From an uncultured Pelagibacteraceae bacterium (GTDB lineage: Bacteria > Pseudomonadota > Alphaproteobacteria > Pelagibacterales > Pelagibacteraceae): a stretch of 64,000 nucleotides of DNA. Below the pieces are notes generated by a model. That model saw only the letters and a program-made list of their open reading frames with translations, had not been told where the DNA came from and did no database searches. A program made the translations under genes and the position numbers. This document shows, in pieces, positions 1-64,000 of this stretch (the stretch's first letter is position 1; each line of letters begins with the position of its first letter). The stretch is from NCBI GenBank assembly GCA_902587095.1, contig CACIJY010000001.1:124001-188000 (forward strand), written 5' to 3'.

Positions 1-1462
1 GATCTACTTGCAACGTTCCGCATTGCCAATCTCTACCAATTGCATCTCTTAGAACGAATTCAATTTTCGGACCATAAAAAGCACCCTCACCTTTATTTAT
101 ACTGTAATCTAGTTTTGTTTCTTTCACTGCTTTCAGTAAAGCTTTTTCAGACTTGTCCCAAACTGCGTCACTACCAACTCTAAGATCTGGTCTATCTGAA
201 TATTTAAGAATAACATTTTCAAAACCCAAATCTTTGTAAATTTCCAGAATTAAGTTTGTGATAGAAAGCGATTGCTCTGTTATTTGATCTTCAGTGCAAA
301 AAATGTGTGCATCGTCCTGCGTAAAAGCTCTCACCCTTAATAATCCATGTAAAGCACCAGATGGTTCATACCTATGAACTTTTCCAAACTCTGACATTTT
401 AAGTGGAAGATCTCTGTAGCTTTTCAAGCCTTGATTAAATACCTGAACACATCCAGGGCAATTCATTGGTTTAACTGCAAAAATTTTCTCATCTGGAGTT
501 TGTGAAGTATACATATGAGCACCAAATTTTTCCCAATGTCCAGATTTCTCCCATAAAGATCTATCTAATATTTCGGGGGTGTTAATTTCTTTATAGCCAG
601 CATCTTGCTGTTTTTTCCTCATATAGTTAACTAGCTTTTGAAATAAGTTCCATCCTTTTTCATGCCAAAAAACTGCTCCAGGACTTTCCTCTCTAAAATG
701 AAAAAGATTCATCTCTTTGCCCAATTTTCTATGATCTCTTTTTTCTGCCTCTTCTAATCTTTTTAAATAATCCTCTAAATCCTTTTTTGATGCCCAAGAA
801 GTTCCATAGATTCTCTGTAACATTTCATTTTTTGAATCGCCTCTCCAATACGCGCCCGCAACTTTTGTTAATTTAAAATGTTTACCAATTCTACCTGTCG
901 AAGGTAAATGTGGACCTCTACAAAGATCATGCCATTTGCCATGAAAATAAATTGAGATCTCCTCACCTTTAGGAATGTCTTGAATAATTTCAGCTTTATA
1001 ATTTTCTCCCATTTTTTTGAAATGAGCAATTGCTTTATCTCTTTCCCAAACTTCTCTATAAGTAGTTTCGTTCCTGTCAACTATTTCAGACATTTTAGTC
1101 TCTATCTTTTTTAAGTCTGACTCCGTAAATGGTTCCTTTCTTGCAAAATCATAATAAAATCCATTTTCTATTGTTGGACCAATAGTGACCTGTGTTCCAG
1201 GAAACAACTCTTGTACAGCCATTGCTAAAATATGAGCAGTGTCGTGTCTTATGGTATCTAAGCCATCATCATCTTTTGATGTTAAAATTTTTACTTTAGA
1301 ATCTTTTTCTATTTCAAAACTTAAGTCTTTTAAATTTCCATCAACACTCATTATAAGTGCTTCTTTGGCTAATGACTTGCTAATTTTTTCTACAATCTGT
1401 TTTCCTGTTACCTTTTCATCAAAAGATAACTTTTTTCCATCTGGTAAAGTTATATTAGGCAT
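1..1462 (-). CDS. thrS: Threonyl-tRNA synthetase (3' end truncated by window start)
   Basis: Manual minus-strand translation from ATG at 1462: [26 protein letters not shown]... with ...[16 protein letters not shown]..., ...[10 protein letters not shown]..., ...[28 protein letters not shown] + class II synthetase motifs. No stop inside window, so absent from ORF track. Confidence 0.95.
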
Positions 1463-2612
1463 TTATTAGTTTTTTATATTCTGAATAAGTTGAAAAACAC
1501 ATTTTTTCAACATTAAATTTTTGTTCAACGTTTTTTCTTCCACTATTTCCCATGGCATTTAGTGTTGTATCATCAGATCTAAAAATATTATCAATTTTTT
1601 CACTTAAAGATTTTGGATCTTCAGTCTTAAATAATAGTCCTGTTTTATTATCTATGATAGTCTCTTTAGATCCACCAATATCACTTGCTATAATTGGTCT
1701 TTTCATTGATTGAGCTTCTACAGAAACTCTTCCAAAAGCTTCAGGTTCAATTGATGCAGATACAACTACATTTGCAATACTATATGCTACAGGCATTGAA
1801 TTTGCGTGTTCTAAAAAAATAACATCATTATTAAGTCTATGTTGTTCAACTAATCTTAGTAGTTTTTTTTTATAGGCATCTCTTCCTTGATCTGACCCCA
1901 AAATAATGGCTACAAAGTTTTTGTATCCAAAATTGGTTTTTAAAATATTTAAAGACTCTATTAACAACTCTTGACCTTTCCATTCTGTAAGGCGTCCGGG
2001 CATAAGAATAATCTTTTTACCTGGCTCGATATTTAATTTTGCAAAAAATTTTGTTCTTTCTTTTTTGTTGATATTATTTGGATCATAGTATTCTGTATTA
2101 ATACCTCTGAATATTACTAAAAATTTTTTCATTTTTGGAACATGCTCAGGATAATTTTCTGAAATATGTTTAAATATAAAATTTGAGCCAGCTATTACAC
2201 AATCTGACTTAAGCATAATAGAATTATAATATTTTTTTAATGATGAATTAAAGTTATATGTCCCATGGAATGTGGTAACCAACTTGCACCGGGTAATTTT
2301 TGCAGTGAAATAACACGACCAAGCAGGTGCTCTGCTTCTAACATGGATGACATTAATTCTATAAAAAAGAACAATTAATGATAAAATAAAAATATTTAAA
2401 ATCATTAATATCGGATTTTTACTGTGAACTGGAATTTTGAATAATTTAACTTTTTTTTTGTTGATATATTTAGTTAATTTACCTCCACTAGTTGCAATAT
2501 AAGATTTGCTTTTTTGCTCACTTAGATAGTGCGCTAGATCATAACATCCTATTTCAGCTCCTCCATAGTCTAATCTGGGTATTACCTGTAAAACTTTTAA
2601 TTTAGATGACAT
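1455..2612 (-). CDS. Glycosyltransferase family 4/1 (GT-B)
   Basis: ORF 385 aa; N-term [15 protein letters not shown]-term E-x7-E-like motif [31 protein letters not shown]. Confidence 0.85.
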
Positions 2613-2648
2613 ATAATATTCTTATATTATCATATTTTGTAACTCTTT

Positions 2649-3413
2649 ATGACTAAATTTGAATTTATAAAATATAAAACAAACAAGAAAATCAGGGTTC
2701 TATTTAAAAATCCTAAATCTGATATTTTTGTAGTTTTTTTACATGGCTTAAAGTCAGATTTAACTGGTAAGAAACCTAATTATTTAATGAAACAGTGTCA
2801 AAAAAGAAAAGTTGGTTTTATGGGTATCGAATACTCTGGTCATGGTAAATCATATGGTAAATTTGAAACAGGAACAATCACTAGTTGGTCAAATGACGTA
2901 AAATTCATAATTAAACAAAAACTAATTAACAAAAAAATAATAATTATTGGATCTAGTTTAGGGGCATGGTTAGGTTTAATTCAGCTAAAATATTTTAAAA
3001 ATATAATAGGTTTTATTGGAATTGGAGCAGCGCCAGAATTTTTAGATAGGTTGATATGGAAAAAATTAAGTATAAAAAATAAAAATTTGGTACTTAAAAA
3101 CAAATATTACAATTTAGAAAACGATGACTATTCATATAAAATTACTTTAAAAATTATTAAAGACGGTCGAAAAAATAAAGTTCTTAATAAAAAAAACAAT
3201 TCAAAATTTCCGATATATCTTTTACATGGTGAAAAAGATAAAGTAGTACCCCAGAGTTTATCTAGAAAAATATTAAAAGTATTCCCAAACTCAGACAAAG
3301 AATTTATAAAAATAAAAAATGGAGACCATAGTCTATCAAGAGTAAAAGACTTGAAAATTTTAAGTAATTATATGAATAAAATAATTGATTATTGCGCTAA
3401 ACCCTCTTTATAA
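2649..3413 (+). CDS. Alpha/beta hydrolase
   Basis: ORF 254 aa; VVFLHGLKSDLTG, nucleophile GSSLGAWLG, LLHGEKDKVVP, GDHSLS. Confidence 0.85.
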   Translation: MTKFEFIKYKTNKKIRVLFKNPKSDIFVVFLHGLKSDLTGKKPNYLMKQCQKRKVGFMGIEYSGHGKSYGKFETGTITSWSNDVKFIIKQKLINKKIIIIGSSLGAWLGLIQLKYFKNIIGFIGIGAAPEFLDRLIWKKLSIKNKNLVLKNKYYNLENDDYSYKITLKIIKDGRKNKVLNKKNNSKFPIYLLHGEKDKVVPQSLSRKILKVFPNSDKEFIKIKNGDHSLSRVKDLKILSNYMNKIIDYCAKPSL

Positions 3414-4240
3414 GAAGGGTAAATAAACTCATAGTTTAACTCTTTTTTTACTTTTTCATTAGAAACCTTTTTTGAATCTCTATAAAAATCCTTTAAAACC
3501 CCTTCCTCTAGGTCCTCAAAATTTATTTTTGTAGGTAATTCGCATCCTAACAATTTAGATGCATAACTTGTAACCTCAACACTCGATGCTGGTTTATTAT
3601 CGGCAAGATTGAATATTTGATTTTCTTTAATATTTTTTAGAGACAGATATAATATTTCAGATATATCTTTAACGTGTATTCTTGAAAAAAAATGATTTTC
3701 TTTAACAACTAAAAAACTTTGTTTGTTTTGAAGCCTGCTTACTGCGTTATTTTTTTCTGAATAAATACCGGCTAATCTAAATATCTGAATTGGTAATTTT
3801 TTCTTTTTTGAAAATTCCATCCACTTATTTTCTATGTGTAGTCTGTCAATCCCCATTTTAGTTTTTGGTTTAGTTTCACTTTCTTCATTTACCCATGCGC
3901 CATTATGATTTCCGTATACGCTAGTTGATGACAAGTACAAAATAGATTTAATTTTACTACTTTCACTTACATGATTAGCAAGATTTTTTAAAAATAAATC
4001 GTTTGAATTAATTGGTGGAACAGAAATTAAAATATAATCATACTCATTTAATTTGTCCAAAATTTTTTTGTCGTAGGCATTTTCTTTGAATTCTAGGTTT
4101 TCAAATTCAAAGTCACCCAATTTTTTTATTGATGAGTTTTCTCTTGTTGAAATTGTCAAATTTAAATTTACTTGTTTTTTTAAAAGATTTGATACTAAGT
4201 TTTTGGCAACTTGACCATAACCAAAACATAAAAGATTCAT
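3389..4240 (-). CDS. NAD-dependent epimerase/dehydratase (SDR family)
   Basis: ORF 283 aa; N-term MNLLCFGYGQVAKNLV Rossmann-like, YLSSTSVYGNHNGAWVNEES, IFRLAGIYS. Confidence 0.8.
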   Translation of the reverse strand: MNLLCFGYGQVAKNLVSNLLKKQVNLNLTISTRENSSIKKLGDFEFENLEFKENAYDKKILDKLNEYDYILISVPPINSNDLFLKNLANHVSESSKIKSILYLSSTSVYGNHNGAWVNEESETKPKTKMGIDRLHIENKWMEFSKKKKLPIQIFRLAGIYSEKNNAVSRLQNKQSFLVVKENHFFSRIHVKDISEILYLSLKNIKENQIFNLADNKPASSVEVTSYASKLLGCELPTKINFEDLEEGVLKDFYRDSKKVSNEKVKKELNYEFIYPSYKEGLAQ

Positions 4241-4247
4241 TTATATC

Positions 4248-7200
4248 CTAACTTGCGAAACTAACAACTTTATTTGAAATTGGATTTTCTAATTTATCAA
4301 TCATTTCTTTTGGACAAACTTGAATAAAATTTTCTATTTCTTGATCAAAATTATCAATTATTTTTTTTGATAGTAAAGATTCTGTTTCATAATGATGTTC
4401 TGTAATCAGATTTTTTAAAAAAGATTTCCAATAATCTGTCTCAATCTTTTGCCAAATTATTGACCCTGGGTTAACTCGTTTATCAAATTCTTTTTTTGTA
4501 TCGTAAATAAAGGCCATTCCACCTGTCATTCCAGCTCCAAAATTGTCACCTGTTTCACCTAAAATTACTATATTACCTCCTGTCATGTACTCACAACCAT
4601 TTGAGTCACAACCCTCAACTACTGCTGTCGCACCTGAATTTCTAACAGCAAATCTTTCTCCAGCTTGACCTGCTGCAAATAACTTACCTGAAGTTGCTCC
4701 ATATAAAACTGTATTACCAATAATAGTATTTTCAAAAGAAATTAGATTACTTTCTTTTTGAAGTTTCACTACAAGAGTTGCGCCTGAAAGCCCTTTTCCA
4801 ACATAATCATTTGCATCTCCATTTAATATTAGTTTTAACCCTTTAATTCCAAATGCTCCAAATGATTGACCTGCAGAACCTTTAAAATTGATTTTTAAAA
4901 AACCATCGTCCAGAGTTTTGTTTTGGAATTTTTTATAGAATTCATAAGATATTCTTGTTCCAACAGCTCTGTTAGTATTTTCAATTAAATATTCATCTTT
5001 TAGAGGTGTTTTGTTATCTAAGTTATTTAAAATCTCTGGCCAAATTTTTTGATCAACTGTATCCGGAACGTAATTAATTTTAGGATCTTCACAATACCTT
5101 TTGTTTTTACCCGGGTCAGCTTTAACAAACAAAGGGTTAAGATCTAGGTCATCTAGATTGGGTGAGCCTTTGCTTATCTGCCTTAGTAAATCAGTTCTTC
5201 CAATTATTTCATTAAGTGTTTTAAATCCTAATTCTGCAAGTATTTCTCTAACCTCTTCAGAGATAAATTTGAATAAATTTACAACTTTATCTGGTGTGCC
5301 TGTAAATTTCTTTCTTAACTCATCGTCTTGTGTGCAAACTCCAACTGGACATGTGTTTGAATGACATTGTCTTACCATTATGCAACCCATTGCAACTAAT
5401 GCAGTTGTAGCTACTCCAAATTCCTCTGCTCCCATCATTGCTGCAATGACTACATCTCTACCAGTTTTAATTCCTCCATCAGTTCTTAATGTCACTTGAT
5501 GTCTTAAATTATTCAAAGTTAAAACTTGGTTCGCTTCTGTTAATCCCATCTCCCATGGTATACCAACATATTTAACACTTGTTTGTGGTGTTGCTCCTGT
5601 ACCTCCGTTATGACCGGATATAAGTATAATATCAGCTTTTGCTTTAGCTACACCTGCTGCAATTGTTCCAATTCCCGAAGATGCAACGAGTTTTACTCCA
5701 ACTCTAGCTTTTGGATTAATTTGTTTTAGATCATAAATAAGCTGGGCTAAATCCTCTATTGAGTAAATGTCGTGGTGCGGTGGTGGAGAAATTAAAGTAA
5801 CTCCCGGGGTTGAGTGTCTAAGTCTTGCAATTTCTTTTGTGACTTTAAATCCAGGTAGTTGTCCTCCTTCACCAGGTTTTGCACCTTGTGCGATTTTTAT
5901 CTCAATTTCGTTACAATTATTTAAGTAATCAATTGTTACTCCAAATCTAGCTGAAGCAACTTGTTTTACTCGTGAATTAGCACTGTCACCATTTTCCATT
6001 TTTTTAAATCGGGAAGCATCCTCTCCACCTTCACCACTGCATGATGCTCCTTTAATTCTATTCATCCCAATAGCAAGTGTTTCATGAGCTTCTTTTGATA
6101 GGGCGCCATGAGACATGCTTCCGCTACCAAATCTTTTTTGGATGTCTTCAACTGGCTCTACTAAGTCTATAGATATTGGGTTTCTTTTTTTAAAATCAAT
6201 TAAGTCTCTTAAATTTATAGGTGGTAAATCTTGTATGCCTTTTGAATATTTTTTATATAAATCGTAAGATCCTGCAGTCACAGCCGATTGAAGCAAATGT
6301 ATTAATTTGCCCTGATACTGATGTGTTTCTCCATTTTTTCTGTATCTATAAATTCCACCAATAGGCAATACATTATTTTCATTGTTAAACGCTTCTTCGT
6401 GTATCTTTCTAACTTTTTTTTCAATACCTGTTAATCCAATTCCTGAAATTTTAGACAAAACACCAGGGAAAAAGTCTCTTACAATTGTTCTACTTAGGCC
6501 AACAGTTTCAAAATTACATCCACCTCTGTACGAGCTTATCACCGAAATACCCATCTTCGACATGATTTTTAAAAGACCTAAGTTTACTGATTTTACATAT
6601 CTTTCAACACACTCTTCATACAGGAATTTGCCAAATAATTTTTTTTCAAATCTCTGATATAAACTATCTAGGGCCAAATAAGGATTTACTGTAGTTGCGC
6701 CCACTCCTATTAGAGTAGCAAATGAATGCGTATCAAGAGCTTCTCCAGTCTGTACATTTATTGAAACATAGCCTCTTAATTTCATTTTTGTTAAATGAGT
6801 ATGAACAGCACCAATACATAAAAGCATCGGAACAGGATATTTTTCTTTAGAAACATTTTTATCACTTAATATTACCTGAGTTACACCTTGTCTTACATAA
6901 ATTTCAGCCTCTTGCTTAATAGAGTTCAGTTTTGTTTCAATGTCTTCATCAGATTTAAAAGTACAGTCTATAGTTTTATTATTCTTATCAAAAAAACTTA
7001 CAAATTTTTCAAATTGATTATTTGTAAGTATAGGACTATTTAAAACGTAAATATTTTCCTCTGTTAAATTGTTAAAATCTAAAATATTACCTAAATTTCC
7101 AAATCTAGTTTTTAAACTCATAACCTTATTTTCTCTTAATGAGTCAATTGGAGGATTGGTTACTTGACTAAAATTTTGTCTAAAGAAATGATAAAGTGGT

Positions 7201-8744
7201 CTGTATTTATTTGATAAGACTGCAAGCGGGGTATCATCTCCCATGGAACCTGTTGCCTCTTTGGCATCTTCTGCCATTGGGTGAAGTATTAATTCCAAAT
7301 CCTCTAAGCTATATCCAAAGCAATGTTGGAGTTTTCTTAAACTGTCTCCTGAAAATATATTTTTTTCGTTTTTGATAGGTAGTTTTTTGTCTAAATCGAT
7401 AATCTGGTTATTGAAATGTTTATATTCTTTAGCAAGATAATTTTTAATATCTTTATTATTAAAGACTTTTCCTTTCTCTATTCTAACTCCTAGAATTTCT
7501 CCTGGCCCTAATCTTCCTTTAGATATAATTTTCTTTTCATTAAGCTCTATCATTCCAGTTTCAGATCCAGCAAAAAGAAGGTTATCTTTTGTCAATGTGT
7601 ATCTCATAGGTCTTAAACCGTTTCGGTCAGTTGCTACAATTACCCACTCATTGTCAGTAGCTGCTATAGCTGCAGGTCCATCCCAAGGTTCCATTGTACT
7701 ATTTAAAAAATTAAATAATTTTTGGTGATCGGCAGGTAGTATTTTACTTTTTTTTGACCAGGCATCTGGTATCAACATTAATTTCGCTAAAGGAGCTGGT
7801 TGCCCAGAGATATTAAGTATTTCAAAAACATTATCTAATGAAGCAGAGTCAGAGTTACCACTTGGTATAACTGGTTTTAAATTTTCCATATCCTCAAATA
7901 TTGGGCTAAACATTTCTTCCTCGTGGACTCTCATCCAATTAATATTGCCTTTTAATGTATTTATCTCTCCATTATGAGCTAAAGCTCTAAATGGCTGAGC
8001 TAGGTCCCAACTAGGTGCTGTGTTTGTAGAAAAACGTTGGTGAAAAATTGCATATCTAGATGTAAATCTTTCATCTTTTAAATCCAAATAGAAGTCTGAT
8101 AAAGCTTCAGCGAGAAACATTCCTTTATAGATGATTGATTTGGAGCTAAATGAACAAATATAAAAGTCATTTAAATTCGCCTCTAAAATTTTCTTTTCGA
8201 TTTTTCTTCTAGCTTCATAAAGTTTTATTTCTAATTTTTTACCTTTCTCTTCTTTAATATTATGTTTAAAAAGCACTTGTGTAATTTCAGGTCTATTTGA
8301 CTCTGCTGTTTCACCAAGCACCGATGGATCGACTGGAACTTGTCTCCATCCATAAATATTAAAGTTACTTTTTGTTAATTCACTCTCCACAATTGATCTA
8401 CATTCCTCCTGTGCTGAATAATTATTTCTTGGTAAAAAAAGCATTCCGACACAAACATCGGAGTCATCGTGCTTATGTCCAGTAGCTTCTATTTTTTCAA
8501 TAAAGAAATCAGAGGAAATTTCTATATGAATACCAGCTCCATCACCTGTTTTTCCATCTGCATCAATCGCTCCTCTATGCCAAACAGCTTTTAAAGCTTG
8601 AATACCATACTCAACTACTTTTCTAGATTTTTTTCCATCAGTTGATGCAACTAAACCAACACCGCAAGCGTCATGCTCCATAGATTCATGGTAAACACCT
8701 GATTTTTTTAATAAATCTAAATTTTTTTTTCTTAATTTGTTCAT
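4248..8744 (-). CDS. gltB: Glutamate synthase (NADPH) large subunit
   Basis: ORF 1498 aa; class II amidotransferase ACGVGLVAS, SGEGGEDASRF, CHSNTCPVGVCTQ, GXGXG repeats in C-terminal domain. Confidence 0.97.
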   Translation of the reverse strand: MNKLRKKNLDLLKKSGVYHESMEHDACGVGLVASTDGKKSRKVVEYGIQALKAVWHRGAIDADGKTGDGAGIHIEISSDFFIEKIEATGHKHDDSDVCVGMLFLPRNNYSAQEECRSIVESELTKSNFNIYGWRQVPVDPSVLGETAESNRPEITQVLFKHNIKEEKGKKLEIKLYEARRKIEKKILEANLNDFYICSFSSKSIIYKGMFLAEALSDFYLDLKDERFTSRYAIFHQRFSTNTAPSWDLAQPFRALAHNGEINTLKGNINWMRVHEEEMFSPIFEDMENLKPVIPSGNSDSASLDNVFEILNISGQPAPLAKLMLIPDAWSKKSKILPADHQKLFNFLNSTMEPWDGPAAIAATDNEWVIVATDRNGLRPMRYTLTKDNLLFAGSETGMIELNEKKIISKGRLGPGEILGVRIEKGKVFNNKDIKNYLAKEYKHFNNQIIDLDKKLPIKNEKNIFSGDSLRKLQHCFGYSLEDLELILHPMAEDAKEATGSMGDDTPLAVLSNKYRPLYHFFRQNFSQVTNPPIDSLRENKVMSLKTRFGNLGNILDFNNLTEENIYVLNSPILTNNQFEKFVSFFDKNNKTIDCTFKSDEDIETKLNSIKQEAEIYVRQGVTQVILSDKNVSKEKYPVPMLLCIGAVHTHLTKMKLRGYVSINVQTGEALDTHSFATLIGVGATTVNPYLALDSLYQRFEKKLFGKFLYEECVERYVKSVNLGLLKIMSKMGISVISSYRGGCNFETVGLSRTIVRDFFPGVLSKISGIGLTGIEKKVRKIHEEAFNNENNVLPIGGIYRYRKNGETHQYQGKLIHLLQSAVTAGSYDLYKKYSKGIQDLPPINLRDLIDFKKRNPISIDLVEPVEDIQKRFGSGSMSHGALSKEAHETLAIGMNRIKGASCSGEGGEDASRFKKMENGDSANSRVKQVASARFGVTIDYLNNCNEIEIKIAQGAKPGEGGQLPGFKVTKEIARLRHSTPGVTLISPPPHHDIYSIEDLAQLIYDLKQINPKARVGVKLVASSGIGTIAAGVAKAKADIILISGHNGGTGATPQTSVKYVGIPWEMGLTEANQVLTLNNLRHQVTLRTDGGIKTGRDVVIAAMMGAEEFGVATTALVAMGCIMVRQCHSNTCPVGVCTQDDELRKKFTGTPDKVVNLFKFISEEVREILAELGFKTLNEIIGRTDLLRQISKGSPNLDDLDLNPLFVKADPGKNKRYCEDPKINYVPDTVDQKIWPEILNNLDNKTPLKDEYLIENTNRAVGTRISYEFYKKFQNKTLDDGFLKINFKGSAGQSFGAFGIKGLKLILNGDANDYVGKGLSGATLVVKLQKESNLISFENTIIGNTVLYGATSGKLFAAGQAGERFAVRNSGATAVVEGCDSNGCEYMTGGNIVILGETGDNFGAGMTGGMAFIYDTKKEFDKRVNPGSIIWQKIETDYWKSFLKNLITEHHYETESLLSKKIIDNFDQEIENFIQVCPKEMIDKLENPISNKVVSFAS

Positions 8745-10180
8745 GCTACTTTTAAATCCTGTTTTCTTTTTGACTTTAGTAATTTATCGATACTCTCTGC
8801 TACATCTCTACCATCTTTAATGGCCCAAACTACAAGCGAGGCACCTCTTACAATATCACCTGCAGCAAAAACTCCTTTTAAATTTGTTTCCATAGTATCA
8901 AAATCAATTTTAATTGTTCCCCACTTGGAAACTTGAAGATCTTTTTCATTAAATAATTTAGGTAGATCTTCGGGATCAAATCCTAATGATTTTATAACAA
9001 TATCAGTCTCAATTTCATATTCAGATCCTTCATCCACAATTGGCTTTCTCCTTCCACCATCGTCAGGATCACCTAGCTTCATCTTATTTACTAAAACTTT
9101 TTCAACTTTATTTTTTCCGATAAATTCTTTTGGACCACTTAACCAAACAAATTCAACACCCTCTTCTTCTGCATTAGCAACCTCTCTTGCAGACCCTGGC
9201 ATATTCTCTTTGTCTCTTCTATAAAGGCATTTTACAGATTTAGCTTTTTGTCTAACAGCAGTTCTGACACAATCCATCGCTGTATCACCACCACCAATAA
9301 CTACTACATTCTTATCTTTTGCATTTAAAGTTCCGTTATCAAAGTTCTCAACTTTATCACCTAAACCTTTTTTATTTGAGGTTGTTAAAAATTCCATTGC
9401 TGGAAATATATTTCCAAGATCACTACCTTTAATATCTATTTCTCTAGGTTTATAAACACCTGTAGCAATAAGTATTGCATCGTGTTCTTTTTTTAATTCA
9501 TCTAAAGTTGCATCTTTTCCAACTTCAAAATTTAATTTAAAATTTATTCCACCATCTTTTAAAAGTTTAATTCTTCTTTCAACAACTTCTTTCTCAAGTT
9601 TAAAATTAGGTATTCCATAAATTAACAAACCTCCTGCACGGTCATAACGATCGTAAACAGTTATTTTGTAACCCTTCTTTCTTAGTTGTTCGGCGCAAGC
9701 TAAGCCCGCTGGTCCTGATCCTATTATTCCAATACTTTGATTTAATTCTTTTTCTATTTTGATTGGTTTTACCCAACCATTTGCCCAAGCATTATCTGTG
9801 ATAAATTTTTCTACAGATCCTATTGTAACTGTGCCATGACCAGATTGTTCTATTACGCAATTTCCCTCACATAATCTGTCTTGAGGACAAATTCTACCAC
9901 AGACCTCGGGCATATTATTTGTGCTTTGAGCTAAATTATAAGCCTCCTCCAGTCTGCCCTCAGCTGTTAACTTAAGCCAATCGGGTATGTTATTACTTAA
10001 AGGACAATGTACTTGGCAAAATGGAACTCCGCATTGAGAACATCGGCTAGACTGTTCTTGAGCTTTTCCATGAATAAATTCCTTATAGATCTCATTAAAA
10101 TCCTCCTTCCTATTATCGGTATCTCTTTTAGGTGGATTTTGCTGACCTATATTTACGAATTTGAGCATTTTTTCTGACAT
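8741..10180 (-). CDS. gltD: Glutamate synthase small subunit
   Basis: ORF 479 aa; CSQCGVPFCQVHCPLSNNIPDWL, GSGPAGLACAEQLRKKGY, FAAGDIVRGASLVVWAI; overlaps gltB start by 4 nt. Confidence 0.96.
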   Translation of the reverse strand: MSEKMLKFVNIGQQNPPKRDTDNRKEDFNEIYKEFIHGKAQEQSSRCSQCGVPFCQVHCPLSNNIPDWLKLTAEGRLEEAYNLAQSTNNMPEVCGRICPQDRLCEGNCVIEQSGHGTVTIGSVEKFITDNAWANGWVKPIKIEKELNQSIGIIGSGPAGLACAEQLRKKGYKITVYDRYDRAGGLLIYGIPNFKLEKEVVERRIKLLKDGGINFKLNFEVGKDATLDELKKEHDAILIATGVYKPREIDIKGSDLGNIFPAMEFLTTSNKKGLGDKVENFDNGTLNAKDKNVVVIGGGDTAMDCVRTAVRQKAKSVKCLYRRDKENMPGSAREVANAEEEGVEFVWLSGPKEFIGKNKVEKVLVNKMKLGDPDDGGRRKPIVDEGSEYEIETDIVIKSLGFDPEDLPKLFNEKDLQVSKWGTIKIDFDTMETNLKGVFAAGDIVRGASLVVWAIKDGRDVAESIDKLLKSKRKQDLKVA

Positions 10181-10350
10181 AATCGATCGCCCTTATACAA
10201 TAAGCGATAGAGTATATAAATGAAAATTGGGACATAATAATTGACCTAAATTTTCAAAAAAGTATTAAAATTAGGCATTAATTCATATTTTGCATAGCAA
10301 GTATGCATACATCTTATTGCTATAATTTTGAAATATCTTAAGAAAATAAG

Positions 10351-11118
10351 ATGTTGTTTGATTACTACGAAATTTTAATTCTTTCATTAATTCAAGGAGT
10401 TTCAGAATTTATACCAGTAAGTTCTTCTGCACATCTTTACATAATTTCAGAATTATTTGATTTTAAAAATCAATCACTGATGATTGATGTTGGAATGCAT
10501 TTAGGGTCTCTTTTGGCAGTTCTATTCTATTTCAGACAAGACTTCTTAAATATTCTTAAAAATAAACAAATTTTAAATTTAATGGTCATTGGATCTATTC
10601 CTCTAATTATAGCTGGCTTTATAATTTATACGACAGGTTTAATAGATTTTGTAAGAAACCTAAAACTGCTTGCTTGGTTATCATTAATTTTTGCAATAGT
10701 GCTTTATTTTGCTGATAAAATTAAAGTAACAAAAAAAATAGATACAGATTTGAATTTAAAAACAATATTAATTATTGGACTGTTCCAAATTGCCTCTCTT
10801 TTTCCTGGGGTAAGTAGATCTGGAATAGTGATAACAGCAGGAAGATTTTTAAATTTTGATAGATATGATGCTACTAAAATATCTTTTTATTTATCTGTAC
10901 CAGCAATAGCTGGTGCAAGTTTTTTAAGTTTAAAAGACGTATTTACAAACGATGCAACTTTTAATTCATTAATAATATTATCTGTATTCTTATCTTTTAT
11001 TTTTTCTTATATCACAATTAAATATTTTTTGATCTTCATAAAAAATTTTAATTTTAATATATTTATAATTTATAGAATTATTTTATCTTTATTTATTTTT
11101 TATATTATTTATAACTAA
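10351..11118 (+). CDS. uppP: Undecaprenyl-diphosphatase (BacA family)
   Basis: ORF 255 aa; QGVSEFIPVSSSAHL and FPGVSRSGIVITAGR motifs. Confidence 0.94.
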   Translation: MLFDYYEILILSLIQGVSEFIPVSSSAHLYIISELFDFKNQSLMIDVGMHLGSLLAVLFYFRQDFLNILKNKQILNLMVIGSIPLIIAGFIIYTTGLIDFVRNLKLLAWLSLIFAIVLYFADKIKVTKKIDTDLNLKTILIIGLFQIASLFPGVSRSGIVITAGRFLNFDRYDATKISFYLSVPAIAGASFLSLKDVFTNDATFNSLIILSVFLSFIFSYITIKYFLIFIKNFNFNIFIIYRIILSLFIFYIIYN

Positions 11119-12001
11119 CTTTTTTAAGTTCAGGAAGTAACTGCGATAATAGAACTCCAATTAGAATAAAAACGCACCCAAGAATGTTATTTATATTTAA
11201 AACTTGACTTAGAATTAGCCATGCAGCAATAGCAGCAAAAACACCCTCTAAAGAATATATTATAGCTGCAGGAGCAGGGTTAATATTCTTTTGAGCATAA
11301 ATTTGCAAAACAAATGCAAACCCACCTGATAAAACCCCTGCATAAAGAATTTCGTATTTTTCAGATAGTATTTTTTGAATGTTTATTTCCTCAACATAGA
11401 GACTAATTAACAACGAGAGTACAGATACAATAAAAGTTTGTACTAAACCAACAGTAATTGGAAGCTCAAAACTTTTTACGAGTTCACCTATAAAAATAAT
11501 ATGTAGAGCCCAAAAAAATGCACAAAAAATAACTAACATGTCTCCTTTTCTAACAGTAGCATCATAAAAATTAGTCAATAAATACCCGCCGATTACACAT
11601 AAAACTACAGAGGGATAAACACTCCAATGAACTTTTTTTTTAAATAAAAAAAGAACTATAAAAGGAACCATTGGAACATAAAAAATTGTAAAAAATGCTG
11701 CATTAGCAATATCTGTGTATAACAGAGCAACTTGTTGCAAAGCAGTTCCTAGAAAGAGAAAAATACCAATTGAAAAAGATAAATATACAAATTTTTTTTT
11801 GTCTTTATTAAATTCGGATGTGAAATTTTTTTTTTCTATCAATAAAAAAATAGGTAATAAAGCAAAGAAGCCAACCATAAATCTTACACCATTAAAAGTG
11901 TAAGGCCCTATGTTGTCCATACCTGTATCTTGTGCAATAAAAGTTGTTCCCCAAATAAAACAACAAAGTAATGCACTTGCTAAAGAAGCTTTTTTTGTCA
12001 T
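11105..12001 (-). CDS. EamA/DMT-family transporter
   Basis: ORF 11105..12040; start probably ATG at 12001 (MTKKASLASALLCCFIWGTTFIAQ), which avoids overlapping the E2 gene; ten-TM-like hydrophobic pattern. Confidence 0.85.
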   Translation of the reverse strand: MTKKASLASALLCCFIWGTTFIAQDTGMDNIGPYTFNGVRFMVGFFALLPIFLLIEKKNFTSEFNKDKKKFVYLSFSIGIFLFLGTALQQVALLYTDIANAAFFTIFYVPMVPFIVLFLFKKKVHWSVYPSVVLCVIGGYLLTNFYDATVRKGDMLVIFCAFFWALHIIFIGELVKSFELPITVGLVQTFIVSVLSLLISLYVEEINIQKILSEKYEILYAGVLSGGFAFVLQIYAQKNINPAPAAIIYSLEGVFAAIAAWLILSQVLNINNILGCVFILIGVLLSQLLPELKKVSYK

Positions 12002-12005
12002 TAAA

Positions 12006-12902
12006 TTATAGTGATAATTTATAAGCGAAATTTTGTCCAAGGTTGTCTTTTAATTCGTTGCAAAACCTTGCTGCATCGGCACCATTAACTACTCTGTGAT
12101 CATAAGACAAAGATAATGGAAGCATTAAATTTTTACTACGTTCTACTATTTTGCCAATACCTAATATCGCAACTTCAGGAGGGTTGATAATTGGTGTAAA
12201 AAAAGTCCCACCAATACCTCCTAAACTTGTAATTGTCATAGAGCCTCCAAAAAATTCTTTTTTATCTATTTTTAAATTTCTACATTTTTCACTTATATCC
12301 TTAAGTTCAATTGATAAGTCTTCTATCTTTTTACTATCTGCATTTCTTATTTTTGGTACCATTAGACCATGCTCTGTATCAACTGCTATTCCTATATGAA
12401 AATATTTTTTTAATATGAGTTCGTAGTTTTCTTCATCTTTAATAGAGCAATTAAAATGCGGAAACTTTTTTAAACTATTCACTAAAGCTTTAATAATAAA
12501 AGCTAAAGGTGTTATTTTTTTCTTTTCACCGGTAAAATTATCCTTCAAATTTTTTCTAAAACTTTCGAGTTCTGTAACATCAGCTTCATCATGGTGAGTT
12601 ACATGTGGAATCGTTCGCCAAGATTCAGATAAATTTGGTGCTGCCAACCTTTTTATACGTGGCATTTGTGATATTTCTATTTCACCAAACTCACTATGAT
12701 CAAACTCTAATTTCTTTTTTTCATCTTTTATTGATTTCTTTGGAGTGTTTTCTTGTTGCTTAATTTGATTTTTTATAAAATTTCGGACATCATCCTCTGT
12801 AATCCTGCCATTTCTTTCTGAACCTTTTAATTGAGAAATGTCTGCACCGAGTTGCCTTGCAAACTTTCTTACCCTTGGACTCGCATGTATAATTTGGTTC
12901 AT
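12006..12902 (-). CDS. aceF: Dihydrolipoamide acetyltransferase (PDH E2), lacking a lipoyl domain
   Basis: ORF 298 aa; begins directly with a peripheral subunit-binding domain (ASPRVRKFARQLGADISQLKGSERNGRITEDDVRNF), then catalytic domain ending SLSYDHRVVNGADAARF. Confidence 0.93.
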   Translation of the reverse strand: MNQIIHASPRVRKFARQLGADISQLKGSERNGRITEDDVRNFIKNQIKQQENTPKKSIKDEKKKLEFDHSEFGEIEISQMPRIKRLAAPNLSESWRTIPHVTHHDEADVTELESFRKNLKDNFTGEKKKITPLAFIIKALVNSLKKFPHFNCSIKDEENYELILKKYFHIGIAVDTEHGLMVPKIRNADSKKIEDLSIELKDISEKCRNLKIDKKEFFGGSMTITSLGGIGGTFFTPIINPPEVAILGIGKIVERSKNLMLPLSLSYDHRVVNGADAARFCNELKDNLGQNFAYKLSL

Positions 12903-12904
12903 TT

Positions 12905-15900
12905 TTATAACTTGGTTGGCATTGGTTTATTTTTATCAATATTGTATTTTTTAATTGCCTCCTCAGCGTATTTTGATGCAATTAATTGTTCTTTTGAAAG
13001 AACACTCAAAGCGTAAGTAACAATATATTTCTTATCAACTTCGAAAAAGTTTCTAAGATTTTTTCTTGTATCGCTTCTTCCATACCCATCTGTGCCAAGG
13101 GAATAAAAACTCTTGTTTGTATATGGTCTTATTTGATCAGATGAAATTCTCATATAGTCTGATGCAGCTAATATAGGTCCTTCAGAGTCTTTTAAACATT
13201 TTTCAACATATGTTTTTTTTGGCTCTTGATTAGGATTAAGTAAATTTTGTCTTTCAACTTCTAAACCATCTCTTCTTAATTCGTTATAACTTGTTACGCT
13301 CCATATCTCAGAATCAATTTTGTAATCTTTATCTAAAATTTCCGATGCCTGTAACATCTCTCTAAGAATTGCACCTGATCCTAGTAGAGTAATTTTAGTT
13401 TTTTTATTCCTGTTTATAGATTTTAATTTATACATTCCTTTTAAAATTGAGTCTTCAATACCTTTCTCATTAGGTATTTCTGGATGTGGATAGTTCTCAT
13501 TTAAAGTTGTTATATAGTAAAAAATATTTTCCTTATTTTCATGCATTCGCTTCAACCCGTCTCTAAAAATTACCGCTAATTCATAAGCAAAGGTCGGGTC
13601 ATACGAAACACAGTTTGGAATTGTAGATGCAATAATATGACTATGACCATCTTGGTGTTGTAAACCTTCTCCTGCAAGTGTTGTCTTTCCGGATGTTGCT
13701 CCAATTAAAAAACCTCTTGCTTGACTGTCACCAGCAGCCCAAGCAAAATCACCAACTCTTTGAAAACCAAACATTGAGTAGAATAAATAGATAGGTATCA
13801 TCTCAATATCATGATTTGTGTATGCAGTGCCTGCTGCTATCCAAGATGACATTGATCCAGCTTCAGTTATACCTTCCTCTAAAACTTGACCTTTTTTATC
13901 CTCCCTATAAGAAAATAATTGTTCTGAGTCTACCGGCTCATACTTTTGTCCTTCGTGAGCGTATATACCAATTTTTTGAAAAAAACCTTCCATTCCAAAA
14001 GTTCTTGCTTCATCTGGAATGATAGGAACCAATCTTGGCGAAACATTTTTATCTCTCAAAAGATTGGTAAGCATTCTTACAAGTGCCATTGTAGTGGACA
14101 TTTCTTTTGATCCAGTTGACTTTTTAAGAGCATCAAAAATATCTTTTGGAGGAGTTTTAATTGATTTAGCAAAAGTGGATCTTTCAGGAATATTTCCACC
14201 AAGTTTAATTCTTCTATCTTTTAAATATTTTATCTCCTCTGAATTTTCGTCAGGTTTATAATATTGAATATTTTTTACTTGCTCATCTGTTAACGGAACG
14301 TCAAACCTATCTCTATAATACATAAGATCTTTCACATCTAATTTTTTTTGTTGATGAGTGGTATTTATACTTTCTCCTGATTTACCCATACCGTACCCTT
14401 TAATTGTTTTGGCAATAATTACAGTTGGTCGGCCAGTATTATTAACAGCGTTATGATATGCTGCATAAACTTTATGTGGGTCATGCCCACCTCTGTTAAG
14501 TTTCCAAATATCTTGGTCTGTCATAGTTGATACCATATCTTTTAATTCTTTATATTTTCCGAAGAACTTTTCTCTTACATATGATCCACCTTTAGCTTTA
14601 AAAGCTTGATATTCACCATCAACAGCCTCGTTCATTCTTTTTACTAACAGACCTTTTTTGTCATTTGCTAATAATTGATCCCAATAAGAACCCCAAATTA
14701 CCTTAAGCACATTCCAGCCAGCTCCTCTAAAAATACCCTCAAGCTCTTGGATAATTTTTCCGTTACCTCTTACTGGTCCATCCAACCTCTGAAGATTGCA
14801 ATTAACAACAAAAATTAAATTATCTAAACTTTCTCTAGCAGCTAAGCCTATAGCTCCTAAAGATTCTGGTTCGTCCATTTCTCCATCTCCTAAGAAAGCC
14901 CAAACCTTTCTACCTTCATCTTTAATGAGACCTCTATTAATTAAGTATTTCATAAATCTTGCCTGATAAATTGCAAGCATAGGACCTAATCCCATTGATA
15001 CAGTTGGAAACTGCCAATACTCTGGCATTAACCATGGGTGTGGATAAGATGATAACCCTCCCGGTTTAACTTCTTGTCTGAAATTATCTAATTGTTTTTC
15101 TGTTAATCTTCCTTCAAGGTAAGATCTTGCATAAATTCCTGGAGCACTATGACCCTGAAAATATATTAAATCTCCACCAAACTTATTATTTTTTGCTCTC
15201 CAAAAATGGTTCATTCCAACATCGTATAAAGTTGCGGCTGAAGCGAAAGTTCCAATGTGTCCACCTAATTCTGGGTTTTTTTTATTAGCTCTTACAACCA
15301 TAGCTGCTGCATTCCATCTAATTAGAGATCTAATTTTTCTCTCTATATTTTGATCACCAGGTAATTTTTTTTCTTCCTCAGGAGGTATTGTATTAATGTA
15401 CGGAGTATTTCTAGACATTACTAATCCAGAACCTTCTCTGTATGAGTGCTCTATTAATTGTCTAATTATATATTGTGCCCGTTCTTTACCATCGTTATTA
15501 AGTACTGCAGATAATGACTCAAGCCACTCTTTGGTCTCACTAGGATCTATATCATTTGTATCTGAAACAATCTCAATTTTTGAATTTTCTAGTTTGGAAG
15601 TTTTTTTAGTCTCAGAAACTTCTTGTCTGATAATTTTTGGTTCATCGATTTTTTGTATTTTTTCTGCATCACTTATAATTTTTTCTGTATCTTTTGGTAT
15701 TTCCGTATCTTTTTTAACTTCCTTAACTTCCTCGATTTTTTCACTTCCGCCTTCTACAGAAATTGAAACTAATTTATCACCTTTTGAAACTTTATCCCCT
15801 ATCTTGACTGATATGCTTTCTACAATTCCTTCTTCTGTTGATGGTACTTCAACGCTAGATTTGTCACTTTCTAATGTTACTATTGGATCGTTAATAGAAA

Positions 15901-15985
15901 TTTTTTGGCCTTGTTTTACTAACAGCTCTATAATTTCAACGTTTTCAAAATCACCAATATCAGGTACTAAAAGATCTTTTTTCAT
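12905..15985 (-). CDS. aceE: Pyruvate dehydrogenase E1, homodimeric type, with N-terminal lipoyl domain
   Basis: ORF 1026 aa; residues 1-80 lipoyl domain (PDIGDFENVEIIELLVKQGQ...VTLESDKSSVEVPS), acidic/Lys linker, then AceE (GGHIGTFASAATLYDVG, TPP motif GDGEMDEPES...NCNLQRLDGPV). Confidence 0.95.
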   Translation of the reverse strand: MKKDLLVPDIGDFENVEIIELLVKQGQKISINDPIVTLESDKSSVEVPSTEEGIVESISVKIGDKVSKGDKLVSISVEGGSEKIEEVKEVKKDTEIPKDTEKIISDAEKIQKIDEPKIIRQEVSETKKTSKLENSKIEIVSDTNDIDPSETKEWLESLSAVLNNDGKERAQYIIRQLIEHSYREGSGLVMSRNTPYINTIPPEEEKKLPGDQNIERKIRSLIRWNAAAMVVRANKKNPELGGHIGTFASAATLYDVGMNHFWRAKNNKFGGDLIYFQGHSAPGIYARSYLEGRLTEKQLDNFRQEVKPGGLSSYPHPWLMPEYWQFPTVSMGLGPMLAIYQARFMKYLINRGLIKDEGRKVWAFLGDGEMDEPESLGAIGLAARESLDNLIFVVNCNLQRLDGPVRGNGKIIQELEGIFRGAGWNVLKVIWGSYWDQLLANDKKGLLVKRMNEAVDGEYQAFKAKGGSYVREKFFGKYKELKDMVSTMTDQDIWKLNRGGHDPHKVYAAYHNAVNNTGRPTVIIAKTIKGYGMGKSGESINTTHQQKKLDVKDLMYYRDRFDVPLTDEQVKNIQYYKPDENSEEIKYLKDRRIKLGGNIPERSTFAKSIKTPPKDIFDALKKSTGSKEMSTTMALVRMLTNLLRDKNVSPRLVPIIPDEARTFGMEGFFQKIGIYAHEGQKYEPVDSEQLFSYREDKKGQVLEEGITEAGSMSSWIAAGTAYTNHDIEMIPIYLFYSMFGFQRVGDFAWAAGDSQARGFLIGATSGKTTLAGEGLQHQDGHSHIIASTIPNCVSYDPTFAYELAVIFRDGLKRMHENKENIFYYITTLNENYPHPEIPNEKGIEDSILKGMYKLKSINRNKKTKITLLGSGAILREMLQASEILDKDYKIDSEIWSVTSYNELRRDGLEVERQNLLNPNQEPKKTYVEKCLKDSEGPILAASDYMRISSDQIRPYTNKSFYSLGTDGYGRSDTRKNLRNFFEVDKKYIVTYALSVLSKEQLIASKYAEEAIKKYNIDKNKPMPTKL

Positions 15986-16053
15986 TATTTGAAGCTATAT
16001 TTATAACATATTTATATCTTTTTTTTGACATCCTTAAATATGAAAGTATTTAA

Positions 16054-16170
16054 ATGATTAATTTATTAAAAAAATTATTACTAAAAAGAGATAATAGCAA
16101 AAAATTTGATGCAAAAGTATGGATACAATTGGCGTTATTAAATAAGAATTTAAAATCTTTAAAATATTAA
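16054..16170 (+). CDS. Possible 38-aa small protein
   Basis: Manual translation MINLLKKLLLKRDNSKKFDAKVWIQLALLNKNLKSLKY*; fills the otherwise empty aceE-thiolase gap and ends 4 nt into the convergent thiolase gene. Confidence 0.35.
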   Translation: MINLLKKLLLKRDNSKKFDAKVWIQLALLNKNLKSLKY

Positions 16171-17273
16171 TCGCGAGAAATACACATAGAGATACCCATA
16201 CCACCGCCTATACAAAGAGTAACTAAACCTTTTTTATTATCTCTTTTAATCATCTCATGAATTAATGTGACTATCAATCTTGCGCCTGATGCTCCGATTG
16301 GGTGACCTATAGCAATTGCACCTCCATTAACATTCAGTTTTTCTTTAGGAACTTTAAGCTCTTTAACTACTGCAAGTGTTTGTGCGGCGAAAGCTTCGTT
16401 GCACTCAATTAAATCTAAATCATTTATACTCCAACCAGCAATTTCAAGAGCTTTTGTAGACGACGGAATAGGTCCCAAACCCATTAAAGTTGGATCAACT
16501 CCAGAGGTGGCCCAAGAAACAATTTTTGCTTGGACATCTAAATTTTTTTTCTCAGCTAAATCTCTTGTAGTAAGCAATACTCCGGCTGCTCCATCGTTGA
16601 TACCAGAAGAATTACCAGCAGTAACAGTGCCATCTTTTTTAAAAGCAGGTTTTAATTTTTTAAGATTTTCAATATTTAAATTAAACCTTGGGTGTTCATC
16701 TTGATTATTATCAATTATTTCATTTAAAAATTTTTTACTTTTGATTGAACTTTCCGTTTTAGATTGTGAGTCTAGAGCAAAATGATCTTGTTCATCTCTT
16801 GAAATATTAAATTTCTCTGCAACATTTTCTGCGGTAACACCCATATGGTAGTTGTTAAAAGCATCTATTAATCCATTGGTTAACATTTCTTTCTCGTCTG
16901 AATTAGACATGCTTTCTTGACCACCAGCAATAACAAATTTTGATGAACCCATACCAATTGATTGATACCCTAAAACAATAGCTCTTAGTCCTGACCCACA
17001 AACTTGATTTATATTAAAAGCAGTTTTATCTTTAGGGATTCCAGATTTTATTAAGGCTTGTCTTGCAGGATTTTGTCCTCCTAAACTTGGTAAAACTTGG
17101 CCAAGTATAACTTCATCTATCTCTAACGGATCTACGTTGGTTTTTTTTAAAATACCTTTTATAACGATTGAGCCTAATTCATGGGCTTGAAGTTTCTTGT
17201 GAATGCCACCAAATTTACCTACCGATGTTCTCAAGGCAGATGTTAAAACTATATCTTTAGAATTTTTTGACAT
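16167..17273 (-). CDS. Acetyl-CoA C-acetyltransferase (thiolase)
   Basis: ORF 368 aa; NQVCGSGLRA, NEAFAAQ, GGAIAIGHPIGASGAR, CIGGGMG. Confidence 0.93.
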   Translation of the reverse strand: MSKNSKDIVLTSALRTSVGKFGGIHKKLQAHELGSIVIKGILKKTNVDPLEIDEVILGQVLPSLGGQNPARQALIKSGIPKDKTAFNINQVCGSGLRAIVLGYQSIGMGSSKFVIAGGQESMSNSDEKEMLTNGLIDAFNNYHMGVTAENVAEKFNISRDEQDHFALDSQSKTESSIKSKKFLNEIIDNNQDEHPRFNLNIENLKKLKPAFKKDGTVTAGNSSGINDGAAGVLLTTRDLAEKKNLDVQAKIVSWATSGVDPTLMGLGPIPSSTKALEIAGWSINDLDLIECNEAFAAQTLAVVKELKVPKEKLNVNGGAIAIGHPIGASGARLIVTLIHEMIKRDNKKGLVTLCIGGGMGISMCISRD

Positions 17274-17338
17274 TACGATAGAATAAACTTAAATTTAAAA
17301 ATTACATTAAAATATAGATGATTTATGTTAATTTATTA

Positions 17339-17415
17339 GCGCCTGTAGCTCAATTGGATAGAGCGCTTGGCTACGGACCAGGAGGTTCTGGGTTCGACTC
17401 CTAGCAGGCGCACCA
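17339..17415 (+). tRNA. tRNA-Arg (anticodon ACG), CCA encoded
   Basis: GCGCCTG...CAGGCGC acceptor stem; anticodon stem/loop CTTGG-CTACGGA-CCAGG; T-arm CTGGG-TTCGACT-CCTAG; terminal ACCA. Confidence 0.96.
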
Positions 17416-17420
17416 ATTAT

Positions 17421-17504
17421 ATGAAAATTTCCTTACAGAAAAGTGTAATAGTTTTTTTTGCAATTGTATTTTTATTTTTGTTGTTACTAACTGTAATTCT
17501 TTAA
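17421..17504 (+). CDS. Possible 27-aa single-TM peptide
   Basis: Manual translation MKISLQKSVIVFFAIVFLFLLLLTVIL*; immediately after the tRNA and before the thioesterase. Confidence 0.35.
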   Translation: MKISLQKSVIVFFAIVFLFLLLLTVIL

Positions 17505-17510
17505 TTATAT

Positions 17511-17912
17511 ATGAAACAAGATTTTGAACAAATTAGTAGGGTATCCGGATTTATGCACCACAATGGTGGTCTTTATTTTAGAGAAATTTCTGAAAATGAA
17601 TACGAATTTAAAGCTACGATTAGGGAATTTCATTTAAATAAACGAGAGATTACCCATGGTGGTTTTATTTGTTCATTAATAGATGCTGGGGCAGGAACCG
17701 CTGTGCATAGAACAACTAATCAAAAATCTTGTGTTACCGTATCACTTGATATCAAATTTATAGCACCATCAAGAAAAGAGGATGAGTTAATAGGAAAGGT
17801 ACAAATACTTAAAAAAACTAAAAGTATGGTATTTGTTAATTGTATTTTAAAAAAAAAAGATCAATTAATTGCATCTGCAACAGGGGTTTGGAAAGTGATT
17901 AAAAAAATATGA
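17511..17912 (+). CDS. PaaI-family hotdog thioesterase
   Basis: ORF 133 aa; EITHGGFICSLIDAGAGTAVHRT hotdog motif. Confidence 0.85.
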   Translation: MKQDFEQISRVSGFMHHNGGLYFREISENEYEFKATIREFHLNKREITHGGFICSLIDAGAGTAVHRTTNQKSCVTVSLDIKFIAPSRKEDELIGKVQILKKTKSMVFVNCILKKKDQLIASATGVWKVIKKI

Positions 17913-18613
17913 TTGGTATTTTAGGTGGTATGGGAACTCAGGCAGGGTTAGATTTTTGCAATAAAATTGCAGTATTGAATAGGGGGAAGCAAGATCAACA
18001 ATATCCAAAATTTTTATTATATAATAAATCTGACACGCCAAAAAGACCTGAGAATTTAAAAAGATATTTTAATGTTCTTGAAGAACTTGTTAAAGGTTGT
18101 CGATTACTACAGAAAAATAAATGTAAATTTATTGTAATGCCGTGTAACACTGCACATTACTGGTACAATGATTTACAAAGAAAAGTAAAAATTCCAATAA
18201 TTAGTATGCCTAAAGAAGTTTTTCTTCACACTAAAAAAACATGTAAAAAAAATTGTAAAATTGGACTACTAGCAACTGAAGCAACTATAAATACAAAGAT
18301 TTATCATAACTATTTATCCAGAAATTTTGAGTTAGTTACACCAACTATAAATCTACAAAAAAAATGTGTTAATAAAGCTATTCAACTAGTTAAATCTGGT
18401 AAGGTTAAAGAAGCTGAAAAAATCATTGGTCCTGCTGTAAGATATCTAATTAAAATTAGATGTAAAAAAATTATTCTCGGATGTACAGAAATACCAATTG
18501 CTATTTTTGCTTTTAAGTCTTTCAAAAAAGCTAAAAAATCAAAAATATTTATAGACCCTAATTTATTATTAGCAAACGTATGTATGAGAAAATATAAAGG
18601 TATTAAAATTTAA
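17909..18613 (+). CDS. Aspartate/glutamate racemase family protein
   Basis: ORF 234 aa; MIGILGGMGTQAGLDF, VMPCNTAHYW, IILGCTEIP. Confidence 0.88.
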   Translation: MIGILGGMGTQAGLDFCNKIAVLNRGKQDQQYPKFLLYNKSDTPKRPENLKRYFNVLEELVKGCRLLQKNKCKFIVMPCNTAHYWYNDLQRKVKIPIISMPKEVFLHTKKTCKKNCKIGLLATEATINTKIYHNYLSRNFELVTPTINLQKKCVNKAIQLVKSGKVKEAEKIIGPAVRYLIKIRCKKIILGCTEIPIAIFAFKSFKKAKKSKIFIDPNLLLANVCMRKYKGIKI

Positions 18614-18739
18614 ATTGAATATAAAATATATGAAAATGAGAACTTTTTTTTCTTCGATTCGGTCATGTTTTAGACCATTTTTGTTCTCACTAGGTAACAA
18701 TATATAGTAGGTAAAAATTTTGACACACTAATAACGGAA

Positions 18740-21220
18740 ATGAAAAAAAATAAAATTACAGCAGTTCTAGGTCCAACAAATACCGGAAAAACTTTTCTAG
18801 CAATCGAAACTATGCTTTCATTTGAAACTGGAATGATGGGTTTTCCATTAAGATTATTAGCAAGAGAAGTTTACGACAAAGTAATTAAAAAAGTTGATCC
18901 AAAAAAAGTCGCTTTGATAACTGGAGAGGAAAAAATAATACCAGTTAATGCTAAGTATTATTTTTGTACTGTAGAGTCCATGCCCGTTGATAAGATTTTA
19001 GATTTTGTTGGAATAGATGAAATACAAATGTGTAGTGACCACGAGAGGGGTCATATATTTACAGATAGACTATTAAATTTAAGGGGAGAAAAATTAACAA
19101 TGTTTATGGGGTCAAACTCCATAAGAAATATAATTGAAAAATTAGAGGAAGATATTGAATATATTGATAGAAAAAGACTTTCTAAGTTAACTTACTCAGG
19201 CCACAAGAAAATATCTAGAATTGAGAGAAAAAGTGCAATAATTGCTTTTTCAGCTGAGGAGGTTTATGCAATTGCTGAGCTAATAAGAAGACAAAAAGGT
19301 GGTGCAGCAATAGTAATGGGATCATTAAGTCCTAAAACACGTAACTCGCAAGTAAGTTTGTATCAATCAGGTGATGTTGATTATTTAGTAGCTACTGATG
19401 CAATTGGAATGGGTATAAACATGGATCTAAATAACGTATATTTCTCAAATCTAAAAAAATTTGATGGTAAAAAACTAAGAAGATTAAAACTTTCAGAAAT
19501 ATCTCAAATTGCTGGCAGAGCTGGTAGATATTTAAATGACGGGTCATTTGGAATAACGGGAGACTCTGGTGAAATAAGTGCGGAAGAAATAGAGTTATTG
19601 GAAAATCATAAAATAGATGAGATTCATACTATTTTTTGGAGAAACCCAAATTTAAATTTTAAAAGTGGAGATAAATTAATTAAATCTTTAGAAGAAAGAC
19701 CAAGTAAAAGTTGGTTAAGAAAAGTTTCAGAGTGTGAGGATGAAAAAGTGTTAAAATACATACTTAAAGACACAGAAAAACTTCAAATTTTTAACAACGA
19801 AAATGAATTAAAATTACTTTGGGAATGTTGTCAAATACCCGATTTTGTGAAAAAAACTTATGGACATCATTTAGAGGTGGTTGGTAAAGTTTTTAATTTT
19901 TTAAGACAATCTCCAGGAAAAATAACAAATAAATATATGAAACAGCAACTGTCTATATTAGATAAACTAGACGGCAATGTAGACTCTGTTTCAAATAGAA
20001 TTGCAAACGTTAGAACATGGTCTTATGTAGCTAACAAAAATGGTTGGGTAGAAAATCAGGATTACTGGGTTGAGAGAACTAAATTTCTTGAAGATAGACT
20101 GTCCGATCGATTACATGAGGAGCTCACGAAAAGTTTTATAGATAAACGCGCAAGTGTATTAGCTAAAGGATTAAAACAAGATATCATTTTTGAAACTAAA
20201 ATAGTCGACAATGAAAAGGTTATGATTAATAATCAATTTATAGGAAATTTAAAAGGTCTTAAACTTGAACTTGATTTTAAAATTGGAGACCTAGACTCCG
20301 ACATTAAGTCACTAAAAAAAGCATCAAGACAAAATGTAGGCCCAGAGATATTGGATAGAATTAATCAAATAATTAAAACAAAAAATATTGAACTCAAAAA
20401 AGATCTTAAAATTTATTGGAATAATTTTCCAATAGCATATTTAAGTAAAGGGAATGATTACTTAAAGCCTGAAATAAATGCTATTGTTGATGATGTTGTA
20501 GAAACTGAACAAAAAAATATTTTACAAAATTTTTTAAAGAGTTGGTTAAACGAAAAAATTAATATTGAACTAGGTAGTCTTACAAAATTAAAAAATATTA
20601 AATCATCTAACCCATCTACTAGGGCTTTATCTTATATGTTGTATGAAAATAATGGAGTTTTAAAAAGAGATAGCATAAAAAAATTGTTAAATGACTTAGA
20701 CCAAAATGAGAGGAAAATCCTGAGAGATCAAGGAGTTAAGTTTGGAAGATATCATATTTTTTTACATAAATTATTTAAGCCAAGCGTTGTTTCATTAAGA
20801 TTAATGTTATGGAAAAATTACAATGAAAAAAACTATAATTTAGAACCTCCGACATTTGGTTTAAATTTTTTAAACGATAAAAAATTTTCGGATAAAAATT
20901 TTATGCTTATGTGTGGTTTTGAAAAATTTGATGATTATTTTGTTCGTATTGATATTTTAGAAAGATTATTCCTGGAAATAATAAGCTCAGACACTGGAAA
21001 AAACACCAAAATTGAAGTCGTTCCGAAGATGTTAAATCTATTAGGTTGTAGCAAAGATAATTTCCTGAAATTAATAAAGAAAATGAACTACAATGTCTCA
21101 CTTGAAAATGACAAATATTTTTTTAAATATAATCCTGTAAAAAAAATTAATAAAAAAACTAGAGGTAAATTTCAAAATGACAATCCTTTTGCCGCTTTAA
21201 AACAGTTAAATTTAAAATGA
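18740..21220 (+). CDS. SUV3-like DExH RNA helicase
   Basis: ORF 826 aa; LGPTNTGKTFLAIE, VGIDEIQMCSD, ATDAIGMGINMDLNNVYF, SQIAGRAGR. Confidence 0.9.
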   Translation: MKKNKITAVLGPTNTGKTFLAIETMLSFETGMMGFPLRLLAREVYDKVIKKVDPKKVALITGEEKIIPVNAKYYFCTVESMPVDKILDFVGIDEIQMCSDHERGHIFTDRLLNLRGEKLTMFMGSNSIRNIIEKLEEDIEYIDRKRLSKLTYSGHKKISRIERKSAIIAFSAEEVYAIAELIRRQKGGAAIVMGSLSPKTRNSQVSLYQSGDVDYLVATDAIGMGINMDLNNVYFSNLKKFDGKKLRRLKLSEISQIAGRAGRYLNDGSFGITGDSGEISAEEIELLENHKIDEIHTIFWRNPNLNFKSGDKLIKSLEERPSKSWLRKVSECEDEKVLKYILKDTEKLQIFNNENELKLLWECCQIPDFVKKTYGHHLEVVGKVFNFLRQSPGKITNKYMKQQLSILDKLDGNVDSVSNRIANVRTWSYVANKNGWVENQDYWVERTKFLEDRLSDRLHEELTKSFIDKRASVLAKGLKQDIIFETKIVDNEKVMINNQFIGNLKGLKLELDFKIGDLDSDIKSLKKASRQNVGPEILDRINQIIKTKNIELKKDLKIYWNNFPIAYLSKGNDYLKPEINAIVDDVVETEQKNILQNFLKSWLNEKINIELGSLTKLKNIKSSNPSTRALSYMLYENNGVLKRDSIKKLLNDLDQNERKILRDQGVKFGRYHIFLHKLFKPSVVSLRLMLWKNYNEKNYNLEPPTFGLNFLNDKKFSDKNFMLMCGFEKFDDYFVRIDILERLFLEIISSDTGKNTKIEVVPKMLNLLGCSKDNFLKLIKKMNYNVSLENDKYFFKYNPVKKINKKTRGKFQNDNPFAALKQLNLK

Positions 21221-21639
21221 TATTAAAATTTTTTAATAAAGACGAAAAATTAAATAACGATAATGATCTACTAAATGTAGCTTGTTTGATGATACATGCT
21301 GCTAGAATAGATGAAAATTATACCGATAAAGAAAAAGAAATTATAAAAAAGACCCTCAAAAAACTTAATAATAATGAAGATATAGATAAAGTTTTAATAG
21401 AGGCTGAAAAAAAAGAAACCGACTCTAATCATATTCAAGATTTTACAAAAAATATAAAGGCTATGGATAAAAATAATAAAATAGAAATTATAAAAAATAT
21501 TTGGGGTATTATTTTGTCAGACGGTAATTCAGATATGTATGAAGAAAATTTAATGAGACGTTTGGCAGGTTTGCTTTATGTGGATGCTAAAACAATGGGT
21601 GATATTAAATTAGATATACAAAATAAACAAAAACGATGA
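21217..21639 (+). CDS. TerB-like family protein
   Basis: ORF 140 aa; [26 protein letters not shown] ... [12 protein letters not shown]. Confidence 0.7.
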
Positions 21640-21962
21640 CATATATAGTAAATGATAAATGTATAAAATGTAAGCTGATGGACTGTGTAGAGGTTTGCCC
21701 AGTTGACTGTTTCTATGAAGGGAAAAATATGCTTGTAATTAAACCTGATGAGTGTATAGATTGTGGCGTTTGTGAGCCAGAATGCCCTTTAGATGCTATA
21801 AAGTCAGAAACAGAGGAAGGATCAGAAAAATGGTTAGAGATCAACAAAAAATATTCAGAGATTTGGCCAAATATTTCACAAAAAAAAGAGCCACCAATAG
21901 ATAACGAAAAATATAAAAATGAAAAAAATAAATTTGAAAAGTATTTTAAAGAAAACCTTTAA
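21636..21962 (+). CDS. fdxA: 7Fe ferredoxin
   Basis: ORF 108 aa; [21 protein letters not shown] and [16 protein letters not shown] cluster motifs. Confidence 0.92.
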
Positions 21963-22797
21963 AAAGAAAAAAGATAAAGTAAAAAAATTTAAAAAAAAAG
22001 TTAAGGTTAAACCAAGTAAAATTAATACTAAGAAAGTTGGAAGGCCGAAAATTGTAAAAAAGGAAAAACAAGCTAAAATTGAAAAAAATAAAGAATTAAA
22101 AAAAAATTCAAGTAAAAATGAGAATTTAAAACTTACAAAAACCTTAGATCAAAAACCTGAGATAATAAAAATAAAAAAACAAGGGACTGAAAAGAAAGAA
22201 TATAAAGTAAAAGATTATATTGTTTACCCAAAACACGGTGTTGGCCAAATAATTTCAGTTAGTGCAAAAAAAATTGGAGGTATTGATGTTCAATGTTACG
22301 ATATAAAATTTGAGAAAGACAAAGCAATAGGATTGCTCCCTATTAATAAACAGTCGCACCTAAGACCACTTTCAACTATAAACCAGGTAAACAAATCTAT
22401 CTCAATTTTAAAAGGAAAACCTAAAATTAAAAGATCAATGTGGAGCAGGAGAGCTCAGGAATATGAGCAAAAAATTACATCAGGGAAAATTTATGATCTT
22501 GCAGAGGTTGTGAGGGATCTAAATAAAGGTGATGATATAATGATAGATCAATCCTATAGTGAAAGACAGTTATTTGAAAAAGCCTACGAAAGAATTATTT
22601 CAGAGTTTCAAATAGTTCTAAATTTGTCATTGGAAAATACTCAAAAAAAACTTGATAAAGCCTTAAAAAGAAATTTAGAAAAAAACAGCGAAGTTATAAA
22701 TCAAAAAATCGTTAAAACCGATACGCCTAAAAATACGACCGAGGATATAAACAACGAAGATAATTCAAATTTAGAAAACGAGAGTGAAGATCAATAA
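21919..22797 (+). CDS. CarD/CdnL-family transcription regulator with Lys-rich N-terminal extension
   Basis: ORF 292 aa; CarD/TRCF domain from [26 protein letters not shown]; preceded by ~95 mostly Lys-rich residues. Confidence 0.87.
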
Positions 22798-22800
22798 AAA

Positions 22801-22835
22801 AAACGCTTCTCACACAATCGTTATGAGAAGCGTTT
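22801..22835. terminator. Bidirectional Rho-independent terminator
   Basis: 12-bp perfect stem AAACGCTTCTCA / TGAGAAGCGTTT with T-tract after it on both strands; lies between CarD (+) and the 23-aa microgene (-). Confidence 0.92.
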
Positions 22836-22849
22836 TTAAAAAAGAATTA

Positions 22850-22921
22850 TTATCTTCTTCTTCTTCTTTTTTTAGCTTTTTTCTTAGCTTTTTTCTTAGC
22901 TTTTTTTCTTCTTTTAGCCAT
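22850..22921 (-). CDS. 23-aa Lys/Arg/Ala microprotein
   Basis: Manual translation MAKRRKKAKKKAKKKAKKRRRRR*; RBS-like AGGGAG upstream of ATG (CAGGGAGCTAAAGATGG); followed by the terminator at 22801-22835. Confidence 0.8.
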   Translation of the reverse strand: MAKRRKKAKKKAKKKAKKRRRRR

Positions 22922-22939
22922 CTTTAGCTCCCTGTTTGT

Positions 22940-22958
22940 ACGAATCATTTTGATTCGT
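22940..22958. repeat. Perfect inverted repeat/hairpin upstream of the microgene
   Basis: ACGAATCA-TTT-TGATTCGT, 8-bp arms. Confidence 0.75.
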
Positions 22959-23115
22959 TGTTTAGTTAATTTTTAAATTTTTTCTCATGTTATGTCAATT
23001 ATATAATTTTTTATAAATTAAGTTGTAAAATTAAAATTTAAATTTTTTAAAATTTTATTTTTAATTAATGCAAAAACATTAATGTTTATGCGCTTAATAT
23101 AACATTATTTATTAA

Positions 23116-24819
23116 TTATTTTTTATATAGTTCTTCAAAGTTATTTTTATAAATACTAATTATTTTATATCTTTTTAACTTTAAAGTTGGTGTCATCATG
23201 CCATTTTCTATAGAAAATTTTTCTTTTATTACAAAAAATTTTTTTATTTTTTCTATTTTAGTTAGATTTTTATTTATTTCTTCAATTTCATTACTCAAAT
23301 CTTTTTCATCTATACTAGTTTCTGAATTTAAAACTATTAAAGCTACAAGATAAGGTTTGTTATCACCGTAAACTAAACATTGATCAATAAAATTTGATTT
23401 TGTTAATTCTGTTTCTACTTTAACAGGCGAAATATTGTCCCCTCCAGGAGTAATTAAAATATCTTTTTTTCTATCTGTAATTTTTAAATAGCCATTTACA
23501 AATTTACCAATATCTCCAGTATGAAGCCAACTATCTACTAATACTTTATCTGTTTCAGTTTTTTTATTCCAATAACCGAGCATTACATTTTCCCCCTGAA
23601 CTAATATCTCACCATCCTCCGCTATCTTAACTTTATTGCACCTAAAAGGAATTCCAACCGTGTCAATTCTTATATCTTCTATAGGATTGCAGCTTACAAC
23701 AGGTGAACTTTCTGTTAATCCATAACCCTGTAAAGTTGGTAAGCCTATTGAATTTAGAAAAGTACCAATTTTGGGATCAAGTGCACCACCTCCCGATACA
23801 AATGTTTTGAGACTACCACCAAATTGTTTTTTAATCTTAGATCTAACTGTAATTTCACATATCTTATTTATTATTTTATCTCGTAAGGTCATTTTTTCTT
23901 TATTAAATTTCTTGGAACCAAGTTTTACAGTATTTTCGACTAGAAACTTTTTGATACCTTTGGCTTTGCCAAAAGTTGAGTTTATCTTTTGATATAAGTT
24001 CTGGTAGAATCTTGGAACTGCTGTCATTATGTCTGGTGAACAATCACTAATATTTTTAAGTAGTTTATCTATGCTTTCAGCATAGAATACTTTTGCCCCT
24101 ACAGCGATTTGTATGAATTGAACGGTGTGTTCATAGGAGTGTGATAACGGTAGCCAAGTTAAAAATTTCATGTCTTTTGATATAATTGGTTTTAACAACT
24201 CATAACCACCCTCACAATTACTTAGAATTCCTCCATGACTCAAAATTACACCCTTAGGATTTCCTTGGGTTCCAGATGTATATATAATGCAAGCTGGGTC
24301 TGTACGCTTTAAGCTAATTTCGCTTTTAAAGTTTTCGAAATTATCATTATCGTTAATAAAATCCTCAATACATAAATAATTTTCGAAATTTAAATTTTCT
24401 AATCGGTCAAAAGAAATAATTTTCTTAATTTTTTTATAATCTAATATATCTTTAACTTTCTTAAACTGTTCTTTGTTAGAAACTATTACAACAGAAGGTT
24501 CACAATCATTAATAATGTATTCATAATCTTTAGTAGTATAAGTAGTGTAAGAGGGAACACTGATTCCACCAGCTAACATGATTGACAAATCAGATATAAG
24601 CCATTCAGGTCTATTTTCTGAGATTAAAATACATCTGTCGCCTAACTTAATATCTTTTGAAATATTGTTTGAAAGATGATTTACTAACAAGTATGTTTTC
24701 TCCCAGCTTAACTTATGCTGAGGATTACCTAAATTAGTTAAGAAAATTTTGTTTTTATCCTGTTTATTGCATTGATCGAAAAAAAGTTCTAAAAGATTAT
24801 TATAACTGTTCAATTTCAT
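23116..24819 (-). CDS. AMP-dependent long-chain acyl-CoA synthetase family protein
   Basis: ORF 567 aa; IIYTSGTQGNPKGVILSH, GYGLTESSPVVS, WLHTGDIG, ITDRKKDILITPGGDNISP. Confidence 0.92.
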   Translation of the reverse strand: MKLNSYNNLLELFFDQCNKQDKNKIFLTNLGNPQHKLSWEKTYLLVNHLSNNISKDIKLGDRCILISENRPEWLISDLSIMLAGGISVPSYTTYTTKDYEYIINDCEPSVVIVSNKEQFKKVKDILDYKKIKKIISFDRLENLNFENYLCIEDFINDNDNFENFKSEISLKRTDPACIIYTSGTQGNPKGVILSHGGILSNCEGGYELLKPIISKDMKFLTWLPLSHSYEHTVQFIQIAVGAKVFYAESIDKLLKNISDCSPDIMTAVPRFYQNLYQKINSTFGKAKGIKKFLVENTVKLGSKKFNKEKMTLRDKIINKICEITVRSKIKKQFGGSLKTFVSGGGALDPKIGTFLNSIGLPTLQGYGLTESSPVVSCNPIEDIRIDTVGIPFRCNKVKIAEDGEILVQGENVMLGYWNKKTETDKVLVDSWLHTGDIGKFVNGYLKITDRKKDILITPGGDNISPVKVETELTKSNFIDQCLVYGDNKPYLVALIVLNSETSIDEKDLSNEIEEINKNLTKIEKIKKFFVIKEKFSIENGMMTPTLKLKRYKIISIYKNNFEELYKK

Positions 24820-24826
24820 ATTACTT

Positions 24827-24913
24827 TGGTGGGCGAAGAGAGACTCGAACTCTCACAACATTGCTGCTATTGGATTTTGAGTCCAACGCGTCTACCAGTT
24901 CCGCCATTCGCCC
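24827..24913 (-). tRNA. tRNA-Leu (anticodon CAA), CCA encoded
   Basis: Minus strand GGGCGAATGGCGGAACTGGTAGACGCG...TTGGA-CTCAAAA-TCCAA...variable arm...GAGTTCGAGTCTC...TTCGCCCACCA; 87 nt, class II tRNA. Confidence 0.95.
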
Positions 24914-24973
24914 TTTTTCATTAATTTAATCTAAAATTTATAGTATAAAGAGTATTTTTAGAACACAAAAATT

Positions 24974-25576
24974 ATGATTAAGGAAATTTATAATAAATCT
25001 ATTAAAATTGCTGGTCACAAGAACTCTAAAAAATTTTTAGGGTTTATATCATTTATTGAAAGCTTTGTTTTTCCTATACCACCAGATGTATTTATAATTC
25101 CCATGACTATTGCAAAAAAAAGAGAGTGGAAGAAAATAGCCTTAATAGCAACGACTGGTTCAGTTTTAGGCGCATGTTTAGGATATTTAATTGGTTTTAT
25201 TTTTTTTAATGAAATTGGTGTCAAAATATTTGAATTATATGGTGTGGATAATACAAATTTTTTAAAAGATAAAGTTTCTTCTGAAGGTGGTATAATTGCT
25301 TGGATAACCTTGCTTGCGATTGCAGGCTTTACTCCTGTTCCTTTTAAACTTCTTACTATCACTAGTGGGTTTGTTCACTTTAACTTTTTTTATTTTATTA
25401 TTGTTTCTTTTCTAACTAGAGGATCTAGATTTTTCATTATTGCCTTTCTACTTGGTAACTTTGGTGTTGCTATGAAAAAGATTATTGAAAAGAGGCTATT
25501 ACCAGTATCGATATTAGTATCAATAATTATTATAGTTTTCGCATTTTTTGTATATAAATTTCTTATAAATTTTTAA
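24974..25576 (+). CDS. YqaA/DedA-like membrane protein (VTT/SNARE-associated family)
   Basis: ORF 200 aa; multi-TM, FIESFVFPIPPDV, FTPVPFKLLTITSGFVHF, LTRGSRFF. Confidence 0.82.
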   Translation: MIKEIYNKSIKIAGHKNSKKFLGFISFIESFVFPIPPDVFIIPMTIAKKREWKKIALIATTGSVLGACLGYLIGFIFFNEIGVKIFELYGVDNTNFLKDKVSSEGGIIAWITLLAIAGFTPVPFKLLTITSGFVHFNFFYFIIVSFLTRGSRFFIIAFLLGNFGVAMKKIIEKRLLPVSILVSIIIIVFAFFVYKFLINF

Positions 25577-25581
25577 AATAA

Positions 25582-26055
25582 ATGTCTGATCAAAACATAA
25601 AAAATTTTTTCATTATCGTATTTACTATAAGTTTTTTTTCTTTAGCGACAGCTCTATATGTAGAATACATCCTTAATTTTAAGCCATGTATACTTTGCAT
25701 CTATCAGAGAATACCTTACGCAATAGCCTTATTGATTAGTTTAATTGCATTTTTCAATGGTAATAAGAAGACACTATTAGTAATTTTAGGATTAACCTTT
25801 GTGGCAAGTTTTTTGTTATCAGGCTATCATGTAGGCATTGAAAAAGGAATTATCGAGCCAATATTTTCTTGTACAGGGGATAATATTAATGCTCTTGAAA
25901 AAGAGGAAATACTTAAATCTCTAAATAATATTCAGCCTGATTGCAGAGATGTAGATTTTTCATTATTTGGGATTTCACTTGCGACCTTAAATTTTATAAT
26001 TTCGTTTGTTTTAACCATAGTCATTGTCTATATATTCAAGTATGCAAAAAAGTAA
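25582..26055 (+). CDS. dsbB: Disulfide bond formation protein B
   Basis: ORF 157 aa; CxxC in LNFKPCILCIYQRIPY plus a second Cys pair (SCTGD...DCRD). Confidence 0.85.
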   Translation: MSDQNIKNFFIIVFTISFFSLATALYVEYILNFKPCILCIYQRIPYAIALLISLIAFFNGNKKTLLVILGLTFVASFLLSGYHVGIEKGIIEPIFSCTGDNINALEKEEILKSLNNIQPDCRDVDFSLFGISLATLNFIISFVLTIVIVYIFKYAKK

Positions 26056-26575
26056 TAAAAAAAAAATTGAAGAATTTATTAGGGTAGATCATGCAGGTGA
26101 AAGAGGCGCCATCAAGATATATGAAGGTCAGCTTTTAGCGTTAAATACTATAGTCAAAAATGAAGAACTGAAGAAGACTATTGAGCATATGAAAGAGCAT
26201 GAAGTAGAGCATTGTGAGTTTTTTGAAAAAGAAATAAAAAAAAGAGGAATTGAACCAACAAAATTTTTACCTTTATGGGACCTTTTAGGTTTAGGTTTAG
26301 GTTTTGGTAGCACATTACTGGGAAAGAAAGCAGCAATGCTTTGTACTGCATCAGTCGAAGAAGTAATAGATGAACATTATTTAAACCAAATAAAAGAAAT
26401 TAAAAATGATGAAAAATCACTTAGAAAAAAGATAGAAAAATTTAGACAAGACGAAATAGATCATAAAGATATTGCTTACGATGAAGGAGCAACTAAAGAT
26501 GGTCTGTATTCAATTTTTGATAAAGTAATAAAAACTGGTTCTAAAATTGCAATTAATATTTCTGAAAAAATCTAA
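26042..26575 (+). CDS. coq7: Demethoxyubiquinone hydroxylase
   Basis: ORF 26024..26575; likely start ATG 26042 (MQKSNKKKIEEFIRVDHAGERGAIKIYEGQ); ExxH di-iron motifs EHEVEHCEFF, EIDHKDIAYDEGA. Confidence 0.92.
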   Translation: MQKSNKKKIEEFIRVDHAGERGAIKIYEGQLLALNTIVKNEELKKTIEHMKEHEVEHCEFFEKEIKKRGIEPTKFLPLWDLLGLGLGFGSTLLGKKAAMLCTASVEEVIDEHYLNQIKEIKNDEKSLRKKIEKFRQDEIDHKDIAYDEGATKDGLYSIFDKVIKTGSKIAINISEKI

Positions 26576-27142
26576 TTAAGGTTCTAATTCGACATCCCAA
26601 TACAAATAATCCATCCAACTTTTATGTAAAAAATTTGGCGGAAAATTTCTACCATTTTTATGAAGATCTTCAGTAGTGGGTTGAAAAGGCCTTTGGTTTA
26701 ATTTCATTCCTGATTTTTCTAACAATCGACCTCCTTTTTTAACGTTACAAGCCGAGCAAGCTGTTACAACATTATCCCAATCCGTTTTTCCTCCTTTTGA
26801 TCTTGGTAGCAAATGGTCAAATGTTAATTCGTGTTTGCTTCCGCAATACTGACAAGAGAATTTGTCTCTTAAGAAAACATTAAATCTAGTAAAATTTGGA
26901 TTTGAAAGTGGTTTGATATAACTTTTAAGAGCAATAACACTTGGTAGTTTCATGCTGAATGAAGGACTTCTGATTACTCTATCATAATAAGAAACTATTG
27001 ATACTCTATCTAAGAACACTGATTTAATCGAGTCTTGCCAACTCCATAATGATAATGGGTAATAACTTAAAGGTCTGTAGTCTGCATTTAAAACAAGTGC
27101 AGGGCATTTTTCTAATGAAACATTGCGATCTTGAAAATTCAT
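26576..27142 (-). CDS. HNH endonuclease family protein
   Basis: ORF 188 aa; CQYCGSKHELTFDHLLPRSKGGKTDWDNVVTACSACNVKKG. Confidence 0.9.
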   Translation of the reverse strand: MNFQDRNVSLEKCPALVLNADYRPLSYYPLSLWSWQDSIKSVFLDRVSIVSYYDRVIRSPSFSMKLPSVIALKSYIKPLSNPNFTRFNVFLRDKFSCQYCGSKHELTFDHLLPRSKGGKTDWDNVVTACSACNVKKGGRLLEKSGMKLNQRPFQPTTEDLHKNGRNFPPNFLHKSWMDYLYWDVELEP

Positions 27143-27194
27143 AATTTAAATTAACCTAAAAAAAAAATTAATTCAATGCTTCAAATTGTTAAAT

Positions 27195-27854
27195 TTAATT
27201 TAGATTAAATATTTTTTTTATAAATTTTAATCCTATACTTGATGCCTCAATAGGTATATGATGACCACAGTTTTTGATTATTTCTAATTCGACTGATACT
27301 TTGTTTCTTTCCAAGAAATCTTTGGCTTCTAAAGATTTTACACAAGGAACAATATCATCATTTTCACCGTGAATTAATAATGTTTCAGGTTTATGAATTA
27401 TTCTTTTTGATAAATCTTTTTTACTGATTATTTTTCCAGAAAAACCCAAAATTCCAGAATATTTTTCATCTGATGAAAGTCCCACATTAATTGACATCAT
27501 ACATCCTTGACTGAATCCAGATAAACATATCTTAGAATTTGGTACTGAAAATTTCTCTTTAATCTCTTTTAAAAATTTTTTTAATATTATCTCATTTTTT
27601 TTGCTCTCATTCAAAATGAATTCATCATTGTCTTTGCTTAGATCAAACCATTGGTAACCTGATGGACTGATCAAACATTTTTCTGGGGCATTAGGGCAAA
27701 CAAATAGTGTATTAGGCAAGAATCTTTTCCAATTTAATGTAACTTGTGCAATATCATTTCCATCGCCACCATAACCATGTAATAATATAATTATATTTTT
27801 TATTTCCTTGCCAGACTCTGGTTTTATTAGTTTTGTATCAAGGCAAAATGTCAT
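27195..27854 (-). CDS. Phospholipase/carboxylesterase-type alpha/beta hydrolase
   Basis: ORF 219 aa; ILLHGYGGDGND, LSGFSQGCMMS, IHGENDDIVP, CGHHIP. Confidence 0.9.
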   Translation of the reverse strand: MTFCLDTKLIKPESGKEIKNIIILLHGYGGDGNDIAQVTLNWKRFLPNTLFVCPNAPEKCLISPSGYQWFDLSKDNDEFILNESKKNEIILKKFLKEIKEKFSVPNSKICLSGFSQGCMMSINVGLSSDEKYSGILGFSGKIISKKDLSKRIIHKPETLLIHGENDDIVPCVKSLEAKDFLERNKVSVELEIIKNCGHHIPIEASSIGLKFIKKIFNLN

Positions 27855-27904
27855 AAATAAATTATTTTATTTTTTTTTTACTATTTATGTAATAGATACT
27901 TTTA

Positions 27905-28108
27905 ATGGTTTCCGAAATATTTATAAAGGTAATAGCTATAGTTCTTATATTGGCTGTTGCTATTGTTTTGGTTCTAGGTATTGGAACTCTTTTCAAAGGT
28001 GGCTCTACAAGTAAAAAATATTCAAATAAACTTATGCAGCTAAGAGTTCTTTTACAGTTTATTGCTATCATAGTTTTAGTTTGTCTTGCTTATTTTTTTA
28101 AAGATTAA
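27905..28108 (+). CDS. Twin-transmembrane small protein (HIG1-like)
   Basis: ORF 67 aa with two TM segments separated by GGSTSKKYSNKLMQLRVLLQ. Confidence 0.7.
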   Translation: MVSEIFIKVIAIVLILAVAIVLVLGIGTLFKGGSTSKKYSNKLMQLRVLLQFIAIIVLVCLAYFFKD

Positions 28109-28632
28109 TCAAAGTTCTGAAGCCACATTTTAAAGTTTTTATCTTGGAAATCTATGGACCCTACAACTCTAGCAATTTCACCACCATCTTTGTTAATTAT
28201 CAATGTTGTTGGTAGACCTCTAAGTAAAAACTTTTTTGCCAATCTGACGTCTGTATCGTAAAAAATATTCAAATTTTCAATATTAGTTTTAATATAAAAT
28301 TCTTTTATTTTATTAATTTTTTCTTGACCGATATTTATTGGTAGAATTTCTAAATTCTTAAAATTTTTATCAATAGAAAGTTTATCAAGTGACGGCATTT
28401 CCTCTTTACAAGGTTCGCACCAAGTTGCCCAAAAATTCACTAACACTAACTTTCCGTCATAATCAATTAAATTTATGTCTTTTTCTAATGTATTCTTAAA
28501 AGCCACGTCTTTATATTCTTTTGGTTTTTCATAAATAATCAAATTTTTTGGTAAATTTAAATCTTTCGAATAGCTACTAAATGTAGAAAAAATAATTATA
28601 ACTGTTATAAAAAATTTTATTAAATTAGGCAT
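28105..28632 (-). CDS. TlpA-like thioredoxin-fold protein
   Basis: ORF 175 aa; signal peptide, VNFWATWCEPCKEEMPSLDKL, GLPTTLIINKDG. Confidence 0.9.
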   Translation of the reverse strand: MPNLIKFFITVIIIFSTFSSYSKDLNLPKNLIIYEKPKEYKDVAFKNTLEKDINLIDYDGKLVLVNFWATWCEPCKEEMPSLDKLSIDKNFKNLEILPINIGQEKINKIKEFYIKTNIENLNIFYDTDVRLAKKFLLRGLPTTLIINKDGGEIARVVGSIDFQDKNFKMWLQNFD

Positions 28633-28655
28633 ACTAAATATTATAAATAATTATC

Positions 28656-30050
28656 ATGGGAAAAAATAAAAACAACTATGCAGTTTGGAGCGCTCGCATC
28701 AAGAAACAAACTTCTAATAATTTTAAAAAAGTAGGGTCCTCAATAAACATCGATAAACGACTGTACAAAGAGGATATCAGAGGTTCTATGGTTCATACAG
28801 ATATGCTTTATAAACAAAAAATTATTTCTCTTAAAGTTAAAGAAAAAATTTTATGGGGTTTAAACAGAATTAAAAATGAGATTGATAAAAAAAAATTTAA
28901 ATTCGATATTTCTAAAGAGGACATTCATATGAACATTGAAAGTAGATTATTTGAATTGATAGGTGATGATGCTGGTTTTTTACACACAGCAAGATCAAGA
29001 AACGACCAGGTTTTAACAGATCTTAAGATTTGGATGAAGAGTTCTGTTAGTGAAATTGACAAGTTATTAACTAAAGTAATTAAAAGCTTATTAAATAATG
29101 CGGATAAAAATTTAAAAACAATTTTACCAGGATTTACACATCTAAAAAATGCTCAACCTATTTCTTTAGCACATTATTTTATGTCATGTGTTGAAATGTT
29201 TAATAGAGATAAAAAAAGATTTAAAAATAGTTTGGAAAGTTTAAATGAAAACCCTTTGGGAGTTTGTGCAATTTCTGGCACATCTTTTAAAATTGATAGA
29301 TGGTATACAACAAAAAAACTGAAATTTAGCAAACCAACTAATAACTCAATAGATACAGTATCTGATAGAGATTTTGTTTTGGACTTTTTATATAATGTCT
29401 CAATGTGCTCGATGCATATTTCAAGAATTTCGGAAGAATTGATTATTTGGAACTCTGACCAATTCAATTTTATTAAATTAAAAGACAACTTGGTAACTGG
29501 TTCATCAATTATGCCACAAAAAAAAAATCCAGATACTCTAGAGTATCTTCGAGGGAAAACAGGTATAAGTTATGGTTCTTTAATTTCTATGCTTACAATT
29601 GTAAAAGGATTGCCTTTATCTTACTTCAAAGATCTACAAGATGACAAAGAGTTAGTATTTAATTCATTTGATACATTAAAAAATAGTTTGTTAATATTTG
29701 ACGAAGTCTTAAAAGGTTTAATAATTAATAAGCAAGTAATGCTTGGGGCGGCTAATAAAGGTTATACAACAGCAACTGATTTAGCTGATAACATGGTAAA
29801 AAATCTAAAAATTACTTTTAGAGAGTCTTATAAAATAACTTCGAAAATAGTAAATTTAGCAGAAAAATTAAATCTACCTCTTAATGAATTAGATCTAAAT
29901 CAAGTTAAAAGCATTGATAAAAGACTAAACGACCAAATTTTGGAACAAGCAAACATAAAAAATTCAGTTAACTCAAAGAAATCATATGGAGGAACATCTT
30001 TTGAAAACATTAAGAAAATGATAAACAAACTTAAAAAGGAAATTAAATGA
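28656..30050 (+). CDS. argH: Argininosuccinate lyase
   Basis: ORF 464 aa; HTARSRNDQVLTDL, GSSIMPQKKNPDTLE. Confidence 0.95.
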   Translation: MGKNKNNYAVWSARIKKQTSNNFKKVGSSINIDKRLYKEDIRGSMVHTDMLYKQKIISLKVKEKILWGLNRIKNEIDKKKFKFDISKEDIHMNIESRLFELIGDDAGFLHTARSRNDQVLTDLKIWMKSSVSEIDKLLTKVIKSLLNNADKNLKTILPGFTHLKNAQPISLAHYFMSCVEMFNRDKKRFKNSLESLNENPLGVCAISGTSFKIDRWYTTKKLKFSKPTNNSIDTVSDRDFVLDFLYNVSMCSMHISRISEELIIWNSDQFNFIKLKDNLVTGSSIMPQKKNPDTLEYLRGKTGISYGSLISMLTIVKGLPLSYFKDLQDDKELVFNSFDTLKNSLLIFDEVLKGLIINKQVMLGAANKGYTTATDLADNMVKNLKITFRESYKITSKIVNLAEKLNLPLNELDLNQVKSIDKRLNDQILEQANIKNSVNSKKSYGGTSFENIKKMINKLKKEIK

Positions 30051-30163
30051 AAAATTTTTTATTTATTATAATTGTATTTTTATCTTTAATCTCATGTGGG
30101 AAAAAAGGTGATCCCGAATACAAAAATAATACTATGATTCAAAGTCAAAAAACTAACCTTTAA
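30047..30163 (+). CDS. Small lipoprotein, LptM/YifL-like
   Basis: Manual translation MKNFLFIIIVFLSLISCGKKGDPEYKNNTMIQSQKTNL*; lipobox LISC; ATGA overlap with argH and TAATG overlap with lysA; position next to lysA matches yifL/lptM context. Confidence 0.85.
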   Translation: MKNFLFIIIVFLSLISCGKKGDPEYKNNTMIQSQKTNL

Positions 30164-31377
30164 TGAATTATAAAAATAATAATTTTTACATTGAAAAAAT
30201 TAAAGCAGAAAATTTAATTAAGAAATATGGGTCACCGATTTATTGTTATTCTAACAAAAGATTAATCGAAAATATTAATAATTTCAAAAATTCATTTAAA
30301 TCTTTTAGTCCTTTAATTTGTTTCTCTGTTAAATCGAATTATAATTCAGCGATACTTAGGATAATTAAAGAGAACGGCCTAGGAGCTGATGTTGTATCTG
30401 ATGGTGAATTAAAAAAAGTATTATCTTTAGGTTTTAAGCCAAATAAAATTGTATATTCGGGTGTTGGAAAAAAATTTGAAGAGCTAAGATTTGCAATTAG
30501 CAAAAATATACTCCTTATAAATGTTGAATCTGAAAGTGAATTAAAAAATATACAAAAATTAGCTAGAAAATTTAGGAAAAAAGTGAGTGTAGGTTTAAGA
30601 TTAAACCCAAATATAGATGCAAAAACTAATACAAAAATATCGACAGGAAGAATCCAAGATAAATTTGGTTTAAATAGTAGTGATATTATTAAAATTTTAA
30701 ATAAATTTAAAAACTCGAAAAATATAGAAATTAAATGTTTAAGCGTTCACATTGGAAGCCAGATAACACAAAACAAACCCTACAATAATGTACTTGTTGC
30801 TATAAATAAAATTTTATCAAAATCTAAATATAAATTTGAATATATTGATTTAGGAGGAGGTATGGGTATAAAATATATTAAAGATAACAAAAAATTAGAC
30901 TACTCAAAACTTTCAAAAAATATCTATAAATTTTCAAAAAAAAATAATTGTAAGATTATTTTTGAGCCAGGTCGCTCTATTGTTGGAAACACTGCTGTTT
31001 TGCTTACAAAAGTAATTTATATAAAAAACAGTTCGAACAAGAAATTTATTATTATAGATGCTGGTATGAACGACTTGATACGTCCTGCTTTATATAATGC
31101 TACACATGATATAATACCATTAACTAAAAAATCATCTAGAAATTCTAACTCTCACGACTTTGTTGGGCCAATATGTGAAACATCTGATCGTTTCCTTAAA
31201 ACAAAAAATTATCAAAAAATTAATGAGGGGGATAATTTAGCAATCAAAGATGTTGGGGCATATGGAATAGTTTTATCTTCAAATTACAATTTAAGACCTC
31301 GCCCAGTTGAATTTATTATTAAAAATTCAAAGATTAAAAAGATCAGTAAAAAACAAAGATTAAATGACATAATTTAA
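30163..31377 (+). CDS. lysA: Diaminopimelate decarboxylase
   Basis: ORF 404 aa; CFSVKSNYNSAILRI (PLP Lys), HIGSQI, GGGMGIKY, EPGRSIVG, GPICETSDRF. Confidence 0.95.
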   Translation: MNYKNNNFYIEKIKAENLIKKYGSPIYCYSNKRLIENINNFKNSFKSFSPLICFSVKSNYNSAILRIIKENGLGADVVSDGELKKVLSLGFKPNKIVYSGVGKKFEELRFAISKNILLINVESESELKNIQKLARKFRKKVSVGLRLNPNIDAKTNTKISTGRIQDKFGLNSSDIIKILNKFKNSKNIEIKCLSVHIGSQITQNKPYNNVLVAINKILSKSKYKFEYIDLGGGMGIKYIKDNKKLDYSKLSKNIYKFSKKNNCKIIFEPGRSIVGNTAVLLTKVIYIKNSSNKKFIIIDAGMNDLIRPALYNATHDIIPLTKKSSRNSNSHDFVGPICETSDRFLKTKNYQKINEGDNLAIKDVGAYGIVLSSNYNLRPRPVEFIIKNSKIKKISKKQRLNDII

Positions 31378-31381
31378 TTAA

Positions 31382-32083
31382 ATGATAAGAAATATTATTT
31401 TTTTATTCGTTTTCTATTTTGGTTTAATATTTCTATTAATTTTATTCACACCAAGTTTAATACTCCCTCAATATGTAGTAAGACTGGGTGGTAAATTCTT
31501 AGGTAATTGGACTAGTTTTTGCCTCAAGTATATAATGGGCACCAAAATTGAGGTTAAAGGAATTGAAAATATTTCAAATAATCAAAAATATTTTGTAGCA
31601 TCTTCACATCAGTCAATTTTCGAGACTTTTTTTTTACAGACAATATTTGATAAACCGGTTTTTATACTAAAGAAAGAACTCACAAAAATTCCTTTATTTG
31701 GATGGTATTTAAAAAAAATGGGATGCATAGCGATTGATAGAAATAAAATATCTAAAGAAAATCTCAATTTTTCTGATGAAGTAGGTAAGGTGATTAAGGA
31801 TACAGATAAAATCTTAATAATTTTTCCACAAGGTACTAGGAAGAGTTTTGATGATAGATCAAAATTTAAAAAAGGTTTTTCTAGAATTTACAATGATCTA
31901 AATATTGCATGTTTGCCAGTTGCAATTAACTCAGGAAAGGTTTGGCCCAAACATGGAAAAATAATTCCCAGTCAGAAAATCACAGTTTCAATTTTAAGTA
32001 TCATTCCTCCAGGGATTGAACAAAAAAAGTTAACTAATCAGGTTGAGCAAAATATATATGATGAGCTCAATAAAATTTCTTGA
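31382..32083 (+). CDS. plsC: 1-acyl-sn-glycerol-3-phosphate acyltransferase
   Basis: ORF 233 aa; SSHQSIFETFF (HX4-like motif variant), IIFPQGTRKSF. Confidence 0.88.
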   Translation: MIRNIIFLFVFYFGLIFLLILFTPSLILPQYVVRLGGKFLGNWTSFCLKYIMGTKIEVKGIENISNNQKYFVASSHQSIFETFFLQTIFDKPVFILKKELTKIPLFGWYLKKMGCIAIDRNKISKENLNFSDEVGKVIKDTDKILIIFPQGTRKSFDDRSKFKKGFSRIYNDLNIACLPVAINSGKVWPKHGKIIPSQKITVSILSIIPPGIEQKKLTNQVEQNIYDELNKIS

Positions 32084-32088
32084 AAGAA

Positions 32089-33201
32089 TTAGCCTTTCAT
32101 TGGCATAATTACATATATGCTATCGAAGTCACTTGGATCTTTAATTAACGCAGGTGAGGAGATATCATTGAAATAAATTTCAATATTCTCTCCTTCTAGC
32201 TGACTAGCTACATCAACTAAATATTTTGAATTGAAACTTATATCTAATTCATGGTCAAAGTTTACAGAAAGGGTTTCTTTGCCATCACCGCTGTTTGCGT
32301 TATTAACTGATAAATCTAATTTATTTTTTGATAAGCTAAATCTGACACCATCTTTTTTGTCAGCAGAAACAGATGCTACCCTGTCTACGCTATTTTGAAA
32401 CAATTCTAAATCAGCTTCTAATTTTTTTTTATTATTTTTCGGTATTACCTGAATATAATTTGGAAATTTTCCATCTATAACTTTAGAAGTTAAAATACTA
32501 TTATTTAGAATAAATTTTATTTTAGATTTGGTATTTAAAAGTTTTATGTTTCCATTAAAATTTTCTAAAATAGAACATAGTTGATAAATAGTTTTTTTAG
32601 GTAAAATTATCGGTTCAAATTTTATATTTTGATCCAATCTCATTTTAGAAATTGACATTCTGTGTGAGTCAGTTGATACAGCTGTTAAATAATTCTTTTC
32701 TTCATTTTGAGTAAAATGTAAGAAAATACCACTTAAATAATGTCTTGTTTCATCATTTGATATAGAAAACCTACATTTATTTAAAAGTTTTAAAAAACTT
32801 TGAGAATTTAAAATTATATCTTCACCGTTTAAATCATCCTCAGATAAGGGAAATTCTTTTGAGTCAATGCAGTTTAATTTAAAAATAGATTTTTCAGACT
32901 CAAGTTGTAATTTGTTTTCGGATATAGTTTCGATATTTATTTTTTTTCCTGAGGAAAATTTTCTGACTATATCATGCATAATGGATGAGTTTGTAGTGGT
33001 TTCTCCCTCCTCAGTAATTTCAACATTTGAGATATTATGTACAAATATCATATCTAGATCTGTTGCTGTGATTTTAATAGATTTATCTTTAGCTTGTAAT
33101 AATACGTTTGACAATATTGGCAAGGTGCTTCTTCGCTCTATTACATTTTGACAAAATCCTAAAGACTCCTGCAAATCTTTCTGATTAATACTAAATTTCA
33201 T
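32089..33201 (-). CDS. dnaN: DNA polymerase III beta sliding clamp
   Basis: ORF 370 aa; N-term MKFSINQKDLQESLGFCQNVIERRSTLPILSNVLL; ends YVIMPMKG. Confidence 0.95.
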   Translation of the reverse strand: MKFSINQKDLQESLGFCQNVIERRSTLPILSNVLLQAKDKSIKITATDLDMIFVHNISNVEITEEGETTTNSSIMHDIVRKFSSGKKINIETISENKLQLESEKSIFKLNCIDSKEFPLSEDDLNGEDIILNSQSFLKLLNKCRFSISNDETRHYLSGIFLHFTQNEEKNYLTAVSTDSHRMSISKMRLDQNIKFEPIILPKKTIYQLCSILENFNGNIKLLNTKSKIKFILNNSILTSKVIDGKFPNYIQVIPKNNKKKLEADLELFQNSVDRVASVSADKKDGVRFSLSKNKLDLSVNNANSGDGKETLSVNFDHELDISFNSKYLVDVASQLEGENIEIYFNDISSPALIKDPSDFDSIYVIMPMKG

Positions 33202-34579
33202 TTTCTTTTTTATATAAAATTTGGTTTTTTAAATTATCGATACCATTTGATATTTCAACATTTTCAGTTTTCAATTTTTCAATAGTTTTGACTGAGTGAA
33301 TTACAGTAGTGTGATCTCTATTGGAAAATTCTCTTCCAATTTCAGGCAGAGATTTAGTAGTGAGTATTTTTGAAAGGTAAATTGCGACTTGTCTTGGTCT
33401 TACTAAATATCTTGATCTTCTAGATGAAAGCATTTCATTTTTACTTATTTTAAAATACTTGCAGACTAATGTTTGAATATTATCTATTGTTATATTGGTT
33501 TCATTTACATTTAATAAATCTTTTAAAATAATTTTTACTTCATTTAAATTCGGGACTCTATTATAAATTCTTGAGAAAGACGCCACTCTATTTAAAGAAC
33601 CTACTAACTCTCTAATACTATTTCTAATTTCATCGGAGATAAATTTTAGAATTTCCTCTGATATACTTAATTTTTCTTTGTATAAAAGATTTATCTCATC
33701 AATTTTGGTTTTTAAAATTTTAAAACGTAATTCTGACTCTGGATTTTGAATATCTACAACAAGCCCTCCAGAAAACCTTGATTTTATTCTCTCTTGGATT
33801 TTAATTAACTTATTTGGCGGCCTGTCTGCGGATAATATCACTTGTGACCCTTTGTCAATTAAGGAATTAAAAGTATGAAAAAACTCTTCTTGCATTGCTT
33901 CTTTTCCATTCATAAATTGAATATCATCAATAATTAATACATCTGTATTTCTAAAATTATCTTTAAACTTAACCATTTCATTTGATTTAATTGATTTTAC
34001 AAACTGATACATAAACCTTTCTGCTGATATAAACGTGACTTTATTTTCGTTTTTTAATTCAAGGCCTATAGCATTAAGTAAATGAGTTTTTCCCATTCCT
34101 ACTCCTGCATATACATATAATGGATTGTAATGTGCAATTTTTTCACAAACTTTTTTAGAAGCTTCAAACGCAAGCTTATTACTCGCGCCGATGACAAAGT
34201 TATCAAATGATTTATTCTGATCTATTCTGTTATATTGTAAGAAAGAATCTTTAATAAAGGATATCTTCGTATCTTGTAGCTTTTCTATATTATTGCTGCT
34301 GTTATCTATTTTATTGTCAATTTTAAATTCAACTCTTATTATTTCTTTGTTAAAATTTTTAATAATTTTCAAAATTTGATCGAGATATCTTGAAACAATC
34401 CAGTCTCTCAAAAATCTAGTTGATACAGATACCAAAATATAATTACTATACTTTTCCTCAAATATAATTTTCTTTAACCAACTTTCATAGATTTCGATAC
34501 CAAATTGATTTCGTAATTCTTTTTGAATGATTTCCCAATTAAAATTTTTATCTATATTTACATTTAAATTATTTTTCAT
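33191..34579 (-). CDS. dnaA: Chromosomal replication initiator DnaA
   Basis: ORF 462 aa; NPLYVYAGVGMGKTHLLNAIG, VLIIDDIQFM, domain IV SRRSRYLVRPRQVAIYL...GREFSNRDHTTVIHSV. Confidence 0.97.
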   Translation of the reverse strand: MKNNLNVNIDKNFNWEIIQKELRNQFGIEIYESWLKKIIFEEKYSNYILVSVSTRFLRDWIVSRYLDQILKIIKNFNKEIIRVEFKIDNKIDNSSNNIEKLQDTKISFIKDSFLQYNRIDQNKSFDNFVIGASNKLAFEASKKVCEKIAHYNPLYVYAGVGMGKTHLLNAIGLELKNENKVTFISAERFMYQFVKSIKSNEMVKFKDNFRNTDVLIIDDIQFMNGKEAMQEEFFHTFNSLIDKGSQVILSADRPPNKLIKIQERIKSRFSGGLVVDIQNPESELRFKILKTKIDEINLLYKEKLSISEEILKFISDEIRNSIRELVGSLNRVASFSRIYNRVPNLNEVKIILKDLLNVNETNITIDNIQTLVCKYFKISKNEMLSSRRSRYLVRPRQVAIYLSKILTTKSLPEIGREFSNRDHTTVIHSVKTIEKLKTENVEISNGIDNLKNQILYKKENEI

Positions 34580-34832
34580 TGAGAAAGACCATCTAAAATC
34601 TTAGATATAAATTTTCAATAAAATTTTTTGATTTAAATAAAAAAAATAAAATCCTTAATTGAATAAATTCTGAATTGAAATTTTTATTTTAAGATAGTAA
34701 AAAAATAATTACTAAAACTTTTCTTTTATTTTCAAATTTTGTTTGACTCAATATATTGTTAAATAAATTTTGACTTGTTTATATATAGTGTAAGTAAATT
34801 TAAGGTTGTTTTTATTCGTAACCCTAGGTTGA

Positions 34833-35093
34833 CTAAAGAGCACTAATCTTTCTAGTTAGCCTTGAAATGTTTCTGGAAGCATTGCCCTTTTTTATTACTC
34901 CAGTTTTAGCTATCTTCATTAATTCTGAATTCAACTTAGGCAAGTATGATAGTGCTTTCTTTTTATCTTTATTTTCAATTAAACCGTTCATTTTTTTTAA
35001 AGCTAGCTTATACCTGCTTTTTCTAGCTTTATTGACAGAAGTTTGTTTTTTAATTCTTCTTATTCTTTTAATTGCTGATTTAGTATTTGCCAT
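34833..35093 (-). CDS. rpsT: 30S ribosomal protein S20
   Basis: ORF 34833..35132; real start ATG 35093 giving MANTKSAIKRIRRIKKQTSVNKARKSRYK. Confidence 0.95.
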   Translation of the reverse strand: MANTKSAIKRIRRIKKQTSVNKARKSRYKLALKKMNGLIENKDKKKALSYLPKLNSELMKIAKTGVIKKGNASRNISRLTRKISAL

Positions 35094-35141
35094 TAGACGC
35101 GATGGTATAACCTTAGAAAGGGATACGGTCAATATTTTTTT

Positions 35142-35996
35142 TTAAGTTTGACAAAAATTACAAATAAAGGTCGATCTATTTGATATATATCTTTTTCGGA
35201 TAATTCCTTTACATTTGTTTTTAGCACATTTCATATTTTCCCTATTATAAACAGAAAATTTTGTTTGAAAACTTCCGCTACCACCAGAAATACTTTTAAA
35301 GTCTCTAATTGATGAACCACCAAATTTTATTGCATTCTTAAGAATTATTCTAGAAAATTTAATTATTTTCATTAATTCCATTGTACTTAATTTTCTAACA
35401 CTTTTCATAGGCAAAATTTGAGATTTATATAATATTTCGTTAGCGTAAATGTTGCCTATACCTGAAACAATTTTTTGATCTAACAAAAGATTTTTAATAC
35501 TTTTGTTTCTGTTTTTAATTTTATTTTTTAAATATATTAAATTAAAGCCTTTATCTAATGCCTCTGGCCCAATTCTTTTGAAATAATTTTCAAAGTCATA
35601 TTTGTTCTTCAATATCTTAAAATATCCAAATCTTCTAGGATCATTATAAATTAATTTAATTCTATCAAACTCAATAACTATATGATTATGTTTTTTTGGC
35701 AAATTTGGGTTACTATAAAAACTTAAATTTGTAATATTTTTGTTAGTAGGAATATGTAAGGTTCCTGACATACCTAGGTGTAAAACTGTATAAAAGTTAT
35801 TACCAAAATCAAATATAATATATTTAGATTTTCTTTTGACATTTTTTACAATTTTATTTTTTAAAACGCATTCAAAACTTTTAGGAACCTTAAACCTTAA
35901 ATTTCGATTGTTAACTGTAATTTTAATAATTTTACGGTTTATAATCGTCTTTTTTAGTGAACGTGTGACTACTTCTACTTCTGGTAATTCTGGCAT
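35142..35996 (-). CDS. mutM: Formamidopyrimidine-DNA glycosylase
   Basis: ORF 284 aa; N-term MPELPEVEVVTRSL, QKIVSGIGNIYANEILY, C-term zinc finger region CAKNKCKGIIRKRYISNRSTFICNFCQ. Confidence 0.96.
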   Translation of the reverse strand: MPELPEVEVVTRSLKKTIINRKIIKITVNNRNLRFKVPKSFECVLKNKIVKNVKRKSKYIIFDFGNNFYTVLHLGMSGTLHIPTNKNITNLSFYSNPNLPKKHNHIVIEFDRIKLIYNDPRRFGYFKILKNKYDFENYFKRIGPEALDKGFNLIYLKNKIKNRNKSIKNLLLDQKIVSGIGNIYANEILYKSQILPMKSVRKLSTMELMKIIKFSRIILKNAIKFGGSSIRDFKSISGGSGSFQTKFSVYNRENMKCAKNKCKGIIRKRYISNRSTFICNFCQT

Positions 35997-36030
35997 TTAA
36001 TATTATATTAACAAAAATAATATTATTACT

Positions 36031-36735
36031 ATGCAACAAAATCTTCAGCAAAAAAAAGGTTTAGTGAAAAGTGTTTTTGACACAGTTTATAATAAATACG
36101 ATTTAATGAATGACTTTATGTCATTTGGTATACACAGATACTGGAAGAAAGAATTAATAAGGCAAATGAACCCATCATCAAATGATACTCTAGTTGATGT
36201 AGCTTGTGGTACAGGAGATGTAGCAAAACTATTTTCAGATATTAATAATAATAAATCAAAAATATTATGTGTAGACTTCAACCAAAAAATGCTAGGTGAA
36301 GGAAAAAAAAGACTTAAAAATTATAAGAACATTAAATGGAAACTCTCTAGTGCAGAAAATTTAAATTTACCCAGTAATAGTTTTGATTTTTATACAATTA
36401 GTTTTGGACTAAGAAACACTAAAAATTTAGATAAATCAATTAAAGAAGCTTACAGAGTATTAAAAAAGGGTGGAAGATTTTTTTGTTTAGAATTTTCAAA
36501 AATTCAAAATCAAAATTTAGAAATTTTATATAAAAATTACTCTAAGTTAATTCCAACAATTGGCAAAATAGTTGTAGGGGAAAGTAAACCATATAAATAT
36601 TTAATAGAAAGTATTGAAAATTTTGTAAATCAAAAAGAGTTAATTGAAATTTTAAAGAGTAACAAATTTTATAAACCAAATTATAAAAATTTATCAGGAG
36701 GCATAGTTTCAATTCATTCAGGCTGGAAAATATGA
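36031..36735 (+). CDS. ubiE: Demethylmenaquinone/ubiquinone methyltransferase
   Basis: ORF 234 aa; VFDTVYNKYDLMNDFMSFGIHRYWK, DVACGTGDVAK. Confidence 0.95.
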   Translation: MQQNLQQKKGLVKSVFDTVYNKYDLMNDFMSFGIHRYWKKELIRQMNPSSNDTLVDVACGTGDVAKLFSDINNNKSKILCVDFNQKMLGEGKKRLKNYKNIKWKLSSAENLNLPSNSFDFYTISFGLRNTKNLDKSIKEAYRVLKKGGRFFCLEFSKIQNQNLEILYKNYSKLIPTIGKIVVGESKPYKYLIESIENFVNQKELIEILKSNKFYKPNYKNLSGGIVSIHSGWKI

Positions 36736-38291
36736 TAAATAAAATTTTTATTCTATTTAAGATTGCAAGAAAAATAGGCTCTTCAGACATTATAGAAATT
36801 GTGGATAGATCTCATAAAATTCCATTTTTTATCAAATTATTTTTTAATTTGGTCTCATTATCTTTAAGTAAAAAACAAAAAAAAACAGGTCGTACGGATG
36901 ATTTAAGTTCTACAATTCAAGATTTGGGGACTACTTTTATAAAACTTGGACAATTCTTAGCAACAAGACCGGATATCATCGGGGAAGAACTTACGAAAAA
37001 TTTAGAAAAATTGCAGGATAAATTGCCACCATTCTCAAAATCATTAGCTGAAAATATAATTAAGGAGGAACTTGGAGAGTTAACATCAAAAAATATAATT
37101 GAGTTCTCTGATCCTATTGCAGCGGCATCAATTGCACAAGTTCATAAAGCTAAGATAAACGAGGGTAATACCATTAAGGATGTAGCTATAAAAGTTTTAA
37201 GACCAAATATTAAAGAAATATTTAATTCAGAAATTGATGCAATAATGATGTTGGCTTATTTGATAGAAACGTTAATTCCAAAGACTAAAAGATTAAAATT
37301 AATTGAAGTTGTCTTTTTATTCAAAGAAATAACTAATCATGAAATGGACCTCAGATTTGAGGCAGCTGCAGCTAACGAATATTTAGAGAATACTAAAAAT
37401 GATTTAGGTTTTAATGTGCCTAAAATATATTGGAATTTTACTAGTGAAAGTGTGCTGACTTTAGATTGGGTTGATGGAATATCTATAAGAGAAAAAGATA
37501 AATTAATTGACAGTGGAAAAAATACTTCAAAAATTGCAACTGACTTAATACAACATTTTTTAAGACAAGCTGTTAGGGATGGTTTTTTTCATGCTGATAT
37601 GCATCAAGGAAATATTTTTATTAATTCATCAGGACAAATTGTACCAATAGATTTTGGAATTATGGGTAGAATTGATAAAATGAATAGGAGATATCTTGCT
37701 GAGATATTATTTGGTTTTGTAAGTCGAGATTATAAGAAAGTAGCTGAGGTTCATTTAGTTGCAGGATTAGTGCCTAAAAATGTTTCAGTTGATGAACTTG
37801 CTCAAGCGTTAAGATCAATTGGAGAACCAATATTTGGTCAAAGTGTTAAAGATATATCTGGTGGAAAATTATTAAAACAATTGTTTGATATTACTGAAAA
37901 ATTTAACATGCAAACACAGCCACAACTTCTGTTACTTCAAAAAACAATGGTAGTTGTTGAAGGGGTCTCAAGAAAGTTAGATCCAAATACTAATATATGG
38001 GAAACCTCAAGACCAGTACTAGAAAACTGGTTAAAAGAAACAAAAGATCCAATTAAAAATGTTGTGGACTCTTTAAAAGACTCTGCGGAGATTTTAAAAA
38101 AAATTCCAGAATTTCCAAAAGTTATGGAAAACGCAAACCAAGCTTTGGCATTTTTAGCTAGTGGTCAAATTCCGCAAAATACTAATTCTTATTCCTCACT
38201 AACTGAGAAGAAAAACGAGATGAAATCTCTGAGAAATCAAAGTATTATTGGTTTATTAATACTTGTTTTTTTAGGTGTCATAGTATTTTAA
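36732..38291 (+). CDS. ubiB: Ubiquinone biosynthesis kinase-like protein
   Basis: ORF 519 aa; GTTFIKLGQFLATRPDI, PIAAASIAQVHKA, GFFHADMHQGNIFI, PIDFGIMG. Confidence 0.95.
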   Translation: MINKIFILFKIARKIGSSDIIEIVDRSHKIPFFIKLFFNLVSLSLSKKQKKTGRTDDLSSTIQDLGTTFIKLGQFLATRPDIIGEELTKNLEKLQDKLPPFSKSLAENIIKEELGELTSKNIIEFSDPIAAASIAQVHKAKINEGNTIKDVAIKVLRPNIKEIFNSEIDAIMMLAYLIETLIPKTKRLKLIEVVFLFKEITNHEMDLRFEAAAANEYLENTKNDLGFNVPKIYWNFTSESVLTLDWVDGISIREKDKLIDSGKNTSKIATDLIQHFLRQAVRDGFFHADMHQGNIFINSSGQIVPIDFGIMGRIDKMNRRYLAEILFGFVSRDYKKVAEVHLVAGLVPKNVSVDELAQALRSIGEPIFGQSVKDISGGKLLKQLFDITEKFNMQTQPQLLLLQKTMVVVEGVSRKLDPNTNIWETSRPVLENWLKETKDPIKNVVDSLKDSAEILKKIPEFPKVMENANQALAFLASGQIPQNTNSYSSLTEKKNEMKSLRNQSIIGLLILVFLGVIVF

Positions 38292-38297
38292 TTCAAT

Positions 38298-39506
38298 ATG
38301 AATTTTTTAGAAAAAAAAAAAATATTACTTATAATTTCTGGTGGAATAGCAGCTTACAAAGCTTTAGATTTAATCAGATCTCTCATAAAAATTCAGTGTG
38401 AAATTAAAACTATACTAACAAAAGGCGGTTCTGAATTTGTTACGCCTTTATCTATTGCTTCACTTTCAAAAAATAAAGTTTATTCAGATATATACTCCGT
38501 TGAAAATGAGTCTGAGATGGACCATATTTCCCTATCAAGATGGGCAGATTTAATACTTATAGCTCCAGCTACCTCAAATATTATTGCTAAGATGAGTCAA
38601 GGTATAAGTGATGATTTAGCAACAACTGTTGTTCAAGCATCTAATAAAAGCATATTTGTTTGTCCTGCTATGAACGTAAGAATGTGGGAACATACATCAA
38701 ACAAACAAAATTTAGAAAAAATTAAAAGCTATAATTACAGGATCATAGGGCCATTTAATGGAGAAATGGCATGCGGAGAATATGGTGATGGACGAATGGC
38801 TGATATAGAGTATATACTTAATGAACTTGATAATTATTTTAAATCCAAAAGCGATAATAAAAAATTTAGAGCAATTGTTACGGCAGGTCCTACACGAGAA
38901 TATATAGACCCAGTTAGATATATTTCAAACAGATCAAGTGGAAAGCAAGGCTACGAGATAGCAAAATCATTATTTAATAATGGTTTTGATACAACTTTAA
39001 TTTCTGGTCCATCAAAGCTTACCCCTGATCCAAACATTAATTTATTAAAAGTAAATACTGCTGAAGAAATGTATCAGAGGACAATAGAAAATTTACCGTG
39101 TGATGTTGCAATTTTTTGCGCAGCAGTAGGGGATTTTAAAGTAAAAAATTTAAGTGAAAATAAAATAAAAAAAAATAATGATTTAAAATTGGATTTCGAA
39201 AAAAATATAGATATTCTGAAGTTAATATCAAAAAGTAATAATAAACCAAAATTAGTCATAGGTTTTTCTGCAGAAACTGATAACTTACACTTAAATAGTA
39301 AACAAAAACTACAAAGTAAAGGTTGTGATTGGATAATAGCCAATGATGTTAGCAAAAATGATATTGGGTTTGACTCTGATTTTAATGAGGTTTCAATATT
39401 TTATAAAGATGAAAAAGTTGAAAATGAAAATATTTCTAAAACTTATAAATCAGTAGTAGCTGATGAAATTGTGAAAAGGATTATCAATCGGCTGAATTTG
39501 ATTTGA
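38298..39506 (+). CDS. coaBC: Bifunctional phosphopantothenoylcysteine decarboxylase/synthetase
   Basis: ORF 402 aa; ISGGIAAYKALDLIR, PAMNVRMWEH, TAGPTREYIDPVRYISNRSSGKQGY. Confidence 0.95.
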   Translation: MNFLEKKKILLIISGGIAAYKALDLIRSLIKIQCEIKTILTKGGSEFVTPLSIASLSKNKVYSDIYSVENESEMDHISLSRWADLILIAPATSNIIAKMSQGISDDLATTVVQASNKSIFVCPAMNVRMWEHTSNKQNLEKIKSYNYRIIGPFNGEMACGEYGDGRMADIEYILNELDNYFKSKSDNKKFRAIVTAGPTREYIDPVRYISNRSSGKQGYEIAKSLFNNGFDTTLISGPSKLTPDPNINLLKVNTAEEMYQRTIENLPCDVAIFCAAVGDFKVKNLSENKIKKNNDLKLDFEKNIDILKLISKSNNKPKLVIGFSAETDNLHLNSKQKLQSKGCDWIIANDVSKNDIGFDSDFNEVSIFYKDEKVENENISKTYKSVVADEIVKRIINRLNLI

Positions 39507-39946
39507 TGGTCAAAATATTAATTAAAAAGACTTGTAAAGAAGTAATCACTCCAAAATACAAAACCGATGGCTCGTCTGGAGTGGATTTATCTGCATTTTT
39601 AGATAAAGAAGTTGTAATTAAACCAAACAGCTCAGAGTTAATTCCAACAGGGTTGCAAGTTGCAATACCTGAGGAATTGGAAATTCAAATAAGGCCTAGA
39701 TCAGGTTTGGCTGCAAAAGAAAGCATAGGTGTATTAAATTCTCCTGGCACTATAGATAGTGACTATAGAGGTGAATTAAAAATTATTTTATTCAATCATA
39801 GTAACAAAGATTTCATAATTAATAATGGTGATAGAATTGCTCAAATGGTTTTAGTTCCAATTCTTAAAATGGAATTTGAGGAAGTTGATAGTTTACCTGA
39901 CACTGTTAGAGGTCAAGGTGGTTTCGGGTCCACAGGAAAAAAATGA
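39506..39946 (+). CDS. dut: dUTPase
   Basis: ORF 39503..39946; ATG at 39506 in TGATG overlap; GSSGVDLSAF, RPRSGLAAKESIGVLNSPGTIDSDYRGE, RGQGGFGSTGK. Confidence 0.96.
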   Translation: MVKILIKKTCKEVITPKYKTDGSSGVDLSAFLDKEVVIKPNSSELIPTGLQVAIPEELEIQIRPRSGLAAKESIGVLNSPGTIDSDYRGELKIILFNHSNKDFIINNGDRIAQMVLVPILKMEFEEVDSLPDTVRGQGGFGSTGKK

Positions 39947-40668
39947 GCCTAACAAATAATGAAATAGAAAGATATTCGAGGCAAATTATTCTTAAAGATA
40001 TAGGTGTCAGTGGGCAAAAAAAACTTAAGAAATCAAAAGTTTTAATCGTAGGTCTTGGAGGACTAGGTTGTCCTGCGGCAGAATACTTGAGTAGAGCTGG
40101 AGTTGGAACAATAGGCTTAATTGATCATGATAAAGTTAGTTTATCAAATATTCATAGACAATCTATATTTACTGCTAGTGATATTAAAAAATATAAAGTT
40201 GATGTAGTAAAACAAAGAATAAAAAAAGTTAATTCTAACGTGAAAATAAAAAGTTTTAAGAAAAAAATTGACAATTTTAATATAAGAAAAATAATGAAAT
40301 CATTTGATATAATAATAGATGGTACCGATAACTTTAGTAGTAAATTTTTAATAAATAAATTTTCTAAAATATTAAGAAAAGTTTTTATCTCTGGAGCGAT
40401 TGGAAAATTTGATGGACATATTTTTGGTTTCAACTTTTCAAAAAAAACAAAACCTTGTTTGGAATCTTTTTACCAAGGTATACCTGTTGACGGTATACCC
40501 ACTTGTGAAGAAGATGGAGTAATTGGCACAGTTGCAGGTATAGTTGGAAATATTCAAGCAAATGAAGCAATTAAATATATTCTAGGCGTAGGAAGGCGTT
40601 TAAATGGCAAAGTTTTAATTATTAATTTGTTAAATTTAGAATTCAGAATATGTAATTTAGTAAAATAA
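39943..40668 (+). CDS. HesA/MoeB/ThiF-family adenylyltransferase
   Basis: ORF 241 aa; RYSRQIILKDIGVSGQKKLKKSKVLIVGLGGLGCPAAEYL, DGTDNF, GTVAGIVGNIQANEAIKYIL. Confidence 0.92.
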   Translation: MSLTNNEIERYSRQIILKDIGVSGQKKLKKSKVLIVGLGGLGCPAAEYLSRAGVGTIGLIDHDKVSLSNIHRQSIFTASDIKKYKVDVVKQRIKKVNSNVKIKSFKKKIDNFNIRKIMKSFDIIIDGTDNFSSKFLINKFSKILRKVFISGAIGKFDGHIFGFNFSKKTKPCLESFYQGIPVDGIPTCEEDGVIGTVAGIVGNIQANEAIKYILGVGRRLNGKVLIINLLNLEFRICNLVK

Positions 40669-40669
40669 A

Positions 40670-41107
40670 ATGTTTAGGATATTATCTATATTATTTTTGT
40701 TACTTTTTTTTAATAATATAAAAGCAGATGAAAATTATTTTCTTTCTTTAAAATACAATAAGGTAAATGTAAGATATGGACCTGGATTAGATTATCCAAT
40801 TAAATTTGTATATTTAAAAAAAAATTTTCCAGTTGAAATAATTGATGAAAAAGAAAATTTTAGAAAAATTCTAGATTATAAAAATAATGGTGGATGGGTT
40901 CACAGGTCTCAGCTTAAAAAAAACAAATCATTAATTACACTTCAGGAAAAAATACTCTTTAAAAATTCTACAAAATATTCAACACCGATTGCAGTAATTA
41001 AAAGCGGTAGATTATTGATTGTTAAAAAAGAAGAAAAAAAATGGTTTAAAGTGGAAACTGGAAACTATGTGGGATGGATTAATAATGAATATTTGTGGGG
41101 AAACTAG
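40670..41107 (+). CDS. Secreted SH3-domain protein
   Basis: ORF 145 aa; signal peptide, then two SH3-like repeats (YNKVNVRYGPGLDYPIKFV, GGWVHRSQL; WFKVETGNYVGWINNEYLWG). Confidence 0.85.
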   Translation: MFRILSILFLLLFFNNIKADENYFLSLKYNKVNVRYGPGLDYPIKFVYLKKNFPVEIIDEKENFRKILDYKNNGGWVHRSQLKKNKSLITLQEKILFKNSTKYSTPIAVIKSGRLLIVKKEEKKWFKVETGNYVGWINNEYLWGN

Positions 41108-41349
41108 GACTTTTTACTTTTGCTTGCCCACCACTTATCAAGCACAAAGTACCAAACTGAATTTGCTATTGGTTCAACAATTGCATCTGTTAGGGCAATC
41201 ATAAAAGATACATCTGCTACAAGCATTAATACTGTAATAGCAATTGCAAAGTGACCAATTGTATAAACAATTGTTCTTAATATTGAGCCTTTGTTATTTT
41301 TGTAAACGTCTCTACTTACCTCAAATATACCTTTGGTAAATTCAGTCAT
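41104..41349 (-). CDS. DUF2061-like small membrane protein
   Basis: ORF 81 aa; RTIVYTIGHFAIAITVLMLVADVSFMIALTDAIVEPIANSVWYFVLDKWW. Confidence 0.7.
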   Translation of the reverse strand: MTEFTKGIFEVSRDVYKNNKGSILRTIVYTIGHFAIAITVLMLVADVSFMIALTDAIVEPIANSVWYFVLDKWWASKSKKS

Positions 41350-41960
41350 TACTTAAATGGACTGTCTAAAACACACGCTACTAGGTGTATTCTCGCTTGC
41401 TCCCCTCCGTTAAAAAAATTATGGTATTTAGTATTATTTGTAATCCATACCCTGCCATCAGCTGGCAAATGTTTTGCGACGTTTTCGATTACCATCGAAC
41501 AACCTGGGTTTGTTATTATTGGTACATGCAATCTGCACTCTGGATCTTTGTGCCAACTTAAAGTAGATCTTGGTTCCTTTAATAATAATCTTACTCTTCC
41601 TAACTTAAACTTTTTACTTAAAGTTTCATAAACTTCTTTAAAATATGTTTTTTCAAATTCCGGTAAAAGTTTAGTATATTTAGATTCTTCAATTTCTACA
41701 TCTCTTGAAACTTCTTTTCCTGTCTCATCTGCTATAGTCCAATATTTGCCTCTAATGTTGTTGCCTTTAATAGAATTTTCATCATTAGGTATCTGGTTAA
41801 GTGGGATTGCACCAAAGTGTGTAACTCCTGGTGAATTAAACTTTTTTTCTTCAAGAATTTGGTCTAAATCAGCTCTAAGTTTTTCAATATCAAATTTTAA
41901 ATTAGGCACTTCGTAGAAGTCTTCAAAGCTTACTTTTGGTGTATTAATTGCAGTTTCCAT
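41349..41960 (-). CDS. Aspartyl/asparaginyl beta-hydroxylase-like 2OG-Fe(II) oxygenase
   Basis: ORF 203 aa; LSWHKDPECRLHVPIITNPGC ... DGRVWITNNTKYHNFFNGGEQARIHLVACV (facial-triad-like H/D/H and basic residue). Confidence 0.75.
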   Translation of the reverse strand: METAINTPKVSFEDFYEVPNLKFDIEKLRADLDQILEEKKFNSPGVTHFGAIPLNQIPNDENSIKGNNIRGKYWTIADETGKEVSRDVEIEESKYTKLLPEFEKTYFKEVYETLSKKFKLGRVRLLLKEPRSTLSWHKDPECRLHVPIITNPGCSMVIENVAKHLPADGRVWITNNTKYHNFFNGGEQARIHLVACVLDSPFK

Positions 41961-41964
41961 TTTA

Positions 41965-44211
<2,247 letters not shown>

Positions 44212-44218
44212 TTATATT

Positions 44219-44265
44219 TTATAATAATTCTAAATAAATTTGTCAACAGTTTAGAACTATTATAA
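44219..44265. promoter_or_regulatory. Candidate Irr/Fur-type operator: 16-bp inverted repeat in the irr-katG gap
   Basis: TTATAATAATTCTAAA - 15 nt - TTTAGAACTATTATAA; arms complementary at 15/16 positions; 20 nt upstream of katG start. Confidence 0.55.
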
Positions 44266-44278
44266 TGTAGAAATTGAA

Positions 44279-44698
44279 TTAAGATTTGTCGTCTTCGACT
44301 TTAACAAGTACTTCAACTGACTTGATTTTTTTTCCAGGAATTCTTGTATTAATTTTAACTGGCTCAACATCTGCATCATCTATATCTATTAAATCTTTTT
44401 GGGTCTCATCATAGAAATGGTGGTGATGCGACGTATTGGTATCAAAATAACTTTGATCGGAGTTAATTGGTATCTCTTTTAAATAACCTTTATTTTTAAA
44501 TGCATGAACTGTGTTATAAACAGTTGCAAGTGAAATTTTGTCGTTTGTTGACTTGCTTATTCTTTTAACAAGTTCGTTAATTGTAAAATGAAAAGTCTTT
44601 TGTGTATTAAACAGAACTTCGCAAATTTTTATTCTTTGTTTTGTTGGTCTTAAGCCGGAACTTCTTAATTTTTCAATATATTGGCTATTATTTAACAT
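44279..44698 (-). CDS. irr: Fur-family iron response regulator Irr
   Basis: ORF 139 aa; GLRPTKQRIKICEVLF, SLATVYNTVHAFKNKGYLKE, HHHHFYDE; adjacent to fabA as in other alphaproteobacteria. Confidence 0.88.
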   Translation of the reverse strand: MLNNSQYIEKLRSSGLRPTKQRIKICEVLFNTQKTFHFTINELVKRISKSTNDKISLATVYNTVHAFKNKGYLKEIPINSDQSYFDTNTSHHHHFYDETQKDLIDIDDADVEPVKINTRIPGKKIKSVEVLVKVEDDKS

Positions 44699-44770
44699 AG
44701 TAATTTATAACTATTCTAAACTAAATCTATATTATATTTTTGTTAAATCAAGTATTAAGGATATCGAAAA

Positions 44771-45271
44771 ATGAAAAAAAGCTCATACACTTACGACGAT
44801 CTAATCAGTTGTGCTAATGGTGATCTTTTTGGTCCAGGAAACGCAAAATTACCTGCACCTCCAATGTTGATGTTTGATAGAATCACAGAAATTAGTGAAA
44901 ACAAAGGTGAATTTGGTAAAGGATTTATTGTTGCTGAATTAGATATAAAAGATAGTCTATGGTTTTTTGACTGTCATTTCAAAAAAGATCCTGTAATGCC
45001 AGGATGTCTTGGATTAGATGCCATGTGGCAGCTTGTAGGGTTTTATTTGGGATGGTTAGGAAATCCTGGAAGAGGAAGAGCTCTAGGAGTTAACACGGTA
45101 AAGTTTACTGGCGAAGTTCTTAAAAATGTCAAAAAAGCAGTTTATGAGATTAATATGAAAAGAGTTCTTATAAAAGAAGGCACTACTGTCGGTTTAGCAA
45201 ATGGAATTTTGCTCGCAGATGGCAAAAAAATTTACTCAACAGAAAACTTAAAAGTAGGTTTATTTAAATAA
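44771..45271 (+). CDS. fabA: 3-hydroxydecanoyl-ACP dehydratase
   Basis: ORF 166 aa; [32 protein letters not shown]. Confidence 0.96.
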
Positions 45272-46482
45272 TGAAAAGAGTTGTTGTAACAGGGATAGGG
45301 GTTGTTTCTTGTTTAGGTAACAATCAAGAGGAAGTTTATCAATCACTATTAAATTCAAAATCAGGAATTTCTTTTTCAGAAGAATACAAAGAATACAATT
45401 TAAAGAGCCACGTGCATGGTAAGCCAAATATTAATCTCGAAGATCATGTGGATAGAAAATTTATAAGATTTATGGGACCAGGATCAGCTTATAACTATAT
45501 TTCTATGGCAGAGGCAGTAAAAGACTCTGGCTTAGAGGAAAAAGATGTAAGTAACACTTCAACTGGTATGATTATGGGATCTGGTGGCCCGTCTATTGAA
45601 AATGTTATTTTAGCAGCAGATAAAACAAGAGCAAAAAGTCCAAAACGTATGGGACCTTTTATTGTTCCTAGAACAATGTCCAGCACAGCATCAGCAACCT
45701 TGGCTGTTCCATTTAAGATTAAAGGGATTAATTATACAATCAGTTCAGCATGTGCAACAAGTGGCCATTGTATTGGTAATGCTATGGAAATAATTCAATT
45801 AGGAAAACAAAAAATAATTTTTGCTGGTGGAAGTGATGAAGTGCATTTTGCAATGACAGCAATGTTTGATGCAATGACTGCTCTATCTTCTAAATATAAT
45901 GATACTCCTGAAAAAGCATCAAGACCTTATGATAAAACAAGAGATGGTTTCGTTATATCTGGTGGAGGTGGAGTTTTGGTTTTAGAAGAGTATGAACACG
46001 CAAAAGCAAGAGGTGCAAAAATTTACGGAGAATTAACTGGTTATGGTGCTACATCTGATGGTTACGATATGGTTGCTCCATCAGGGGAAGGAGCAGTTAG
46101 ATGTATGCAGATGGCATTAAGCACGACAAAAAATAAAATCGATTATATAAATACTCATGGAACATCTACTCCGGTTGGAGATATAACAGAATTAAAAGCA
46201 GTTGGAGAGGCTTTTAAAGATTACAAACCAAAAATAAGTTCAACTAAATCTTTAGCTGGTCACTCTTTAGGCGCAACCTCGGTTCATGAGGCAGTTTATA
46301 GTTTAATAATGATGAAAAATAAGTTTATTGCTGCATCTGCAAATATTCAAGATATGGACGATGAAGCAAAAAATTACCCAATAGTAACTAAGGTTGAAAA
46401 AGATGTTAATTTAAATTCTGTAATGTCTAACAGTTTTGGTTTTGGTGGAACTAATGCCACTTTAGTATTTGAAAAGGTTTAA
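45271..46482 (+). CDS. fabB: Beta-ketoacyl-ACP synthase I
   Basis: ORF 403 aa; [49 protein letters not shown]. Confidence 0.96.
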
Positions 46483-46484
46483 TA

Positions 46485-47270
46485 ATGAGTTTGATGAAAG
46501 GTAAAAAAGGATTGATCATGGGTGTTGCTAACGAACGATCAATTGCTTGGGGGATTTCTCAAAAACTTGCAGAAGCAGGAGCAGAACTTGCATTTACCTA
46601 TTTAGGTGATGCGCTAAAGAAAAGAGTTGTTCCTTTAGCAGGAAAATTAAATTCAAATGTTACTTTTAGTTGTGATGTTGAGAAAAAAGAGGAAGTAATA
46701 AAATTATTTGAAGATATAAAATCTAAATGGGGAGAAATAGATTTTGTAGTTCACGCAATTGCATTTTCAGATAAATCCGAATTATCAGGTGAATATCTAA
46801 ATACAACTAGAGAAAACTTTTTAAGAAGCATGTTGATTTCTTGTTTCTCATTTACAGAAGTTGCAAAAGAAGCATCTAAAATTATGAAACAAGGTGGAAG
46901 TATGATTACCTTAAGTTATGAAGCTAATAAAGCTATTCCAAATTATAATGTGATGGGTGTATGTAAAGCTGCACTTGAAGCAAGTGTTAAATATCTTGCA
47001 AGAGACTTAGGTTCAAAAGGTATAAGAATTAATGCAATTAGTGCAGGTCCAATCAAAACTTTAGCAGCATCAGCAATTGGAGATGCAAAATTTTTATATA
47101 AATGGAACGCTGATCATTCCTTTCTGAAAAGAAACGTTGATAATCTTGATGTTGGAAATTCTGCTTTATATCTACTAAGCGATATGGCTGGTGGTGTTAC
47201 AGGTGAGATACATTATGTTGATGCTGGTTATAATAAGGTAGGAATGCCAGATCCAAAAAATATTACTTAG
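46485..47270 (+). CDS. fabI: Enoyl-ACP reductase (NADH)
   Basis: ORF 261 aa; GVANERSIAWGISQKL, YNVMGVCKAALEASVKYLA, GPIKTLAASAI. Confidence 0.96.
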   Translation: MSLMKGKKGLIMGVANERSIAWGISQKLAEAGAELAFTYLGDALKKRVVPLAGKLNSNVTFSCDVEKKEEVIKLFEDIKSKWGEIDFVVHAIAFSDKSELSGEYLNTTRENFLRSMLISCFSFTEVAKEASKIMKQGGSMITLSYEANKAIPNYNVMGVCKAALEASVKYLARDLGSKGIRINAISAGPIKTLAASAIGDAKFLYKWNADHSFLKRNVDNLDVGNSALYLLSDMAGGVTGEIHYVDAGYNKVGMPDPKNIT

Positions 47271-47284
47271 ATCTTTAAAAAAAG

Positions 47285-49258
47285 ATGAAGCTCAATTATC
47301 GTCCAGAAATAGATGGTCTTCGAGCAATTGCAGTTTTAGCTGTAATATTTTATCATTCACAAGTATCAATTTTAGGTCATCAACCCTTCAAGGGTGGGTT
47401 TATTGGTGTTGATATTTTTTTTGTAATATCAGGTTATCTTATCACTTCTATAATTTTAATTGAATTAATTAGAACTGACTCATTTTCTTTTAAATATTTT
47501 TATGAGAGAAGAATCAGGCGTTTATTACCAGCTTTAATAACAGTTATGTTATTTACATTACCGTTTGCGTGGATTTATTTATTTCCAATAAACTTTGTAG
47601 ATTTTTCGAAATCTATTCTTTTTTCCTTAGGATTTTCCTCAAATTTATATTTTCATTTTTCTGGACAAGAGTATGGAGCTCAGAGTGGATTGTTAAAACC
47701 CTTCCTTCATACTTGGTCTTTATCAGTTGAAGAACAATTTTATATTCTATTTCCAATAATTTTGATGTTCTCATTTAAATATTTTAAGAAATATATATTC
47801 TTTATATTTTTTTTTGGTTTTGTTATTAGTTTAATATTAGCTGATTGGAGTAGCAAACATTCTCAATCAATTGCTTTTTATTTTATTCACACTAGGATGT
47901 GGGAGTTATTATCAGGCTCAATGCTGGCATATATTGAAGTTAGCAGGGGATATAGATGTAAAAATAAAACGTTGAATTTAATACTCCCAAGTGTTGGTTT
48001 TTTATTAATTATATTATCAATTATTTTTTTTAAATTATATTTTCCACATCCATCTTTTCATACTTTGCCAGCAGTTTTGGGTGTTTGTTTAATAATATGG
48101 TTTTCAGATAATAGTGAACCAATCACTAAAATACTCTCAACAAAACTTTTTGTTGGGATCGGCCTGATTTCGTACTCTTTATATCTTTGGCATTATCCCG
48201 TATTTGCTTTTAACAAAATTACACAATTTACTCAGGGAAATATATTTAAGAGTTTTTTACTTTTTTTTTTTATTTTTGTAATGTCATATTTTTCTTATAA
48301 GTTTATAGAAAAACCATTTAGAAATAAAAAAAATAAATTTAGTATAATTACTGTTACACTTACATTATGTATTCTAATTTTATTAATTTTTAATTTTTAT
48401 ATAATAAAAGAAAAAGGGATCAGACATAATTTGGATATAAATATTCAATCGAAGTTAACTTTTGAATATTTAGAGAAAAATAATAGAATCTGTTTTAATA
48501 ATATAGATATTTGTAAATTCAATCCTAACAAAAAGCAAAAAGTGTTTTTGATAGGGGACTCACACTTAGCAAGCCTTTCTTACAATTTGAAGTCAAGATT
48601 AAATGATTATAATTTTATATCAATCACGTCTGAGGGATATTTTTATTTCAATGACAAAAATATAATACAAATTGATGCTAACTCAAAAAAAATTAATTTA
48701 GATTTTATTAAATTTAATGAAATTGTTGAAGAAGAATTATCCAAATCCCAAAATAACATTATAATATTTGGAGGTTCTACTTCACTGTATTTTTATAAGA
48801 AGAGGTATTTAGATAAATCACCTAGCTGGGGTATAGAGTATGTCGAAAAGAATAATTTGAAACGTAATGCAAGAGTCTTGGAAGAAATTTTTTATAATCA
48901 ATTAAAAAAAATAACAAAAAATAACATAGTAATTTTGGTTTACCCTATTCCCGAAATTGGAGATGACATATTTTTAAATATAAAAAATTTAAATTCAAGT
49001 GAATATAAATATAGCGATTACAGAATTATTAATTCGGAAATAATTAATTTTTTCGATAATATTAAAATGAGTAACTTGATTAAAATAAAACCCACTGAAA
49101 GATTATGTAATATAAAAAATAATTTATGTCCTGTTGTTGATAAAGATAATAATGAACTAATTTTTTCTGACCCGTGGCACCCATCTTTAAGAGGAGCGGA
49201 AATGATTAATGATTTAATAATTAACGAAATAAAAAAATCACAAGAATATTCTTTTTAA
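47285..49258 (+). CDS. OafA-type membrane acyltransferase fused to SGNH domain
   Basis: ORF 657 aa; YRPEIDGLRAIAVLAVIFYH, FIGVDIFFVISGYLIT, RRIRRLLPAL; C-term GDSHLASL and DPWHPSLRGAEMI. Confidence 0.92.
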   Translation: MKLNYRPEIDGLRAIAVLAVIFYHSQVSILGHQPFKGGFIGVDIFFVISGYLITSIILIELIRTDSFSFKYFYERRIRRLLPALITVMLFTLPFAWIYLFPINFVDFSKSILFSLGFSSNLYFHFSGQEYGAQSGLLKPFLHTWSLSVEEQFYILFPIILMFSFKYFKKYIFFIFFFGFVISLILADWSSKHSQSIAFYFIHTRMWELLSGSMLAYIEVSRGYRCKNKTLNLILPSVGFLLIILSIIFFKLYFPHPSFHTLPAVLGVCLIIWFSDNSEPITKILSTKLFVGIGLISYSLYLWHYPVFAFNKITQFTQGNIFKSFLLFFFIFVMSYFSYKFIEKPFRNKKNKFSIITVTLTLCILILLIFNFYIIKEKGIRHNLDINIQSKLTFEYLEKNNRICFNNIDICKFNPNKKQKVFLIGDSHLASLSYNLKSRLNDYNFISITSEGYFYFNDKNIIQIDANSKKINLDFIKFNEIVEEELSKSQNNIIIFGGSTSLYFYKKRYLDKSPSWGIEYVEKNNLKRNARVLEEIFYNQLKKITKNNIVILVYPIPEIGDDIFLNIKNLNSSEYKYSDYRIINSEIINFFDNIKMSNLIKIKPTERLCNIKNNLCPVVDKDNNELIFSDPWHPSLRGAEMINDLIINEIKKSQEYSF

Positions 49259-49265
49259 GATCCAA

Positions 49266-49316
49266 AAGATTATTTTAGGGGCGTTCTGTTGCCAGGTGCC
49301 CCCATACCCCAATCTT
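49266..49316. ncRNA. Candidate structured RNA / terminator-like element
   Basis: AAGATT...AATCTT outer stem enclosing GGGGCG-TTCTGTTGCCAGG-TGCCCC and a second CCCC run; locally GC-rich in a very AT-rich genome. Confidence 0.45.
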
Positions 49317-49318
49317 AA

Positions 49319-49510
49319 TTAAATGTTTTTAGGCTCTTTTTTTAAATGCCCAACAACTTTTCCAGAGTTTTTTCCAGATTTAATAACGTATCCGCTTGTG
49401 CCATTGCCATTAGCTTCAACAGATTTTAAATTTCGGAACATTAATTGATTTAGCCTAGCGATCTTTGAGCCTCGGCTAAACGAATTAAGAACTCTGTGCA
49501 TTCTTTTCAT
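49319..49510 (-). CDS. Unknown 63-aa basic protein
   Basis: ORF 49319..49516; preferred ATG at 49510 (MKRMHRVLNSFSRGSKIARLNQLMFRNLKSVEANGNGTSGYVIKSGKNSGKVVGHLKKEPKNI) behind strong RBS AAGGAG. Confidence 0.75.
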   Translation of the reverse strand: MKRMHRVLNSFSRGSKIARLNQLMFRNLKSVEANGNGTSGYVIKSGKNSGKVVGHLKKEPKNI

Positions 49511-49524
49511 ACACACTCCTTGTT

Positions 49525-49588
49525 AGTTTTTCCAAAACTCGCTTTTAACCGATGCGATATCGGTCTCTTTATCACCATGAGATATGGT
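49525..49588 (-). promoter_or_regulatory. Leader with three consecutive hairpins upstream of the 63-aa protein
   Basis: AGTTTT-tcc-AAAACT (49525-49539), ACCGAT-gcgat-ATCGGT (49548-49564), ACCAT-gagat-ATGGT (49574-49588). Confidence 0.6.
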
Positions 49589-49661
49589 CAATAAAAAGCT
49601 TACATTTTTAAAAAGTTATTGCAACTACTTAAGGAATATCAAACGCAAAATGAACAGAGAT

Positions 49662-49814
49662 TTAAATGAAGTTAAAAGCGCTAAAACCAACAGAAAATAT
49701 GACTGCTAACCAAATAAGACCTTTTATAAAAAAGAAAGCAAAACCTCCAATAGCTAAATATTTACCGTATTTATTCTTAGATAAAATATTTTTAAATTTT
49801 GATAATGAAAACAT
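49662..49814 (-). CDS. Small 50-aa membrane protein
   Basis: Manual translation MFSLSKFKNILSKNKYGKYLAIGGFAFFFIKGLIWLAVIFSVGFSAFNFI*; directly downstream of pnp. Confidence 0.7.
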   Translation of the reverse strand: MFSLSKFKNILSKNKYGKYLAIGGFAFFFIKGLIWLAVIFSVGFSAFNFI

Positions 49815-49817
49815 TAT

Positions 49818-51890
49818 TTAGACAGCTGCTTGTTTTATAGATAGTTTAACTTTACCTCTATCAAAACCTATGACTTTTACTTTTACTTCATCTCCTTCTT
49901 TGACAACATCAGTAACTTTAGCAACTCTTTTGTCAGCTAGTTCTGATATGTGCACAAGTCCATCTTGTTTGCCTAAGAAATTAACAAATGCACCAAACTC
50001 CATAATTTTCATAACTTTGCCGTTATAAATTTTGTTAAGTTCAGCTTTAGCTGTTAAGTCTTTAATCATTTGCATTGCTTTATTTCTTGAGTCTTCATCT
50101 GGTGCCGCAACTGTTACTTCACCTTCGTCATTTACATCAACTTTAGCACCTGATTTTTCAACAATCTCTCTAATCGTTGCACCACCTTTTCCAATAACTG
50201 TAGCTATATCTTTCTTCTCTACAGTGATTTTTTCCATTTTTGGAGTATGTTTTCCCACATCATCTCTTGATTTAGATAATGCTTTATTCATCTCATTAAG
50301 GATATGTACTCTACCATCTTTAGCTTGTTTTAAAGCTTGCTCCATAATTTCAAATGTAATTCCTGTTATTTTTATATCCATTTGCAAAGAAGTAATTCCG
50401 TCTTTTGTACCAGCAACTTTAAAATCCATATCACCCAAATGATCCTCGTCGCCTAAGATATCTGATAGAACACTAAAATCGTCTCCCTCTTTAATTAGCC
50501 CCATTGCTATACCAGCAACTGGTTCTTTAATTGGTACACCTGCATCCATTAGCGCTAAAGATGAACCACAAACAGTAGCCATTGATGAAGAACCATTAGA
50601 CTCTGTGATTTCTGAAACTATTCTAAATGTATATGGGAAACTTTCTTTTGTAGGCAAAGATGAATTTATTGCCCTCCATGCTAACTTTCCATGACCTATT
50701 TCCCTTCTACCAGTTCCTATTCTACCAGTTTCTCCAACTGAGAAAGGTGGAAAGTTATAGTGCAACATGAACCTTTCACGTTGTAGACCCTCTAAACTCT
50801 CAATTCTTTGTTCATCATCAGATGTTCCTAGTGTTGTTGTAACAATTGCCTGTGTTTCTCCTCTGGTGAATAATGCCGATCCATGAACTCTTGGTAGTAT
50901 TCCAACTTCACATTTAATTGGTCTTACATCAGATAAACCTCTCCCATCAATACGATTTTTATTTTTTAATATGTCAGTTCTTACAATACCTTTCTCTAGA
51001 TTTTTCAATTCATGCATAACGTCTAACTCTGAGAAATTTTCATCCTCTTCGTATAACTTTTTAGCTTTTTCAGTTACATCAGATATTAGGTTTGATCTTT
51101 CTTGTTTATCTTTAATAGAAAACGCTTTTTTTAGATCTTTAGTAAATTCACCCTCTAATTTTTTCTTTACTTCTGATAAGTCCTTCTTTTCGACAACCCA
51201 ATTAGGTTTTTTACATTCTTTTGCAAGCTCCTCGATCATTTTTATAATTGGAACAAAGCCTTCATGACCGAATTTTACTGCATCTAGCATTTGTTGTTCT
51301 GTCAGACCCTTTGCTTCAGACTCAACCATTAAAACAGCATCTTTAGTTCCTGCTACAACTAAATCTAGTTTTGAATTTTCTAATTCTTTTTTAGTAGGAT
51401 TTAAAAGATATTTGCCACCTATAAAACCTACTCTAGATGCACCGACTGGTCCCATAAATGGCATGCCAGATATTGCTAGTGCTGCTGAAGATGCAATTAT
51501 GGATAAAATATCAGCTTCGTTTTCTTTATCATAAGATATTACTGTCGGTAATAATTGAACTTCATTTCTAAATTCATCTGGAAATAAAGGTCTGATAGGC
51601 CTATCAATTAATCTTGATATCAACGTTTCGCTTTCTGTAGGTCTAGCCTCTCTTTTAAAATATCCACCAGGAATTTTTCCAGCGGCGTAATATTTTTCTT
51701 GGTAATTAACTGACAAAGGAAAGTAATCTATATCAGGATTTACTTTTTTTGCCCCTACAACTGTTGCTAAAACAACTGTTTCACCACAAGTCGCAATAAT
51801 AGCTCCATCTGCTTGTCTTGCTATTTTTCCTGTCTCTAAACTAATTTTCTTTCCGGCAACTTCAACTTCTTTTTTAAAAATTTTAAACAT
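49818..51890 (-). CDS. pnp: Polyribonucleotide nucleotidyltransferase
   Basis: ORF 690 aa; RNase PH domains, KH motif [25 protein letters not shown]1 domain [22 protein letters not shown]. Confidence 0.97.
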
Positions 51891-52139
51891 TTATTTCCTT
51901 AAATTTAATTTTGATAGTATATTCTTATAAGATTCAATTTTATTTTTTTTTAAATAATCTAAGAGTTTTTTTCTTTTGTTGACTGCTTTTAATAATCCAA
52001 CAGATGAATGTTTGTCTTTTTTAAATTGTTTTACATGCTTTGATAAAAGCTCTATTTTATTTGTCAAAAGTGCTATTTGGACTTCAGATGAACCTGTATC
52101 TTTTTCATGTAAACTTACTTCTGTAATATTTTTTTTCAT
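51891..52139 (-). CDS. rpsO: 30S ribosomal protein S15
   Basis: ORF 82 aa; DTGSSEVQIALLTNKIELLSKHVKQFKKDKHSSVGLLKAVNKRKKLLDYLKK. Confidence 0.96.
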   Translation of the reverse strand: MKKNITEVSLHEKDTGSSEVQIALLTNKIELLSKHVKQFKKDKHSSVGLLKAVNKRKKLLDYLKKNKIESYKNILSKLNLRK

Positions 52140-52147
52140 AATTTTCC

Positions 52148-52513
52148 TTATTTATTAGCTTGTTTAATTAAATTTTCAATTTTTTCCGCATAATCAAAAG
52201 ACTCGTCTTTTACAAAAAATAGTTTTGGTAGAAATTTCATTATGATTTTTTTCGATAATACTTTCCTAACTATAAAGGAGAATTCTTTTAATTTTGCCAC
52301 AGTTTCTTCAGAATTTTTGCCACCCAATGGTAATACGAATACCTTTGCAGTTTTAAGATCCGGGCTCATCCTAACCTCTGTGACTGTGATTTCTTTTGTA
52401 TTGATATTTGGAATTTTTGCCTCATCTTTTAAGAATATCATGCTTAATGATTGTTTAATCATCTCTCCAACTCTTAATTGTCTTTGTGTAATTGGTTTTC
52501 CTGCATTTGCCAT
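52148..52513 (-). CDS. rbfA: Ribosome-binding factor A
   Basis: ORF 121 aa; RQLRVGEMIKQSLS, VRMSPDLKTAKVFVLPLGG. Confidence 0.92.
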   Translation of the reverse strand: MANAGKPITQRQLRVGEMIKQSLSMIFLKDEAKIPNINTKEITVTEVRMSPDLKTAKVFVLPLGGKNSEETVAKLKEFSFIVRKVLSKKIIMKFLPKLFFVKDESFDYAEKIENLIKQANK

Positions 52514-52517
52514 AAAA

Positions 52518-54689
52518 TTAAATTACCCTCTCTGTTGTTTTTGAGTTGTAAGCCTCTATAATATCTTTTTTTTGAAAGTCATTGAAATCCTGAAAAGATA
52601 TACCACATTCAAGTCCAGCTGACACTTGTTTAGCTTGGTTTTTTTCCCTAAATATTGTGCTTATTTTTCCGTTATAAATAATTGCACCATCTCTTATAAT
52701 TCTTGCAAGTGAGTCTTGGGTAATTTCTCCTTCAATTACTTTTGAACCTGCAACTTTACCTACCTTGGATACTTTAAATATTTCTAAAATTTCGGCTGAA
52801 CCTAATACCTTCTCTTCAACATCTGGAGCAAGTAATCCTGACATCTTGCTTTTAACAAAATCAATTAACTCATATATTATGTTAAATGATGAAATATTAA
52901 CTTGATTTTGCTCAGCTATTTTTTTTGCTTCTTTACTGGGTTTAACATTAAAAGCTATTAGTATTGCATTAGACGCTTTGGCTAAATTTACATCTGTCTC
53001 TGTTACCATTCCAACGTCTGCTAATATAATTTTAATTTTTACCTCATCATGCTTAATAAGACTAATTGCATTTTTTATAGCCTCAGACGAGCCATGTACA
53101 TCCGATTTCACAATTACATTTAAATCTTCAGATTTATTATCTTTAAAAGCTGAGTCTTGGGTAAACATTGTTAAAGGATTTTTTGAGGTTTTTATTTCCT
53201 GAATTCTTGCCTCTGATAAAGACTTTGCCTCTTTTTCTGAATCTAAAACTAAAAAATCATCTCCAGATTTAGCAGCACCATTAATTCCTAAAACCTCTAC
53301 TGGTGTAGAAGGCAAGGCTTCATCAATCTGTTTGCCATCGTCGGCTATAATTGCTCTTACTTTTCCCCATTTGGTTCCACATACAAAATAATCTCCCTTT
53401 TTAAGATTACCTGAAGTTACTATAATATTTGCTATTGGACCTCTTCCTATATCAATTTTAGACTCTAAGACTACTCCATTAGAATTGCTATTATAATCAC
53501 ATTTTAAATCTAAAAGTTCGGATTGAAGCAAAATTAATTCTAATAATTTATCGATATTTTTTTTTGTTTTTGTAGAAATCTCAACCATTATTGTATCGCC
53601 AGATAAATCCTCAGAGATTAATTCATGCTCTAATAGTTGATTTTTTATTTTTTGAGGATCGGCATCAGGTAAATCGCATTTATTAATTGCAACTACTATT
53701 GGAACATTTGCTGCTTTTGCATGTTTTATTGACTCAACAGTTTGGGGCATTACTCCATCATTAGCTGCAACTACTAAGACAACTATGTCTGTTAACTTTG
53801 AACCTCTGGCTCTCATTTCTGTAAATGCAGCATGACCTGGTGTGTCAATAAAAGTAATTTTTTCGTTGTTTTTGGTAATTTGATATGCACCAATGTGTTG
53901 AGTAATACCTCCAAACTCACCAGAAACAATGTTTGTGCTTCTAATAACATCTAGGACAGAAGTTTTGCCGTGATCAACATGGCCCATAACTGTTATAATA
54001 GGTGGTCTATTTTTAAGATTTTCTGATTTAGTATCCTTAATATTTTTTATTATTTCTTCAGTTTTTTTCTCTCTAATGGGATTATGTCCGAATTCTTTAA
54101 CCAAATACTCAGCTGTATCTGAATCAATTGTATGATTTATCGTAACAGCTACGCCCATACCCATCAAATGTTTAATTATATTTGAGGACTGTTCAGCCAT
54201 TCTATTTGCTAAATCTCTGATAGTTATAAATTCAGGTATATTAATATCTCTTTTAATATTAGAATTTGACTCATCGCTAACTTTGCTCTTTGATACTCTT
54301 AATTCCTTTTCTCTAGCTCTCTTAATTGATGCAAGACTTCTAGATTTAAATTCCAAATCTTCACTTAAAGCCCTTGAAACTGTAAGTTTGGTCTCTCTTT
54401 TTTTAGTACTAAATTTTGACTTATTTTCCTTATCTTTTTGATTATTGTCACCTTTTATACCTTTCATAGCTTTTTGTTCAGCAAGTTTTCTTCTTTCATA
54501 ATCACTTAGCTTTAAAGGTTGAGGTTTAGGTTTGAAACTTTTCTTAAAATTTGAAGAGGGTTTATTTAAAGGTTTTGTAAACTTTTTATCGTTAAATAAG
54601 AATTTTTTTTTGCCTTCAAAATTATTTTGAGATACAAATGTTTTTTTTGGTTTCCCTGATATTGTAAGTTTTTTTTTTTGTTTTTCCAT
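52518..54689 (-). CDS. infB: Translation initiation factor IF-2
   Basis: ORF 723 aa; [48 protein letters not shown]. Confidence 0.97.
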
Positions 54690-54699
54690 TTTCCATTAA

Positions 54700-56244
54700 T
54701 TAAGTATTATAAATTTTCTCTCTAGCTTTCATAATCAGATCATCTGCTTCAGTCCTTGATAAAGCAAAATCTTCAAGATAACCATTAATCTTAACTTTTT
54801 CACCTTTTATAATATCAAATCCGCCAATTAATTCGTCAGAGGCAAGATCTGCAAAGTCATTTAAAGTCAATATTTTCTTTTCACCTAATGTTAGAAGCAT
54901 CCCAGGCGTTAATCCTTTATGATTAATCAAATCTGTTTCTAAGCCTAAGTCCTTTATTTTTCTTTGTATTTCTTCTTGATTTTTTTTGTGAAACTCAATT
55001 GCTCTTTCTATTAACTCTTTAGCTGTTTCCTCCTCTATTCCTTCTATCTTTACTAAATCGTTGAAATTAGAATCCTTAATAAAATCAATTGAAGAAAAGC
55101 CCTCTGCTACTAAAAGTTGACCCAATGTTTCATCAACTTCTAAATTCTTCATAAGATTTTCTGTTCTCTCTTTAAATTCTTCTTGTCTTTTTTCTGACTC
55201 CTCTTTGTCTGTCATGATATTTATTTCGTAATTAATTAGTTTTGTTGCAAGTCTGACGTTTTGTCCTCTTCTACCAATTGCCTTACTCAAGTTTTCCTCT
55301 GTCAAAATAACATCCAGCTTTTTTGCCTCTTCGTTAATGTTTACTTTTAAAACTTCTGCAGGCGAAAGAGCGTTTGACACTACAACTGATATATCTTCTG
55401 ACCAATTAACAATATCAATTTTTTCTCCTTGTAATTCATTAACAACTGCTTGAACTCTGCTACCTCTCATTCCAACACACGCTCCTACTGGATCTAACGA
55501 TGTATCGATAGCTTTAACACAAATTTTTGCTCTACTTCCAGGATCTCTTGCTGAAGATTTTATTTCTATTAATCCATCGTATATCTCTGGTACCTCTTGT
55601 ATAAAAAGTTTCTCCATAAATTTTGGGTGAGCTCTAGACAAGAAAATTTGTTGTCCTCTTTGCTCTCTTCTAACATCATGACAATAAGCCTTTACCCTGT
55701 CTCCCGCTTTAATATTTTCTCTTGGTATCATTTCATTTTTTTGTATTATTGCCTCAGCTTTTCCCAAATCAACAATCACATTTCCAAACTCTAATCTTTT
55801 TACAATTCCACTTAATATTGTGTCTTTTTTATCTTTGAAATCGTTAAATTGCCTTTCTTTCTCTGCCTCTCTTACGCTAAAACTAATAACTTGTTTTGCA
55901 GTTTGAGCAGCAATTCTTCCAAAATCAAATGTTGGGAGTGGCTGAAGTATTTCCTCACCTATTTTTTTTTCATTGTTTAAAGCCTTTGCATTTTCTAAAC
56001 TTATTTCAGTGTTGTTATTTTCTGGTTTCTCAACTACTACTAGTTTTCTAAATATCTCAATATCACCATTATCTCTATTAATGTGAACTTGTATTTCGTT
56101 TTCATTACCAAATTTTGACTTAGCTGCTTTTGCGATTCCTGTTTCCATGGAATTAATAATTAATTCCTTATCAATTGACTTTTCGAGTGCTACAGCCTCT
56201 GCAATTCTTAATAATTCTAATTTATCTGCTCTTCTGTTTAACAT
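54700..56244 (-). CDS. nusA: Transcription termination/antitermination factor NusA
   Basis: ORF 514 aa; AEAVALEKSIDKELII, CVGMRGSRVQAVVNELQGEKIDIV, AIGRRGQNVRLATKL. Confidence 0.96.
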   Translation of the reverse strand: MLNRRADKLELLRIAEAVALEKSIDKELIINSMETGIAKAAKSKFGNENEIQVHINRDNGDIEIFRKLVVVEKPENNNTEISLENAKALNNEKKIGEEILQPLPTFDFGRIAAQTAKQVISFSVREAEKERQFNDFKDKKDTILSGIVKRLEFGNVIVDLGKAEAIIQKNEMIPRENIKAGDRVKAYCHDVRREQRGQQIFLSRAHPKFMEKLFIQEVPEIYDGLIEIKSSARDPGSRAKICVKAIDTSLDPVGACVGMRGSRVQAVVNELQGEKIDIVNWSEDISVVVSNALSPAEVLKVNINEEAKKLDVILTEENLSKAIGRRGQNVRLATKLINYEINIMTDKEESEKRQEEFKERTENLMKNLEVDETLGQLLVAEGFSSIDFIKDSNFNDLVKIEGIEEETAKELIERAIEFHKKNQEEIQRKIKDLGLETDLINHKGLTPGMLLTLGEKKILTLNDFADLASDELIGGFDIIKGEKVKINGYLEDFALSRTEADDLIMKAREKIYNT

Positions 56245-56256
56245 ATTATTTTATCC

Positions 56257-56280
56257 AAAAAAAAATGGGCCGAAGCCCAC
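56257..56280 (-). terminator. Rho-independent terminator after metK
   Basis: Minus strand GTGGGC-TTCG-GCCCAT followed by T-tract: UUCG tetraloop hairpin + U-tract between metK and nusA. Confidence 0.9.
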
Positions 56281-56341
56281 TTTGATATATCAATAATGTT
56301 ATTGGTTTTATAATTAATATTTATAAATTTTCAACTTAATA

Positions 56342-57505
56342 TTACTTGCTAAAAATGTCTTTTTTATCAACTTTTTCCCATGAAAAAGAACCATCAGATC
56401 CTGGGTCTCTACCAAAATGCCCATACGCGGCTGATTTTTCATAAATAGGTTTGTTTAAACCTAACATTTCTCTTATTCCTCTTGGGCTTAAATCAAAATT
56501 TTTTTTTATTAAATTTTCTACGTGTTTATTCTTCTCCTCATCATTGTCAAATAAGTCTACATAAATAGATAATGGCTTTGATACTCCAATTGCATATGCT
56601 AATTGAATTAAACATTTGTCAGCTATTTTTGAAGCAACAATATTTTTTGCGAGATACCTTGAAGCATATGCTGCGGATCTATCGACTTTTGTTGGATCTT
56701 TTCCTGAGAAAGCTCCTCCGCCATGTGGTGCAGCTCCTCCATAAGTATCAACTATAATTTTTCTACCTGTTAAACCGCTGTCTCCATCTGGACCACCAAT
56801 TACAAAGTTACCAGTTGGATTTACATATATTTCCTCCTCTGAAAGATTATTAAGTAATTCTTTAGGAATAGATTTCTCAATGTAAGGTTTAACAAGATCT
56901 CTTACTTGTGACTGATTAACGTCTGCAGAATGTTGTGTGGATATAACTACTGACTTTACATTTGATGGTTTACCGTCTTTGTATTCTATGGTTATTTGAC
57001 TTTTTGAGTCTGGCTCAATACTTTTCAATTTACCAGATTTCCTATCTTCAGCCATTAATCTTAAAATTTTATGAGAATAATGAATTGGAGCTGGCATTAA
57101 AACATCTGTTTCATTACAAGCATAACCAAACATTATACCTTGGTCTCCTGCCCCTTCATCCTTGTTTCCGGATGAGTCAACCCCCATAGCGATGTCTGAA
57201 GATTGAGCATGCAAGTGGCTTTCTATTTTTGTTGCCTCTTTATAAGTAAATCCATCCTGGTCGTATCCAATGTCTTTAATGCAATCTCTAACTTTTTGAA
57301 TTAAGTCTTCTTTCTTAATTTCAGGGCCCCTTACTTCTCCAGCTAAAACAACTTTATTTGTAGTTGTTAAAGTTTCACATGCAACTCTGGACTGAGGTTC
57401 AGCTCCTAGATATGTATCAACGACCATGTCAGATATCCTATCGCATACCTTGTCTGGATGACCTTCTGATACTGACTCACTTGTAAATAAATAGTTTTTT
57501 TTCAT
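56342..57505 (-). CDS. metK: S-adenosylmethionine synthetase
   Basis: ORF 387 aa; [50 protein letters not shown]. Confidence 0.97.
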
Positions 57506-59024
57506 TTAGTTTTTTTAAAAAAAAAATTAAAGTAATATAAAAAAATACTAAAAAAAAGAAAATCTTATTACCATGTAGACTGAAGAATGTTGGAAAAGGC
57601 TTAGAAACTGAATTTATTTCAATGCTTCCCTTTTCGGTTGTGTCAATCTTTTGATTAACTTTACCATATAAGCTAACATGAGCAGTGATTCCGTTGTTAG
57701 CTACTCTTAAAACATCTTTTCCCTCCTCTATTGATCTAAAAATAGAATGAGAAAAATGTTGGATAGGACCTATACTATTTCCGAACCAACCATCCTCAGA
57801 AATATTTAAAATAAAGTCATAATCACTTTTTTTATTTAAATTTAGTTTACCAGAAAAAATGATTTCATAACAAATTAGGGGTAAAAATGAAATTGAGCCA
57901 ACATATAAAACATCTCTCTCTTTAGATGAATCAAATGATCTATAACCATATGTTATTTTTTTCAATCCAAGATTAGTTAAAAATTTTTCAAAAGGTAAAA
58001 ATTCTCCAAATGGAACAAGCTTATTTTTGTTATATTTATCCTCTAATATAAATTCTTTGTTAAATAATGCTAGCGAATTGAATATTCGATCTCCATCATC
58101 AAAAGTCATGCCCAATATAATTTTTGAGTCGTTTGTCAATTGATCCGAAATTTGACTAAAATCATTATCTAATTTATTCAATTCGCCTGAGTTAGTTATA
58201 CCTTCGGGATAAATTAATAGTAAATCTTTATCAAGTGGATAACTAATTTCCATCAGTTCATTTAATTTATCTTTTATTGGTTCTTCTGTAAAAAATCTCC
58301 CAATGTTAAATTTAGGGGAAATTAATTTTATTGATGGGTGAATCTTTTTTTTTTCAACTTCTTCAAACTTCTTAATTCTTTTATCTCCATAATACAAATT
58401 AAGTATAAAAATTAGTGTTGCTGATAATATGATAAGAATTTTTTTTAGCTTACCGATTTTAAATATAATTATTATTGGTAAACAATAAAATGTTATAACT
58501 AGTAAGTTCAAGGAATAAGTTCCAATCAAGCTAAGTATTTGAATAGAACTATTGATCTTTAACAAGCTAAATGAAATTAAATTCCATGGAAATCCACCAA
58601 AAATTGTACCTCTTAAATATTCTATAACAGAAAATGTTACTGAAAAAATCAAAATTGAATTAAAATTCATTTTAATATCTAAAAATTTTATTAGATATGA
58701 AAACAACCCATAAAATAACGATAATATAAATGGAACAAATACAATAGATAAAATTATCAAATTCTCAAAATTTTTATCAAACTTCAATGAATTTGAAATC
58801 CAATACAAACTGAATAAAAAATATCCAAATCCATACAACCAGCCAACTAGAAAATCATTAACTAATTTATTATTTAAATTTTTAACTAAAATATAAAAAA
58901 AAAGTGGAAGTGTAAAAAAATTTATAAAAAAGTAATTATAAGGAGGTAAACTAAATGATGATAAAATTCCTAATGATAGTAAAGTTAAAATTATAAAAAA
59001 TTTGTTACTATAAATTAGAGCCAA
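57477..59024 (-). CDS. lnt: Apolipoprotein N-acyltransferase
   Basis: ORF 515 aa; multi-TM N-term; [72 protein letters not shown]. Confidence 0.94.
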
Positions 59025-59025
59025 T

Positions 59026-59466
59026 TTAGAAATTGAGTTGTTTAAATATTAAATTTTCTTTTTTGTGCATTTTTTTAAAATCTTTATTATATACGTGATC
59101 GTAACCATTTAGATGCAAATATCCATGGATCCACATCTTGTCAAGTTCGTGGTTAAAAGAAGATTTAATTGATCTTTTGTTAATTATTTCAAAACTAATC
59201 GCTATATCTCCAATATATACATTTTTTTTTAACTTAATATTTAAAGGAAAAGACAAAACATCAGTAGGCTTATTTACTCTTCTAAATTTATTGTTTAGAT
59301 TTTTCATTACAGGGTTGCTGGTTAAAAATACAGTAAATTCCTTTATATTTTTCTTTGAATTATTGTGAGAGTTAAATTTTCTTTGTTTTAGTTTAAAATG
59401 ATTTTTTACATTCCTAATTTTTTTTTTCCACTTAGAACAATCAACAACAACATGAATTTTTATCAT
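59026..59466 (-). CDS. ybeY: Endoribonuclease YbeY
   Basis: ORF 146 aa; NNKFRRVNKPTDVLSFPL, metal motif WIHGYLHLNGYDH. Confidence 0.93.
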   Translation of the reverse strand: MIKIHVVVDCSKWKKKIRNVKNHFKLKQRKFNSHNNSKKNIKEFTVFLTSNPVMKNLNNKFRRVNKPTDVLSFPLNIKLKKNVYIGDIAISFEIINKRSIKSSFNHELDKMWIHGYLHLNGYDHVYNKDFKKMHKKENLIFKQLNF

Positions 59467-60461
59467 TTCTTGAAGTTTTGATCAGCGTAGGCTTTTACTA
59501 TTTTTGAAACTAATGGGTGTCTAACGACATCTGTGTGATCAAAATCAATTATGGATATCTCATTTAAGTGCTTAAGTATTTCTTTTGATCTTTTGAGACC
59601 TGATAATGATTTGTTAGGTAAATCTATTTGTGAAGGATCACCATTAATTACAATTTTTGAGTTTTCGCCTATCCTTGTTAAAAACATTTTGATTTGTGTA
59701 TCTGTAGCATTTTGAGCTTCATCTAAAATAGCAAATGAATTTTTTAATGTTCTTCCTCTCATAAACGCTAAAGGAGCAATTTCTATATCACCAATTTCAA
59801 TACGTTTTTGAATTTTTTCAAAATCTAGAAGGTCATATAAAGCGTCATATAAAGGACGCAAATATGGATCTACTTTTTCTCTCATATCCCCTGGTAAAAA
59901 ACCTAGTCTTTCACCAGCTTCCACTGCTGGCCTTGATAATATAATTCTTTCTATTTTTTTATCTAAAAGCATTGTCAATGCGACAGCAACAGCTAAATAA
60001 GTTTTTCCAGTGCCCGCAGGTCCAGAAGATATTATAACCTCACTATCTCTTAATGCTCTTACATATTTTTTTTGTTTCTCAGATCTTGGTATTACTGATT
60101 TTTTTGGCGTTTTAATTATATATTCAATCTTGTCTGTTCTTTCCTCTATCATAAACTGATTTACCGAAGATATAATATCTTTTTTTTCAATTGTGCCGTT
60201 ATTTATAAATTGATCAAATAAAAAAACAATTGCATTCTTTACTAATTCATTTTTTTTTGGTGTACTTTTTACTAAAATTGAGTTTCCACGGGAATAGATG
60301 CTCGTATTCGTTATTTTTTCAAGATCTTTAAGATTATTATTAAACTCACCGACAACACCCATTAATATATTATTATCTTTGAATATAATACTTAAGGTAT
60401 TATTTTCTGAGTAAACAAATTTTAGATCATTAACAGCTTTTTTATAAATAACATTATTCAA
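59463..60461 (-). CDS. phoH: PhoH-like ATPase
   Basis: ORF 332 aa; SGPAGTGKTYLAVAVALTML, LSRPAVEAGERLGFLPGDM, AILDEAQNATDTQIKMFLTRIG. Confidence 0.95.
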   Translation of the reverse strand: MNNVIYKKAVNDLKFVYSENNTLSIIFKDNNILMGVVGEFNNNLKDLEKITNTSIYSRGNSILVKSTPKKNELVKNAIVFLFDQFINNGTIEKKDIISSVNQFMIEERTDKIEYIIKTPKKSVIPRSEKQKKYVRALRDSEVIISSGPAGTGKTYLAVAVALTMLLDKKIERIILSRPAVEAGERLGFLPGDMREKVDPYLRPLYDALYDLLDFEKIQKRIEIGDIEIAPLAFMRGRTLKNSFAILDEAQNATDTQIKMFLTRIGENSKIVINGDPSQIDLPNKSLSGLKRSKEILKHLNEISIIDFDHTDVVRHPLVSKIVKAYADQNFKK

Positions 60462-60462
60462 A

Positions 60463-61797
60463 TTAGGCAGCTCTCATATTTTTATTTTCATCTATTTTTC
60501 CAAATAAAGTATTTCGATTTGTTTTGTCTATTTTAACATTTGCTAATTTTCCAATATATTTATCCTGACCTTCAAAGATCACAGAGTTTTGAAAGACATT
60601 TCTTCCAAAAAATTTATTTTGGTTTTTTAATTTATTTTCAACTAAAACTTCAATGGACGAACCAACTAAAGACTCATTTTTTTTCATTTGATATTGCTCT
60701 AAAATAGTCTGAATTTTTATCAACCTTTCCTTTGAGATTTCTTTATCAACTTGATTTAATTTAGAGGCTGGAGTTCCAGGTCTTGGGCTGAATATAAATG
60801 AATAAGAATTAATAAATTTAATCTCATTTACCAAATTTATCGTATCGTTAAAATCGCAATCCAACTCACCTGGATATCCAATAATAAAATCACTAGAAAA
60901 TTCAACCTTGTGATTTTTTTGTTTAATTAATTTATAAATTTCAAGATATTTTTCTACTCTATGATTCCTGTTCATTAATTTTAAGATTTTATTTGATCCA
61001 CTTTGTATCGGTAAATGGATAAAGGGCATCAATTTTTTCGAATTTGAATAACAGTCGATTAAGTCATCAGTCATGTCCTTAGGATGAGATGTTGTATACC
61101 TAATCCTGTCCAGCTCTTTTATTTTTTCTAATTCCAAAATTAAGTCTGATAATTTAAAAATTTTTTCTTTATCTTTGTAAAAATATGCATTTACATTTTG
61201 CCCTAATAAAATTAATTCTTTTACACCATTGTTTGCTAGATTCTCTGCCTCCTCGATTATTTTATTAAAAGGTCTAGAATATTCTGGTCCTCTTGTATAG
61301 GGAACTACACAAAAACTACAAAATTTATCACATCCCTCTTGTATAGTTAAGAAAGAGGATACTTTACTGTCATTATTTTTAATTTTATCTAAGTAATTAA
61401 ATTTATCCTCTGTTTCAAATTCAGTTAATTCCTGTTTTTTTTTCAAATTGAAATTTTCAATAACCTTATTTATTTTATGATAAGATTGCGGTCCAATAAT
61501 AATATCAATATATGGTTCTCTTTTTATCATTTCACCACTTTCGGCTTGCGCAACACAACCTGCAACGATTACAATTGGTTTCTTTTTGTTTTTATAGTTT
61601 TTTCTAACTCTACCTATTTCATCAAAAACTTTCTCTTTTGACTTATCTCTAATGTGACAGGTATTTAATAAAAAACAGTCGGCATCTGAGTAATCACTTG
61701 TTTTAAAATAACCAATATTTTTAACAGTATCATAAATACGATTTGTATCGTATTCATTCATCTGGCACCCAAAAGTTTTAATGAATATTTTTTTCAC
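60463..61797 (-). CDS. miaB: tRNA-2-methylthio-N6-dimethylallyladenosine synthase
   Basis: ORF 444 aa; FIKTFGCQMNEYDTNR, radical SAM CDKFCSFCVVPYTRG. Confidence 0.95.
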   Translation of the reverse strand: MKKIFIKTFGCQMNEYDTNRIYDTVKNIGYFKTSDYSDADCFLLNTCHIRDKSKEKVFDEIGRVRKNYKNKKKPIVIVAGCVAQAESGEMIKREPYIDIIIGPQSYHKINKVIENFNLKKKQELTEFETEDKFNYLDKIKNNDSKVSSFLTIQEGCDKFCSFCVVPYTRGPEYSRPFNKIIEEAENLANNGVKELILLGQNVNAYFYKDKEKIFKLSDLILELEKIKELDRIRYTTSHPKDMTDDLIDCYSNSKKLMPFIHLPIQSGSNKILKLMNRNHRVEKYLEIYKLIKQKNHKVEFSSDFIIGYPGELDCDFNDTINLVNEIKFINSYSFIFSPRPGTPASKLNQVDKEISKERLIKIQTILEQYQMKKNESLVGSSIEVLVENKLKNQNKFFGRNVFQNSVIFEGQDKYIGKLANVKIDKTNRNTLFGKIDENKNMRAA

Positions 61798-61799
61798 AT

Positions 61800-62225
61800 T
61801 TAATCAGATTTTTCTTTAACGCAATAAAGTTCCAATTTTGAATCTACTAATTTGTATCCGTGCTTCTCTGCTATTTTTTTTTGAATAATTTCAATTTCCT
61901 CGCTGGTAAATTCAATTATGTTTCCAGTTTTAATATCTATTAAATGATTGTGGTCATCATTTAATTCATACCTTGCTTTACCATCTTTAAAATCATGTTT
62001 CATTAAAATACCTGATTCTTCAAATAGCTTTACTGTTCTATAAACTGTTGCAATACTTATCTTGTTATCAATATCCGAGACTCTTTTGTAAAGTTCATCT
62101 ACATCTGGATGATCTGACTCACCATAATTTTTTTTTGACTCGGATATTACTCTGGCAATAGTCCTTCTTTGGTCAGTCAACTTTACACCTTTTGCTAAAC
62201 ATTTTTGCTCAATTGTATCTGTCAT
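61800..62225 (-). CDS. fur: Fur-family transcriptional regulator
   Basis: ORF 141 aa; GVKLTDQRRTIARVI, SIATVYRTVKLFEESGILMKHDF, DDHNHLIDIKTGNIIEF. Confidence 0.9.
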   Translation of the reverse strand: MTDTIEQKCLAKGVKLTDQRRTIARVISESKKNYGESDHPDVDELYKRVSDIDNKISIATVYRTVKLFEESGILMKHDFKDGKARYELNDDHNHLIDIKTGNIIEFTSEEIEIIQKKIAEKHGYKLVDSKLELYCVKEKSD

Positions 62226-62234
62226 ATTATTATT

Positions 62235-62627
62235 TTAACTCATATAAAGTGGTTTAATCAATTTTTTTATTAATTTGCCTTTTTTTAATAATTCCAAAAC
62301 TCTTGAATAATCGTGTTTTTCGACATCTTTAGAGGAAAAACCATAAATTTTAAAACTATATACTAAATTGATAGCTTTTAGAGTTGTTATTGATGTTCTT
62401 ATACTTGAGAATTTACCAGGCCCTAAATTTATTAAAACTTTATCAACTATATCAAAACTTATCATATTTTTATCTAAGAATTTGAATAAAAGAATGGCAA
62501 ACCTATCAAAATTTTTTCTACTGTTTTCATAATCATTAGTATAAGTTTTATTATTATCTATGATTTTGAAAATAATTTTTTCATTTGCAGCATCGATTAT
62601 TAAATTTTTTTTGATCTTTTTTTTCAT
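62235..62627 (-). CDS. tsaB: TsaB-like (t6A biosynthesis), C-terminally short
   Basis: ORF 62235..62660; likely start ATG 62627 (MKKKIKKNLIIDAANEKIIFKI); LINLGPGKFSSIRTSITTLKAI matches the GPGSFTGIR-type motif; only ~130 aa. Confidence 0.7.
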   Translation of the reverse strand: MKKKIKKNLIIDAANEKIIFKIIDNNKTYTNDYENSRKNFDRFAILLFKFLDKNMISFDIVDKVLINLGPGKFSSIRTSITTLKAINLVYSFKIYGFSSKDVEKHDYSRVLELLKKGKLIKKLIKPLYMS

Positions 62628-63618
62628 AAACAGTTCAGCTTTAGCTGAAAGAAATATCAAATATCATTCTAATGATCATGGAATTGTTTCAATTATGTAC
62701 CATAGATTCAATGAAAATAAATACCCATCAACAAATATTAAAATAGATGTTTTTAAAAAGCAACTTGAACTAATAGAGAAAAACAGTATAGAAATTTATA
62801 ATCCTTCAAAGTTTGATAATGAATTTAATGATCCAAAAAAAGATAAAAAAATTTTAATTACTATAGATGATGCTTTTTCATCTTTTTATGATAATGCCTG
62901 GCCAATATTAAAGGAAAAAGAAATACCATTTATATTGTTTGTCTCTACAGAACCAGTAGGAAAATTTGGTTACATGAACTGGGAACAAATCAAAGAAGTA
63001 TCAGATTATGATTTTGCTTATATAGGTAATCACTCACACACTCATGAATACTTACTAGATTTCTCTCATGATGAATTCAAAAAAGATATTAAAAAGTCTA
63101 TAAATATATTTAAGGAAAAATTAGGTTATAATCCGATTTTTTTTTCTTATCCGTTTGGAGAATATAATTTAAAACAAACAGAATTTATTAAAAATAACTT
63201 TAAGTATGGTTTTGGTCAACATTCTGGTGTCATTGATTTAACAAAAAATCGTTTTGAACTTCCAAGATTTCCAATAAATGAAAAATATGGTGATTTAGAG
63301 AGATTTGAATTTATTTTAAAATTATTTCCCATACCATATAAAAGTTTAAAACCCAGAGACAAATTTATTAGCAAGGATCAGAACCCTCCAACTGTTGAAA
63401 TAGAATTCTTTAAAAGTCAAAAAAATATTCGAAATATTAATTGTTTCTCAAACGAGGGAAATAAATGGAGAGACTCAATTATGAAATTTGAGGAAAATAT
63501 ACTTAAAATTGATTTTAGAGAAGAATTTTCATTTAGACGAGGAAGAGTAAATTGTTCTCTGAAAGATGAAAATATTTGGAGATGGTTAGGTATTCAAATG
63601 TCAATTGAAGTAGATTAA
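62560..63618 (+). CDS. Secreted polysaccharide deacetylase family protein
   Basis: ORF 352 aa; signal peptide MILKIIFSFAASIIKFFLIFFFINSSALA; ITIDDAFSSFYDNAWPIL, IGNHSHTHEYL, FFSYPFGEYN. Confidence 0.88.
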   Translation: MILKIIFSFAASIIKFFLIFFFINSSALAERNIKYHSNDHGIVSIMYHRFNENKYPSTNIKIDVFKKQLELIEKNSIEIYNPSKFDNEFNDPKKDKKILITIDDAFSSFYDNAWPILKEKEIPFILFVSTEPVGKFGYMNWEQIKEVSDYDFAYIGNHSHTHEYLLDFSHDEFKKDIKKSINIFKEKLGYNPIFFSYPFGEYNLKQTEFIKNNFKYGFGQHSGVIDLTKNRFELPRFPINEKYGDLERFEFILKLFPIPYKSLKPRDKFISKDQNPPTVEIEFFKSQKNIRNINCFSNEGNKWRDSIMKFEENILKIDFREEFSFRRGRVNCSLKDENIWRWLGIQMSIEVD

Positions 63619-64000
63619 ATCAAATTTTTGTATTTAATACTTAAAGGCATTAATTTTACGTCATCAAAATCTTTTAAGGAGTTCTGATTGATAATTTGTT
63701 TAAGTATTTTAGTATACTCCTTACCTGTCTCTGCATAATTGTCTAATTGTTCAGCAAGTAATAAACTATCTAGTTTATCGCTATCATCTCTCAATTGAGC
63801 TCTTAATTGTCTAAAACTTTTATAACTTGAATGGGTGTTTAAATTTCTCTGATAAGCTCTTACAGACGCTTTTAATACTTTAAACTTCATCACTTTATGC
63901 TTTGTGTCACTTTCAGCTCCAGCTGGTTTAATACCGTCTCCAGACCATGTCCATTGCCCAAATAATGCATTTCCTTCAAGAGCAAACCTAGATGTGCCCC
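63615..64000 (-). CDS. Bax-like glucosaminidase-family protein (5' end beyond window)
   Basis: The listed ORF continues upstream in frame without a stop: ...TSRFALEGNALFGQWTWSGDGIKPAGAESDTKHKVMKFKVLKASVRAYQRNLNTHSSYKSFRQLRAQLRD... Confidence 0.8.
   Translation of the reverse strand, partial: GTSRFALEGNALFGQWTWSGDGIKPAGAESDTKHKVMKFKVLKASVRAYQRNLNTHSSYKSFRQLRAQLRDDSDKLDSLLLAEQLDNYAETGKEYTKILKQIINQNSLKDFDDVKLMPLSIKYKNLI

Follow-up and report, generated by a model that had tools for sequence, protein, structure and literature searches.

A Lys/Arg/Ala-only microgene convergent with carD is conserved across SAR11 and may encode a miniature linker-histone-tail-like nucleoid protein

The 64,000-nucleotide stretch of Pelagibacteraceae DNA analysed here (the window) carries a 23-codon microgene that is a real, single-copy, order-wide protein-coding gene of SAR11, maintained under purifying selection at a fixed locus. 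Essentially every SAR11 (Pelagibacterales) genome examined keeps it at this one place. The composition of the peptide and of its longer orthologues points to a nucleic-acid-binding polycation, with DNA as its probable target. The locus comprises the following elements.

21919 to 22797, plus strand: carD, encoding an RNA polymerase-binding protein of the CarD/CdnL family (Pfam PF21095, 2.6e-19; PF02559, 3e-9), the convergent neighbour and conserved syntenic partner of the microgene
22799 to 22837, minus strand: intrinsic terminator with a 16-bp stem (-20.3 kcal/mol, z -6.4) and A/T runs on both sides
22850 to 22921, minus strand: microgene open reading frame, 23 aa, MAKRRKKAKKKAKKKAKKRRRRR*
22928 to 22933, minus strand: Shine-Dalgarno sequence AGGGAG
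22940 to 22958, minus strand: perfect 8-bp leader hairpin ACGAATCA-AAA-TGATTCGT (as RNA, -8.1 kcal/mol, z -3.7)
22970 to 22975, minus strand: putative -10 hexamer TAAAAA(T), assigned by eye, 17 nt from the -35
22993 to 22998, minus strand: -35 hexamer TTGACA, matching the consensus

The initial annotation had proposed a microgene of 23 aa composed of Met, Ala, Lys and Arg only, and the reading frame was confirmed. After the initiator Met the residues are exclusively Lys, Arg and Ala (codons ATG GCT AAA AGA AGA AAA AAA GCT AAG AAA AAA GCT AAG AAA AAA GCT AAA AAA AGA x5 TAA). A 32-aa version starting at an in-frame upstream ATG (22850-22948) was rejected and 22921 taken as the start, because that ATG is missing in many orthologues. 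AT-rich surroundings and a predominance of AAA and AGA codons might suggest a chance or low-complexity artefact of A-rich sequence. That reading is refuted: the next-longest K/R/A-only ATG ORF in the window is 4 aa, 150 copies of the window simulated with a first-order Markov model gave none longer than 7 aa and hence none of 10 aa or more, and the microgene is conserved in at least 10 genera and two families.

Orthologues were sought through carD synteny and DNA patterns because low complexity defeats protein E-values; a direct protein search with the 23-mer returned no match in 41 relatives. By use of the upstream signals only (hairpin, RBS and ATG), a search of 84,980 species genomes matched at least 119 contigs, and all of the matches listed were assigned to Pelagibacter, Pelagibacteraceae or Pelagibacterales. 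Among the matches listed, two of 119 are cut by data ends; the frame is intact in all 117 complete loci, each encoding 21-41 aa of K/R/A(T/P/S/G) composition, and all 112 loci that could be tested have carD in convergent orientation. No match to the microgene was found among viral contigs. A carD-based survey of relatives likewise placed the ORF beside carD wherever the contig continues, the exceptions being two contig ends (L014, L092) and L104. In this last case (G133:C7, from a genome that is 62% complete) carD is fused mid-gene to an acyl-CoA ligase gene and the microgene is removed, reflecting either a deletion or an assembly join or chimera.

The pattern of substitution is that of a protein-coding gene. 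Values of pN/pS are 0.16 in the 23-aa group (15 sequences), 0.06 in the 25-aa group and 0.02 in the 85-aa sister-family form, these being the three best-sampled groups, and range from 0.18 to 0.73 in small or divergent groups. In the 23-aa group, differences number 326 at third codon positions versus 131 and 93 at the other two, pairwise counts that are non-independent and all point one way. Loss of the frame or RBS in relatives, the outcome that the initial annotation had named as fatal to the gene, was not observed, and the dN/dS and synteny comparisons it had suggested both came out in its favour. The same data weigh on the idea that the unit is a small RNA composed of a 5' hairpin, a purine-rich middle and a terminator, within which the ORF is incidental. 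A predicted transcript of ~165 nt with a hairpin at each end, together with a conserved and single-copy leader hairpin, would fit such an RNA; the concentration of changes in third positions, the retention of frame, RBS and ATG, and length changes that keep the frame do not. Moreover, another genus has swapped the terminator sequence yet kept the protein, and the sister family retains a long protein (80-99 aa) and not the same RNA, making the small-RNA reading very remote.

That the microgene forms its own transcription unit, as proposed initially, is strongly supported, with promoter, 5' hairpin, RBS and terminator all found and conserved in relatives. The promoter is an element that had been overlooked: TTGAC is present in 116 of the 119 contigs among the upstream-signal matches listed. 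A promoter scan chose AAAAAT as the -10 instead, with an 18-nt spacer. Throughout the order the hairpin motif lies 39-42 nt after the -35 and is accordingly predicted to lie at the very 5' terminus of the transcript; the distance from the -10 to the hairpin is about 10 nt, and the predicted transcript start should fall ~3-5 nt before the hairpin. The remaining signals bear out their earlier descriptions as a good RBS, a perfect upstream hairpin and a strong bidirectional terminator. In genus g1 the Shine-Dalgarno sequence sits in the conserved context AGGGAGCTAAAG-ATG, and each of the 18 genomes examined contains the hairpin motif exactly once; in the window one such hairpin was found where 0.01 is expected. 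With A/T runs flanking both sides of its stem, the terminator can also end the plus-strand carD transcript, and in genus g8 it retains its position with a different sequence.

Stem sequences of the leader hairpin vary by genus, yet the stem is retained: g1 carries CGAAUCA/UGAUUCG, the sister family f2 GAAUCAC/GUGAUUC, g5 AUCACAUAA/UUAUGUGAU, and g7 UCACUUAAA/UUUAAGUGA, where L074 has G-C in place of an A-U pair. Pairing was partly imposed by the search expression, and the evidence for structure in this comparison thus resides only in the outer pair (A-U, G-U or G-C) and the re-registered stems. Because the stems differ yet persist and the loop varies in length, an RNA hairpin is favoured over a DNA operator, a role also disfavoured by the predicted location at the transcript 5' end and by occurrence once per genome. 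At its 5'-terminal position the hairpin probably shields the short mRNA against 5' decay. A second leader stem, present in g5, g7 and much of f2, pairs CUCC or CCUC with the Shine-Dalgarno sequence (second-stem leaders are L074-L082 in g5-g7 and L083-L098 in f2), and this stem is missing in the short forms. The arrangement (CUCC...GGAG) suggests translational control in the longer-form genera that the short forms have lost, possibly an autoregulation by the polycation itself. A search of Rfam at gathering scores found nothing at the locus; lax matches, the best to rli38 and to the SAR11 'rhtB' RNA at half its cut-off, were all sub-threshold and judged to be chance.

Other genera of the family carry the orthologue at this locus and on this strand, with a common CGAATC leader, and the sister family has it at this locus too; the encoded protein varies widely in length. 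Orthologues are 21-35 aa in g1 (rows of the CarD tree), 21-24 aa in g8 and g9, 31 aa in g6, 36-38 aa in g5, 34-58 aa in g7 (e.g. MAKKRKKAAKKKVAKKPAKRKVAKKKPAAKKRKPAAKKKAPAKKRKPAKKKTAKKRKR) and 40-99 aa in f2 (MEELKVIFAKARKKAKKKAAPKKKRKAAKRKPAKKKAAPKK...). Pelagibacteraceae forms are composed of 54% K, 22% R and 18% A, and sister-family forms of 50% K, 26% A, 10% R and 7% P, the latter arranged in KKAAPKK and KRKPAKKK repeats typical of histone H1- and AlgP-like sequences. Repeats of the KKAAPKK/PAKKK type mark the 31-99 aa proteins of the sister family and of the early-branching genera. The likeness to an H1/AlgP-type tail noted at the outset is thereby reinforced, the longer orthologues at the same locus resembling true H1-type KAAPKK repeat proteins, and the 23-mer therefore stands as the shortest kind of a single H1-tail-like protein that varies in length. 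In a CarD tree, many inner branches of which are weakly supported, long forms belong to the sister family, intermediates branch early, and short forms make up the clade that unites Pelagibacter with g8 and g9. The simplest reading is a shortening in the Pelagibacter line through streamlining; the direction of this change is inferred, because no outgroup with the microgene was found outside the order. None of 88 carD loci of other alphaproteobacteria has such a gene beside carD. One strong K/A-rich match in another alphaproteobacterium (L119) was rejected because it lies across the start of carD and resembles the N-terminal tail of CarD itself. A sister-family N-terminus pattern had no match in 289 genomes of the class, a sample without sister-family genomes and so without a positive control, and this search was set aside.

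What might a 23-residue polycation do? About three quarters of its positions are positively charged and no residue could form a fold or a globular domain, which leaves charge as the only plausible basis for binding; nucleic acids are the natural partner, given the H1/AlgP-like repeats of the longer orthologues. We consider it probable, judging by charge, that the target is DNA and that the microprotein is a disordered polycation acting as a miniature linker-histone-tail-like nucleoid protein. Its Lys and Arg residues would neutralise and bridge DNA phosphates with no sequence specificity and so aid chromosome packing in a very small cell. Each complete SAR11 genome has three HU/IHF genes, and the microprotein would thus work alongside HU and IHF, adding to the classical nucleoid proteins and not replacing them; HU/IHF are encoded separately, and the microprotein has no Pfam match to their fold (PF00216). 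At the salt concentration of the cytoplasm, DNA binding by so short a peptide may be weak unless the peptide is abundant. The consensus -35, strong RBS and 5' hairpin would suit high expression, and the promoter and RBS lead one to expect the microprotein in quantity.

H1-like bacterial proteins are already known, and what is new is a free-standing 21-41 aa form fixed across a whole lineage. A published example of DNA binding by a sequence of such composition is AlgP of Pseudomonas, whose KPAA tail resembles the H1 C-terminal tail in composition and binds DNA, and which associates globally with the nucleoid when polyphosphate kinases are absent (PMC9239181). The sister-family SAR11 form resembles AlgP and the C-terminal KPAA domain of PhaF in its Lys/Ala/Pro repeats, although repeats of such low complexity allow no claim of sequence homology. 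In AlgP a tail of 154 aa is joined to an N-terminal domain (PMC9239181); the SAR11 protein lacks such a domain, and in Pelagibacter it measures 21-41 aa and contains almost no proline. Chlamydial Hc2 is also Lys-rich and varies in length (165-237 aa) with the number of its Lys-rich pentamers (PMC2848022). Like Hc2 and other bacterial H1-like proteins, the SAR11 protein varies in length at the same gene position, but it is five- to tenfold shorter and has no Pfam match. With the C-terminal tail of eukaryotic histone H1 and with protamines it has in common a disordered Lys/Arg polycation, Ala/Pro spacers and an Arg-rich end; it differs as a free-standing, bacterial 23-mer without a globular domain, and the likeness is one of convergent composition only. 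Pfam and NCBIfam profiles assigned five orthologues to 0 families, a weak test at such low complexity, and a PDB search with the 58-aa form gave no match.

Composition alone cannot tell a DNA target from rRNA or mRNA, and binding to RNA or the ribosome is the main rival. A translated microprotein could serve as a small accessory ribosomal or mRNA-binding protein that neutralises rRNA phosphates during assembly, in the manner of bTHX or bL37, strongly basic proteins of about 23-27 aa. The size and basicity of the microprotein, its MAKRRKK-type N-terminus and a constitutive-looking promoter recall these tiny proteins. They carry Gly, aromatic and His residues, however, and tiny ribosomal proteins are length-fixed and pocket-specific; the microprotein is nearly pure K/R/A without such anchors, ranges in length between 21 and 99 aa at a single locus, matches no NCBIfam or Pfam family and is encoded outside any ribosomal operon. 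SAR11 does place RNA leaders before ribosomal genes (PMC2704228), which speaks for this rival; even so, an RNA target seems to us unlikely, if the most serious competitor to DNA binding. Considerably further from the evidence is an AlgP-like polyphosphate-organising role. Among described proteins AlgP comes closest in composition, and it associates with polyphosphate granules (PMC9239181); ppk1 is present in the window's own genome (G000:C2). Across SAR11, ppk1 is patchy: no more than 19 of 61 relatives have it, as do 5 of the 18 genomes that are at least 90% complete, and the microgene does not consistently co-occur with it in the 61 relatives. Two genomes, G012 (100% complete; L101) and G009 (92%; L011), keep the microgene without ppk1. 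A general polyphosphate role is weakened because ppk1 is usually absent, and we regard it as highly improbable.

Few cells on Earth are as numerous as those of SAR11, and their genomes are highly reduced; a gene that all complete genomes examined have retained despite such reduction is likely to matter. Returning to the DNA-binding reading, it is tempting to speculate, at somewhat less than an even chance, that Pelagibacterales possess a linker-histone-like nucleoid system peculiar to the order and built on a free-standing H1-type tail that streamlining cut from ~90 to ~23 residues, that ranks among the smallest dedicated DNA-packing proteins known, that is needed by the ocean's most abundant bacteria and that was missed by gene calling and tryptic proteomics. 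If so, a 23-residue K/R/A peptide would mark a lower size limit for a chromosome-packing protein, and the natural variants of this single locus, 99 down to 21 residues long, would offer a ready-made experiment on the length of H1-like tail needed. The microgene also exemplifies a class that standard methods tend to miss, being below the usual size for gene calling and thus easily passed over by gene finders, and encoding a K/R-rich peptide that trypsin would destroy and that would tend to escape tryptic proteomics. The SAR11 transcript literature examined does not mention it, and the region is missing from Table 1 of a survey of SAR11 structured RNAs (PMC2704228), which makes no mention of carD either, its supplementary list of misannotated coding regions aside.

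Several features of carD itself deserve comment. In SAR11 CarD, the N-terminal ~90 aa form a Lys-rich tail (21919-22200, plus strand, in the window), so that a Lys-rich CarD tail and a free Lys-rich peptide are encoded side by side; with the H1-like K/A-rich tail overlapping the carD start in L119, this arrangement possibly reflects a functional link between CarD and H1-like tails. The carD matches of L013 (G048), L071-L073 and L080 are broken by several stop codons, owing to frameshifts or a divergent N-terminal tail. In the window, carD ends a plus-strand run (18740-22797) of genes for a Suv3-like helicase, a TerB-like protein, a ferredoxin (DUF3470) and CarD, the last two genes overlapping by 44 bases.
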